Shown: positions 1-46,893 of the stretch, piece by piece | Position numbering within the stretch: position 1 is the first letter of the stretch | Layout: each line of letters starts with the position of its first letter | Virus record (IMG/VR): IMGVR_UViG_3300045007_000064 | Span: 124,236 to 171,128 of that record | Source: a virus | Length of the DNA: 46,893 nucleotides | Reading direction: 5' to 3' (one strand) | Notes under the pieces: generated by a model | What the model was told of the DNA's origin: nothing | What the model saw: only the letters and a program-made list of their open reading frames with translations | Database searches by the model: none | Translations under genes and position numbers: made by a program

Positions 1-2
1 GT

Positions 3-31
3 TTGACAACACCGCATCTGGGCACTATGCT
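3..31 (+). promoter_or_regulatory. sigma70-type promoter for primase/helicase
   Basis: A perfect TTGACA -35 box (3-8) is separated by 17 bp from TATGCT (26-31, four of six consensus bases). The expected start of transcription is near 38, which lies downstream of the TTG at 34 and so argues that translation begins further in, at the GTG at 82. Confidence 0.7.
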
Positions 32-81
32 GGTTGAATGCCTCAACTCAGTTGGTTTTTCTACCCGAAGGTTTGGTCATA

Positions 82-2709
82 GTGACAGACACAAACCCCA
101 TTCTCAACGGCGCACTCTGGTACGCTCACTCTCTCCACTGGAAGATTCTTCCCACGCACGGTATCCGTCCTGACGGCTCGTGCACCTGTGGGAAGCGGCA
201 TGACGATCCGAAGGATGTCGGCAAGCACGCTGTGTATAACGGCTGGCAGAATGACGCCACGGACGACCTCGCCACCATTCAGGGCTGGTGGAATGCCGAC
301 CCTGATTACAACATCGCGGTGATGGCCAAGAATTCCGGCTTCTTCGTGCTCGACATCGATCCCCGTAACGGCGGAGACGAGTCGTTCTACAAGCTCGAAG
401 AGCGCCTGGGCGGCGATATCCCTCCGACTATTACGCAGATCACGGGTCAGTACACGATTCGCGGCGTGGTCAAGCGCGGAGAGCACCTGTTCTTCAAGGC
501 ACCCGAGGGCTACACATATCCGAAGGACCTGAAGCCCCTCGGCTTCCCGGGCATTGACATCAAGCACAACGGCTACACGATGCTCGCGCCGTCTCGCCAC
601 CTTTCCGGTGTCAACTATGAATGGCACCCGGAGCGGAACCCGGGCAACTTCGAGATGGCTGAGCCGTCCGAAGCGATGATGGACTACCTCGCGCGCCGAG
701 CGGGTGCGCCTCGCAATTCCATCGGCGGTTTCCGTGGCGCAAAGCGTGACGGCGGCGCTGGGGGTCTGTGGGACTGGGTTGCCGAGCTTGAGAACGCTGA
801 CGGCGAGAAGATGGACCTCGACCGCTTCATGGACGAGGGCGTGTCCGAAGGCTCCCGGGCCGTGGACATCCACCGGATCGCCTGCTCCATGGCGAACAAG
901 TACGGCACCGACCCCATCGGTCGTGAGGGTGTCGTGGCGGCGATGCAGAAGTTCAATGCGGAAAAGGTTAAGCCCCCGCTCCCTATGGACGAACTGATGC
1001 TGCACGTCGAGCGCGCCATCGAATTCGTTGCGGCGAACCCGACGAACGACAAGGCCCGCCTGGCGGCTCTTGGTAAGGAAGCGGGAACATACCTCCGTAA
1101 CACGAGTGCGTTCGTGCAGCCCGAGGAATCTCCGATCAAGATTCACACCATGCGTGCCGCCGAGCACACAGGTACGAATGATCAGGACGACCTCCCTGAG
1201 GCTTCGACCATGCCATCCTCGGTGGCTATGGCACTGGACGTTGACGCCCTCGAAGACGAAGAGGGTGGAATCCCGGGTGAGCGCACCATGACCGATACCG
1301 GTAACGGTCGTCGTCTCGTGGACGCGTTCGGGAACACGATGCGCTACACGCCTGGTCTGGGTTGGTTCCTCTGGAACAATCAGTACTGGAACCCGGATGT
1401 GGAGGAGCTAGGTCTTCGTGAGAATGCTAAGAAGCTGAGCGCTATCGTAGGTGCCGAGGCTGCATCGATGACAGACAAGGACGCGATCAAGGCTGCTACA
1501 AAGTGGGCGATGGATTCCAAGTCGAACGCACGCCAGTCCTCGGCAATCGAGTCGGCAAAGTCTGACCCCCGAATCGCGGTTCCTGTCGAGTTCTGGGACG
1601 CGGACCCGCACCTTCTCGGCGTGAAGAACGGTGTCGTGAACCTGAAGACCGGTGAGCTTATCAGTGGTCGTGCAGACCTCCACATTACTCGCCGTGCTCC
1701 TATCGCGTACCAGCCGGGATTCGGCTCTCTGAAGCGCTTCCAGGACTTCCTGGACTTCGCTACAGGCTACGACAAGGAATACCAGAACTGGCTACAGCGC
1801 GCCGCAGGATACACCCTCACGGGTCTGCACACCTACGACGTGATGTTCCTCGTCTACGGCCCTCCGGGAACCGGTAAGAACGTTCTGGTCGAGGCCATCG
1901 TCAAGGCGCTGGGCACAAAGCAGTACGCCCTCCCGCTTCCGTCTGAAGTCCTCGGTTCCGGTGACGGCAAGTCCAACCAGACCGACCAGTACTACTGGGC
2001 AGAAATGCGCGGTCGTCGTATGATCTGGGTGGACGAGCTGCCTGAGACTGAGCGTATGAAGGAGAACGCGGTCAAGAAGCTGACCGGTTCGAGCGAGATT
2101 CAGGCACGTTCACCGGGTGAGCGTCCTTTCACGTTCGAGTCGCAGTCGAAGCTGTGGATCACCACGAACCACCGCCCGATCATTACGGACGATGCTATGT
2201 GGCGTCGTATCCGCCCGATTCCGTGGGACCGTCAGCCGCAGGTCCCGGACCCCACGCTGAAGGCATTCATGCACGACCCTGACGGTGGACTGCCCGCAGT
2301 CCTCGCCTGGGCTGTCGAGGGCGCGCAGCAGATTCTGAACTCCACCGAGGCTGACGCTCTAGGTTGGTGCCAGAAGGTCTCTGAGGCACACGAAATCTAC
2401 CGCCGCAATGAAGATCGACTGGGTATGTTCCTCGAAGAGGAAATGGACGCTAACCCGACCTCGGAGATTCCGATCAAGTCGATCTATGCCGTTTACCAGA
2501 GCTGGACTGAGGGACGAGGTGAGCGCGCGATGAGTCAGATTGCTCTCACGCGTAAGCTACAGGACCGCGGTATTCAGATCACCGGTACCGGCTCTCGTGC
2601 CATGGTCCTCGGGTACACCACCCGCGGCATTCACGAAAACGGGGGCGGATCGGCTTGGAACACCTCAGCATTCAACCGACCCAACCCCCGCGATGACGGC
2701 TGGGCTTAG
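82..2709 (+). CDS. Primase-polymerase / SF3 (D5-like) helicase
   Basis: This is a two-domain replication protein of about 875 residues that should both prime and unwind DNA at the phage origin. The N-terminal half is an archaeo-eukaryotic-type PrimPol: a CxCG segment near residue 34, the metal-binding D-I-D at 91-93 (in FFVLDIDP) and a downstream H-L-F-F strand. The C-terminal half is a D5/P4-type SF3 helicase: Walker A GPPGTGK at about 593-599, Walker B WVDE near 651, sensor TTNHRP near 694 followed by the arginines of RRIRPIPW. The frame is open from a TTG at 34, but the promoter at 3-31 would start transcription after it. GTG at 82 has GAAGG ten bases upstream and gives the usual MTDTNP-type start. 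The gene is alone on its strand here and converges on the structural block, overlapping its last stop codon. Confidence 0.9.
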   Translation: MTDTNPILNGALWYAHSLHWKILPTHGIRPDGSCTCGKRHDDPKDVGKHAVYNGWQNDATDDLATIQGWWNADPDYNIAVMAKNSGFFVLDIDPRNGGDESFYKLEERLGGDIPPTITQITGQYTIRGVVKRGEHLFFKAPEGYTYPKDLKPLGFPGIDIKHNGYTMLAPSRHLSGVNYEWHPERNPGNFEMAEPSEAMMDYLARRAGAPRNSIGGFRGAKRDGGAGGLWDWVAELENADGEKMDLDRFMDEGVSEGSRAVDIHRIACSMANKYGTDPIGREGVVAAMQKFNAEKVKPPLPMDELMLHVERAIEFVAANPTNDKARLAALGKEAGTYLRNTSAFVQPEESPIKIHTMRAAEHTGTNDQDDLPEASTMPSSVAMALDVDALEDEEGGIPGERTMTDTGNGRRLVDAFGNTMRYTPGLGWFLWNNQYWNPDVEELGLRENAKKLSAIVGAEAASMTDKDAIKAATKWAMDSKSNARQSSAIESAKSDPRIAVPVEFWDADPHLLGVKNGVVNLKTGELISGRADLHITRRAPIAYQPGFGSLKRFQDFLDFATGYDKEYQNWLQRAAGYTLTGLHTYDVMFLVYGPPGTGKNVLVEAIVKALGTKQYALPLPSEVLGSGDGKSNQTDQYYWAEMRGRRMIWVDELPETERMKENAVKKLTGSSEIQARSPGERPFTFESQSKLWITTNHRPIITDDAMWRRIRPIPWDRQPQVPDPTLKAFMHDPDGGLPAVLAWAVEGAQQILNSTEADALGWCQKVSEAHEIYRRNEDRLGMFLEEEMDANPTSEIPIKSIYAVYQSWTEGRGERAMSQIALTRKLQDRGIQITGTGSRAMVLGYTTRGIHENGGGSAWNTSAFNRPNPRDDGWA

Positions 2710-3182
2710 TCCAACCACTCAAATCGATAAATCATATCGATGTCCGCGTCCTGGGCGGCTGCTTCCTGGAGCAGCCGCTCAGCGACACGGGTAAGGTACC
2801 GAGCACCATTCTGGTCTTCCTTGTAGAGCGCGTCTAGGATCGCCTCAGGCTCCTCGGAAACCAATGTCCAGTATCGGAACAGCTCCGGGTACACTAGCGG
2901 CTCAGACCCGTCAGGCTTGCAGTCGGGGCACGGCACAGCATCCGCCGACAGATGCTCTTCGTCCACCTCGTACAGACCGTATCGATCCACAAGCGGGCAC
3001 ATGATCGAGTGGTAGATGTGCGAGACACCTACGCGACTCAGGACGTAGCTACCAGCCTTGGTCTTGTACAGGTCGAATTCGATCCATCGGGACGCCCCGG
3101 GGCGTCTTGATGAGGAGTTGGCGAGGTGCCGACCATCAAACCGCAGGACGCGATTTCCGTTCTTCACTTCATAGGTGGTCAT
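2706..3182 (-). CDS. Hypothetical protein, last gene of structural block
   Basis: This is a 158-residue soluble protein that I do not recognise with confidence. The N-terminal 60 residues have a pattern FDGRHLA followed by YKTKAGSYVL that loosely resembles small actinobacterial EXLDI-type proteins. The middle carries a PCPDC pair and H/C residues that could bind a metal, and the C-terminus is an acidic helix. The ATG is preceded by GAAGGA at good spacing. It is the distal gene of the minus-strand transcript, and its TAA overlaps the TAG of the primase-helicase on the other strand. The position after the tail genes would suit a host-interaction or regulatory role, but nothing in the sequence shows one. 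Confidence 0.75.
   Translation of the reverse strand: MTTYEVKNGNRVLRFDGRHLANSSSRRPGASRWIEFDLYKTKAGSYVLSRVGVSHIYHSIMCPLVDRYGLYEVDEEHLSADAVPCPDCKPDGSEPLVYPELFRYWTLVSEEPEAILDALYKEDQNGARYLTRVAERLLQEAAAQDADIDMIYRFEWLD
2723..2778. terminator. Possible hairpins at the convergent gene junction
   Basis: Two inverted repeats lie just past the primase stop, inside the 3' end of the opposing gene. The first is ATCGATA-5 nt-TATCGAT (2723-2741). The second is GCGGCTGCT-6 nt-AGCAGCCGC (2755-2778), a perfect 9-bp stem. Neither has a T-tract, so this is at best a weak or bidirectional terminator, and the repeats may be coincidental coding sequence. Confidence 0.25.
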
Positions 3183-3194
3183 TTCATTCCTTCT

Positions 3195-3485
3195 TTAGTT
3201 CTTAGGCAGACCGAGGATGGCTCGCGCCGTGGCTTCTGATACCCCGATGGCCTTCAATTCTTCTACCGCTGTAAGCTTCGCCTGCAACACCGAAGGGTCC
3301 TCCTCGGGAATCTCGACAGCAGGCTCCGGAGGAACGATCCACTCACCATCAACTAGCTTCCAGCCAATCGCTACCTCTTCGGTGACAGGCATAACCGTGC
3401 AATGCTCTGCGGGTTCATACTCATCTTCGGAATTCCAGAGAATGAGGTTGACAACTTCGTTGTCTTCCAGAACTGCGTATCTCAT
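3195..3485 (-). CDS. Small tail-associated protein / possible tail fiber chaperone
   Basis: This 96-residue protein opens with MRYAVLEDNEVVNLILW and continues to GWKLVDGEWI followed by a proline-rich stretch. That layout is common in small phage proteins encoded just after tail tip or fiber genes, some of which are assembly chaperones. The C-terminus is a helix with A-I-G-V-S-E-A-T-A-R. Its ATG overlaps the stop of the glycine-rich tail protein by four bases (ATGA), so the two are probably translationally coupled. The chaperone role is inferred from position and pattern only. Confidence 0.7.
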   Translation of the reverse strand: MRYAVLEDNEVVNLILWNSEDEYEPAEHCTVMPVTEEVAIGWKLVDGEWIVPPEPAVEIPEEDPSVLQAKLTAVEELKAIGVSEATARAILGLPKN

Positions 3486-4351
3486 GCAAACACCTCCACC
3501 AAAACCACCCCGGGAGCACCGGCACCGCCTGTGGCAGCAGAAGCGCTGCCGGAGTTGTTGGAGGAGCCTCCACCACCGCCGCCGTAGACTCGCCCGGGGT
3601 TCCCAGCTACCACGGCACTTCCTGCGCCGGTATATGCCGCGGGACCTCCACCGCCCATAGCGGACCCTCCACCGCTTCCACCCTGACCAAGGGTGTTATA
3701 GCCGGTGCCGAGCTGTCCAGTGTCACCGTAGGCTAGAATGTCACCGATAGTTCCGTAGCCTCCGCCACCAGCGACAGCGCCGACCATTAGAGCCGTAGAG
3801 GCAGAAGCTAGCCCTCTACCGCCACCAACTGCTTCAGCAAATGTTCCAAAGCTACTAACTCCGCCAGCAGTCCCCGCGGCACCTACGCCACCAGTACCAC
3901 CAGCACCAACAGTAACAGTAACCGATTCAGGCAGATTGGAAGCTAGAATGAAAGATTCGGCGTAACCACCCCCTCCACCTCCGCCACCGCAGGAGTGCTC
4001 ACCTCCAGCAGCCGCGGGTGATCCACCGCCGCCCCCTCCGCCTCCGATAGCTCGAATACGAACGGCCCGCATATCCGGGTAGTTAGCCTTAGTGAAGGTT
4101 CCGCTGGATGTAAACACTAGTGTCTGTACGTATCGGTACCCGGCAAGAATCTGCGGAGCCGCCTGAGATAGCGTCTCAAGTAGGTAGTTGGCGCTACCCA
4201 TTAGCTCAAGCTGTTCAGCCACTTCTTCGCTAGAGATAGCCTCGGAATCGGTGGTACCTCGTGAGGCTGCCTCCTGTGCATTCAGACGACGATATACGTC
4301 GTTGAGGCGCGTGTTCATGGTGCTATTCGCACGTGATCGGTTACTTGCCAC
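3482..4351 (-). CDS. Glycine-rich tail tip / minor tail protein
   Basis: This is a 289-residue protein with an N-terminal helical part (about 1-75) and a second half made largely of glycine runs, including two stretches of eight or more glycines broken by AAAGG and SCGG. The segment LVFTSSGTFTKANYP leading into IRAIGGGGGGGG is the typical opening of the glycine-rich domain found in phage tail tips, which is thought to form a polyglycine-II sandwich and to contact the host surface. It starts at GTG 4351 with GGAGG nine bases upstream, and overlaps the end of the large Gp37-like gene by 11 bases. The product is probably the distal adhesin or part of it. Confidence 0.85.
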   Translation of the reverse strand: MASNRSRANSTMNTRLNDVYRRLNAQEAASRGTTDSEAISSEEVAEQLELMGSANYLLETLSQAAPQILAGYRYVQTLVFTSSGTFTKANYPDMRAVRIRAIGGGGGGGGSPAAAGGEHSCGGGGGGGGYAESFILASNLPESVTVTVGAGGTGGVGAAGTAGGVSSFGTFAEAVGGGRGLASASTALMVGAVAGGGGYGTIGDILAYGDTGQLGTGYNTLGQGGSGGGSAMGGGGPAAYTGAGSAVVAGNPGRVYGGGGGGSSNNSGSASAATGGAGAPGVVLVEVFA

Positions 4352-7300
4352 GCTTGTCGACCTCCCATTCGGCTACTAGGTCTAGGTTTACGGTCTCGGG
4401 GAAGGTGACGGCATCGGGCACATTCACCTTGAAGGAATCGATCTTGCGAACGATAACATCGGCACGAGGCTCTAGGGCCGTGCCCAGGCGCATCTTCATG
4501 AACGGGTCATCCAGAATGAGCGCACACCAGTCACCCGGGCGGTAGCTTCCCACGAGGGGCGCGATAGAACCATTCAGGGAGACATTCAGGGTGGTGTACG
4601 GCGGTGCGGCCTCGGAGAGGTATCGCTTGGCGAAAGCATAAAGCTCGTTCTTGTCGTCCACACCGCTGACGTTTTCAGTAGCATCCAGCAGAGGCCACTT
4701 ACGTCCGTTGCGTCCCTTCAGAAGGTCCTCAGCGGAGGCGACTCCGATGTTCGGACCGGCTTCTGGACCAAGGTCAGTCTCACCCGCGGCGAAGAATCGA
4801 GTTGCAGCCTCTTCCGCGGATTCATCGATGGATACCTCCGTGATGTTTCCACCGGGGTACTCGAAGATGAGCTTGTCCGCACCGTAGCGACTGATAGGTG
4901 CGACTTCACCTGGTGCCGGAGGGTTGGGGAAGTTGATCGGAAGGAGAACGAAGGTCTTGACAAACTTGTTCTGCTCGCGATCATACGAGCAGTCGATGCG
5001 GTACTCGAATCCATTGATGTTGTCGGAATACTCGTCCAGAGCTTCACCAACAGTCTTCAGCTCGAAACCTCGATACGCAATCGGTTCGATGTTGATTCCT
5101 GTGTAGTCACGGGATTCAAACTGCACACTGAGATTAGCGTTGCCTGGGTAGGGTCCGAAGCTGCTGATGATCACGACTGGACGTACGGTTGCCGTTCCTC
5201 GATGAAGAACGTTCTCCGAAGAGTACGCCGGAATCGTCTTCGATACGGTGAAGGTGTTCGAGTTGGTGTCCACAGACCAAATGTTGTACGTCCCGTTGTA
5301 GGTGTTCGTGACGCTCGCCAGGGACAGCTTGTCGCCCGTCTGCTCCAATACGCTCGCACTGTATCCGGTGAGGCTGAACGTGAAATGCGTGCTCGTAGGT
5401 ACACCTGTTACCGTACGGGTACCGTTGAAGATAGAAGCGCGCTGAGCGGTGAGAGATGTCGGCTCCGTCACTGCGTATGGGAGCGACTGGGCGATGGTGA
5501 AGCTGTTTGAGGTAACAGCCGTGATCGCCCGCGAACCGCTGTGTAGTGAAGTGTTCGTGACGGTGGCCTGAACATCACCCTCGGCCTTAGCCAGGGGCAC
5601 ATCAGTGGAAGCTATGTTGGCACCAGATCGCGCGTAGCTGATAGTGTTCTGCCCCACGGAAGACACCGTGTAGGTACCATTGAACACAGAGGGTCCCATA
5701 ATCTTGAAGTTCGTACCGCTACCCGAAAGGGAGGGCTGGTCGTTTCCCCCACGGAAGAACTCGACATACTTAGTCCCTACGCCGGTCACGGTGTAGCTGC
5801 CGTTGTAGAAGCTTTCCGGAACGGTGATTGTTCCCGAAGCCTTGGAGAGAGGAACAGTCATCGGTACAGGCGGCTTCTTGCCCTTAGCCGCGGCCTGCTT
5901 GTTGGCTGTGACATGGCGCTCGTCTACCCGATACATGACTCGGGTAGCCGTCACATCCGTGACCGCGGCCTCCGAGCTGTTAAATGGCGTACCGATACCA
6001 GCGATCTTGATCTTCTGCCCGATAAGGATGTTGTGTGGTGCAGAGGTCGTAAGGGTGACAAGACCGTTGACCGCTTCCTTGCTGACGACCGTGTATCGAT
6101 CATCCAGACCGGCAATCGTTACCTGGTCGTTCAGCTTCAGGTTGTGCGCCCCGGGCGTGCTGATCCGAGCGGTACCATTCACAATACGACGGCTCGCAAC
6201 CGGGTAGGAGTCATACAGATCGTTCACGGAGAAAGTCATGCCCGCGGTCAAGTTGTGCGGGTACTGTGTCGTGATCGTGGCTACGCTGGACGTGAGCTGC
6301 TTCTTCACGATCTTGTGTGAGTCGAGGCCCTGGATATCCACCACGTTACCGACGCGGAGGTTGTGCGGACGCGCTGTCGTGAAGCGAGTAGTTGTGGTGG
6401 TCGAGGTCTTGGACGTGATATTGGTGGTGTCCGAGAGACCCGTAATCGAGACGGTATCACCTACGGCCAATCCGTGGGCCTTCTCTGTTCGAATGGTTGC
6501 GCGATTATTCGGAGCGTCCAATGCCTTCTCCGAAATGGAGAGAGTGCGATTGACCTCCGCCACGGTCACCGAATTTCCTACGGTAAAGGGGATCGGTGAA
6601 CCTAGCTCGAATGTCAGATACCCGGGAGTGGTCGGGTCCACTCGAACCACGCTCACAGAGGTCGAGCCTACTGTCGCGCGAGCATTCGGTAGGGTCGTCT
6701 GCGGCACGCTAAGCGTGGAGTAGGTCTGGTAACGGAATGTAGTAGGCGTAGGAACGTCCAGGATGACCCAGGTGCCGCTAAACGCCTCGTAGGCATCCCC
6801 GAGTACCATCGTCACGTGCTGTCCCTTAGAGAGGCCGTGAGCGCTCGTAGACGTAACTGTAGCCAATCCAGAGGACATCTGAACAGCCGTGATTGTGGCT
6901 TCGGTGATTGAGACGTCGCTCAGCGCGAAGCGTCCACCATTGCGGTACACCAAATGAGTTGGGCTAGGGGTGTCGGTGATTTCGAACTCACCGTCAAACT
7001 GCGGGCCAACGTCCCGAACCTGGATAGCCTGCCCCGGGGCGATGTTGTGGGGCTTCGAGGTCTGGAGGATGCTGTACCCGTCCAGAGACTCCTTCTTGAT
7101 GATGTCGAAATCGTAAGAGATTCCAGGCTCGATGTAGACGTTCGGGAAATCCGTACCTACAAAGTCGTTAAAGGTAGAGTCAATGAGCGAGCGAATGTAG
7201 TCGAACGCGTCTAGACGCACCGTAACGGTGACATCGGTGTAGTCACCGCGAGGAAGCGGACGCGAAGCCGTACCCTCCACGATGACCAGGGGATAGGTGA

Positions 7301-8678
7301 GGGTATTTACCGAACGGAACATGTTAGATTCTGGACCGTCTGGTACATCTACCGTAAAAACACCATCGATGGTTGAAGGTGAACCATTGAAAGTCTGAAG
7401 CTTAACGTTGATCCGGTCGCCCGTCTTGTACCCGTGGTTTTCCTTGGTGTACCAGTACGACCACCCTCCGCGCATCTCTACAGACTTCAGGTCTGCCACA
7501 GCGGAGCCGCCGATGATTGAGAACCCATCGGTAGTAGGCTGAGGTGTGTCAGCAACTCGGTAGCTTCCGTTGTACTGGAAGTTACTCGGCTCGTTGAACT
7601 CCAGCTTGACTGTAGACCCCGGCTTAGGGGTGGTGTATGATCCGTTGTCGAGCAGAACACTCCAGTTTGCCGGAATGGTCTTCTTTTCCTGGTAAATGGT
7701 GGTGCTACTGTCTGCGGCGTTCGTCCATAGATACTGCTTGGTAGAGGTGTTGGCGGTCGATCCGTCGAAGTATGTACCAACAGAATCTGACGCCTCCCAC
7801 AGCTCCCCCGTGAGGTCGAGGCGGCTTCCGGTAACGACCGAGCCGAGGACACGAGTCACTACGGTCACCTTTACGGTGGAGGGGAAGAGAGAGGTAGAGA
7901 AGACGACGTTGTTCCAGCCGGACGACAGGGTTATAGCCGCGGACTGAGTGGTACCGATCAACACATCAGAAGAATTGTACTGCTGAACATACACAGCAGC
8001 CGAGGCACCGCTAATAGTGGACGGACGAACCCAGTTGGACATAGAGAAAGAGTCCGAGAACTCAATCTCGTTACCTGAATACGTGGATCGAAGGTCGATA
8101 TAGGTTCCGCTTGAAGTGGACTCGGCACGTACGAAGGTATCGATCCCCAGCCCGCCAACGTTCATGCCCGCAGTCGATGTGACCGATAGAGTAGGAGCAG
8201 GACCCCCACCGACCGTGCCTGTGCGCCCAGCGACCGATGTACCGCGCGGGTTGATAGCGAGGTTGGTACGCATGATCTGCCACTCGCTGCTCTCCGGAAC
8301 GTATGAAACCGACGCACCGTACTGATGATTCCAGGTCTTCCAAATCTTGCGGTGGTATAGGTAGCTAGTGAATTCAGACGCCGAAATCTCCAGGTCGCGA
8401 GACGAGAAGGAGTAGCTGCGAGACCAGATGATGCCACCCCAGACACAGACGCCGTTACGCATGACGTACAGCGCCGTGTTTCCCGGCATGGTGGAGTCAT
8501 AGAGGGACATGCTGTCTGTCTCGGCGGTTACAGGAATCTTGCCCTGGAATCGTCCAGCAGCCTTCAGCGAGCACGCATAGGACACATTGCGGAGGGGAAT
8601 CTCTGTAAGGATTCGGTCCGTCATCAGGTCTACAGTGAAATACCGGTAGACTGGCGCAATGGGAGTCTGCTTAGCCAT
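4341..8678 (-). CDS. Gp37-like minor tail protein with large repeat insertion
   Basis: At 1445 residues this is about three times the usual length for the siphovirus Gp37-like family (the ReqiPepy6 type), a baseplate or tail-tip component. Family-like sequence is seen at residues 1-130 and again at about 1185-1445, with a further core piece (VTVRLDAFDYIRSL) near 485. Between them are a carbohydrate-binding-like beta domain (about 135-335, from RTNLAINP to YFDGST) and a long tract of short beta repeats: P/A-H-N/G-L-x2-G-x2-V modules (about 415-900) and F/Y-N-G-T-x-T-V modules (about 960-1150). A -10 element lies at 8718-8726, and AGGGG precedes the ATG. The surface position and repeats suggest a host-facing structural role. 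Confidence 0.85.
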   Translation of the reverse strand: MAKQTPIAPVYRYFTVDLMTDRILTEIPLRNVSYACSLKAAGRFQGKIPVTAETDSMSLYDSTMPGNTALYVMRNGVCVWGGIIWSRSYSFSSRDLEISASEFTSYLYHRKIWKTWNHQYGASVSYVPESSEWQIMRTNLAINPRGTSVAGRTGTVGGGPAPTLSVTSTAGMNVGGLGIDTFVRAESTSSGTYIDLRSTYSGNEIEFSDSFSMSNWVRPSTISGASAAVYVQQYNSSDVLIGTTQSAAITLSSGWNNVVFSTSLFPSTVKVTVVTRVLGSVVTGSRLDLTGELWEASDSVGTYFDGSTANTSTKQYLWTNAADSSTTIYQEKKTIPANWSVLLDNGSYTTPKPGSTVKLEFNEPSNFQYNGSYRVADTPQPTTDGFSIIGGSAVADLKSVEMRGGWSYWYTKENHGYKTGDRINVKLQTFNGSPSTIDGVFTVDVPDGPESNMFRSVNTLTYPLVIVEGTASRPLPRGDYTDVTVTVRLDAFDYIRSLIDSTFNDFVGTDFPNVYIEPGISYDFDIIKKESLDGYSILQTSKPHNIAPGQAIQVRDVGPQFDGEFEITDTPSPTHLVYRNGGRFALSDVSITEATITAVQMSSGLATVTSTSAHGLSKGQHVTMVLGDAYEAFSGTWVILDVPTPTTFRYQTYSTLSVPQTTLPNARATVGSTSVSVVRVDPTTPGYLTFELGSPIPFTVGNSVTVAEVNRTLSISEKALDAPNNRATIRTEKAHGLAVGDTVSITGLSDTTNITSKTSTTTTTRFTTARPHNLRVGNVVDIQGLDSHKIVKKQLTSSVATITTQYPHNLTAGMTFSVNDLYDSYPVASRRIVNGTARISTPGAHNLKLNDQVTIAGLDDRYTVVSKEAVNGLVTLTTSAPHNILIGQKIKIAGIGTPFNSSEAAVTDVTATRVMYRVDERHVTANKQAAAKGKKPPVPMTVPLSKASGTITVPESFYNGSYTVTGVGTKYVEFFRGGNDQPSLSGSGTNFKIMGPSVFNGTYTVSSVGQNTISYARSGANIASTDVPLAKAEGDVQATVTNTSLHSGSRAITAVTSNSFTIAQSLPYAVTEPTSLTAQRASIFNGTRTVTGVPTSTHFTFSLTGYSASVLEQTGDKLSLASVTNTYNGTYNIWSVDTNSNTFTVSKTIPAYSSENVLHRGTATVRPVVIISSFGPYPGNANLSVQFESRDYTGINIEPIAYRGFELKTVGEALDEYSDNINGFEYRIDCSYDREQNKFVKTFVLLPINFPNPPAPGEVAPISRYGADKLIFEYPGGNITEVSIDESAEEAATRFFAAGETDLGPEAGPNIGVASAEDLLKGRNGRKWPLLDATENVSGVDDKNELYAFAKRYLSEAAPPYTTLNVSLNGSIAPLVGSYRPGDWCALILDDPFMKMRLGTALEPRADVIVRKIDSFKVNVPDAVTFPETVNLDLVAEWEVDKRGK
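5960..6560 (-). repeat. Tandem HN-x-x-G beta repeats in tail protein
   Basis: Five consecutive coding repeats of about 35-37 residues each carry A/P-H-N/G-L/I, a glycine or asparagine turn and V-x-I-x-G-L, then S-K or S-R. They are centred near 6467, 6357, 6252, 6142 and 6030. The unit resembles what is often annotated in phage proteins as an E1 FCCH-like domain. Confidence 0.7.
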
Positions 8679-8717
8679 GAAGGCCCCTAAATGTCAGTGT
8701 AAAATGTCGTTCCCACT

Positions 8718-8726
8718 ATCATACCA
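8718..8726 (-). promoter_or_regulatory. Extended -10 promoter before Gp37-like gene
   Basis: TGGTATGAT on the minus strand (TG-n-TATGAT, five of six -10 bases) begins right after the stop of the upstream Fn3 protein. No -35 box is visible. The start of transcription would be about 33 bases before the ATG at 8678. The same nine bases occur again at 39181-39189 in front of the portal gene. Confidence 0.5.
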
Positions 8727-8727
8727 C

Positions 8728-10977
8728 TTATCCAGACCACCCAGATCGGAATCGGATGTCCACGGTGGACGGAGAAAGGGCACGACTCAGCAGACCATTC
8801 GGAAGACGCCAGGTGCGCTTAGCGATGTTGGCAGCAACCTTGGTGTACTGCACCACGTTATATGCCGGGATGGAGTCAACAGCATACGTGCCGTTGAATA
8901 CATCTCGGTTGGTGGTGTTCGTGACCGTACCCGCTGCATTGTTCTCCGCAACATTGGCGTTGGTCTGGGCATAGGAAATTGTGTAGTCCGTAATAGCCGT
9001 GATGACCTTTCCGACGCCATTGAAGATGGTGTTGGAGAGGTTGGTAACACGGCTGTACTGCCCAGGCGCAGCATTGACCGGGACGGCGCGTGCGGTGACG
9101 GCAGCTCCGGTGTTGTTGTAGCTGATGGTGTTCGCTCCCGAGTTTACCGCGGTGACCACGAACGTACCATTGAACTCCTGATTGGACGTGTTGGTAGCTG
9201 TTCCTCCGGAGGTAGCCAGGGATGCGACATTCGCAGCCGTCTTCGCGTACGTGACCGTTGTCGGTGTTGGCGTGGAGATGGTAAACGTACCATTGAAGAG
9301 CGCGTTGGTGATGTTCTGGATGGACCCTCCGGAGGCCGTCAGTGGCACGTTGGGTCCGACCTTCGCGTAGCGGAGGGTGTTCGCTGTCACCTGAGTGATA
9401 GTGAACGTACCATTGAATAGTGCATTGGTTACGGAGGACACCGAGCTGGTGGTCAACGGCGTCTGCGTGGAGTTCACGGTTGCAGCCGCGGCAACATCTA
9501 CCGAAGGCGGACCACCCCAGTTACCCGGGTATCCGTTGGCCAGAGTGTCCGTGTAGATGGTGCGCGCACGCACATGGAATCGCTGAGTGACACCCGCAGG
9601 CAGGTCATCAATAGCGTATCTAGTATTCGACGCGTTGATCTTCGCAATAAGTACAAAGGGGCCTGTACCGTTTACCTGCTGGAAGATAGAGTAGCCGGAA
9701 AGCGAACCGCTGGGGGCTGTCCAGGAAAGTTCCAGGCGGTTCGAGGCGGTGGGAGAATCGATCACCGTTACACCTGTCGGGGCCGCAGGCTCTCCGATGG
9801 GGGTGATGATGACCTGGTTCGACCACGGACTGAGTGATCCCTCAGCATCAGCCAAGGCGTTGCGTGCGGCGACCTTGAAGGTGTACGCAACACCCGGGGT
9901 CAGTCCAGTTACGGTGTAGGTCGTGCCTGTTCCGGTAGTCGTTGCGATAGGCGTATCATCAGCCAGTCGGATTGTGTATCCGGTAATTCCACCAGCACCA
10001 GCGTTTACGGGTGCGGTCCAGGACAGGTTGACGACACCAGGAGACGAGGTTGAAGACGCTCCGGTGAGGTTCTGGGGCGCGCTAGGCGGTCCGGGCGCTA
10101 CGCCCGAGGCTTCGACACTCTGCGGACCCATTCCGGAGACCGAGTTCGAGTATGCGTTACGAGCAGCGATGGTGAAGGCATATGTCTGGTACGGGACAAG
10201 TCCATCAGCCGTGTAGGTGGTTCCCGTACCGGTAGTCGTGCCCACCTGAACGCCGTCACGGAAGATGTTGTAGCCGACAATTCCACCCGTACCTAGGGTA
10301 GCCGGAGCTGTCCAAGTAAGGGCAACTCGGCCCGAGACGGTCGTGCTCGGGGTCGCTACAGGGGTTCGCGGGGCGGTGGGGTGGCCTAGGGTGGTCGTAG
10401 ACAGCGCAGACGACCACGGACCAGCTCCTACTGCGTTGAAGCCTCGTGCTCGCGCCCAGTACTGCGTGTGGTTCTGGAGGTTAGTGTGAAGAACATTGCC
10501 GTCATTGGGCGCATTGACGCCTGTACGGACTCCGGTCGTAAACGACGAGTTGGTGGCTAGCTGGACTTCCCACTTCGTAATCGCGGAGCCACCGTTCGAG
10601 TTGCCCGAGAAGGTGTACCGGAACGAAGTAGCGGTAAGCTGGTCGATAGAGCGGGATGTAGGTGCTGCGGGTACGGTCGCACGGGAAATACCCACGGAGA
10701 ACGGACCAGCGGGACCACCCAGACCCCAAGTACCGGTATCGTACTGTCCAATGGAGACAGTCTGGGAGTAGGATACCGTCCAAGCCCCGAGAAGCTTAGA
10801 ACCGAATCCCGCGGCAAGGGAAACGGAGCCACCGACACCAACACCGTTGACAGTTCCATACCAGCGGTAGTTTTCACCGCGGGTCGAGGGGTCCGAACAC
10901 AGGACGTAGAAGCGTACAACGGAGCCGTCGTCGGTGATTCGCAGCGTACCGCGATTACCTACTGCCCAATCGGCCAT
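8728..10977 (-). CDS. Fibronectin type III minor tail protein
   Basis: This 749-residue structural protein has four Fn3 domains at about 100-195, 196-290, 291-395 and 396-490, recognisable by P-x-A-P starts, L-x-W-T-A-P strands and Y-x-F-x-V/I-x-A-R-N. The N-terminal 100 residues are a separate beta domain. The last third (about 500-720) holds five repeats of about 40 residues with the core F-N-G-T/V-x-x-I/V and Y-A-K-x-x-x-N-V-A, the same half-module found in the neighbouring tail genes. It ends in VDIRFRSGW. AAGGA precedes the ATG. Fn3 domains are common on phage tails and may bind cell-surface sugars weakly; that role is inferred. Confidence 0.87.
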   Translation of the reverse strand: MADWAVGNRGTLRITDDGSVVRFYVLCSDPSTRGENYRWYGTVNGVGVGGSVSLAAGFGSKLLGAWTVSYSQTVSIGQYDTGTWGLGGPAGPFSVGISRATVPAAPTSRSIDQLTATSFRYTFSGNSNGGSAITKWEVQLATNSSFTTGVRTGVNAPNDGNVLHTNLQNHTQYWARARGFNAVGAGPWSSALSTTTLGHPTAPRTPVATPSTTVSGRVALTWTAPATLGTGGIVGYNIFRDGVQVGTTTGTGTTYTADGLVPYQTYAFTIAARNAYSNSVSGMGPQSVEASGVAPGPPSAPQNLTGASSTSSPGVVNLSWTAPVNAGAGGITGYTIRLADDTPIATTTGTGTTYTVTGLTPGVAYTFKVAARNALADAEGSLSPWSNQVIITPIGEPAAPTGVTVIDSPTASNRLELSWTAPSGSLSGYSIFQQVNGTGPFVLIAKINASNTRYAIDDLPAGVTQRFHVRARTIYTDTLANGYPGNWGGPPSVDVAAAATVNSTQTPLTTSSVSSVTNALFNGTFTITQVTANTLRYAKVGPNVPLTASGGSIQNITNALFNGTFTISTPTPTTVTYAKTAANVASLATSGGTATNTSNQEFNGTFVVTAVNSGANTISYNNTGAAVTARAVPVNAAPGQYSRVTNLSNTIFNGVGKVITAITDYTISYAQTNANVAENNAAGTVTNTTNRDVFNGTYAVDSIPAYNVVQYTKVAANIAKRTWRLPNGLLSRALSPSTVDIRFRSGWSG
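8860..9440 (-). repeat. Five FNGT-type coding repeats
   Basis: Five in-frame repeats with cores near 9412, 9295, 9170, 9013 and 8887 each encode F-N-G-T/V followed by a beta strand and a Y-A/T-K/Q-x-x-x-N motif. The period is about 40 residues with some spacing differences. The DNA is also similar (ccattgaa words), which suggests tandem duplication. Confidence 0.65.
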
Positions 10978-10997
10978 GTTAGATCAGTCCTTAGTCG

Positions 10998-13900
10998 TTA
11001 GAGGTTGTAAGCGAATGTCGTGCTGGTGACAGAGACAATCGTCTTAGTACCATTATACGATTCATTCGTAGTGTTAGTAATCGTGACCCCCGCGACAGCG
11101 TTCGACTCGTTGGTAGTCAGTGTCCAGTCACAGAACGTAAACGTGGTGCTGCTAGGTGTGCTTTCCACGATCTTGTATCCGTTGAATCCGGCGCGGGTGG
11201 CACCGGCTACCAGGATGCGGTCGCCCACGGCGAATCCGTGCGCAGCCGTAGTCGTCACCGTAACGAGGTTGGTCGTGGCGTTGCCGTCTAGGTTGCCAGA
11301 GAGGGTCGCGGTAGTTGGCAGAGCGATAATAACCTGGTCACCTACAGCGAATCCGTGCGCGGCAGCGGTCGTCATGACAATCTGAGTACCGCTACGAGCC
11401 TTCTTCGTGATAGATGCGTTGGCAGGCATGGCGACCGTGATCTGATCACCCACGGCGAAGGTGTGAGCCGCGGTGGTCGTGAGGATCGCCTGATTGTTGG
11501 TAAGCTGCTTGCTGCTAACCGTGGCGGCTGTAGGCAGTGCGACCACCACCGAGTCCCCCGCGGAGAATCCGTGGGCGTGCTGGAACCCGAGGGTGGCCAC
11601 GTTGCTCGTCAGGGACTTCTGGTTGGGAGTCGCGACCGTGGGCATAGCCACGACCACAGAGTCTCCCGCAGCTACACCGTGTGGAGCCTCGGTGGTCAGC
11701 GTTGCTACGTTCGAGGTGCGAGACTTGGTGACGATCTTAGAGGTTTCCGTGGACTGAACATCAACCACGTCACCAACCGCGTAGCCGTGTGGCGTTGAGG
11801 TGGTGAGAGTGACGACATTGTTCTCCAGCTTCTTCTTGCTTAGCGTAGCCGTCTCAGGCAGCGCTACAGTTAGCTGCTCACCGGGGATGAGGTAGTGAGT
11901 GTCTGCGGTCTCCAGTGTGACCGTGTTGTTCGACAGGGCCTTGCTGACGACCTCGACATTGGTAACGTCATCAAAGTACTCGATGACGTTATCACCGGGA
12001 GCAAACTTGATCCAGTCTGTCAGCGTGGTAAGCATACTGCGGTGGCCCGCGACCTCACCGTTGTAGGTGACAGAACGGTTATAGGTGTCAATAACCAGTA
12101 CATCGTTATTGACGAGCCGAATCTGCCCACTGGTGGACATCGGGTCGATGTCATCTGTAGAGATTTCGAAGCTGAACGAGTACGGGAAGACCTCAGAGAC
12201 AGCCGTGACGATCCGGGTCTGATCACTCTCCGAGAAGGGAATGACCATATTCAGAAGCGAAACCTCGTCACCTACCCGGAGGTGGTTCGGGGCCGTGGTC
12301 TTGATCGTAGCTACACCGCCGAGGGAGGACACCTCGTAGGCGTCCGCAATAAGACCGGCACCACGAAGGGGCTTTGCCAGCTCCATCGTCTCATTAGTTG
12401 TGGCATTGTAGATACGCGTACCCGATCCGGCAGGACCGGTAATCGTGAAGATGCCCGTAACATCCGCCGTTCCGATGTTGGTCAGAACGTCCATGTTGTA
12501 GGCCGTACGAGTGGACGTGGATGCGTTAGGGAGACCCGACCACTTGTAGACTTCGTACGGGGTCGTAGTCGTGTTGCCGCTGAATGCAGGGCCGGTGTAA
12601 ACACCCTCAACAAACGTCAAATCGTCCCACCACACCGGTCCGTCTGTCAGCGTACCTCCGGTGATCATGAATAGGTCAGTAGGGTTTTCAACCGTGAATG
12701 TAATGCGCGGTTCATGGACGCCTGCAACATTCGGAGCCGCTACATCAGCAACGTACGTCCCATTGACTCGATATCTGATCGACCTACGAGGGTAAGATAC
12801 CGCCGCGGTCCCCTGAGGTGCCGTCAGACGCACCTTTCCGACCGCGGTGTAGGTCTTTCCAACGGTCAGTCCTAGGGAGACAGCCGTACGGTAGTAGTAT
12901 GCGGTGTTTGTACTCCGAGGAATGATCTTCATCGAGTAGGAACCCGAGGATGCCCACTGGCTGGAGCGTACAGTCCAGCCAGTGCCGTCGTACGAGCCAA
13001 CCACCATCGCGGGGATAGTCGCAGTAAGAATGGACACGGAGTTGTCAACTCCCGCTGTCCAAGAAGGTGTCAGGTCAGAATCAGGCGTCGTGCTTCCGTC
13101 AAAGTAGTCTCCGACGTAGGCGACCTTCTCCATCAGAACGCGGTCGCTGTTGAGTCGGCGTCCGGTGTTCCCCGGGTTCTCGCGCAGGTAGGGGATGGCT
13201 CGTACGTGTGTGATCGTGCTTCCGAGCGCCTTGGAGGTGACGGAAACGCGAACAGTCTGACCGGGCTGGATGGTGACGTTCGGGCTGTAGACGAACTCAC
13301 TCGTCACTGCGGTGGCTCCGGCGTAGGGAGAAATCGAGTACTGAAGTGTGATGGGCGGCGCGCCAACAGGCACACTGAAGTCACGGCTCACCGTCCACAC
13401 CTCGCCTGGCGCGGCAGTGGCGGCGGTAGACTCATAAGGCAAGAGGGTGCCTGTCGGGGCTGCATCAGCAACAGCCGCCTGCCCATTGCCGACCCACGAA
13501 ACGTTACCTGTGGCGCTCCAGCCTGTGTTGGAGATGAAGCGGGGGTTAGTGCAGAAGTTTCTACGGACTTCGAGAGTGCCGGAAGTGTCTTCGAAAGAGG
13601 GGTTGGTAAAGAGGTTTGTGTGAACGGAATCTGGAACGTTAGAGGAGTTGTAGCTACCGCTCGTGTAGCCGTCAGGGTCTGACGAGTCCCAGTGGTACTT
13701 GATGGGGTCGCCAGCGCGGAGGTTGATCTGGAAGTTCGTGCGTCCGCGGGCGTTGACGGTCTTGACCGAGGGGCGCGAGGAAAGACGTACCCACGCAGCC
13801 TTCGTAGGCCCTTCGTGAGCGAACAACCATCCACCCTTTCGAGTCAGGTTGGTTGCCAGAATAAGGCGGTCGATGGACTTGGTGAGGCTTTCTTCTGCAT

Positions 13901-14690
13901 CCTTTGGTACGAAGAATCCCGTGAGGGTTAGCTGGCGGGCCTTGGTGCGGCCTTCTACGTCGTAGGAGCCGTCCTCGGTGCCTCGACTGATGTCCGGAAT
14001 TTCCGGGTCCGCCTGGCCCCACCAACCTTCGATATCGGTGACAACCCAGAGGGTGTCATCTTCATCGATGGTGTTCATGACAAGACCGTTCAGATTCACG
14101 TCCGCGCCAAGACGCAGACCGTTGACGACCTGCGGAACGGCAGCCATTGCCTTGTTGGCAATGGCGTTCTTCTCAGCCTGGGTGATGTTGTCGAAGTACC
14201 CTCCGATATACGAGGCCTGCTCGATCAGCAGCGCGTCCACCATGAAGTACGCACCTGCCTTACCGGCGAGAGGCTGAATAATGGACACGTCAGCGAAGGT
14301 CGCACCCGCGGGAGCAACCCAAACACCTCCGATACGGAACTCCGTGTCATCCGTGTCCATGCGCAGGGTCGCGGAGGTGACTGTGCTCTGGACAATACCC
14401 AGAGAGTTTAGCCACTCAACCTGCAAGATGATTTCAGCGTGGTCGCTCTCCGGAATGGTGATAGGAAGACGAGTGTACGCGGAGAATGCGTACGACTCGC
14501 CTGCTACAACCGGAATGGGCGCAGCGATAGCGACACCCGTACCGTTTACTGCATCCTTGGTAATCTTCAGAGAGTACTTGCCGTAGAATGCCCACTCATC
14601 TGTGACAGACAGCGTGCTTCCAGTAAGCGGCTGGAATGCAGCCGTGGTACCCGTCCGCAGGGACGGGTCCTTAGCCAGATTGATACGCAT
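10998..14690 (-). CDS. Dit-like distal tail protein with sugar-binding-like domains and repeats
   Basis: This 1230-residue protein directly follows the tape measure gene (TAATG overlap), the normal place for the distal tail (Dit) protein that forms the tail-tip hub. The Dit-like part is at about 180-350, from NGLRLGADVNLNG through LTLTGFFVPKD to INLRAGDPIKYHW. It is flanked by beta-sandwich domains of the RTNLxxNP...YFDGST type (about 1-170 and 375-555, then a related one at 555-690), which look like carbohydrate-binding modules. The C-terminal 300 residues hold seven or more tandem A/P-H-G-F-A-V-G-D repeats of 35-38 residues and two F/Y-N-G modules. Such size is far above a plain Dit (250-300 residues). 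Confidence 0.82.
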   Translation of the reverse strand: MRINLAKDPSLRTGTTAAFQPLTGSTLSVTDEWAFYGKYSLKITKDAVNGTGVAIAAPIPVVAGESYAFSAYTRLPITIPESDHAEIILQVEWLNSLGIVQSTVTSATLRMDTDDTEFRIGGVWVAPAGATFADVSIIQPLAGKAGAYFMVDALLIEQASYIGGYFDNITQAEKNAIANKAMAAVPQVVNGLRLGADVNLNGLVMNTIDEDDTLWVVTDIEGWWGQADPEIPDISRGTEDGSYDVEGRTKARQLTLTGFFVPKDAEESLTKSIDRLILATNLTRKGGWLFAHEGPTKAAWVRLSSRPSVKTVNARGRTNFQINLRAGDPIKYHWDSSDPDGYTSGSYNSSNVPDSVHTNLFTNPSFEDTSGTLEVRRNFCTNPRFISNTGWSATGNVSWVGNGQAAVADAAPTGTLLPYESTAATAAPGEVWTVSRDFSVPVGAPPITLQYSISPYAGATAVTSEFVYSPNVTIQPGQTVRVSVTSKALGSTITHVRAIPYLRENPGNTGRRLNSDRVLMEKVAYVGDYFDGSTTPDSDLTPSWTAGVDNSVSILTATIPAMVVGSYDGTGWTVRSSQWASSGSYSMKIIPRSTNTAYYYRTAVSLGLTVGKTYTAVGKVRLTAPQGTAAVSYPRRSIRYRVNGTYVADVAAPNVAGVHEPRITFTVENPTDLFMITGGTLTDGPVWWDDLTFVEGVYTGPAFSGNTTTTPYEVYKWSGLPNASTSTRTAYNMDVLTNIGTADVTGIFTITGPAGSGTRIYNATTNETMELAKPLRGAGLIADAYEVSSLGGVATIKTTAPNHLRVGDEVSLLNMVIPFSESDQTRIVTAVSEVFPYSFSFEISTDDIDPMSTSGQIRLVNNDVLVIDTYNRSVTYNGEVAGHRSMLTTLTDWIKFAPGDNVIEYFDDVTNVEVVSKALSNNTVTLETADTHYLIPGEQLTVALPETATLSKKKLENNVVTLTTSTPHGYAVGDVVDVQSTETSKIVTKSRTSNVATLTTEAPHGVAAGDSVVVAMPTVATPNQKSLTSNVATLGFQHAHGFSAGDSVVVALPTAATVSSKQLTNNQAILTTTAAHTFAVGDQITVAMPANASITKKARSGTQIVMTTAAAHGFAVGDQVIIALPTTATLSGNLDGNATTNLVTVTTTAAHGFAVGDRILVAGATRAGFNGYKIVESTPSSTTFTFCDWTLTTNESNAVAGVTITNTTNESYNGTKTIVSVTSTTFAYNL
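11190..11910 (-). repeat. Tandem HGFAVGD repeats in Dit-like protein
   Basis: Seven coding repeats with cores near 11890, 11786, 11680, 11575, 11460, 11355 and 11240 have a period of about 105-115 bases. Each encodes x-x-A-T/V-L-T-T-x-x-P/A-H-G, A-V-G-D and V-x-V-A. Copies near 11240 and 11355 are nearly identical in DNA over about 20 bases, which points to recent duplication. Confidence 0.75.
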
Positions 14691-17600
14691 TAGTAGGCTG
14701 CTCCTGCTCTCTGACGCTTAGACATCTCGCGGGTAAGGCGCTCAACCAATTCGTCGGTGCTTTCACCCGGAAGCTGATAAACGTTGATAATCGTCGTTCC
14801 ACCGCCACCATTTGTCAGGTAGTCAATGATGGCCTTGTCTCTGTCGGACATTCCGTTGGCGTCCAGAGGCTCGATGCGCTCTGCGCGTCCAGCTTCTGCC
14901 ACCTGTACAATAGTACCACCATTTGACGGATAGACAGTTCCACCCTTGGCCATAGCGGCGTGGACGTGATCCCAGTGAGTAGCACGAACCGCGCCAGTCC
15001 AGTAGTGCGGCTTTCCGTTGAGGAGCTGACGGTTACCGGCAGGCGAGTAGATAAGCTCTCGCGCGTTCGGGAACAGGGCCAGCATGCGGTTGAATGTGTC
15101 CATTGTAGCGGGCACAACGTCGATAGCACGACCGGAACCGTGGTAAGACTTTCCACCGTTGACGGTGATCGATCCTGGACGGTACGCGGACGTAATACGT
15201 GCACCAGGAATGGTGCGCTCAACGATAGCCTGCATGGCTCGCCAGCCCATGGCGTTCGCGGGCTTGTCCGATCCTTCGCTACCGCCGAAGAACTTCTTGA
15301 ACGCGGTTCCGATGTTCTCAGCGATCTTCACCGGCACACCGCCGATGAGGTCGGTGAACACGTTGTCACCGGCACCTGACATGAGCGGCTTGATCATGCC
15401 ATCGATCAGGTGCTTCTTCACCGCGTCAAGCGGGCTGATGAAGAAGTCACCGATAATCGACATGATGTTGCCGAGGGTGTCGAGGAAGTCTCCACCGAAG
15501 TCGGTCGTACCACCCTTAGCGAAGCGCTGCGTACGGGCCTGGTAGACGCCACCCGAGGCGAAGGCCTGACCACGACGTGCCGCGCGGTTCATGCGCTCGA
15601 CAGCAGCCGGTCCACCGACCGCACGAGTCCATTCAGGACGCATGATAGCCTCTCCACCAGACAGGTGCAGCCAGCCACCGGTCGGGGAGTAGAACTTGTG
15701 GATGTCCCTACCCGGGCTGTAGCCAGGCATAACACCACCGGTTGCGAAGGCTACCTTCTTAGCGGGAGGCAGCTTCAGGTTGTCCATGCCGAAGTTACCG
15801 GCGATGTCATTCCAGAAGGAACGCAGACCCTTGTTGTAGACTGTCTCGATAACGAAGTTGACCGGAGCAGCCGCAGCCTTCTTGATACCGTCCCACGCCT
15901 TGGCGATACCGTCAGCAACATTCTCGAACGCCTGCTGGACGAGACCGACAGCCGTCTTGATCGGGTTGAAGATATTCTTGTCGATCCACAGCCAGATTGT
16001 GTTTAGACCGTTCTGGAGGTCCTGCCACGCCTTCTGGATGACTGTACCGGCGTACGCGAACGCAAGCTGGAGGACATTCAGCGCCAGACGAATCGGAGCG
16101 AAAATGTAGCGGTCAATCCACTGCCATACGGTGTTGATCGCGTTCTGGATGTTGACCCAGACCTGCCCGATGAACTTACCGACGTTGTTGAATACCTGAC
16201 CAACAAACTCCATAGCCGCACCGATGGGCTTGAAGATGTAGGTGTCGATCCAGATGAACGCAGCCTCCATCGCATCAGCGATGCCCTGCCATACCGTCGT
16301 GAAGAACGAAGCGATATTGTTCCATACGTCGGAGAAGAAAGTGAAGATACCGTTCCAGAAATTGTCCCAGTTCTCACCGAATCCGGTGATGGCACCGATG
16401 ATCCAGGTGATGACGTTAGTCAGGACCTGGACAACGACCTTCAGGATAGCAGCCAAGACCTGCACGATCACCGTGATAATGGTCGCCAGAATGGGGACGA
16501 TGAATCCGAGGACGTTAGCAAGCAGCTCGAATACCGGCACCAGCGAGGTAACGATCAGAGCAATCAGAGGAGCAATAGCTGAGACGATGGTTGTAAACAC
16601 CGGCACGAGCGACTGGACGATGGTCGTGATGACCGGTACGATGGCTTCGATAATCTGAGTGAAAATCGGGATCAGAGGCTGTAGGGCCTCCATGATCTGC
16701 GCACCCGCGTCCGCGAAAGTCTTGGACAGGTCCGCCCATACGGCGTCCATGTCCTTCTTGAACTGGTCATTCGTGTTGTAGAGCGTGATGAACAGTCCGA
16801 CCAGGGCAGCGATGGCACCGATCACGATACCGACCGGGCCAAGCATGAGCGCGCCTAGGCCGCGCCCGAACGTAGCAAGGCCCGTGCCCGCGGTGGACAT
16901 GGCTGAGCCAATGCCGCCCATGGCAGCCTGAAGCGCACGAGACGGAGCGCCCATGATTTCGAACGCACGACTCATGCCCAGGGTGTTGCCGGTTACAACT
17001 CGGCTGATGGTACCTAGAACGGTGAGCTTTCCGGTAATTCCGTTCACCGTGGTGAGTGTGGCTCCACCGAGGTTATTGAACTTCGTGAATCCAGCGACCA
17101 AGCTGCGGCCTGCGTCAACGGCGATACCCATCGGCTTCAGCAGACCGATGATGCTACCCGCGAATACCTTGATACCGAATGTAGCTGTAGTTGCTACAAG
17201 ACCAATGGCGGACATGAACGCGAAGATGCGTCCGAAGAAGTCCATGATGGCCTTGTTACCGGGGTCAGCAACGAAGTCCAGAACCGCACCGAAGATGGCA
17301 TTCAGCGTGTCGAAGAAGACCCGCATTGCACCCGTGTCGGTCATAGCCGATACAATCTTCGTGACAGTCACGACCAGCTCAGCCAGCGCGGGAGCTGAGT
17401 CTACAGTCTGCTGGAGGATGTTCTCCAGAGCCGGAGCACCCTGTAGAAGAACCTCGAAGGCCTTTCCTAGGTTCTGGTTCTCACCCAGACGTCCCAGGAT
17501 GCCCGCAAGCGATGTGAGAGTGTCCAGGACCTTCGTAGCATTGGTGGCAACGTTCTGGAAGAATACGACCAGTCCGGGGCTGCTGCCCCAATCCGAGGTC

Positions 17601-19303
17601 GCCTTCTCTAGCCAGGTGAGGAGGATATCTCCGCCTGTACCGGGGCCGAGGTTGGCATCGATGATGCCGCCGATTCCGCGGAATACATTGCCGAAGATGT
17701 TGCCGAACTTGACGGCTGTAGCTTCGGCGCGTCCGAAGAAGTCTACAAGAGCATTCTTACCCGTGACCGAGTTGAGGTAGTTCGCAAACGTACCCATCTG
17801 GCCGTTGATGAAATCGAAGAAGCGCTGCGCCATCGGGGCAGTCGCCACGAAGATCGACAGCAGAATGTCGTAGAGGTTTCCAGCTACTCCCGCAAACGTA
17901 CGGAGCAGGTCAGCCGAAGACGAGAAGATCGACGCAAGCTTGTCCAGGTTTGACCCAGTGGTGATGAAGTTCGCGAGGATAATCGCGGCGTCACCCATCG
18001 CGCCAGCAACCTGACCGATACCGGTAGCAACAACCGGGTAGGCCTTCTCCATGAGGATTTCGATACCGCGCTGGAGCTTAGGCAGGAATGCGTTAGCCGC
18101 AATCTCGCTCAGAGCCTCCATCTGCGGACGCAGCGAGTTCAGGAAGAGAACGAACTTGCGCTGGGCGTTGTTCAGTCCGTCGTCCCATGCAGCACCAGCA
18201 GCCGCAGCAGCCGCGGGAGCGCTCGAAGCGGCGTCCTGGCGGTCGTCTACGTTCTGGGCGTCCTTACGGGCCTGCGTAACGTCTCGTAGAGCGTCTTCCT
18301 CGTCCTGAAGGGCAGCCTTGACAGCCTTGGCCTTGTCCTCCTCGGCCTTGGCTACGCGATTGCGTGCGTCGATAACGCTATCGAGTCCGTTGACACCTGT
18401 GCGGGCTAGGCGCTCCTGCTCCGCGGCGAGGTCAGCGTTGGAGTCCTTCGCCTTGCGGTAGTTGAGTTCAGCTTCCTGGTACGCCAGCTCGGCCTCACGG
18501 CGGGCACGGCTGTTCGGCGGAAGGTCCTGAACGCGAGCCAGTGTCTCGCGAGCCTTCTCTAGATTGAGAGCGGCACGCTGCTCGTTGAGAGCCGCGTCCT
18601 CTGCCTCGAAACCGAGCTGCTGAATCTCTTCACGACCGGCACGGATGGCATTGGTCAGATCGATTTGCGCTTCTGCGACTGCTCTGTTAGCATTGATCAA
18701 CCGCTCACGGTTGCCCTCAATGACGCGGGCAAGGGACCGCTCGGCATCTTCAATACGTCGAGCGGCTGCTTCGCGCGCCTGGGAATCACGGACGGCAGAC
18801 AGAGCTGTCTGCGTTCCTGTAGTTGCTGCCTTTGTTGACTGCTTATTGAGCTGCTGTAGTGCCTTACCGACTCCGCCTAGGGCGAGACGGGAGGCAATCA
18901 TACCCGCGCCAAGAGCGGCGTAGGCGTTACCTAGAACCGCGACCGTGCTGGCGGCACCACCCGCCGCTCCGATGAGCGCTCCTAGCGAGGAAATCACCGC
19001 GGAGATGCCACCGACTACGGTGGTGAGGGCGGTACCGAGTGTGTATCCAGAGCGGACGAGGGTGGAGAAGCTACGACGAGCTGCCTCAGCCTCGGGCACC
19101 ATCGAGCGGATACCGTTTGCTACGCGGCGGAATGCGTTTGTATCTACACCGCGGTTGAAGCCATCGGAGAAGGCGCGACCCAGGGTTTCACCGTCACGTC
19201 GGATAGTCCCCTGAGAACCACGAATGGCCTTCGAGATATCACTCTGCACATTCTGGGTTGCTGCCCGGAATGTGATGTAGACGGGAGTCATTAGACTAAC
19301 CAT
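14690..19303 (-). CDS. Tape measure protein with M15-like peptidase domain
   Basis: This 1537-residue protein sets tail length and is threaded inside the tail tube. Residues 1-165 are alanine-rich helices with a hydrophobic segment, and about 165-370 is a charged coiled coil rich in A, E, R and K. A long hydrophobic valine/isoleucine-rich stretch (about 810-1000) could insert into the host membrane. Three repeats of W-x-W-I-D-x-x-I-F-x-P-I follow (about 1010-1130). Near 1350-1455 is a zinc peptidase-like domain with SAYRPG, S-Y-H-G-S-G-R-A-I-D and H-W-D-H-V-H, matching the H-x6-D and H-x-H ligands of the M15 D,D-carboxypeptidase group, probably for local cell-wall cleavage at DNA entry. GGAAGGAGG precedes the ATG. 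From known tape measures (about 0.15 nm per residue) the tail would be roughly 230 nm. Confidence 0.95.
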   Translation of the reverse strand: MVSLMTPVYITFRAATQNVQSDISKAIRGSQGTIRRDGETLGRAFSDGFNRGVDTNAFRRVANGIRSMVPEAEAARRSFSTLVRSGYTLGTALTTVVGGISAVISSLGALIGAAGGAASTVAVLGNAYAALGAGMIASRLALGGVGKALQQLNKQSTKAATTGTQTALSAVRDSQAREAAARRIEDAERSLARVIEGNRERLINANRAVAEAQIDLTNAIRAGREEIQQLGFEAEDAALNEQRAALNLEKARETLARVQDLPPNSRARREAELAYQEAELNYRKAKDSNADLAAEQERLARTGVNGLDSVIDARNRVAKAEEDKAKAVKAALQDEEDALRDVTQARKDAQNVDDRQDAASSAPAAAAAAGAAWDDGLNNAQRKFVLFLNSLRPQMEALSEIAANAFLPKLQRGIEILMEKAYPVVATGIGQVAGAMGDAAIILANFITTGSNLDKLASIFSSSADLLRTFAGVAGNLYDILLSIFVATAPMAQRFFDFINGQMGTFANYLNSVTGKNALVDFFGRAEATAVKFGNIFGNVFRGIGGIIDANLGPGTGGDILLTWLEKATSDWGSSPGLVVFFQNVATNATKVLDTLTSLAGILGRLGENQNLGKAFEVLLQGAPALENILQQTVDSAPALAELVVTVTKIVSAMTDTGAMRVFFDTLNAIFGAVLDFVADPGNKAIMDFFGRIFAFMSAIGLVATTATFGIKVFAGSIIGLLKPMGIAVDAGRSLVAGFTKFNNLGGATLTTVNGITGKLTVLGTISRVVTGNTLGMSRAFEIMGAPSRALQAAMGGIGSAMSTAGTGLATFGRGLGALMLGPVGIVIGAIAALVGLFITLYNTNDQFKKDMDAVWADLSKTFADAGAQIMEALQPLIPIFTQIIEAIVPVITTIVQSLVPVFTTIVSAIAPLIALIVTSLVPVFELLANVLGFIVPILATIITVIVQVLAAILKVVVQVLTNVITWIIGAITGFGENWDNFWNGIFTFFSDVWNNIASFFTTVWQGIADAMEAAFIWIDTYIFKPIGAAMEFVGQVFNNVGKFIGQVWVNIQNAINTVWQWIDRYIFAPIRLALNVLQLAFAYAGTVIQKAWQDLQNGLNTIWLWIDKNIFNPIKTAVGLVQQAFENVADGIAKAWDGIKKAAAAPVNFVIETVYNKGLRSFWNDIAGNFGMDNLKLPPAKKVAFATGGVMPGYSPGRDIHKFYSPTGGWLHLSGGEAIMRPEWTRAVGGPAAVERMNRAARRGQAFASGGVYQARTQRFAKGGTTDFGGDFLDTLGNIMSIIGDFFISPLDAVKKHLIDGMIKPLMSGAGDNVFTDLIGGVPVKIAENIGTAFKKFFGGSEGSDKPANAMGWRAMQAIVERTIPGARITSAYRPGSITVNGGKSYHGSGRAIDVVPATMDTFNRMLALFPNARELIYSPAGNRQLLNGKPHYWTGAVRATHWDHVHAAMAKGGTVYPSNGGTIVQVAEAGRAERIEPLDANGMSDRDKAIIDYLTNGGGGTTIINVYQLPGESTDELVERLTREMSKRQRAGAAY

Positions 19304-19321
19304 GGGTGCGCGCCTCCTTCC

Positions 19322-19804
19322 TTATCCGAGGGCTTCGTTAGGATTGAAGGTTTGCATCACGGGGACAGAATCGCCATCGACAAACTCGATCTTCTTTCCA
19401 GTTGTAGTGGGCTTCTTCGTGCGAGGTCCGAAGGCATCATCACCCTGTCGGGCGCTGAACGGCTGATCCTTCTCGCTGTCTGCCAGAGCAGCTTCATATT
19501 CGCTGTAGTCGAATTCGGTGCTAGCTGACGCGTTGACAACGCGACCGCGGGCGTCCTTGCGAGGAGGCATCTTGAATGAGTAGCCGACACCGTAGAACTT
19601 GGTGTAGAGGTGGTCTCGGATATCCGAACGGCTGCGGGCGAAGTCTTCACCGAAGTTCGTAAAGTCTTCCTCAAAGAGGAAATGGAGGACATCCATCATG
19701 TCGGATGCCTCCAATTCCATCAGCCTGACCCCACTCATTATTGCCTTGCCATTTACGTAGGGCCAAGTTTCCTCAGCCCATGCGATCAGACCTCGCGTGG
19801 CTCT
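19322..19804 (-). CDS. Tail assembly chaperone, frameshifted part (gpT-like)
   Basis: This frame lies one base back from the upstream chaperone gene and is open from about 19846, so it can be joined to it by a -1 frameshift near 19804-19810. Read that way it continues GLIAWAEETWPYVNGKAI into MELEASDMMDVLHFL, the usual opening of the second tail assembly chaperone segment. The joined product would be about 265 residues (105 plus 160). An internal ATG at 19738 exists but has no convincing ribosome binding site. The C-terminus is charged and disordered-looking. By analogy with lambda gpGT, the joined protein recruits the tape measure encoded next during tail assembly. Confidence 0.82.
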   Translation of the reverse strand, partial: RATRGLIAWAEETWPYVNGKAIMSGVRLMELEASDMMDVLHFLFEEDFTNFGEDFARSRSDIRDHLYTKFYGVGYSFKMPPRKDARGRVVNASASTEFDYSEYEAALADSEKDQPFSARQGDDAFGPRTKKPTTTGKKIEFVDGDSVPVMQTFNPNEALG

Positions 19805-20118
19805 TCCGGGCGTCCGGAGTACTCCTCTACGAGCCAGCCAACAATCTCAGCGAGGGTTTCCACGGGAACGATGTTCTCCTGGCTTTCGAGCAGCGCATTG
19901 AATCGAATGCGGCTCTCGGGCAGGAGCACCGTGTCGTAGAAGTCGAAGATCATCTGAGCGGACTCAGCGGGGTCCTCGATGTTGGAGTTCTTGACCAGGC
20001 CCATCAGGGTCTTACCCTGAATGTTTGCCTGGGCGTGGAAGTCCTGTCCATAGAGACGGAAGGTAAGGGGTTCGGTCTTGTCCGCAGCGGGCGAACCAAA
20101 GTCCTTGAAACGGGCCAT
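19786..20118 (-). CDS. Tail assembly chaperone (gpG-like)
   Basis: This 110-residue acidic helical protein starts ARFKDFG and contains LTFRLYGQDFHAQANIQGKT, the pattern of the first tail assembly chaperone of actinobacteriophages. It ends EEYSGRPEEPREV just after the candidate slippery site. It lies immediately upstream of the frameshifted second part and the tape measure gene, as expected. Most ribosomes should produce this short form, and a minority the longer fusion. The ribosome binding site (GAAAGAAGAA region) is weak, and a candidate promoter lies at 20168-20173. Confidence 0.88.
   Translation of the reverse strand: MARFKDFGSPAADKTEPLTFRLYGQDFHAQANIQGKTLMGLVKNSNIEDPAESAQMIFDFYDTVLLPESRIRFNALLESQENIVPVETLAEIVGWLVEEYSGRPEEPREV
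19804..19810 (-). other. Candidate -1 ribosomal frameshift site C CCG GAA
   Basis: In the frame of the first chaperone the minus-strand heptamer is C CCG GAA. Slipping back one base gives CCC GGA, which keeps fair pairing of the P-site tRNA and allows a G-U pair at the A site. It sits in the 61-base overlap between the two open frames, about 19 bases before the zero-frame stop. Other positions in the overlap look less slippery. Confidence 0.55.
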
Positions 20119-20133
20119 TGTAGTTCTTCTTTC

Positions 20134-20173
20134 AGTGTGTGTCTTTGAGGAGGATTCCTCTCACACTATTGTA
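20134..20173 (-). promoter_or_regulatory. Candidate promoter and dyad before tail chaperone genes
   Basis: TACAAT (20168-20173, minus strand, five of six -10 bases) begins directly after the TAG of the preceding gene. It is followed by AGTGTG and, 22 bases on, its complement CACACT (outer arms 20162-20167 and 20134-20139), with an inner GAGGA-ATCC-TCCTC hairpin. Transcripts from upstream would fold the whole hairpin, while those started here would lack the first arm. No -35 box is evident. Confidence 0.35.
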
Positions 20174-20581
20174 CTACAGACGAGCGAGGTAGATATTGTC
20201 GGTAAGGAATCGGTTCGCAGGCGTACCCGGGTGCATAACCGTGCGGTCATAAACCATGCGCCCCTTGGCTGAGAACCGAAGGAACGTTCCATTTCTGGCG
20301 CTAATCTCGTGAGGCCGAGTTCCCTCGTGGTGGAGGTACGCAATCTTGTTGTACGTACCGATCCATACCTCGGGAAGGCCCCCGTAACGCTGAAGGTTCC
20401 AGTGAATAGAACGCTCCAGCTCTCGGGTGTCCTTGCCTACCTGACGCTTAGCCGCAGCGGTAACTACTCGTGCAATGCGCTTCATGTGCGGAATGACCGG
20501 TCCTCGGTCATCATTGAATACACGGAAGATATCCGCCTGTGCGGGAGAGTAGTTCTGGAGGGTGACAGTTAGATTGATCAC
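20174..20581 (-). CDS. HK97 gp10-like head-tail joining / tail completion protein
   Basis: This 135-residue protein has the pattern of the HK97 gp10-like family: an N-terminal helix with AKRQVGKDTRELERSIHW, then Y-L-H-H-E-G-T-R-P-H-E-I, and a C-terminal HPGTPANRFL motif before the last helix. Members act at the head-tail junction, as stopper, completion or neck proteins, before the tail docks. Its ATG overlaps the previous stop by four bases (ATGA), and it lies between the putative tail terminator and the tail chaperones. Family assignment is fairly sure, the exact joining role less so. Confidence 0.8.
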   Translation of the reverse strand: MINLTVTLQNYSPAQADIFRVFNDDRGPVIPHMKRIARVVTAAAKRQVGKDTRELERSIHWNLQRYGGLPEVWIGTYNKIAYLHHEGTRPHEISARNGTFLRFSAKGRMVYDRTVMHPGTPANRFLTDNIYLARL

Positions 20582-21096
20582 ATCATCGCCATGCTGAGGT
20601 TGAGAACCGTGGTCTGAACGCCACCGCTGGGCGGGTTCACGTTCACGGTAGCGATCACATTCGGCCCGGGAAGTCCATCGATAGAGGCGATGTCATTGAG
20701 TCCCCAAAGCAGCACGCTGGCGTCCACGGCAGCCCACTTGGAGGCGTCCATGATGGTCTCGGCGGAGTTAGCCTTTCCTGCCTTACCGATGGGGTAGTTC
20801 CGGGTAATGAGGACGTTGAGTACCGCGGTGCGAGGATTGTTGCAGTTCTGCGCCTCGGAGGCCTGGTCACCGGGGAGACCAAGATAGCTCTGGGCGTAGG
20901 TCACTACAACCTGCTCGCAGTCTTCCGGAGCCTCCGGCCCCATCATCCAGAAACGGCGCGGCGGGAGCGGAACCTTGCTAGCTTCGAAAACCGCCACAAC
21001 TCGGTCCAGGACGCGCTCCATGAGATTGACGAGGACGAATGCGTCCGGGTCGATCCCGTAATTCTCGATGGGCTTACGTACTTCTGAAAGTGCCAT
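20578..21096 (-). CDS. Putative tail terminator protein
   Basis: This 172-residue protein has an N-terminal helical segment, then P-P-R-R-F-W-M-M-G and APEDCEQVVVTYAQ, with a further cysteine near NCNNPRTAVLNVLITRNYP. A D-C-E-Q-x-V-V motif and a later L-x-V-x-x-T-R-x-x-P-like strand are typical of actinobacteriophage tail terminators, which cap the tail tube and bind the head connector. The gene order (adaptor, small protein, this gene, gp10-like, chaperones) fits. It starts at ATG 21096 with AAGGA about nine bases upstream, behind a terminator-like hairpin. Confidence 0.65.
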   Translation of the reverse strand: MALSEVRKPIENYGIDPDAFVLVNLMERVLDRVVAVFEASKVPLPPRRFWMMGPEAPEDCEQVVVTYAQSYLGLPGDQASEAQNCNNPRTAVLNVLITRNYPIGKAGKANSAETIMDASKWAAVDASVLLWGLNDIASIDGLPGPNVIATVNVNPPSGGVQTTVLNLSMAMM

Positions 21097-21117
21097 AGTT
21101 ATGTGTCCTTAGATTGA

Positions 21118-21149
21118 AAGAGGGCGGCACCCAAAGGCACCGCCCTCTT
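21118..21149 (-). terminator. Terminator-like hairpin after lysine-rich protein gene
   Basis: AAGAGGGCGG pairs perfectly with CCGCCCTCTT. On the minus strand the stem extends through two G-U and two G-C pairs to a UUUG loop (about 14 bp), which would not form as well in plus-strand RNA. It is followed by CAATC rather than a long T-tract, so termination may be partial. Confidence 0.6.
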
Positions 21150-21158
21150 CACGGATGA

Positions 21159-21596
21159 TTAGTCAGTCGGCTTGTCGTCTGACTTGGCTGCCGTCTTCTT
21201 GGCAGCGGTCTTGCGAGCGGCGGGCTTCTTCTCTTCAGCCTTGGCCTCGTCCTCGGACTTGGCCTCCTCGTCAGAGACGCCAGTCGCGGTGGAAGCCAGC
21301 TCGTCCACGGTGGCCTTGGCCTCTTCAGCGGCCTTAGCCTCCTTGCGGACCTCAGTCTGGAACTTCTTCGCGGCATCCGGCTTGACCGAGTTCTCGATTT
21401 CAGCCTGGAGCTTTGCGTTTGCGTCATCTACACGCTCAGCGAAGTCCTTGGCGTACTTGTCGCCCTCGTTCTCGTCACGAACAGCGTGCTCGATTTCCTT
21501 AGCGAGAATCTTGTTGTCCTCGCGAGGCTCGTTGTGCTGCTCGTCTACCTTCTCCCCCTTAGGGAAGTCCTTTTCGGTGAAATTTGTAACAGCCAT
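21159..21596 (-). CDS. Highly charged helical protein with histone H1-like tail
   Basis: This 145-residue protein has no hydrophobic core: residues 1-110 are a charged helix rich in E, K, D and A, and the last 35 residues contain KKPAARKTAAKKTAAKSDD, a lysine/alanine repeat like the tails of histone H1 or bacterial HU-type extensions. Such tails commonly bind nucleic acid. AGGAG lies eight bases before the ATG, and a terminator follows. It sits among the head-tail joining genes, so it could be a minor virion component, a DNA-binding protein, or simply an assembly factor. I do not recognise a named family. Confidence 0.78.
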   Translation of the reverse strand: MAVTNFTEKDFPKGEKVDEQHNEPREDNKILAKEIEHAVRDENEGDKYAKDFAERVDDANAKLQAEIENSVKPDAAKKFQTEVRKEAKAAEEAKATVDELASTATGVSDEEAKSEDEAKAEEKKPAARKTAAKKTAAKSDDKPTD

Positions 21597-21624
21597 TAGA
21601 GCTGCTCCTTTCGTGATTACTTCT

Positions 21625-21630
21625 ATTCTA
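21625..21630 (-). promoter_or_regulatory. Weak candidate -10 element
   Basis: TAGAAT on the minus strand starts directly after the TAG stop of the upstream adaptor gene and about 30 bases before the next ATG, mirroring the arrangement at 20168-20173. No -35 box or TG extension is seen. Confidence 0.25.
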
Positions 21631-22392
21631 CTAGAGACTACGGCGGCGACCGCGCGGGAGGTCCACGCTAAATACCTTGGCCTTGACGCGCGCCTTGTCG
21701 GGGTTGACCGACCGGAGGAACATGTCTACCATGTAGATTCCGGTCTTCAGTTCATCCAGGAAGTCCTGGTTGTCCAGGAGCACCCAGTTGACACCCTCTC
21801 GCGTCACGCTCATGACACGATCAGGTAGGTCGCACTCACTCTCGCGTCCCGACCACTGAAGGAAGAACTGCGTAGCCATAGCCTTCGCAGCCATACGTCC
21901 GGTGATGGGAGGCGGGGTGCCGTACGTGTACGATACGTCGATTCCGCGAGGAACAAACGATTCGAGCTGGAGGAAGGCCCGATTCACGATTGAGTATTCG
22001 CTCGGGTCTAGGTTCTCACCTGTGGCGAGGTTAGTGACGGAACCAATTGAACGTACCGGGGTTCCGTCAAGCTTGATCTTGCGGTTGTTCCAGTCGTACG
22101 GGTCTACGACGAACACACCCCAGTCACGGTCGTAAGTGGGGATGCCGCGCACGGGAGAGGCCGTGTAGGAGCCGAGCCAGGCCCGGTCTACGATGTAGCG
22201 CTCGGTGATAACCTTGCCGGTGTGGAACTTCCGCCCGGAAAGGGTCCACAACATCTGAGACGCGAACTCACAAGCCTGGAGCGCAGCCTCGTAGTCCTTC
22301 AAGGTGTCCACGTCAGACGGGTCGATGGTTTCCAGATTCAGGGATTCATCAATGTCCGCGGGAGTCACCCAGAGCAGTTCTAGGTCTGTCAT
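21631..22392 (-). CDS. Head-to-tail adaptor
   Basis: This 253-residue protein carries the connector pattern of actinobacteriophage head-to-tail adaptors: an N-terminal helical region ending in ACEFASQMLWTLSGRKFHTG, strands with IKLDGTPVRSIGSV, and a C-terminal helical part with TGRMAAKAMATQFF. It should bind the portal and provide the platform for the stopper and tail. The last residues are strongly basic (LPRGRRRSL). AAGGAC lies a few bases before the ATG, and a promoter in the loop of the preceding terminator (22429-22437) could start transcription about 30 bases upstream. Confidence 0.8.
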   Translation of the reverse strand: MTDLELLWVTPADIDESLNLETIDPSDVDTLKDYEAALQACEFASQMLWTLSGRKFHTGKVITERYIVDRAWLGSYTASPVRGIPTYDRDWGVFVVDPYDWNNRKIKLDGTPVRSIGSVTNLATGENLDPSEYSIVNRAFLQLESFVPRGIDVSYTYGTPPPITGRMAAKAMATQFFLQWSGRESECDLPDRVMSVTREGVNWVLLDNQDFLDELKTGIYMVDMFLRSVNPDKARVKAKVFSVDLPRGRRRSL

Positions 22393-22410
22393 AGTTGTCC
22401 TTCAACGAAA

Positions 22411-22450
22411 AGGCGGCGGTTACCAGCAATTATACCAGTAACCGCCGCCT
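22411..22450 (-). terminator. Terminator hairpin after major tail protein gene
   Basis: A perfect 13-bp stem (22411-22423 with 22438-22450, GC-rich) encloses a 14-base loop and is followed on the minus strand by TTTT. It begins 12 bases after the stop of the major tail protein gene. Its loop contains a full extended -10 promoter element. Confidence 0.8.
22429..22437 (-). promoter_or_regulatory. Extended -10 promoter inside terminator loop
   Basis: TGGTATAAT (consensus TG-n-TATAAT) occupies most of the hairpin loop on the minus strand. Transcription would begin near 22422, within the second arm, so the new RNA could not form the terminator. The next ATG is at 22392. There is no -35 match. Confidence 0.55.
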
Positions 22451-22462
22451 GTATCGGGGTGA

Positions 22463-23503
22463 TTAGACCGTGGGGTCTTCGACCGAGTTGAGGATGTTGT
22501 CCACGTCGCGGTCAGCGTTGTAGTTCACGTTACCCGGGACGTTGTAGTCAACAGCGGTCTCGCCGTCTTCCAGGTCCGTGACTGCACGAGCACCGGCTTC
22601 AACGGTAGCCGTACCCGTAGCGGCTCCCGCTGCTACGTTGGCTGCCGTCTTGGCGTAGGTGAAGGTGGTGTTGGAGGGTGTAGCCAGGATCGTGTACGAA
22701 CCGTCGAACGTTGCATCCACACCGACAACGTTCACGCGGTCACCCGGCTCGAAGCCGTGCGGCGTGGACGTGGTGATGGTAGCCACGTTGGAAGCGAGTT
22801 CCTTGTTGGTGATCGAGGCGGTCAGCGCGCCGTGCCAGGTGTAGAAGCCACGGAGACCCGAGGGTGCCCATGTCGTCTTGGCGAAAGCGTACGGACGGTT
22901 TGTAGCCTCCGGGAACTCCCAGCGACCGTCAGGACCCTCACCGAACAGCGAGTTACCCAGACCGTAACCTTCGAACGTGTTAGCCAGGAGGCCGTTCTCG
23001 ATTACGCGGTCACCGCTCTGGCGGAGCTTGGCGTACGGGAATACCCAGTGGTAGAACGGAGTCGTAGCCGAAGGCTTACCGTCGATGATCGCACGGGTCC
23101 AGCTCTCGATTGCCACACCGTTACCGGAGGGGTCGTCACCTACGGCAGGAGCAGCCCAACCGATGGACTTGTGGTCCGGGCTGGCGAACGTGCCGAGGTT
23201 CTTGCGGAGAAGCAGACCACCAGAGATGAGCGAAGTAAGCTCGGGGTCCGGTTCGCAGATCGCGAACTCCATGGTGATGCGCTTCAGGGTGTCAGGGGAC
23301 TTGAACGAGACGCAGACCGCACCGTTGGCGGACTTCTCTGTAATCTCGTCGCCTTCTTCGTACTCAGGGGTGAAGCTCACGCGCATGAATGCGTGGGTCG
23401 TGTAGCTGTCTCCTGGGCCGTTGAGAAGGTTCCCGTTAGCGTCCAGACGTGTGACACGGACTGCCACACCCTGGATGCTGGAGGTGTTTTCCTGGGTTGC
23501 CAT
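22463..23503 (-). CDS. Major tail protein with C-terminal repeat domain
   Basis: This 346-residue protein forms the tail tube. The first 245 residues show the actinobacteriophage major tail protein pattern: GVAVRVTRLDANGN near the start, EEGDEITEKSANGAVCVS, then DPELTSLISGG and a W-x-F-P-Y-A-K strand. Residues about 248-320 add one copy of the PHGFEPGDRV plus F-D-G-S-Y-T-I module that is repeated in the minor tail proteins, probably displayed on the outside of the tube. GAGGAG precedes the ATG at nine bases. It is unusual that the gene lies before, not after, the head-tail joining genes. Confidence 0.88.
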   Translation of the reverse strand: MATQENTSSIQGVAVRVTRLDANGNLLNGPGDSYTTHAFMRVSFTPEYEEGDEITEKSANGAVCVSFKSPDTLKRITMEFAICEPDPELTSLISGGLLLRKNLGTFASPDHKSIGWAAPAVGDDPSGNGVAIESWTRAIIDGKPSATTPFYHWVFPYAKLRQSGDRVIENGLLANTFEGYGLGNSLFGEGPDGRWEFPEATNRPYAFAKTTWAPSGLRGFYTWHGALTASITNKELASNVATITTSTPHGFEPGDRVNVVGVDATFDGSYTILATPSNTTFTYAKTAANVAAGAATGTATVEAGARAVTDLEDGETAVDYNVPGNVNYNADRDVDNILNSVEDPTV

Positions 23504-23540
23504 TAGTTGGCGCTCCTCTTTGTTGTTCTAACTACCGGGA

Positions 23541-24416
23541 TCAGGGCAGCGTGACCTGAGCGGCGGAGAAGATGGATGGGTCGAAGTGAACAGCGGCGGG
23601 TAGGGAGATGAGCGCCTTGTGGTCGTTCGTAGACGGCACAGAGTACTCCTGGAGGAACGCGCGACCCAGCTCGACCGTGACAGAACCCGTGGCAAAAATC
23701 CACTTGTTCGTGTCAGTAGCCGCAGCACCCGAGGCACCCTCAGGACCGGCTCCGGTGTAACCGGCTCCGATAACCACGAGTGTGCCGATGCGGGTGATCG
23801 CAAAGGTGTTCGCATCGATGTCATTCTTCTCGAAGTAACGCAGACGCGACCCGAGGGCCGAAGCTACGTCCGGAGTCATGTGAATGACACCCGGGCCACC
23901 CGTGGGTGACTCTGCGATAGACTGCTCGATGAGCCAGAGCGCCTTTTCAGGTGAGACTCCAGCCGAAGTTACGACATCAGCGCCACCGTTGTTCGTAGCA
24001 CGGCGCAGGTATGAAGCCTTAGAAGCGGGGGTTGCGTTCTGGGTGGCTACACCCTCCCACAACTCGCGCTCTACAGCCTTCTGCGCAACGGCCTTAGCCT
24101 GCTTCTCCAGGCCCTCCGTGAGACCTCCACGGAGGAAATCTACAGAAGTCTTGCTGGCCTCTAGTTCTACGAAGAACGGGGTGGTCTCGTACGTGCTCGG
24201 CTTGTCGGAGCCATCATAGATGACACCAGCGCCACCGGTAATGACGGCATCCTGCTGAGTGCGGAGCTGTACCGTGGGGTACGCATCCGACTCGACGTTG
24301 GAGCCATCAATCCAGTGCTCGTCTTCCTCGCGGTGATCCACCACCCGAGCCACACTGAACAGACCGCAGGGGCGTACCTCTAGCGGTGCAGCGGGGATAA
24401 TGCCATTGAAGGCCAT
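23541..24416 (-). CDS. Probable second capsid protein (pentamer-type)
   Basis: This 291-residue protein is encoded directly after the large capsid gene. The pattern VARVVDHREEDEHWIDG, AVERELWEG, GVIHMTPDVASALG, V-V-I-G-A-G-Y-T-G and K-W-I-F-A-T-G-S-V-T-V resembles the protein that actinobacteriophage annotators call major capsid pentamer protein, an HK97-fold relative used alongside a hexamer protein. AGGAG lies seven bases before the ATG. The alternative is a minor head or decoration protein. The fold assignment is by pattern only. Confidence 0.62.
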   Translation of the reverse strand: MAFNGIIPAAPLEVRPCGLFSVARVVDHREEDEHWIDGSNVESDAYPTVQLRTQQDAVITGGAGVIYDGSDKPSTYETTPFFVELEASKTSVDFLRGGLTEGLEKQAKAVAQKAVERELWEGVATQNATPASKASYLRRATNNGGADVVTSAGVSPEKALWLIEQSIAESPTGGPGVIHMTPDVASALGSRLRYFEKNDIDANTFAITRIGTLVVIGAGYTGAGPEGASGAAATDTNKWIFATGSVTVELGRAFLQEYSVPSTNDHKALISLPAAVHFDPSIFSAAQVTLP

Positions 24417-24461
24417 TAGATTTCTCCTAGTTCAGTGTGGCTCGGGTTAGTGGAATAGCGC

Positions 24462-26483
24462 TTAGCTGTTGGTGTTGACCAGGGCAGCAGCGGCACCGGA
24501 GACCTTGAAGGTCTGAGTGATCTTCAGAGACTCGATACCGATCTTGGCGACACCCTCGAAGGTCTCAACGAACATGCGGTAGTCGTTCGTGCTGACCAGA
24601 GTCGAGTCACGGATGATACCGATGTCGAGGCTTCCGCCGTCGAGGAACAGCCAGGTGCCCTCGGAGAACAGGAACCAGTCGAAGGTGACTGCGCCCGTTC
24701 CGTCCGGGTCCCAGGAGTTGAGTGCGCCAGGAGCCTGCACGCCGTACTCGTTCAGGTCGTACGAAGCGGTGAAGCTAACGTTCGAACCGGACAGGTAGCC
24801 GCGGATTTCTCCACCGGTAACACCCAGAGTGTCGTCACCCGGCATCTGGAGCGTCAGGTCAGAGGCGATAGCCTCGAACAGCCAGTTGGGGATGATCGCC
24901 TGAAGCGGCGTCTCCAGCGGCAGACGGTGACGCGAGCGGTACTGCGTAGCAGCCTTGCGAACCGTGACGAGGAAGTCACGAGCGACACCGACCTGGTTGG
25001 AAGCGTTGACGGCAGTGGAGCCTGCACCGATCTTTGCCAGGATGGTCTTCTCTGCGAGACGAGCGTGCTGGATGAGGGCCAGCTCGTTGTGACGCTGAAC
25101 CAGCTCAGGGTATGCGCGGCTCAGAAGGTTACCGATCTGGAGCTGAAGGGTGATAGCGTCAACCTCGGCGTAGCGAGTCTGCGCACCCTGGACAACCAGA
25201 ACGTTCTTCAGGACATCGGCACCGGAGCCGCCGTTGTTGGCAGCAGCCTCGTCCATGTCAGGCGTCCATACGCCGACAGCGCCAGCGTAGTCAGCGAGCT
25301 GGGGCGGCTCGATGTAGTTGATGGCACCACGGTCGGCCTGGAACTTCGGCAGGGAGTCCTTGACGGGACGTGCGTCGGTACCAAAACCGAAGATGTCGTA
25401 GCGCTGAGGAGCGGGGGTACCGAAGCCACCGGAGGCGACAATGGCAGCGTGGTCCTCGATTGCTGCGGCGATCTTCAGGCCGTTGGCCTCTTCAGCACCG
25501 GCGAGGAGCGTACGGTCCTCGGGGTACTCGGTACGGAACGAAGCAACAACGTGCTGCTCGCCGTCTCCACCAGATGCACGCTTCACGGTGCGCAGGCGCT
25601 CCACGAATGCTGCTGCAACGGCAGACTTGTCGGATAGAATGCTGCCTGCCGAGATGTTAGGAATATCAGCACCCGCAACAATGGCCACGGGAGCTTCTGT
25701 AACCTGGAGGTCTACGGCGCGGTCAGCGGGAGCCTGTGCGGTTCCCTCAACTGATGCGGTCACGGTCTGTGCCTCTTCCTGAGCAGCTTCCTGCTCAACT
25801 GGGGTTTCTTCTGCGATTGAAGCTTCTGCTTCGACGGGTGCTTCCTCTTCGGCTGCAATCTCTTCGACTGCGGCCTCTGCCTCGGCGGGGGTGGTAGCCT
25901 CTTCGGCAACTTCCTCAACTGCGGCCTCAGCCTCAACCTCGGTCGTCTCCTCCGCTGCGGGAGCATCCTCTACGGCTGCTTCTGCGGCGGTCTCTTCGAC
26001 TACCTCGGCTTCTTCGACTGCTGCCTCAACCTCGGGGGCTGCTTCAGCGACAGGCTCCTCGACTGCTGCTTCCTCTACGGATGCCTCAGTCTCAGAAATC
26101 TTTTCTGGGGTTTCGCTCACGGCTTCGACCTCCTCGGTTTCAGCAGATGCGGTAACGGCGGGAGCTTCCTCCTCGACCTCCGGTGCGTCCTCGGACTCAG
26201 GAGCCTCAGCGGTCTCCTCTTCGTCCTCAGCCTTACCGTGTACACGGTTTGCAGCCTCAGCCGCGCGTGCCTCAAGCTCTTCAGCCTGGGCCTCACGACG
26301 AACTACCTCGCCACGTACGGAGTCGAGCATGTCAGCCAGCTCGCTCATTGCATCTACTGACTCTGCGGAACGGTCGGCTTCTGCGAACTCATCAAACTGC
26401 GAGACAATGCTGGCTTCGAGAGCAGAAATCTGCTCGTCGTTCAGCTCAGCTAGATTGTCCATCTGCGCCTTGATGTGATCCAC
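24462..26483 (-). CDS. Major capsid protein with long acidic N-terminal region
   Basis: The protein has about 673 residues from GTG 26483, chosen because AAGGAGG lies five bases upstream; the frame is open to 26564, but without such a site. Residues 1-85 are a helical domain, about 85-248 is a low-complexity acidic stretch of E, A and V, and the last 400 residues have the features of an HK97-type capsid (N-arm after GADIPNISAG, a long helix with ERLR, later SRAYPELVQRHNELALIQHARLAEKTIL and PLQAIIPNWLFEAI). The front part probably acts as a fused scaffolding or delta domain, removed by the protease encoded upstream; a VTAS motif near 241-244 would leave about 429 residues. A dedicated promoter precedes the gene. 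Confidence 0.88.
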   Translation of the reverse strand: MDHIKAQMDNLAELNDEQISALEASIVSQFDEFAEADRSAESVDAMSELADMLDSVRGEVVRREAQAEELEARAAEAANRVHGKAEDEEETAEAPESEDAPEVEEEAPAVTASAETEEVEAVSETPEKISETEASVEEAAVEEPVAEAAPEVEAAVEEAEVVEETAAEAAVEDAPAAEETTEVEAEAAVEEVAEEATTPAEAEAAVEEIAAEEEAPVEAEASIAEETPVEQEAAQEEAQTVTASVEGTAQAPADRAVDLQVTEAPVAIVAGADIPNISAGSILSDKSAVAAAFVERLRTVKRASGGDGEQHVVASFRTEYPEDRTLLAGAEEANGLKIAAAIEDHAAIVASGGFGTPAPQRYDIFGFGTDARPVKDSLPKFQADRGAINYIEPPQLADYAGAVGVWTPDMDEAAANNGGSGADVLKNVLVVQGAQTRYAEVDAITLQLQIGNLLSRAYPELVQRHNELALIQHARLAEKTILAKIGAGSTAVNASNQVGVARDFLVTVRKAATQYRSRHRLPLETPLQAIIPNWLFEAIASDLTLQMPGDDTLGVTGGEIRGYLSGSNVSFTASYDLNEYGVQAPGALNSWDPDGTGAVTFDWFLFSEGTWLFLDGGSLDIGIIRDSTLVSTNDYRMFVETFEGVAKIGIESLKITQTFKVSGAAAALVNTNS

Positions 26484-26593
26484 GTTAACCTCCTTCAGGC
26501 CAGTTTCTAAATAGCAGAACGGTTCCACTATTTGTCGGTGGATTTCGGGGGGTCCGGGATTCATCCGCGCTCAGAGGCGGATTGGCGCTTGAC

Positions 26594-26614
26594 CTGTGTA
26601 CAATACTAACACAG
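26594..26614 (-). promoter_or_regulatory. Operator-like dyad at capsid promoter start site
   Basis: CTGTGT-9 nt-ACACAG is a perfect 6-bp inverted repeat that begins one base after the -10 box and spans the predicted start of transcription (near 26609). This is a usual place for a repressor site, although a protein acting here is not identified. Confidence 0.4.
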
Positions 26615-26615
26615 A

Positions 26616-26621
26616 ATTATA
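26616..26621 (-). promoter_or_regulatory. Capsid gene promoter (-10 TATAAT)
   Basis: A perfect TATAAT on the minus strand lies between the terminator of the protease gene and the capsid gene, in an AT-rich patch of the 195-base gap 26484-26678. A good -35 is not seen at 16-18 bp; that region holds the T-tract of the terminator. The leader would be about 125 bases, long enough for regulation. Confidence 0.55.
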
Positions 26622-26640
26622 TAGGTGATTTTTTGACACC

Positions 26641-26668
26641 AAAAAGCCCCCTCCGGAGAGGGGGCTTT
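26641..26668 (-). terminator. Rho-independent terminator after protease gene
   Basis: AAAGCCCCCTC pairs with GAGGGGGCTTT around a four-base loop, and on the minus strand the stem runs into TTTTTGG. It starts 10 bases beyond the stop of the 1546-residue protein gene. It should separate that transcript from the strongly expressed capsid gene. Confidence 0.88.
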
Positions 26669-26678
26669 CATGGTTGAA

Positions 26679-29600
26679 TTAGGTGAGAAGCCGCAGGAAA
26701 CGGCTCATCTCGCGAGAGATTTCAGCCTGAGAGAACATGTCTCCACCGCTCATGAAGGAGCGGAGCTTAGCCGTGGCCTTCTGTCCTTCCGCACTTCCGA
26801 TCTTGTCGTGGACTCGCTTTACGAGGTCGTCCATGAGGTCACGAAGCGTGGGCGGAATGTCCGAGAAACGCATCTTGGCAGCCTGGTTATCGAACGGCAA
26901 GGGCAGGTTGGAAATCGCGCGACCAAGGTCACGAGATGCCTCACGCACATTACCGATCTGGTCGGAATTAAGCGCGCCCTTGTCAAGACGATCCAGGTGG
27001 CTCTTTAGTTCCAGACCCGCGCGTACGGACTCGGCGTAGTCTCCTGCGCCCTTTCCGATAGCTTCAATCGAGTTGGCGATTTCGCTGTTCTGTTCGTCTC
27101 CAAGGTCTTCCTTCAGGCGGGCTAGAACCTGCTTGAACTGACCGTTGTAGTCGCGGGGCTGGTAACCGGGCTTGTACTTTGCGGGCTGGTCCCGAGCGGG
27201 ATCAGCCCCCTCAGCTTTTGGGGCCAGGTCCTCCGGAATCTCCTCGCCCTTAGCTCGAAGACTATTGATGAGACGCTGACGTTCCGCAGGAGAGAGCTTC
27301 TTCAGGTCGTCCTCAACCGAGGCAACCAGCGCGGTCTCGTTGCGAGCAGCCTCCACGCGCTCACGCATAGACATGAGGGACGCGGTGATCGCGGCAGACG
27401 CGGCGTTCTTCCAGTCTTCCGGAATCAGGTCAGCCTTACCGAGAGCACGGGCGCGCTTCATGATGTGCTTACGTACCTTGGCACGCTCGCTCTCCTTGGC
27501 ACGTCCGTACGCCTTGATAGCATTCTTCAGGTCGGATTCGTTACGGATCGGGTAGGAGCCGTCAGGAAGAGCCTCGCCCTTCTCTGCCGCCGCATCACGA
27601 GACTTCTTCGACACGTAGCCGAAGGTCTCCATGCGAGCGGTGATAGCGTCAGCCTTGGCGCTCAGCTCCGCGTCACGGCGAGCCTTGTGGCTTCCCACGC
27701 GCTCCATGAGCGAGGCAACCAGGGCCTCGTCAACCTGAGCTTCCTTGGCGACAGCCGCACCCGCGGCTTCGAGGTCCTGCACACGACGTGCGAGGTCCAG
27801 GATGGGGTCCGGACGCAGGCGAGCCAGCTCAGACGCACCAGCAGCCGTGAGGGCCATGGTGTGACCGGAGGCGACCATTGCGCGAGCGATGGGGAATCCA
27901 GGGACGTTGACCTGGCAGACCGCAATCAGCTCCAGCTTTCCACGGATCGGACGCCAGTCACCTGAGGGGGTGGAGGCGCGGATCGCGCGGACCTGCTGGG
28001 CGGTAACGCCGGGGCGGAGTGCTCCCGCAACCCAGATACCGTGGCGGTCTTCGCCTGCATGAACGTCCGCGAAGGCGGATGCCGTGTCGTCGTAGTGCTT
28101 GACGGCCTCGTTAGCGCTGAAGTGGAGGTCGGCGTGTCCGCCCACAAGTGTGAGCTGTCCGACTGTCACATCTGTACCGTCATCGGTACGGATTACACCC
28201 TTGTTGAAGTAGGCGTATCCCGACGCGGAACGTGGCGGGTTGACCCCACCGAGCGCCGCATTCATGTGAGCGGTACCCCAGGCGGCAACGTGACCGAAGA
28301 CGCGACCGTTGTCATCGACCGTTAGTGGGGTCGGACGGTCGAGCTTGGGGTCGTTGAACCAGTCGCGGGGCGGTACAACCGGGATAGCGTCTGCGATGTA
28401 ACCGGCTGCTACGAGAGCAACCGCCTCCATCGGGTCCGCTTCCTCGGTAATGATGCCGTCTGGTAGCACGTCATCCTCCAGGGTGAGTTCGCGCAGGGGT
28501 GCCATTTCGATTGTGCACTCCTGGAAAGCAGGCTTAGCTACTATTGTAGCACCCATGACTCGCGCCTTCTTGATGGAGAGCTTCTGCTTGGCGATTGCAC
28601 CAGGCTTCTTCTCGGCAGCCTCTTCGGCTTCGGCCTCGAACTTGTCCATGTCAGCGGAAACGTGACGGAGCATTCCGGCACGCACCATGCGCTCAGCCTC
28701 ACGACCGTACGGGCCTACGTCGAAGTAGCCCATAGCCATACCGATACCCTGAGGCGTACGACCCATCGAGTCGATACGTCCCACGACAACCGCGCCATTG
28801 TGACCCTCTCCGGTCTGAATCTGCCACATGAGCGGCAGGGGTAGGTTGCGGGTGTCCAGAGCGTAGCGCTCGACCTCGCGACCGTCACCAGACTCCAGCT
28901 CCTCGGGGATGACGAGCGGGATCAGGAACTTGCCGCCGACCATCGAGATTTCGCCAGCCGCGCCCGCGGTCATCGCAGCGATGTAGCCCTCCTTACCGTC
29001 CGGGTAGACGGTGTAGAGCGGGTTGGACGCAGCGGATGCAGTGATGACGCGCTCACGAAGAACCTCGGCGCGGGCGTTCTGGAACGCAGCAGCGATAATC
29101 GCATCCGTGTCCTTCAGAACATCCGTGGAGGACATTTCGATGGCGGTATTCGAGGAGAACTTCTGGCGGTGCTCCTTGTCTCCGGTGTACATGCCGGTGG
29201 CCTCCTTGTGGCGCAGGGCGCAGTAGCCACGCGCACGCGGGCCTAGATACTTCGACAGGTTGCGGAAGCAACGAGTCCAGTCACCAGGCGTACCCCAGCG
29301 AATCTTCGCAGCACCTTCACCGTGCAGCCAGTAGCGGCGCAGCTTCTCAGCGCCACCGCGGTTACGGTCTGCACCACCGGCAGCGACAAGCGCCTGCTCC
29401 ATGATGTTCTTGTTGGGACCCCACAGGACCATGAGCGCGAACTGCTCATCGGCGCTGGCGGTGACCGACCCGGCATCAGGCTCGGTGGGAACCGCAACCG
29501 GCTCCGCAGCCATCGGGGCCTCTTCCTGGGCACCCTGAGTTCCATCAACCTGAACGAGCACGTCATCCAGAGTGGACTCATCGAGGGCCACAACGGGCGG

Positions 29601-31319
29601 CGGGGTGGCACTCTTCAGGTCACCTAGGGTGGCCTCGTCACGCTTCCACTCGCCCTCTTCGCGGGAGTAAACCATCGGCTGGTTTGACTTCGAGTTCGCC
29701 GGTACCAGGCTGATGAGCTTGAATACGGCGCGGGGGTCGTCCGGGGAGACGATGGCCATGTAGACCGGCTCAACGTCAGAGGTCTCAGGAGAAAGCTCAA
29801 CCGGCTTCTCTACGGCTGCCGCGGTGAGCGGACGGTAGGTGGCCTTGGACGCCTTCTTCTTGAGCCAGTCCGTCAGGAGCGGGTGCGAGTACGCTTCGGT
29901 GTCCACCGAGCGTCCGGTGCTAGCACGGCGAGACGGGCTGGTGCCTTCGCCCTGGACTTCGCCAGAGCTTCCGGTGGGGCGGAAGGAATCGCGCTGCTTC
30001 TTCACCCAAGCGGGGAAGTTGTCGATGATCTGCTTGAGGTCACCTCGCGTCATCTGCGGAAGCGTGCCCGGGAGCTGGGCGACCTTGCGGTCAACCGGCG
30101 TACGAGGCTCAGCGAGGATACCGCTGAAGTCTACGCGGGGCTGCGCGAGCGGATTACCTGGCGCAGGCATACTGCCCTCGGTAACAGCCTCAACCTGGTT
30201 ACCAGGAACGGTAACCTTGTTGCCGTCAGGGAGTGTAACCTCGACGGTGCCGTTCGCGCCATTGACGCGAGAGATAAGACCGGTCTGCTGCGGGTTGCCG
30301 TTGATCATAACGGTCGAACCCATCTTGGCAAACTGTCCGCGACCGTCACGGACCTGCTTCGAGGCGTTGGCGGAGCGCTCTTCCTCGGAGTAGATTCCGT
30401 CTCCATCTGCACCGCCCGGGGTTCCGGCTGCGGTGATGGAGTCGATGAACGCCCAATCCTCTTCCGCCAGGGCGTCGAGGGCGAGAGCCGTTTCCACCGG
30501 AGAAATGTCTTCCACCGTGAAGGTGGTGATGCCCTTCGAGATGAGAGTGGCTGCGTGTAGCGCGCTCTCCGGGTCGATCATGATGTGGGTCTGATCGATA
30601 CGGGGGTGCTTTCCGTCTAGCGCAAAGTCGTAGTCCCAGATGTCCCACTCGGTCTGTCCGAGGTCAGTCCAGGCGCTGGCGTCCCACACATAGGTGCGCT
30701 TGTCCAGGTCGATGCGGTACAGACGGTCCATGATTCCGGTCGTGCTAGAAATACGCACGAGGAATTCGGGACCAGCCTCAGGGTTCTCTTCGAGAATCTG
30801 GGCGAGGTTTTCGGGAGCCTTCGGAGCGGATGCGGTCAGCGCCTCACGCTCGAAGATCGGGGTGACCCACTTCTTCGCGGGTAGGCCTCCGTGGAGACGC
30901 CAGGCGGTGCTGTCTTCTTCCTCGGTGTTCGAGAAATACTCAGCGAGAATGCCTAGCTCGTTGAAGCTGATCTGTCCACCGGCTGCGAGAAGGGTACCGA
31001 TGTAGCGTGCTACCGGTCCCTCGCTGTCGGATGCCGCGGTCAGCGCCTTGCGCGCGTTGAGCTGGACGCCACGGGGCACGGTGTACATGCGTCCCGTAGG
31101 CTCCGGGTCAGGATTCTCCAGGCTCGCAAGTACCGTGGAAGCAATTTCCTGATCGGTGGCAGAGAACTCCCCATCGCCCCAGGCCTCGGCACTTTCCAGA
31201 GTGGAAAAGTCGCCAGAGGTAACTACGAGCGATACTCGGGAGTCAACAATGACACCATGCGTCTTCTCTGCGTCCGAGAAGAGGAGATGGTTGTCGGATC
31301 GACCAATGAACTCTGTCAT
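26679..31319 (-). CDS. Capsid maturation protease within a giant polyprotein
   Basis: In this 1546-residue protein the protease is at about 785-1160: L-D-T-R-N-L-P-L-P-L-M-W-Q then G-E-G-H-N-G-A-V-V-V-G-R-I with H840, and LRHVSAD with S888, fitting the His/Ser prohead protease fold. The following part with KHYDDTASAFADVHAGEDRHG is common behind such proteases in actinobacteriophages. Upstream are an N-terminal domain (1-300), a segment with R-D-G-R-G-Q-F-A-K-M-G near 324-334 and a conserved-looking domain near 625-720 (G-A-A-K-I-R-W-G-T-P-G-D, then A-R-G-Y-C-A-L-R-H). The C-terminus is helical and charged. Repeated L/I/V-T-A-S/A motifs between the parts may be self-cleavage sites. The start codon ATG 31319 has only AGAGAG before it. 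A terminator follows the gene. Confidence 0.83.
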   Translation of the reverse strand: MTEFIGRSDNHLLFSDAEKTHGVIVDSRVSLVVTSGDFSTLESAEAWGDGEFSATDQEIASTVLASLENPDPEPTGRMYTVPRGVQLNARKALTAASDSEGPVARYIGTLLAAGGQISFNELGILAEYFSNTEEEDSTAWRLHGGLPAKKWVTPIFEREALTASAPKAPENLAQILEENPEAGPEFLVRISSTTGIMDRLYRIDLDKRTYVWDASAWTDLGQTEWDIWDYDFALDGKHPRIDQTHIMIDPESALHAATLISKGITTFTVEDISPVETALALDALAEEDWAFIDSITAAGTPGGADGDGIYSEEERSANASKQVRDGRGQFAKMGSTVMINGNPQQTGLISRVNGANGTVEVTLPDGNKVTVPGNQVEAVTEGSMPAPGNPLAQPRVDFSGILAEPRTPVDRKVAQLPGTLPQMTRGDLKQIIDNFPAWVKKQRDSFRPTGSSGEVQGEGTSPSRRASTGRSVDTEAYSHPLLTDWLKKKASKATYRPLTAAAVEKPVELSPETSDVEPVYMAIVSPDDPRAVFKLISLVPANSKSNQPMVYSREEGEWKRDEATLGDLKSATPPPVVALDESTLDDVLVQVDGTQGAQEEAPMAAEPVAVPTEPDAGSVTASADEQFALMVLWGPNKNIMEQALVAAGGADRNRGGAEKLRRYWLHGEGAAKIRWGTPGDWTRCFRNLSKYLGPRARGYCALRHKEATGMYTGDKEHRQKFSSNTAIEMSSTDVLKDTDAIIAAAFQNARAEVLRERVITASAASNPLYTVYPDGKEGYIAAMTAGAAGEISMVGGKFLIPLVIPEELESGDGREVERYALDTRNLPLPLMWQIQTGEGHNGAVVVGRIDSMGRTPQGIGMAMGYFDVGPYGREAERMVRAGMLRHVSADMDKFEAEAEEAAEKKPGAIAKQKLSIKKARVMGATIVAKPAFQECTIEMAPLRELTLEDDVLPDGIITEEADPMEAVALVAAGYIADAIPVVPPRDWFNDPKLDRPTPLTVDDNGRVFGHVAAWGTAHMNAALGGVNPPRSASGYAYFNKGVIRTDDGTDVTVGQLTLVGGHADLHFSANEAVKHYDDTASAFADVHAGEDRHGIWVAGALRPGVTAQQVRAIRASTPSGDWRPIRGKLELIAVCQVNVPGFPIARAMVASGHTMALTAAGASELARLRPDPILDLARRVQDLEAAGAAVAKEAQVDEALVASLMERVGSHKARRDAELSAKADAITARMETFGYVSKKSRDAAAEKGEALPDGSYPIRNESDLKNAIKAYGRAKESERAKVRKHIMKRARALGKADLIPEDWKNAASAAITASLMSMRERVEAARNETALVASVEDDLKKLSPAERQRLINSLRAKGEEIPEDLAPKAEGADPARDQPAKYKPGYQPRDYNGQFKQVLARLKEDLGDEQNSEIANSIEAIGKGAGDYAESVRAGLELKSHLDRLDKGALNSDQIGNVREASRDLGRAISNLPLPFDNQAAKMRFSDIPPTLRDLMDDLVKRVHDKIGSAEGQKATAKLRSFMSGGDMFSQAEISREMSRFLRLLT

Positions 31320-31331
31320 GAAACTCTCTTT

Positions 31332-31895
31332 TTACTCGCCTAGGGCTTCATAGCCCGCGGCGTCTGATACCGTTACGTAATTTCGGTCATAGAGGTCAAG
31401 GAATTCCTTGGCCTTGGACGGCTCGATTTCGATGCGGTCCATGTCTGCGTAGGTGGTGTCATCTCCGGCGATAGGCAGGAACTGCCCGCCCTGGCGAACC
31501 CAGGACCCGTCTGCCGTCTCGTACGTCACACCGAGCACGTAGGGAGAATCCCCCGAGCTGAATGCGCTGAGCACTTCTGTAGCCACTGTTTCTCCTGTTG
31601 CGATGCTGGGAAGGGCGTCCACGGGTAGCGGAACCTTCAATGCTGAAAGCCAGATTCCGTCTGCTTCACGAAGCGGACGCCAATTGTACTTAGACTTCTT
31701 AGTTGACAGTACAATTCTAGCAGAGTTGTCAGTCTGCTCAATTCGGGCCACCTTTAGGACCTCTACACCGGCAGGTCCGACAATACGAACCTCAGATTCG
31801 GAGTCGTCTACGAGAAGAGCGGCGGCGAACTTCGGCTCATCGCCGGGGGCCGTGATGACCCCCGGCTCAGAGCGAAGCGGCGTGAAGTTTGACAT
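31332..31895 (-). CDS. Hypothetical head-region protein
   Basis: This 187-residue acidic protein of mainly short beta strands (for example FAAALLVDD, VRIVGPAGVEVLKVARI) and a C-terminal helix has no recognised family. It lies between the two giant genes that follow the portal. The ATG has AAGGA eight bases upstream and only 11 bases separate it from the preceding stop, so it is part of the same transcript. A minor head component or assembly factor is possible from position only. Confidence 0.75.
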   Translation of the reverse strand: MSNFTPLRSEPGVITAPGDEPKFAAALLVDDSESEVRIVGPAGVEVLKVARIEQTDNSARIVLSTKKSKYNWRPLREADGIWLSALKVPLPVDALPSIATGETVATEVLSAFSSGDSPYVLGVTYETADGSWVRQGGQFLPIAGDDTTYADMDRIEIEPSKAKEFLDLYDRNYVTVSDAAGYEALGE

Positions 31896-31906
31896 GGGTG
31901 TTTTCC

Positions 31907-34900
31907 TTACGGGGTGTCGAGGTAGTCTCGAACGTCAGCTCGATCCTGGTCACTAGCGCCCATCATATCAAGAAGTGCGTCCAGTTCGGTAATCGTCGGA
32001 CCCTTTGGACCAAAACTTCCCAGGGTTTCCAGAATCTGCTCGTAACGCAGACGGCTGAGACCAGGATCAAGGATACCACGCATAATCAGGTTACGAATTA
32101 GCTGCGGCATGTCCGTGTTGTCTAGGGACTCTAGAACATCCGTGCGCTCCTCGCGGGTGATGTCCTGGTAGGAGGCGGGGCGGATGTTGGACTCCAGGAT
32201 ATCGATGGTCTCGTTACCCGGGGTCACGACCGTCAGGTTTCCGTTGTCATCATCGAAGGCCACGACACCGTTCTCCACGACACCGTTACGGTCGAACTCA
32301 ACCAGATCACCACGGCGGGTGTTCTTCGGCTCCGGGGTCTCCGGACCGCGGATTGCCGGAGCGTTCCATAGCGCGATGTCTGCATCACCCGGAACCACGA
32401 AGCTGTCCACGTCCGCGTAGCCGCGTCCGTCCGGACGTGCTGCGTGAATACGGTAGCCACCGTCACCCATGTTCTCCACACGGATAATCGAGTCTACGTG
32501 CTGGTTTCCGTCATCGTCCATACGAACGATCATCATGCCCGGGCGAGCTTCGGATGCACGACCAATACGCGGCGTGATTTCACCGCTCTGAATCATACCG
32601 GCAATCGTCGGCTGGTCCTTGGGCACCGGAACATTCGAGTAGCCGGAAAGCGATCCACGAGGCGTGAAGCGAAGGCGGCGGCTCTGTGGTAGGTCACGGC
32701 GCGGGCGTTCCTTGGTGACAACCGGCTCGTCTGCTGCTGCGTTCGGAACGCGGAAGCGGCGAGCAAGCGCCTCTGGGCTGGTGCGCCACTCTTCACGCTT
32801 GGAGAAGAACGGCAGGCCCAGAGCCGAACCCGGCTCAGCACGGCGTAGCGTCTGCGCAGAACGCTTGACCCAGTTGCTCCAGGTTCCGTCCGAGTTCTGA
32901 AGCTGGACCCATACGTGGTCACCGTAGGTGTGGCCCTTACCGTCCGTGTTCTCCTTGACGTAACCGACAACACGACCGCGCTGCACCTGACCGTAGCTCG
33001 GGTTGGCGCGGCGCTTCGGGTTGAGCTGTCCGTTCGGAAGCCACCAGTCGAGTTCCTGGTGCCAGTCAGTCCAGTCAAACTCCATGCCGATTTCAGCGGT
33101 CTCACCGTCGTACATCTGCCACGGGTTCGTGCCGTTCGGACGGTAGGTGTCCTGCGCACGACCGATGACAGCCTGCATGATGGTGTCAATGGCCTTGGCA
33201 CCCGGGTCAATCTGACGGAGGTGGTCTTCGATTCCGGCGAGGTCTGCGTCCCCATTGCGGATGTGCGTAGCCACCGCGCTCAGAAGTACGTCGAACTTCT
33301 CGTCACCTGTCTCCGGAAGCGGTGCGTCCGGGTTGCCGATGTCACCGAGGAAGTCGTCAGCCGGGAAGCCCTGGGTCCCCAGGTTCTCCGTGGGCTGGTC
33401 CTTGCGGCGCGTGATCGATCCCGCGGGGCTGGAGCCGTTGATCAGCTTGCGAGCCGTGGTGATACGGTTCTCTAGCGCCTCGTACGAGTGCCATTCGCTG
33501 TTGCTGATTCGCTTGGCGCGGCGGTTACCTACCTCGTCCGTCTCCATGACGTAGGCCATGAAGCGATTCTTCTGGGTACGACGAACAATGGCATCATAGC
33601 GCTTACCCTTATTGGTCACGCTATCCACAACCAGGTCACCGTTCTCCAGGAGACGAGCCTCGGGGTGATCCTCGTTCAGGTACTCTTCCTGGACACGACG
33701 CCAGGTCAGGTCCTCATCGAAGACGAAATCGGGGTCATCGCGCTCGGCGTTGACAACTTCAACGTCTGCGGTGTTCAGGTACTCAGGCTGGTCCGTCTCC
33801 GGGCGTGCAACCGTGGTGGTGTTTGCGCGGTTGGGCTTGCCGTCTAGCGCGTTGTCCAGAGCGGAAAGCTGGTTGTCGGAAAGCATGCCAGAGTTCAGCG
33901 CCTCGGTGATGACGCGCTGCTCGTCAGGGGTCAGCTCCTTACCCTGCATCTTGGCCTTCAGCGCTTCGATGCGGTTCTCGTGTCCGCTGGAGACGTTGCG
34001 CGGGTCGTCCTTCTGGTCGAAGACACCTCCGGTACCCTCACGCGGATCAATGTCGCTGAGGGTTTCGTCAACGCGAGCCGCGTCCACCAGAACGCGCTGC
34101 GCGGTCTCCTCGAAGGTCTCCGGCTCCGGGGCAGCCTCGACATCGCTCTGCGCCTCTAGCGCAGCCATCTCGGCTTCTGCCTCAGACTGGCGCTCCAGCG
34201 TACGAAGCTCGTCCTCCAGCGCGTCACGGCGAGCCTCCAGCTCGTCGTACTCCTCCGAGTCCCAGTCGTCGGACTCGATGAGCATCTGACGGCGCTCAGC
34301 CTCGGTCTGCTCCAGGCGCATACGGGCCTGAGCAATCTGTGCGTCAAGCGAGTCGTCCAGAATAGCAGGCGTATCGGCCTCAGGCGCGTCCTGTACGGCC
34401 TCGGGAGCCTCGGGAGCGGTCTCGGGTGCCTCAACCGGTTCTGGAGCCTCAGGGAGGCTTCCACGGTTCTCTCGGTCACGCATGTTCCAGCCGAGGTCGC
34501 CGTTGAAGTCCATCGGCTCGTTACCCAGGGCGCGGTTCAGGGCATTCTCCTGAATCTTACGCTGACGCTCCAGCGTGCGGACGCGGGACAGGTGCTCGGC
34601 CTCGACCTGCGGGTCAGTAGCCAGCTCGGCAGCAGAAATCTGGTTCTCGATTTCCGCGTCGATTGCCTCAAGCTCTGCACGGGCTGTAGCTGCGGCGTCT
34701 GTGTTACCTGGCTCCTGGTACTCCGGGCGCTCGGGAGCGGGGGCCGCCGCAGGCTCCTCCTTCCGGCGCTCGGCTTCTACGATAGCGGTGCTGGCGGCAC
34801 GACGACCTTCTTCCGAGGAGTCGTATACGCGCACCGGAACCTCAGTAAGCCCTGCGCGCTTAGCGGCCTCGGCGCGGTGGTTACCGTCCGTAATCATCTC

Positions 34901-37306
34901 GCTACCATCCGGGTACTGCTCGACCTGAATGGGTTCGCCCTCGTATCCGTTCTGACGGAATCGCTCAGTAAGCTCGTCTACAAACTCCTCGTTGATTCCC
35001 GAAACCATACGGATGTTGTCCAGGTCAGCCACCGGACGAGTCTCGTCTGTGATCGGACCCTGGATGCGGTCTAGCTGCTCTTCGCGACGGCGTGCAACTT
35101 CCGGGGCCTCCGGACGGGTGCCAGCCTCGTCGGTCGCGTAGTGCGAGCGAGAACCCTGGGTGTCGAAGTGGTCACCGCGGGTGACGTAGCCGGTCGGTTC
35201 ACCAGAGCCGTCACGCTTTAGCTGCTCCCACTTTCCGGCTTCGTTCTTGCGGTAGATACGCTTATCACCGCTCTCGTCATGCTCCTCAGCGATGAGGGAG
35301 CCTGCCGGAGCGTTCTTGACTTCTTCCTTGGTCGGAGCCAGCTTGTTCGCGGCCCACGCCGAAGGATCAACCTCCGGCTCCGCGTCTGCCTCCGCCTCCG
35401 GGGCGTCAGCCTGTGGGGCAGCGTCGGACTCGTTGCGTTCCTTCTGACGGGCTTCAAGCTCCTGGAACTGCTCCTCCAGGTCGGCAACCTCGTCAAAGAG
35501 TCGGTCGATGTCCTCCTGAGCCTTCTGGTCCTCTTCCTCGGAGGTCGAGGCGTTCAGACGGCCCAGTGCGTCCGACTCGCGCTTCTGCGCATCACGAAGA
35601 CGCTCCGCGACCTCATTGATACGAGCGTCCAGGTCCTCGTTGTCTGGAGCAGAATCCGGCGTCTCCTCAGGAGCGGTGCCGCGCTCACGAGCGAGACGAG
35701 CGTCTAGTGCATCCGCCTGCTCATTGAGCGCGATGATGTCCTTGGGGTCCCCGGCTACGTCCATAGCCGCCTGCACCTTGGCGCGGCGGTCCTTCAGGTC
35801 CTCTACTGAGCCTGGGGCTGCTGCGGGTTCGCTGGGGCGCTCGTCTGCGGCGCGGGGGCTGTCTCCGGCGTTGTCGGCTGGGGCGTCTCCTGCGGGGCGG
35901 GCTGGCTCGGGGTCGGGGGTGTCTGAGACGGCTGCTGGCCCCCCATCTTCGCTACGAGGCTCTGGGCGAGCTGCGTCATCTGCTCCGGGGTTAGCTGGCT
36001 GAGATTCGACGGCATCGGGATTACGGTCTTCGGCATTGGGGGCCTCCGCGGAAGTGTCACCTTCCAGGTTGGGGTTTACGTCGGGGGAATTGGGGTCCAC
36101 GGCCTTGTCAGACACCGATACCTCGGAGCCATTCTGGAGGTCGAGAACCGTGCTCTGACCCAGGCCACCAGCCTGCGCCTTCGCGTTGTCTAGAGTGTCA
36201 GCAGAGTTGTAGATTTCTGCCGTGTTGTTGTCGGTGTCCACAACCAGGCGTGCGCCGCCCTTACCGAGCTGTTCCTTCTCGGCGGTCATGAAGTTCGCCA
36301 GGCCCTCGGGGGTAATGTCGTTGGTGCGCTTACCGGTGGGTACGAGGAATCCCTCAGGAGAAACCTCAAACGTGCTGGTGTCGATGGCACCCGTGGAGGC
36401 CTGCGGAGCCTGGGCGGTCTCAGCAGCAGGCGCAGCCTTGCGCGCAGCCAGAGCCTCGTCCGAGTCGTTGCCTTCGGGGTCGTACGGCTGGCCCTCGGCT
36501 TCGAGTTCCTTCTTCAAGGTCTCGTTCGCCGTCATGGCGGTCTGCTTGGCTCCCAGCGGGGCCTTCTCGTTCAGGAGGGTACGCTCGTTCGCCTTGATCT
36601 GCTCGATCTTGGAATCACGGTCACGATTTGCCAGAACCTCATCGTTGTTCTGCGCCAGACCGGTGTAAGCGGAGTCCCCAGACTCCTCGCGCTGGAGGTC
36701 AACGTCGGAGACCTTCTTGAACGCCTCAGCCATCGAACGCTGCGGCTCAGCCTGACCGGGGTTGGCGCGGTGGTCCTCTAGGAGAACGTTCTCGTCGTTT
36801 CCACCGAAGTGAACACGGAAGTCACCGTCGTCGGTCTGGATGACCTTCTTGCCGCCGTAGGTTCCCGGCTGAGCAACCCAGCCCTCGGGAGCCGGGTGAA
36901 CCTGAAGCTCATTGATGTTAGGGATGTCCTCGTCCGCACGCTCGCCTACGGCCTGACCGTCAGCGTTACGTCCGAGCTGAATGCCGCGCTCAGCGAGCTG
37001 GGCCTCAGAGAGGTTGGCTACGAACTCCTGCGCGTTGGCGGAGGTGACATCATAGAAGCCGTCAGGCAGGCCGTTCGGGTCCTTGGCTACGAATACCTGT
37101 CCGGTGTTTGCGTCCTTGGCACCGACGAACGAGCCGATTACCGAACGTGCCGCGCCGTCAGCACCGCGCACCTTGAACTTGACGCCGCGACCCATCTCGA
37201 TCCAGCGACCGAAGCGGTCACGCCACTGGAGTCGGGCGCGAGCGGATCGGGCAGCGCGGCTGTTGCCTCCTGCGGCAACGAGTGCGGAAAGAGAAGTGTC
37301 GAACAC
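31907..37306 (-). CDS. Giant head-associated protein with ParB/sulfiredoxin-like domain
   Basis: This protein has 1799 residues. It starts at GTG 37306, with GAGGA seven bases upstream. The N-terminus has ARARLQWRDRFGRWIEMGRG, a pattern seen near the start of other actinobacteriophage head proteins and inside the neighbouring protease protein. Long low-complexity stretches rich in A, E, P, D and coiled coils occur at about 420-680 and 850-1110. At about 760-845 is a ParB/sulfiredoxin-like domain, with V-A-D-L-D-N-I, then QYPDGSEMITDGNHRAEAAK and VPVRVYDSS; the D-G-N-H-R loop is the family signature (nucleotide-binding or nuclease activity in relatives). The C-terminal 600 residues contain several small SH3-like beta domains. 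The place between portal and protease suggests an internal virion protein that may be ejected with the DNA. Confidence 0.83.
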   Translation of the reverse strand: MFDTSLSALVAAGGNSRAARSARARLQWRDRFGRWIEMGRGVKFKVRGADGAARSVIGSFVGAKDANTGQVFVAKDPNGLPDGFYDVTSANAQEFVANLSEAQLAERGIQLGRNADGQAVGERADEDIPNINELQVHPAPEGWVAQPGTYGGKKVIQTDDGDFRVHFGGNDENVLLEDHRANPGQAEPQRSMAEAFKKVSDVDLQREESGDSAYTGLAQNNDEVLANRDRDSKIEQIKANERTLLNEKAPLGAKQTAMTANETLKKELEAEGQPYDPEGNDSDEALAARKAAPAAETAQAPQASTGAIDTSTFEVSPEGFLVPTGKRTNDITPEGLANFMTAEKEQLGKGGARLVVDTDNNTAEIYNSADTLDNAKAQAGGLGQSTVLDLQNGSEVSVSDKAVDPNSPDVNPNLEGDTSAEAPNAEDRNPDAVESQPANPGADDAARPEPRSEDGGPAAVSDTPDPEPARPAGDAPADNAGDSPRAADERPSEPAAAPGSVEDLKDRRAKVQAAMDVAGDPKDIIALNEQADALDARLARERGTAPEETPDSAPDNEDLDARINEVAERLRDAQKRESDALGRLNASTSEEEDQKAQEDIDRLFDEVADLEEQFQELEARQKERNESDAAPQADAPEAEADAEPEVDPSAWAANKLAPTKEEVKNAPAGSLIAEEHDESGDKRIYRKNEAGKWEQLKRDGSGEPTGYVTRGDHFDTQGSRSHYATDEAGTRPEAPEVARRREEQLDRIQGPITDETRPVADLDNIRMVSGINEEFVDELTERFRQNGYEGEPIQVEQYPDGSEMITDGNHRAEAAKRAGLTEVPVRVYDSSEEGRRAASTAIVEAERRKEEPAAAPAPERPEYQEPGNTDAAATARAELEAIDAEIENQISAAELATDPQVEAEHLSRVRTLERQRKIQENALNRALGNEPMDFNGDLGWNMRDRENRGSLPEAPEPVEAPETAPEAPEAVQDAPEADTPAILDDSLDAQIAQARMRLEQTEAERRQMLIESDDWDSEEYDELEARRDALEDELRTLERQSEAEAEMAALEAQSDVEAAPEPETFEETAQRVLVDAARVDETLSDIDPREGTGGVFDQKDDPRNVSSGHENRIEALKAKMQGKELTPDEQRVITEALNSGMLSDNQLSALDNALDGKPNRANTTTVARPETDQPEYLNTADVEVVNAERDDPDFVFDEDLTWRRVQEEYLNEDHPEARLLENGDLVVDSVTNKGKRYDAIVRRTQKNRFMAYVMETDEVGNRRAKRISNSEWHSYEALENRITTARKLINGSSPAGSITRRKDQPTENLGTQGFPADDFLGDIGNPDAPLPETGDEKFDVLLSAVATHIRNGDADLAGIEDHLRQIDPGAKAIDTIMQAVIGRAQDTYRPNGTNPWQMYDGETAEIGMEFDWTDWHQELDWWLPNGQLNPKRRANPSYGQVQRGRVVGYVKENTDGKGHTYGDHVWVQLQNSDGTWSNWVKRSAQTLRRAEPGSALGLPFFSKREEWRTSPEALARRFRVPNAAADEPVVTKERPRRDLPQSRRLRFTPRGSLSGYSNVPVPKDQPTIAGMIQSGEITPRIGRASEARPGMMIVRMDDDGNQHVDSIIRVENMGDGGYRIHAARPDGRGYADVDSFVVPGDADIALWNAPAIRGPETPEPKNTRRGDLVEFDRNGVVENGVVAFDDDNGNLTVVTPGNETIDILESNIRPASYQDITREERTDVLESLDNTDMPQLIRNLIMRGILDPGLSRLRYEQILETLGSFGPKGPTITELDALLDMMGASDQDRADVRDYLDTP

Positions 37307-37337
37307 TATGCGTCCTCAATTTTGGGGCGTGGAATAG

Positions 37338-37370
37338 ACTCCCCCTATCGTACCAGACGACAGGGGGAGT
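37338..37370 (-). terminator. Hairpin after portal gene
   Basis: ACTCCCCCT and AGGGGGAGT form a perfect 9-bp stem around a 15-base loop eight bases beyond the portal stop. There is no T-tract on either side, so it may pause, protect the 3' end or terminate weakly. The loop carries a -10 element. Confidence 0.5.
37347..37355 (-). promoter_or_regulatory. Extended -10 element in hairpin loop before giant head gene
   Basis: TGGTACGAT on the minus strand (TG-n-TACGAT, four of six) lies in the loop of the 37338-37370 hairpin. Transcription would start near 37340, about 34 bases before the GTG at 37306. This is the same arrangement as at 22429-22437. Confidence 0.4.
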
Positions 37371-37377
37371 GATGGAC

Positions 37378-39117
37378 TTACTGTCCGGGTTCTGCGAGCG
37401 GGAATGGCGGGGCGTCATCCCCAGGAGCAACCGGCTGCTCCGGTTCAGGCATGATGTCGCCCACTGTGGGCTGCATCGGGTCCTGCGGCGGTGCGTCTGA
37501 AGGCTGTGACGTGTCCAGCGGGGCGTTGGGGTCAGCAGGTACCGCACCCGTTCCTCCGTTGAGAATGTCGTTGACCTGTCCCGGAACCGGGGCAACCGAG
37601 GTAGCCTGTCCTGCACCGCGAGCGGCGTCGATGACATCGGGGGCCAGAACACGAAGCAGGGCCTCGGTGAGCTGCGGGTCCAGTCCACCCTTCTCCAGCA
37701 GCATGCGGAGCACAAGCTCCTTGCCGGTGGGAGCATCCTGATCTGCGAAGCCGTGGGCACGACGCCAGGTGTCACCCGAGATTGCCATCTTCTCATATCC
37801 GGAGTCGGCGTCAGCCGCGCGGTCATTGCGGGTCGCAACAGCGCTGGCGTCATACCAGACAGCGATACGGGATACGTCAGCCTGGCTCCATCCGTCGTTG
37901 ATGAGGGTGGGGCGCAGGTACATCGTGGTGAAGGCGTCAGCCAGCAGGAGCAGCATCGGCTCAATGTGGGCCTTGTACAGCGACTCGTCAATCTGGACGG
38001 CGTTGTTGTACTTCACATTTGCCAGACCGGTAACGGTGTCCTTGGGAACATCGAGACCCTGGAGGATACGCTCTAGAACGCGGTCAGCACGCGCAACCAT
38101 GGCGTCATCAAACGGACGGTCGAACGAGATGTGCTTCAGGTCCTTACCCAGCTCGGCAGGGCCGCGGATCAGAAGAGGCACAACGCTGGCGGCGCTGGAC
38201 TCATCCTCGATGGGCGTGGACATCGCCAGGAGAAGTTCTTCCTGGAACTGGTCGGCTACGTCCTCCGGCGTGGGGGCGTCCTCGTCCTGCTCTTCGAATA
38301 GACCGGAATCCGCCTCGGCGGAAGTAGACAAGCCGTCCGGAACGTACAGGATACCGGCATTCAGACGCGAACGGTGCGACCCGCGGAAGGTGCGGTCCAG
38401 AAGCAGAAGCTCCTCGCACAGCGCCAGCAGACCGATCATGTTCGTGTCCGGGTCCTCGCTGAAGCGGGGGTGCGGACGCCAAATGCGTCCCATGAACGCA
38501 TCGGACGGCAGCGGGATCGCACCCTTGGGCAGTGCACCGCCGCCGTTGCCAGGCTTGATCGCGCGGCGCGGGTAGATAGCGTAGTTGCCCTTGGCGTCAA
38601 CCTTCAGCTCGTCTACCGAGCGAATGTCCCAGCTCTCCGGCAGGCCCTGACCGATGCGCTCGGGCACCTGGACCAGGTAGCACTCACCGGCAACGGCGAG
38701 GTTCAGCGCGGCGTCACGGAGAAGTCCTGCCTGTCCGCCGAAGGCGGAGTCCAGACGCTCTAGTGCACGGCGAGCGGCGTCTGCAAGTTCTGCGTCAACC
38801 TTCTCAGACAGCGCCAAAGGTACGGGAGACTCAGCCGGGTCTTCCACGACCGCCACATATAGGCGAATTCGTGAAACAACGCTTGCCACGAGCTGGAAGG
38901 CGTACTTGACCTCGGAAATGGCGTCGTAGTACTCCCACGCCGCCTGCTGGACAGCAACGATCTGCCCGCCCTGCGCCTGACGGAACAGCTCCGCCTCGGT
39001 CTTGTCCTTGAGACTCACGCGCGCAGCAGCAGCGGTCATGCCTCGTACGGAGTTATACGGTACGGGCGCAACCGGCTGCGTGCTCGCTGTCTCGCGGCGG
39101 AAGATGTTGCCTGCCAT
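37378..39117 (-). CDS. Portal protein
   Basis: This 579-residue protein forms the ring at the capsid vertex through which DNA is packaged and leaves. Portal signatures are: A-W-E-Y-Y-D-A-I-S-E-V-K-Y-A-F at about 65-80, then a middle part with LNAGILYVPDGLS, the helical F-Q-E-E-L-L-L-A-M-S-T-P-I and S-F-D-R-P, followed by LEGLDVPKDTV-like TGLANVKYNNAV. The tail is proline-rich and disordered. The ATG at 39117 overlaps the stop of the membrane protein gene (TAATG), with AAGGTAGG before it; an open frame reaches 39249 without a better start. The middle part recurs as a separate short gene at 40947-41168. Confidence 0.88.
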   Translation of the reverse strand: MAGNIFRRETASTQPVAPVPYNSVRGMTAAAARVSLKDKTEAELFRQAQGGQIVAVQQAAWEYYDAISEVKYAFQLVASVVSRIRLYVAVVEDPAESPVPLALSEKVDAELADAARRALERLDSAFGGQAGLLRDAALNLAVAGECYLVQVPERIGQGLPESWDIRSVDELKVDAKGNYAIYPRRAIKPGNGGGALPKGAIPLPSDAFMGRIWRPHPRFSEDPDTNMIGLLALCEELLLLDRTFRGSHRSRLNAGILYVPDGLSTSAEADSGLFEEQDEDAPTPEDVADQFQEELLLAMSTPIEDESSAASVVPLLIRGPAELGKDLKHISFDRPFDDAMVARADRVLERILQGLDVPKDTVTGLANVKYNNAVQIDESLYKAHIEPMLLLLADAFTTMYLRPTLINDGWSQADVSRIAVWYDASAVATRNDRAADADSGYEKMAISGDTWRRAHGFADQDAPTGKELVLRMLLEKGGLDPQLTEALLRVLAPDVIDAARGAGQATSVAPVPGQVNDILNGGTGAVPADPNAPLDTSQPSDAPPQDPMQPTVGDIMPEPEQPVAPGDDAPPFPLAEPGQ

Positions 39118-39392
39118 TATCCTACCTTCTGGTAAATGAGGCCTGTTACAGCCGATCCCGCTAGGGGAAGTCCAGCTACCATCATACCAGTAGGTGAAAC
39201 TACGTACAGAATAGCGAGAGGAATCGCTACCCAGAATGACATACACCACGGGCAGCCGAGTAGATATGCGAGCTTTCCACCAGGCTTGACCTTGGAGTAC
39301 GCCCAGTCACGCGGCCCATCCAGGATTTCGTCCTCGATGATGAGCCGCGTGGCTCGATAAACGGCGAGCAGAAATACGATGAAGCGGATCAT
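39117..39392 (-). CDS. DUF1360-like small membrane protein
   Basis: This 91-residue protein has an N-terminal hydrophobic segment (IVFLLAVYRATRLI) followed by the E-D-E-I-x-D-G-P-R region, then LLGCPWCMSFW, and two hydrophobic segments at about 53-67 and 69-84. The Y-R-x-T-R-L-I-x-x-D-E-I and C-P-W-C-x-x-x-W patterns match the DUF1360 family of phage and bacterial membrane proteins of unknown role. The ATG overlaps the upstream stop by four bases (ATGA), and its own stop overlaps the portal start. The position beside the portal is typical in actinobacteriophages. Confidence 0.82.
   Translation of the reverse strand: MIRFIVFLLAVYRATRLIIEDEILDGPRDWAYSKVKPGGKLAYLLGCPWCMSFWVAIPLAILYVVSPTGMMVAGLPLAGSAVTGLIYQKVG
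39181..39189 (-). promoter_or_regulatory. Candidate extended -10 promoter before portal
   Basis: TGGTATGAT on the minus strand, identical to the element at 8718-8726, lies inside the small membrane protein gene, 64 bases upstream of the portal ATG. No -35 is apparent. As it is inside coding sequence, the match could be coincidental. Confidence 0.3.
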
Positions 39393-40168
39393 AGCTTCCA
39401 GGGCCAGTTTCCGTGAATCTCGGTCTTCTCCAGGCCCGAGTCGTAGTAGTGATCTAGAAGCGCTCGGACGTAGTTGTCGTGGAGGTTCATCCGGTTCAAA
39501 ACCATGCTCGCCTCGCGGAGCCGGTACTGTAGCGGGTGGCGCTTCAGCGCACGATGCAGCTTCTTCAGCATCTTGGTCTTGCGCGGGGTGGTCGTCACGA
39601 TGACGCGAGGTCGATCACCAGTTCGGACCGCGGTGAGGAGGTTATCCCAGGCGTCGTTTACATCCTTTGACTTTGCACGACGCCACGAAGCAACCTCATC
39701 TGCCCACGCGAAATCAGCACCGACTCCCCGAATAGCGTCCGGTTCCTCCGAGGAAACGCAGAAAGCAACGGAACCGTTAGGCCACTCCAGGAGGCGCAGA
39801 CTGGGCTTGTATGTTGGGGCATCAGGGTTATGCAGTCCGTAGACGCCGAAGATTCCAGATTCTCCCTCCACCAGAACCTCGCGCACATCCGCTGCGGTAC
39901 GCGCAACCAGAAGAAGCCGGGACCCGGGGTTCTCTTCCGCGAACTTGATCGCCTCCTCGGCTCCGGTACGGGTCTTACCCGAACCGCGGCCTGCCGCGTA
40001 AATCCACACACGCCAGAGAGAATCCTGGGGCGGAATCTGGTCAGGGCGGCGCTCGGCCTCCCACTTCTCCCGGCCCTTCAGGCTCTCGATCTGGAGAAGC
40101 TGCTGGTCGCGGTCCTCTCCGGGCGGCATGCTCTTGACGGTTTCTTTCAGTGATCCTTTGTAGAACAT
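39389..40168 (-). CDS. Truncated TerL-like packaging ATPase (259 aa)
   Basis: This is a terminase large-subunit ATPase domain without a nuclease domain. Walker A AGRGSGKT is at 59-66, L-L-L-V-A-R-T-A-A-D-V-R-E-V at 85-98, Walker B FAWADE at 153-158 and the coupling motif TTTPR at 192-196. It ends at EKTEIHGNW, where the nuclease domain would begin. It is plainly a paralog of the full TerL in this window, sharing V-A-R-T-A-A-D-V-R-E-V and V-E-G-E-S-G-I, but lacks the intein at that point. ATG 40168 overlaps the upstream stop (TGATG), with GGAAGGA at good spacing. It may be a second motor or assembly subunit, or a decaying copy; all ATPase residues look intact. Confidence 0.85.
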   Translation of the reverse strand: MFYKGSLKETVKSMPPGEDRDQQLLQIESLKGREKWEAERRPDQIPPQDSLWRVWIYAAGRGSGKTRTGAEEAIKFAEENPGSRLLLVARTAADVREVLVEGESGIFGVYGLHNPDAPTYKPSLRLLEWPNGSVAFCVSSEEPDAIRGVGADFAWADEVASWRRAKSKDVNDAWDNLLTAVRTGDRPRVIVTTTPRKTKMLKKLHRALKRHPLQYRLREASMVLNRMNLHDNYVRALLDHYYDSGLEKTEIHGNWPWKL

Positions 40169-40758
40169 CAGAACGTCCTTCCGTCTCCTGCTCGGGAGAC
40201 GATTGTGTCGGGGTGTAGCTTTGTTGGCTGCGTAAACAGGTACTTCTCCGCCATGGGGTATTCCTTGGCGATTTCGGCGGCATCGAAAACTTCGTCTGCC
40301 CATACATAGTCGAACATCATTCCACGGGCGGCTCCCCGAAGGAAGGCGTCCTCGGACATGCCCCGCAACGAGCGCTTGCTGCTGCGGTCGCGAATCGATA
40401 CAGCCCGCTCTACTCCATCGATTCTGTCGTAGTCAAAATGTCCAGACCACAACTCCGCGGTGTTCATGAAACGCTTGAAGGACAGGTCCATCTCGTACCC
40501 GCCTCCGCTGAAGATGCACAAAACGTTGGCTAGGTTGAAGAACTTGTTCCACGCCCAATACTCGCCCGCATAGCTCTTACCGCTATTAGGCGGAGCGACA
40601 ATCGTCCAGTACTTCCAATCGGAAGATGCAGGTTCGATCTGGAATGGGTAGGCGTTCAGTTCCCAGCTATAGTTCCACTCGTCATCATCGTAGAAGGCGC
40701 GGCGAGCTGAGCGTTCCGGCTCGGGGAGCGCTTCAATCTGCTGACGGAGAGTCTTCAT
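40168..40758 (-). CDS. Second truncated TerL-like ATPase (196 aa)
   Basis: This is a shorter and more diverged terminase-type ATPase. After a W-x-Y-W-T-I-V strand come Walker A APPNSGKS (55-62), S-E-D-A-F-L-R-G-A-A-R-G (135-146, like the D-x-x-L/I-R-G-V of the other two) and Walker B YVWADE (151-156), then a TQPTK motif at 176-180 in the place of the TTTPK coupling motif. It ends soon after, without nuclease domain. It starts at ATG 40758 with GGAAGA just upstream, inside the end of the preceding gene, and is coupled to the next gene by TGATG. Together with its neighbour it could form a separate packaging or nucleic-acid motor; that is inference. Confidence 0.78.
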   Translation of the reverse strand: MKTLRQQIEALPEPERSARRAFYDDDEWNYSWELNAYPFQIEPASSDWKYWTIVAPPNSGKSYAGEYWAWNKFFNLANVLCIFSGGGYEMDLSFKRFMNTAELWSGHFDYDRIDGVERAVSIRDRSSKRSLRGMSEDAFLRGAARGMMFDYVWADEVFDAAEIAKEYPMAEKYLFTQPTKLHPDTIVSRAGDGRTF

Positions 40759-40954
40759 TCTCGTCTTCCCGTAGTCGCTTCAACTGATCCAGACTGGACT
40801 GGGGGTTCCGAGGCTTTTCAGCTAGCTTCTTTGTCCAGTACTCGATTTCCTCTCGGAGGAGCGTTCCTGTCAGGGGAATAACCCGCTCACCAGCCTCCAG
40901 AGTGACCTCGAAGGGCGGCCCAATATGCAGCCCTCCCTCTTCTACACTAGGCAT
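40733..40954 (-). CDS. Small hypothetical protein in packaging region
   Basis: This 73-residue acidic protein (from MPSVEEGG) contains a beta segment with FEVTLEAGERVIPLTG and a charged helix EEIEYWTKKLAEK. I chose ATG 40954 because AGGAG is 12 bases upstream and it overlaps the previous stop (ATGCCTAG); ATG 40966 is possible, and the open frame extends further without support. No family is recognised. It overlaps both neighbours, suggesting it is co-translated with the ATPase genes. Confidence 0.6.
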   Translation of the reverse strand: MPSVEEGGLHIGPPFEVTLEAGERVIPLTGTLLREEIEYWTKKLAEKPRNPQSSLDQLKRLREDENEDSPSAD

Positions 40955-41168
40955 GATCCGTGTCATCTCCTGGGCAGTAGCAAATCCGCGGCATCGGCAG
41001 AGGGTTGTCCTCATCGGTAATAGGGGTAGACATGGCAAGCAGGAGCTGATCCTGAAACTCTTCCTCTGTCGAGACAGGCTCATCCGGATTCTCACGGGCG
41101 CTCTTCGGGATGTGGAGCACACCCGCGTCTGCGATCTGTTGCTCGGTGAACTTGTAGATTCTAAGCAT
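40947..41168 (-). CDS. Short portal-like fragment
   Basis: This 73-residue gene (from MLRIYKF) encodes ADAGVLHIPKS, then E-E-E-F-Q-D-Q-L-L-L-A-M-S-T-P-I-T-D-E-D. It aligns with the portal of the same genome at NAGILYVPDG and F-Q-E-E-L-L-L-A-M-S-T-P-I-E-D-E, but with a shorter spacer and without the rest of the portal. After this the frame ends with CYCPGDDTDHA. The ATG overlaps the previous stop and has AAGGA some 14 bases upstream. It is either the remnant of a second portal gene or a small protein derived from one. DNA similarity is low, so the copy is old. Confidence 0.65.
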   Translation of the reverse strand: MLRIYKFTEQQIADAGVLHIPKSARENPDEPVSTEEEFQDQLLLAMSTPITDEDNPLPMPRICYCPGDDTDHA

Positions 41169-41538
41169 CTTCGGGTCCCGGGTCCTTGCTCGATCCCATG
41201 ATCTTGAATGGACGCCAGCTCCGCAGCCGCGATCCGCAGCCACAGGAGGCGTCCTTACGCCAGGCGAGCTTCTTGCCCGAGACGGTTGTCACGTACGAAT
41301 CGATGTGTACGCTGCCCTTGTAGTGCGTGGTGGGGTCAATCTCCTCGGAGAATACGACCTGTGGCCCCGCTACATCGTCCACCGCAACGGTCACTCGGTT
41401 TCCGGATACAACAACCCGGGTGATCGCCAGGTGCGCGGCATCCGGCGTCGGCGGACGGCTCTTCAGCTCTTCCACCGCCACAGGGAAGTCGGCAGCCGTA
41501 ATCACCAGCGTAGCTGGGAATGTGTCTTCGCGAATCAA
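41161..41538 (-). CDS. Hypothetical protein with C-terminal CGCG motif
   Basis: This 125-residue, mainly beta protein starts at TTG 41538, which has AAGGAG six bases upstream and overlaps the previous stop (TTGA). The C-terminal part reads KKLAWRKDASCGCGSRLRSW, a basic stretch with paired cysteines that could bind metal or nucleic acid. I do not recognise a family. It is co-transcribed with terminase genes. Confidence 0.72.
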   Translation of the reverse strand: MIREDTFPATLVITAADFPVAVEELKSRPPTPDAAHLAITRVVVSGNRVTVAVDDVAGPQVVFSEEIDPTTHYKGSVHIDSYVTTVSGKKLAWRKDASCGCGSRLRSWRPFKIMGSSKDPGPEDA

Positions 41539-42032
41539 CTTACTCTCCTTGCCATTGCGCGGTAGCTGACGTTCGCGGCGTCCGCGAGGTCAGCGATGGT
41601 TACGCGCTCGTCATGGTGCAGTCTAACACAAAGCTCGGTCAATTCCCTATTCGACTTTGCCGAGGCGTGTCCCGGCTTCATCGTGGCGCGGTACTTGCGG
41701 GCGCTGGGAGCCAGCTCCTTGATCCGTGTAGCCTCGGCTGTCGTGAGCGGGCGTCGGGGCTTCTTCGGAGTGCTGGCGGGGGTCTGGAGCGTTGGGATAG
41801 GTGTAGTTGGCAGATCAGTATACGCGGACGCAATGGGAATCGGTGAATTGATCCAGTAACGAATCGTGGATCGTGCCCGAGGCGGGTCAAACGACTCCCC
41901 GATACTCCGGAGTGTCCACCCCGCCTGGTACAGCATCTTCGCTCGCGCGAATAGCTCGTACCCGGTAAGGTTCTGTAGCAGTTCTGCTTCGTAGGAGGGC
42001 AACGACTGCCCTCGCGCGGATCGGCGTGTCAT
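41535..42032 (-). CDS. Helix-turn-helix protein, possible small terminase subunit
   Basis: This 165-residue basic protein has two likely HTH segments: AGWTLRSIGESFDPPRARST at about 36-56 and ERVTIADLADAANVSYRAMA at about 143-162, linked by a proline/threonine-rich spacer. The gene follows TerL with an ATGA overlap. Small terminase subunits recognise the packaging site with HTH domains and often neighbour TerL, but usually lie upstream of it, so the assignment is tentative. An alternative is a transcription regulator of the structural genes. Confidence 0.7.
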   Translation of the reverse strand: MTRRSARGQSLPSYEAELLQNLTGYELFARAKMLYQAGWTLRSIGESFDPPRARSTIRYWINSPIPIASAYTDLPTTPIPTLQTPASTPKKPRRPLTTAEATRIKELAPSARKYRATMKPGHASAKSNRELTELCVRLHHDERVTIADLADAANVSYRAMARRVS

Positions 42033-44359
42033 CGCTTCTTCATTCCTCCAATACGGAATCCTCCGAATCCCGTGGCACGGGGTCCGGTTCGCTGGGTGCG
42101 CTGGCGGAGGGCATTGTTGTTGCCAAGGTTGATGGTTCGGTTAGCCATGCCCTTCGCACGAATGGGGCCGCTCCAGAATCCCTTAGGCGGGGCAATCAGG
42201 AGGGCGGTGAGTGCGTGAACGAGCGCGTCCACGCGGTCAGGGGACTTGCGAGTGACCTCAGGCTCCCAGGTCACCATCTGCTCCTCCAGGTCAACGTGCC
42301 GTCCAACGTGGACAACACGACCCTGCTGATACGCGAGCACGACCGGCTCGGCGCGGAGCTTCTTTCCGACCTTCGAGTGGACCTCGTAGACCGGAATGTT
42401 CGGGTCGATCTGGTGGATGGCGTTCTTCACCATCGCTCCACCCTGGTTTGTCTCCGCTACAATCGGGGCACCCCACTTGTAGTGCATGTCCACAACCTTC
42501 TGCGTCCACACCTGGGGCGAACCCTGCACCGATGCGTCTTCCAGAACCCACGCTCGGCGCTTGTAGAGGTCGGAATCGGCGGTGGCGGAGACCACAACGA
42601 TTCCACACTCGTCACCAGGCTCGTCCGCGACCGTGGGGTCCACACCGATGACGCGCAGAGGCGTGTAAGGCGGCAGCTCCAAGTTGTGCGGGATCATATT
42701 GTCGTCCCACAGCGCGCCCTCGACCGCCTCCAGCATCTCACCGTTCAGCTCCTGCATAGCCAGACGGGTACCGCCGTACACTCCGGTGATCGCGTCCAGG
42801 TACGCGCCCGCCAGGTTACCGGCATTGTCGTACGTAGAACCGCGAGTGACCCAGATTCGACCGGCACCTTCGACATCCTTGCGCCGATCCGGGTTCTTCT
42901 TGTGCTCCGCGATCAGGTCGAACAACACCTTGACGCGCTTAGGGGTGGTGGTGGCGAGAATCTGGGGGTTGTTTCCCAGACGAGTCGCGATACGGAGGTT
43001 CTCCCACGCAGAAAGCTCGCCTTCCTTGGTCGGCTGACGCCACGCGGCTACCTCGTCGCCCCAGGCGTAGTGCGCCTGCACACCACGAAGCGAGTCAGGC
43101 TCGTCTGCGGAGGTGCAGAAGGCCCAGGAGCCATTGGGCCAGATCAGACGACGGATGGACGGGCGGTATTCGGGGCGCTCCGAGGGTGGGGAGACGTTGA
43201 TGATACCGGAATTGTGGGTCTTGACGTACGTATTGTGGATCAAGAACGTGTTATCGGGCGAATCAACCGCGATGCAGCGTACGGGGACACTCTCAACCGG
43301 TGTAATCGACTGAATCGCGCGCAGAGCGCCCTTCTTGGAGTAGTGCGTGACTGTCCAGGAGTCGATTCGGCCCTCACGCTCGACAACTCGGGTCCATTCT
43401 CCGGTAGTGTACCCAAGTGAGGACGCTAGACGGCGGATATTCGCCCGAATCTGGGTCGTATTGGTGCCAGGAATCTCCGATTCCTCCCCATACGCCTGTC
43501 GAGCGTCAACGAGGCCCTTCAACACGGCCTCGCGGACCTTCGTGGGTGCCCAGAAGTAGTCCTCGGGGATTCGGCGGGTCTCCGCGTTGTGCTCCGAGAA
43601 TTCAGAGCGCAGCGGGCGCTTCCCGAGGAGGTATCCGACGTTGTAGGGGGTGTATCGGAGCTGGATATCCTCTTCACCCTGGAGTTCGATAGGCTCGATG
43701 TAGTATCGGCGGTCCAAATCCTTCATGATTTCTTCTGTCGTCATCACGAAGGTCTTCTTGGACAGGCGACCCGTCCCCCAGTGCCCGTCACGGCGGCGAA
43801 CCGCCCACTTGTGGTTCGCGTCTGCGATGATCGGGGTATCTTCACCCGCGACCTTGACAGCGTAGCAGGGGCGGTTGTAGAGTACAGGGAAAGCTTCGGT
43901 GACCTTAGCGGGCTTGCCGTCTCCGCCGACAACGAGGTCACCCTTCTTCAGCTTGCCGATGGGGGTGAATCCTGTAGGACTAATAGGGCTGGCTACGGGG
44001 GTGTCGAGCGCCAGGGCCTCACCTTCAACGATAACCTCTCGCACGTCAGCCGCGGTACGGGCAACGAGGAGGAATCGCAAGGGTCCCTGGCTAGTCTCTC
44101 GCGCCTTCTCGCGAATCCACTCAGCCGCCATGCGTGTCTTACCGAAACCACGACCGGCGAGTGCGAGGCCTACGTCCCAGGAGTCGTCTCGGGGCGGTAC
44201 CTGCGCAGGGCGGCTCCAAAGAGACCAGTCCCAACGGAGCTGTTCTGGGTCGAACCCCGCGAGTGCTTCTTCCGCCTCGTCGGGCGGGAGCAAGGAGATT
44301 TGCTCCATGATCGACATCGACGCGGGGTCGAGGAGGGAAGTGTTCGGAAACTCAGACAT
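42029..44359 (-). CDS. terL: Terminase large subunit containing an intein
   Basis: This is a 776-residue precursor. Removal of a 269-residue intein (residues 115-383) leaves a 507-residue TerL, a normal size. ATPase motifs: Walker A AGRGFGKT at 68-75, before the intein; Walker B YAWGDE at 431-436 and TTTPK after it. The nuclease domain follows, with RVIGVDP, then VAETNQGG and SPDRVDALVHAL, the acidic residues of the RNase H-like fold. The protein drives DNA into the prohead and cuts it to length. It is the first gene of the minus-strand block. A TG-extended TACAAT (44369-44377) would start the RNA only about three bases before the ATG; a GGAAG is present upstream but may not be transcribed. 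Confidence 0.95.
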   Translation of the reverse strand: MSEFPNTSLLDPASMSIMEQISLLPPDEAEEALAGFDPEQLRWDWSLWSRPAQVPPRDDSWDVGLALAGRGFGKTRMAAEWIREKARETSQGPLRFLLVARTAADVREVIVEGEALALDTPVASPISPTGFTPIGKLKKGDLVVGGDGKPAKVTEAFPVLYNRPCYAVKVAGEDTPIIADANHKWAVRRRDGHWGTGRLSKKTFVMTTEEIMKDLDRRYYIEPIELQGEEDIQLRYTPYNVGYLLGKRPLRSEFSEHNAETRRIPEDYFWAPTKVREAVLKGLVDARQAYGEESEIPGTNTTQIRANIRRLASSLGYTTGEWTRVVEREGRIDSWTVTHYSKKGALRAIQSITPVESVPVRCIAVDSPDNTFLIHNTYVKTHNSGIINVSPPSERPEYRPSIRRLIWPNGSWAFCTSADEPDSLRGVQAHYAWGDEVAAWRQPTKEGELSAWENLRIATRLGNNPQILATTTPKRVKVLFDLIAEHKKNPDRRKDVEGAGRIWVTRGSTYDNAGNLAGAYLDAITGVYGGTRLAMQELNGEMLEAVEGALWDDNMIPHNLELPPYTPLRVIGVDPTVADEPGDECGIVVVSATADSDLYKRRAWVLEDASVQGSPQVWTQKVVDMHYKWGAPIVAETNQGGAMVKNAIHQIDPNIPVYEVHSKVGKKLRAEPVVLAYQQGRVVHVGRHVDLEEQMVTWEPEVTRKSPDRVDALVHALTALLIAPPKGFWSGPIRAKGMANRTINLGNNNALRQRTQRTGPRATGFGGFRIGGMKKR
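43211..44017 (-). other. Intein in TerL with class 3 signature and decayed endonuclease
   Basis: The insertion runs from A115 (ALALDTPVAS, in place of the usual Cys/Ser) to T-H-N 381-383, followed by S384. The junctions are set by the intein-free paralog at 39389-40168, which reads V-E-G-E-S-G-I without a break. It has the W-C-T set of class 3 inteins: H183 and W185 in A-D-A-N-H-K-W, C362 in VRCIAVDS, and T381 before the final HN. The middle (about 235-325) resembles a LAGLIDADG endonuclease, but the second motif reads LKGLVDARQ, with R where the catalytic acid should be, and the first motif is lost. Splicing is likely, homing unlikely. Confidence 0.88.
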
Positions 44360-44368
44360 GATGCTTCC

Positions 44369-44377
44369 ATTGTATCA
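44369..44377 (-). promoter_or_regulatory. Extended -10 promoter for the structural block
   Basis: TGATACAAT on the minus strand (TG-n-TACAAT, five of six) lies just upstream of TerL and back to back with a plus-strand promoter in the 65-base divergent gap 44360-44424. No -35 is visible. The RNA would start within a few bases of the ATG at 44359. Confidence 0.5.
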
Positions 44378-44389
44378 GTCTTGTACTAA

Positions 44390-44418
44390 GTGACTTTTTG
44401 GAACTTTGCTGGTACCCT
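44390..44418 (+). promoter_or_regulatory. Promoter for right-end small genes
   Basis: GTGACT (44390-44395, four of six) is separated by 17 bp from TACCCT (44413-44418) with a TGG extension before it. The last base of the -10 is seven bases before the A of the ATG at 44425, so the mRNA is predicted to be leaderless. The only purine stretch (GAGGG) is one base from the ATG, too close to act as a ribosome binding site. Confidence 0.45.
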
Positions 44419-44424
44419 GAGGGC

Positions 44425-44676
44425 ATGAGCTATCTAGACGAGAAGTATGACGAGTGGTACAACGTCATCGGCGGACCCGCCGTGTACAAGGTCGTCCAGA
44501 CGTGGCAGGGCTACAACCCTGGATGGGATCACACGTACTACGCAACCGAGTACGAGGACGGCTGGTTCTCGGTGGACGGAGAAGAGTGGTTCGGGGAGTT
44601 CCAGAGCCGCCAGGACGCCGAAACGTACCTCGGGCTTGTGTTCTCCAAGACGGACGTGTATGGTGGGGAATCATGA
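44425..44676 (+). CDS. Small acidic hypothetical protein
   Basis: This is an 83-residue, very acidic and tyrosine/tryptophan-rich protein (Y-D-E-W-Y, then YKVVQTWQGYNPGWDHTYY). It is the first gene of the right-end plus-strand set. I start it at ATG 44425, where a leaderless transcript would begin, rather than at the TTG at 44398 within the promoter. Its stop overlaps the next ATG (ATGA). No family is recognised; small acidic early phage proteins often bind host enzymes or mimic DNA, but nothing here shows this. Confidence 0.75.
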   Translation: MSYLDEKYDEWYNVIGGPAVYKVVQTWQGYNPGWDHTYYATEYEDGWFSVDGEEWFGEFQSRQDAETYLGLVFSKTDVYGGES

Positions 44677-44885
44677 GCACACAACCGACACTGGCTGACG
44701 CCGCGGACGCTATCGAAGAGGTCGCGTATCGCTTTGACTTGCTCACGCAGCCGAACTCCGACCTGGTGAACCGAGCGCATCACCTGATGAAGCTCGCGGA
44801 CGCTATCGGTGACCTGAAGAGCTGGCACCCGGAGTACGACAGCAATAAGGGCACCCTGCCCTACGAACGGGAGGATGCCGAGTAA
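44673..44885 (+). CDS. Small helical hypothetical protein
   Basis: This 70-residue protein, probably all-helical (LADAADAIEEVAYRFDLL, then NRAHHLMKLADAIGDL), has no recognised family. GGGGAA precedes the ATG, which overlaps the previous stop by four bases; its TAA overlaps the next ATG (TAATG). Coupled translation with both neighbours is likely. The longer open frame upstream (to 44454) lies over the preceding gene and is not needed. Confidence 0.72.
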   Translation: MSTQPTLADAADAIEEVAYRFDLLTQPNSDLVNRAHHLMKLADAIGDLKSWHPEYDSNKGTLPYEREDAE

Positions 44886-45226
44886 TGCCTATTGGACCGA
44901 GCTACCCTACGCCGTACGTCGGAGACTTCCCGCCTTTCGTCCCCGCCCCAACCCAGACCCCTTCCCCAACGTTCTTCCCGTCAATGAGAGAAAGAGACGT
45001 ACGCACATTGGACGTATACATGATCTGGGCTATCGTGCCCGACCAGCCGGAAGCGCCGTGGCTCATCACCGCGTGGGACAGCGAGTCCATTGCGGGCAAC
45101 GAGGACGGCTGGCTGGAGGAGCTTGCCAAGGCGGAAGAGGAGTACGGCGGTCGTTACGTACGCGTCACCAAGACCGCCGTCAACTACGATGCTGTCGTGG
45201 AGTCATTCCAGCCTGTAGAGGTCTAA
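44885..45226 (+). CDS. Hypothetical protein with proline-rich N-terminus
   Basis: In this 113-residue protein the first 34 residues are rich in P, T and F with PTPYVGDFPPFVPAP, then a compact acidic alpha/beta part contains VRTLDVYMIWAIVPD and WLEELAKAEEEYGGRYVRV. No family is recognised. The ATG overlaps the preceding stop. An alternative start at the internal MRERDVR (about residue 34) would remove the proline-rich stretch. Confidence 0.7.
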   Translation: MPIGPSYPTPYVGDFPPFVPAPTQTPSPTFFPSMRERDVRTLDVYMIWAIVPDQPEAPWLITAWDSESIAGNEDGWLEELAKAEEEYGGRYVRVTKTAVNYDAVVESFQPVEV

Positions 45227-45227
45227 C

Positions 45228-45497
45228 ATGCCTGGGATGGCGATAGGTGACGAGTACGTCACGAACGGCATTTACTACGGCAAAGTGCCGTACATTCTCA
45301 CGTTTTGGGAGGCGCGCCCTGAGGCGAGCCGCGGGTATGCGGCGGGGTTCTCCCTACACTGCCCGGACTGCGGGCGATTCGCCCGGATCACTAAGGTAGC
45401 CTCGCGGATTCCCGCGCCTGCCACAGACTCGTGGCGCGGGCGATGCATGTTCAAGGTGACGTGCCGCAGACATGGGGTTTCGAGATGGTTGAGCTGA
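45228..45497 (+). CDS. Zinc-ribbon-like small protein (copy 1)
   Basis: This 89-residue protein contains H-C-P-D-C-G-R-F near residue 45 and a C-terminal V-T-C-R-R-H-G, giving a Cys2-Cys/His metal-binding pattern. The next two genes carry the same C-x-x-C-G-R-F/Y core, so these form a small family. AGAGG lies about seven bases before the ATG. Such zinc ribbons bind nucleic acids or proteins; the target is unknown. Confidence 0.75.
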   Translation: MPGMAIGDEYVTNGIYYGKVPYILTFWEARPEASRGYAAGFSLHCPDCGRFARITKVASRIPAPATDSWRGRCMFKVTCRRHGVSRWLS

Positions 45498-45742
45498 ATC
45501 AGGCCTTTGAAGCGCTTCTCGTGCAGATGGCTGCCTTCGAGGAGGCTTACTTCCCCGACCCGGAAGATCGCACGCCCGGGTGGTACTCAAATTTCCAGGT
45601 GCGGTGCTCCGACTGCGGGCGGTTTGCTGTCTACCTAAACGGCGGTGACGGGTACAATCCGATGACCGGCGACTACGATCCGTGGTCCGAGGTCCGTTGC
45701 AAGAAGCATGGGGTGACGAGCGGTGTCTACCCTGAGACTTAA
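45485..45742 (+). CDS. Zinc-ribbon-like small protein (copy 2)
   Basis: This 85-residue protein starts at ATG 45485 within the end of the previous gene. After an acidic helix (MVELNQAFEALLVQMAAFEE) come V-R-C-S-D-C-G-R-F and R-C-K-K-H-G, the same arrangement as the preceding protein. The longer frame from 45431 overlaps that gene heavily and is less likely. Role unknown. Confidence 0.72.
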   Translation: MVELNQAFEALLVQMAAFEEAYFPDPEDRTPGWYSNFQVRCSDCGRFAVYLNGGDGYNPMTGDYDPWSEVRCKKHGVTSGVYPET

Positions 45743-45992
45743 CATCACCACTACCACCACAACGACTACGAACTTTCAGCCGAACACGGTGTACTACATC
45801 CCCTCGACGGGGAACGTCATTTCCTGGTCAAGTACGTCCGTACAGACCTGGCGGACGAAGAATACCCGAGGCTGGAACGGCAGGCTCGCTCCCCGATGCT
45901 CGGGCTGCGGACGCTACGCAAAGCTGAACCCGAAGTCTCAGGGGATGCTCGTCACATGCAACCGATGCAAGGGAGATATGAAAAGATGGTAG
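45723..45992 (+). CDS. Zinc-ribbon-like small protein (copy 3)
   Basis: This 89-residue protein is read from GTG 45723, which overlaps the previous gene by 20 bases; there is no earlier in-frame ATG and the only internal one is near the end. It has a run of eight threonines at 9-16 and P-R-C-S-G-C-G-R-Y with C-N-R-C-K-G at the C-terminus, a four-cysteine ribbon. It is a third member of the family in tandem. The start is uncertain. Confidence 0.62.
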   Translation: MSTLRLNITTTTTTTTNFQPNTVYYIPSTGNVISWSSTSVQTWRTKNTRGWNGRLAPRCSGCGRYAKLNPKSQGMLVTCNRCKGDMKRW

Positions 45993-46255
45993 ACAACAAG
46001 ATACCTGCGGACTACTGGGTGACCCTTACGGTCGGACCGGCTGATACCGAAGACGCCGCTGATCATACCTGGATGACGGGTCTGAGAGTGTCCTTCCGCG
46101 AGTACGGCACTTGGATGGATGATAAGCAGATCGACCAGTTCTGCGCGCGCCAGGCGGAGAGACTGGCGAAGAGGATGAAGGAAGCACGGGATGCGGAGAT
46201 GGCTCGCGCTCGTCAGGCGGCGGAACCGTTTTGGAAGCGGTGGCTGGGGGCCTGA
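45986..46255 (+). CDS. Hypothetical protein with C-terminal charged helix
   Basis: In this 89-residue protein the N-terminal half is beta (DYWVTLTVGP, then TGLRVSFREYGTW), and the C-terminal half is a long charged helix (ARQAERLAKRMKEARDAEMA) ending in WKRWLGA. The ATG overlaps the preceding stop and GGGAG lies ten bases upstream. The stop overlaps the next ATG (TGATG). No family is recognised. Confidence 0.72.
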   Translation: MVDNKIPADYWVTLTVGPADTEDAADHTWMTGLRVSFREYGTWMDDKQIDQFCARQAERLAKRMKEARDAEMARARQAAEPFWKRWLGA

Positions 46256-46422
46256 TGGATTCCTACATGTACATGGAAATCGGCTCGGAGTATGACAACT
46301 ACGTGGAGTTCGTCGTCTGGTCGGGCAACTATTCGGTGAGTCAGGTCGTCCGCGTAGCTAGGTGGGAGTGGGAGGCGTGGGGGAATCCGCGCCGGGTTCG
46401 CGTTTCTGTCTCACCCGCTTGA
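46255..46422 (+). CDS. Short hypothetical protein
   Basis: This 55-residue protein has an acidic N-terminus (YMEIGSEYDNYVEF) and a basic, tryptophan-containing C-terminus (RVARWEWEAWGNPRRVRV). It is coupled to the previous gene by TGATG. Its TGA stop forms part of the -35 box of the next promoter. No family is recognised. Confidence 0.62.
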   Translation: MDSYMYMEIGSEYDNYVEFVVWSGNYSVSQVVRVARWEWEAWGNPRRVRVSVSPA

Positions 46423-46447
46423 CAGGTCTGTACTGAGCTGTTAGTGT
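46419..46447 (+). promoter_or_regulatory. Sigma70-type promoter giving a leaderless mRNA
   Basis: Perfect TTGACA (46419-46424), 17-bp spacing and TAGTGT (46442-46447), preceded by TGT as an extended -10. The predicted start is the A of the ATG at 46454, and no ribosome binding site lies before that ATG. Confidence 0.65.
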
Positions 46448-46453
46448 GTACAT

Positions 46454-46747
46454 ATGGATGTATCCGAGATTCCCGCGCTGATCGCTGAGATGCGCAAAGA
46501 GACCGAGTGTCACTGCTTCGACGGTGGCGTGGTGAACCCGCTGCCGTGCCGTACGCACGGTGATGAGTCTTCCTGGCAGATCGGGCGCTTGACAGATGCG
46601 CTGGCGGAAGTGTATGCTCGCAACGAGCTGTTGGAGAGCCGCTTCGAGAACGCGATCTTCCAGCTCGACCAGGTTCGACCCTGGCAAATCTCGCAGGCAC
46701 AAATCGTGAACCTGTACAACCTACTGACCCCGGAGACGGTGCTATGA
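46454..46747 (+). CDS. Hypothetical protein with CxC and CxxH motifs
   Basis: In this 97-residue protein the segment T-E-C-H-C-F-D-G-G followed by P-C-R-T-H-G is a probable small zinc site. The rest is helical (RLTDALAEVYARNELLESRF). The ATG is expected to be the first base of its own transcript. It overlaps the next gene by ATGA. No family is recognised. Confidence 0.75.
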   Translation: MDVSEIPALIAEMRKETECHCFDGGVVNPLPCRTHGDESSWQIGRLTDALAEVYARNELLESRFENAIFQLDQVRPWQISQAQIVNLYNLLTPETVL

Positions 46748-46893
46748 CCTATGAGATGGACGAGGATGACCTCTGGGAAGAGGACCGATACGAATCGGAG
46801 CCGTGGGTCTGTGACGAGTGCGGCTACATCGATTACTACTGTGAGCTGTGCGGATACCATGGCCACTCCTGCCCCGCGGACGGAGAGGGTGAG
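46744..46893 (+). CDS. Partial zinc-ribbon protein, runs off the window
   Basis: The first 50 codons have no stop before the end of the window. The start is very acidic (YEMDEDDLWEED), then V-C-D-E-C-G-Y and C-E-L-C-G-Y-H-G-H form a four-cysteine ribbon with histidines. It resembles the neighbouring small zinc proteins in style. Coupled to the preceding gene by ATGA. Confidence 0.68.
   Translation, partial: MTYEMDEDDLWEEDRYESEPWVCDECGYIDYYCELCGYHGHSCPADGEGE

Follow-up and report, generated by a model that had tools for sequence, protein, structure and literature searches.

The window analyzed here, a stretch of 46,893 nucleotides forming the right end of a 171-kb viral record, carries on its minus strand a head-to-tail gene block with mostly overlapping ends, in which the large terminase subunit TerL is followed by a helix-turn-helix (HTH) protein, a 125-aa protein, two small ORFs, two TerL-type ATPase genes (termed here a1 and a2), a DUF1360 protein, and the portal protein. 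TerL (positions 42,029-44,359) is a full large subunit bearing, by Pfam, a Terminase_6N ATPase and a Terminase_6C RNaseH-like nuclease domain, and its length of 776 aa is explained by a 269-aa intein (residues 115-383; positions 43,211-44,017) lying between VEGE and SGI, the removal of which gives a mature protein of 507 aa. The original prediction was right in placing a complete ATPase/nuclease TerL beside the extra copies but overlooked this intein, which begins with Ala and is directly followed by Ser, and whose homing-endonuclease part looks degenerate, with a Pfam Hom_end match of only E = 0.059. The intein is present in every complete TerL of the a1-carrying lineage, including that of a contig without extras (L104), and is absent from the TerL of Actinomycetia phage DSL-LC01, from other TerLs, and from a2, which keeps an uninterrupted version of the insertion site. 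The adjacent HTH protein (165 aa; 41,535-42,032), with weak HTH matches and 61-84% conservation in relatives, is a candidate small terminase (TerS) judging from its position and HTH; a PDB sequence search returned no useful solved relative for it or for the portal, and a profile search of the genome contigs with the HTH alignment gave no match. The 125-aa protein (41,161-41,538) has orthologs in all relatives (59-78%). Of the two small ORFs, both encoding 73 aa, one (40,947-41,168) resembles portal residues 242-308 by BLASTP and portal HMM and is referred to below as the mini-portal, and the other (40,733-40,954) is a relative of A3Wally gp77 (BLASTP, 54% over 37 aa). Beyond a1 (196 aa; 40,168-40,758) and a2 (259 aa; 39,389-40,168), the block ends with the membrane protein (91 aa; 39,117-39,392; Pfam DUF1360, 2.3e-10) and the portal (37,378-39,117; phrog_776, 1e-94). 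Downstream of the portal, on the same strand, lies a gene for a 1,799-aa protein (31,907-37,306), residues 771-844 of which weakly resemble ParB_N.

The two extra ATPase genes were confirmed at the predicted positions, on the minus strand, together with the Walker A, Walker B, R-G linker, and T-x-P motifs ascribed to them, which read APPNSGKS, ARG...WADE, and FTQPT in a1 and AGRGSGKT, IRG...WADE, and TTTP in a2. Their proposed membership of a coupled gene group between TerL and portal also holds, the a2 start ATG at 40,168 overlapping the a1 stop (TGATG) within a block of overlapping genes whose order recurs in relatives. No Terminase_6N match was found in the 171-kb record beyond TerL, a1, and a2; an NCBIfam search returned no hits. 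An ASCE ATPase domain of the TerL type, carrying both Walker motifs and the coupling motif, is clearest in a2, which matches Terminase_6N above the cut-off (E = 5e-15), shares 41% identity with the TerL of the window across the ATPase domain, and holds this domain whole, ending where the domain ends. The a1 protein scores just below the cut-off (E = 0.0014), and its place in the TerL ATPase family is supported in addition by its homologs and by a fold search. Neither protein has a match to Terminase_6C or to the lineage nuclease HMM, so that the C-terminal RNaseH-like nuclease of a full TerL is missing from both, as had been claimed; in a1 the lid region downstream of the coupling motif is missing too. 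The structure comparison suggested with the prediction came out in its favor. The AlphaFold2 model of a2 (pLDDT 93.2, pTM 0.89) best matches the T4, P74-26, D6E, Sf6, and HK97 TerLs in the PDB; the a1 model (pLDDT 81, its central part poorly predicted) comes closest to the P74-26 and D6E TerL ATPases, a result favored by the presence of TerL rows in the a1 alignment. The TerL N-terminal segment is common to a1 and a2. By sequence alignment, a2 also has the trans-acting arginine finger of TerL: R147, 11 residues before the catalytic glutamate and found in all canonical a2 proteins, aligns with P74-26 R139, a confirmed trans-arginine finger (PMC5727402). In the window's a1, R145 is equally spaced from the catalytic glutamate, and this arginine is absent from L020 and Cece a1. 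Mapping of P74-26 R101 onto a2 was dropped as not alignable.

In tblastn searches, Microbacterium phages about 186-195 kb in size yielded relatives of a2 and a1. The expected trio of one TerL and two extras occurs, in the same gene order, in Cece (genes 59/63/64), Zooman (60/64/65), and Big4 (64/68/69), and also in IMG/VR contigs L002 and L020, whereas Pumpernickel (75/78) has one extra, contig L103 has a1 only, and L104 has none, yet carries a TerL with the intein and a portal with 73% identity. A3Wally (73/78/79/80) and one close relative have three, so that copy number ranges from 0 to 3. In L106, from an earlier branch whose TerL lacks the intein, a 182-aa ATPase-like ORF occupies the corresponding slot. 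No other ATPase-only ORF was found beside a full TerL in further IMG/VR loci (80 from the a2 search together with those derived from HTH, portal, and TerL searches), among which contigs L014 and L048 end inside a TerL; searching the viral sequences again with closer a1 proteins revealed no additional locus, and a plasmid search gave only distant terminase-like matches. The portal tree places L104 within the a1 carriers (100/100) and L103 among carriers of both genes (100/98); the absence of both genes from the former and of a2 from the latter thus read as losses, and the extras are dispensable. Several "terminase" genes were already visible in the GenBank labels of these relatives: Cece 63/64, Zooman 64/65, and A3Wally 78-80, which are orthologs in identical gene order, are annotated as "terminase large subunit" with an ATPase or nuclease domain. 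The "nuclease domain" labels, which existing annotation gives to one copy, are wrong, as none of these proteins matches a nuclease. In the literature consulted, nothing relevant was found about extra TerLs or about these phages, and it held no description of two ATPase-only paralogs without nuclease, one constrained and the other degenerating at its active site, or of their distribution.

The two genes differ in how they have been maintained. In the tree, a2 forms one clade (100/100), which clusters with L021 and the TerLs of the lineage (95/96, with a long-branch warning for A3Wally gp80 and RW gp97c); a fresh duplication or frameshift of TerL is ruled out, a2 being an old monophyletic paralog. 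Canonical a2 members do not vary in Walker A (GRG[SA]GKT), R-G, the DE of Walker B, or TTTP, and the catalytic residues are kept in all six. Between Zooman and Big4, the single phage pair compared, a2 has a dN/dS of 0.025 (bootstrap 0-0.063), against 0.004 for the TerL exteins, 0.057 for the intein, and 0.032 for the portal; in this pair a2 is under strong purifying selection, in the portal range, and with open reading frames it shows none of the relaxed constraint or broken frames of a decayed copy. The idea that the extra copies are in use is therefore well supported for a2 and less so for a1, for which the signs of decay are mixed: the frames are open and dN/dS is 0.21 (0.13-0.32, same single pair), yet the ATPase site is dead in A3Wally gp79 (GAT instead of GKT, DG instead of DE) and altered in Cece gp63 (DD at Walker B). 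Across nine a1 proteins, the first 70 residues and the segment from Walker B to the end align, and the hypervariable middle does not. Zooman and Big4 differ sharply in this middle part (L004 7001-7585 vs L010 7001-7585) amid neighboring proteins that are about 98-99% identical, which suggests allele exchange within the gene. Over codons 61-150, dN is 0.25 and dS 1.1, compared with dS of 0.39 and 0.24 at the ends, so a divergent allele was probably imported, the raised dS being by itself no proof of diversifying selection. As for the outcomes named beforehand as speaking against the prediction, namely a fold unlike TerL or absence from relatives with decay, neither was encountered for a2, and the second applies in part to a1 through the loss in L104 and the motif loss in A3Wally. 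A3Wally gp78 (L005 6358-6981) is a third TerL-derived copy, in which the Walker B pair is lost.

Tailed-phage packaging motors are described as homomeric rings of TerL, and in the T4 model the groove that moves DNA sits in the nuclease domain. Against this background, we tentatively propose, with a probability of about 0.4, that a1 and a2 are accessory terminase subunits that arose by TerL duplication, a2 as an active, non-cutting ATPase and a1 as a regulatory adaptor. TerL copies duplicated in this phage lineage would have lost their nuclease to give a1 and a2, which would then act as accessory subunits of the packaging machine. The a2 product is most likely an active, oligomer-competent ring-type ATPase that could take a place next to TerL or assemble into a ring of its own, hydrolyzing ATP without cutting DNA. 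For comparison, the isolated ATPase domain of D6E TerL forms pentamers and, freed of the nuclease, reaches a kcat of 457.7 per minute as against 7.8 with it (PMC5727402), and T4 motors run with inactive subunits (PMC9958956). For a1, in which the core surrounding Walker B is retained but the catalytic residues are lost in some phages, a role as a non-motor adaptor or regulator is more likely because it lacks the lid; it conserves the TerL N terminus, the region (first 23 residues) through which P22 TerL binds TerS (PMC9611059). The proposal builds on homology, fold, synteny, gene overlap, selection on a2, and the tolerance of a1 to active-site loss, and under it the two products would be expected to co-assemble with TerL, the HTH protein, or the portal and may affect packaging. 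It is supported by the presence of the overlapping genes inside the TerL-to-portal block in all carriers and by a second, independent nuclease-less TerL copy in Caulobacter phage RW. Counting against it are the lack of both genes in L104 and of a2 in L103, the catalytic loss of a1 in A3Wally and its hypervariable middle, and the fact that a2 would be without the domain that carries the DNA-moving groove in the T4 model. A more specific version, in which TerL shares its ring with nuclease-less a2 and a1 serves as adaptor, giving a hetero-oligomeric motor unlike the homomeric ones described so far, is unlikely. The motor may thus receive help, tuning, or protection from its own paralogs. A lineage of culturable phages that retains additional TerL ATPases without a nuclease, of which a2 is strongly constrained, offers a natural test of mixed or paralog-regulated rings.

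The mini-portal bears on how the block arose and on what else its genes might do. This ORF matches portal residues 242-308 with BLASTP E values down to 5e-8 (in a small set) and scores 22.3 bits against the portal HMM, compared with 5.1 for the best of 500 shuffles; the versions in relatives are weaker (2.6 to 11.6 bits), and none is found in Pumpernickel. The order TerL, HTH protein, 125-aa protein, mini-portal, a1, a2, membrane protein, portal looks as if the stretch from TerL to portal had been duplicated in tandem long ago and had since eroded, and we infer that such an event took place. It matches what would be left if a1, a2, and the mini-portal were eroding remnants kept by chance, a view to which the broken catalytic motifs of A3Wally gp78 and gp79, the altered one of Cece gp63, and the loss of both genes in L104 would also conform; reading frames intact across large divergence, strong purifying selection on a2, and the conserved ends of a1 nonetheless make chance survival unlikely.

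The adjacency of a portal-like fragment and TerL copies also evokes mimicry, since Avs1-4 recognize both TerL and portal (PMC12931631): a1, a2, and the mini-portal might be decoys bound by Avs-type sensors or TerL-hijacking satellites instead of the real proteins. The Avs3-bound TerL structure 8dgc is among the fold matches of a2, and a copy number of 0 to 3 and a hypervariable a1 middle would suit such a function. On the other hand, neither a sensor nor a satellite of this kind is known for these phages, a PADLOC search gave no match, a2 is fully catalytic by sequence and strongly constrained, the raised dS of a1 points to allele import rather than to demonstrated diversifying selection, and in most relatives the mini-portal resembles the portal only weakly; we regard decoys as somewhat unlikely. 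The same lineage would also serve to test naturally whether TerL and portal are being shielded by phages from the sensors that read them. An ATPase domain without nuclease and, in a1, without lid, with conserved ends around a center free to vary, could also mean that the copies have left packaging for another DNA-linked task, such as the handling of genome ends, TerS-DNA loading, or cleavage control. Such a change of function is quite unlikely, given that no carrier has them outside the block of packaging genes.

With regard to known systems, a1 and a2 resemble the lineage TerLs and DSL-LC01 TerL (Terminase_6N/6C) in ATPase fold and motifs but lack the nuclease and, in a1, the lid, and they accompany the full TerL instead of replacing it. 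An ATPase-only polypeptide is likewise the feature shared with split terminases, but in this phage a complete TerL, nuclease included, is encoded alongside, and a nuclease-only partner was not found; a split terminase is ruled out by the Terminase_6C domain of the full TerL. Closest in kind is Caulobacter phage RW gp97c (L012 2445-3113), also a nuclease-less TerL paralog adjoining TerS and the full TerL. It differs in being an independent duplication, sister to RW's own TerL, in which the Walker B D is replaced by E. RW and three near-identical phages carry this paralog, and in a selection test within the group the gp97c genes were identical. In the RW relatives, a terminal repeat of 2,940 bp ends within the gp97c gene.
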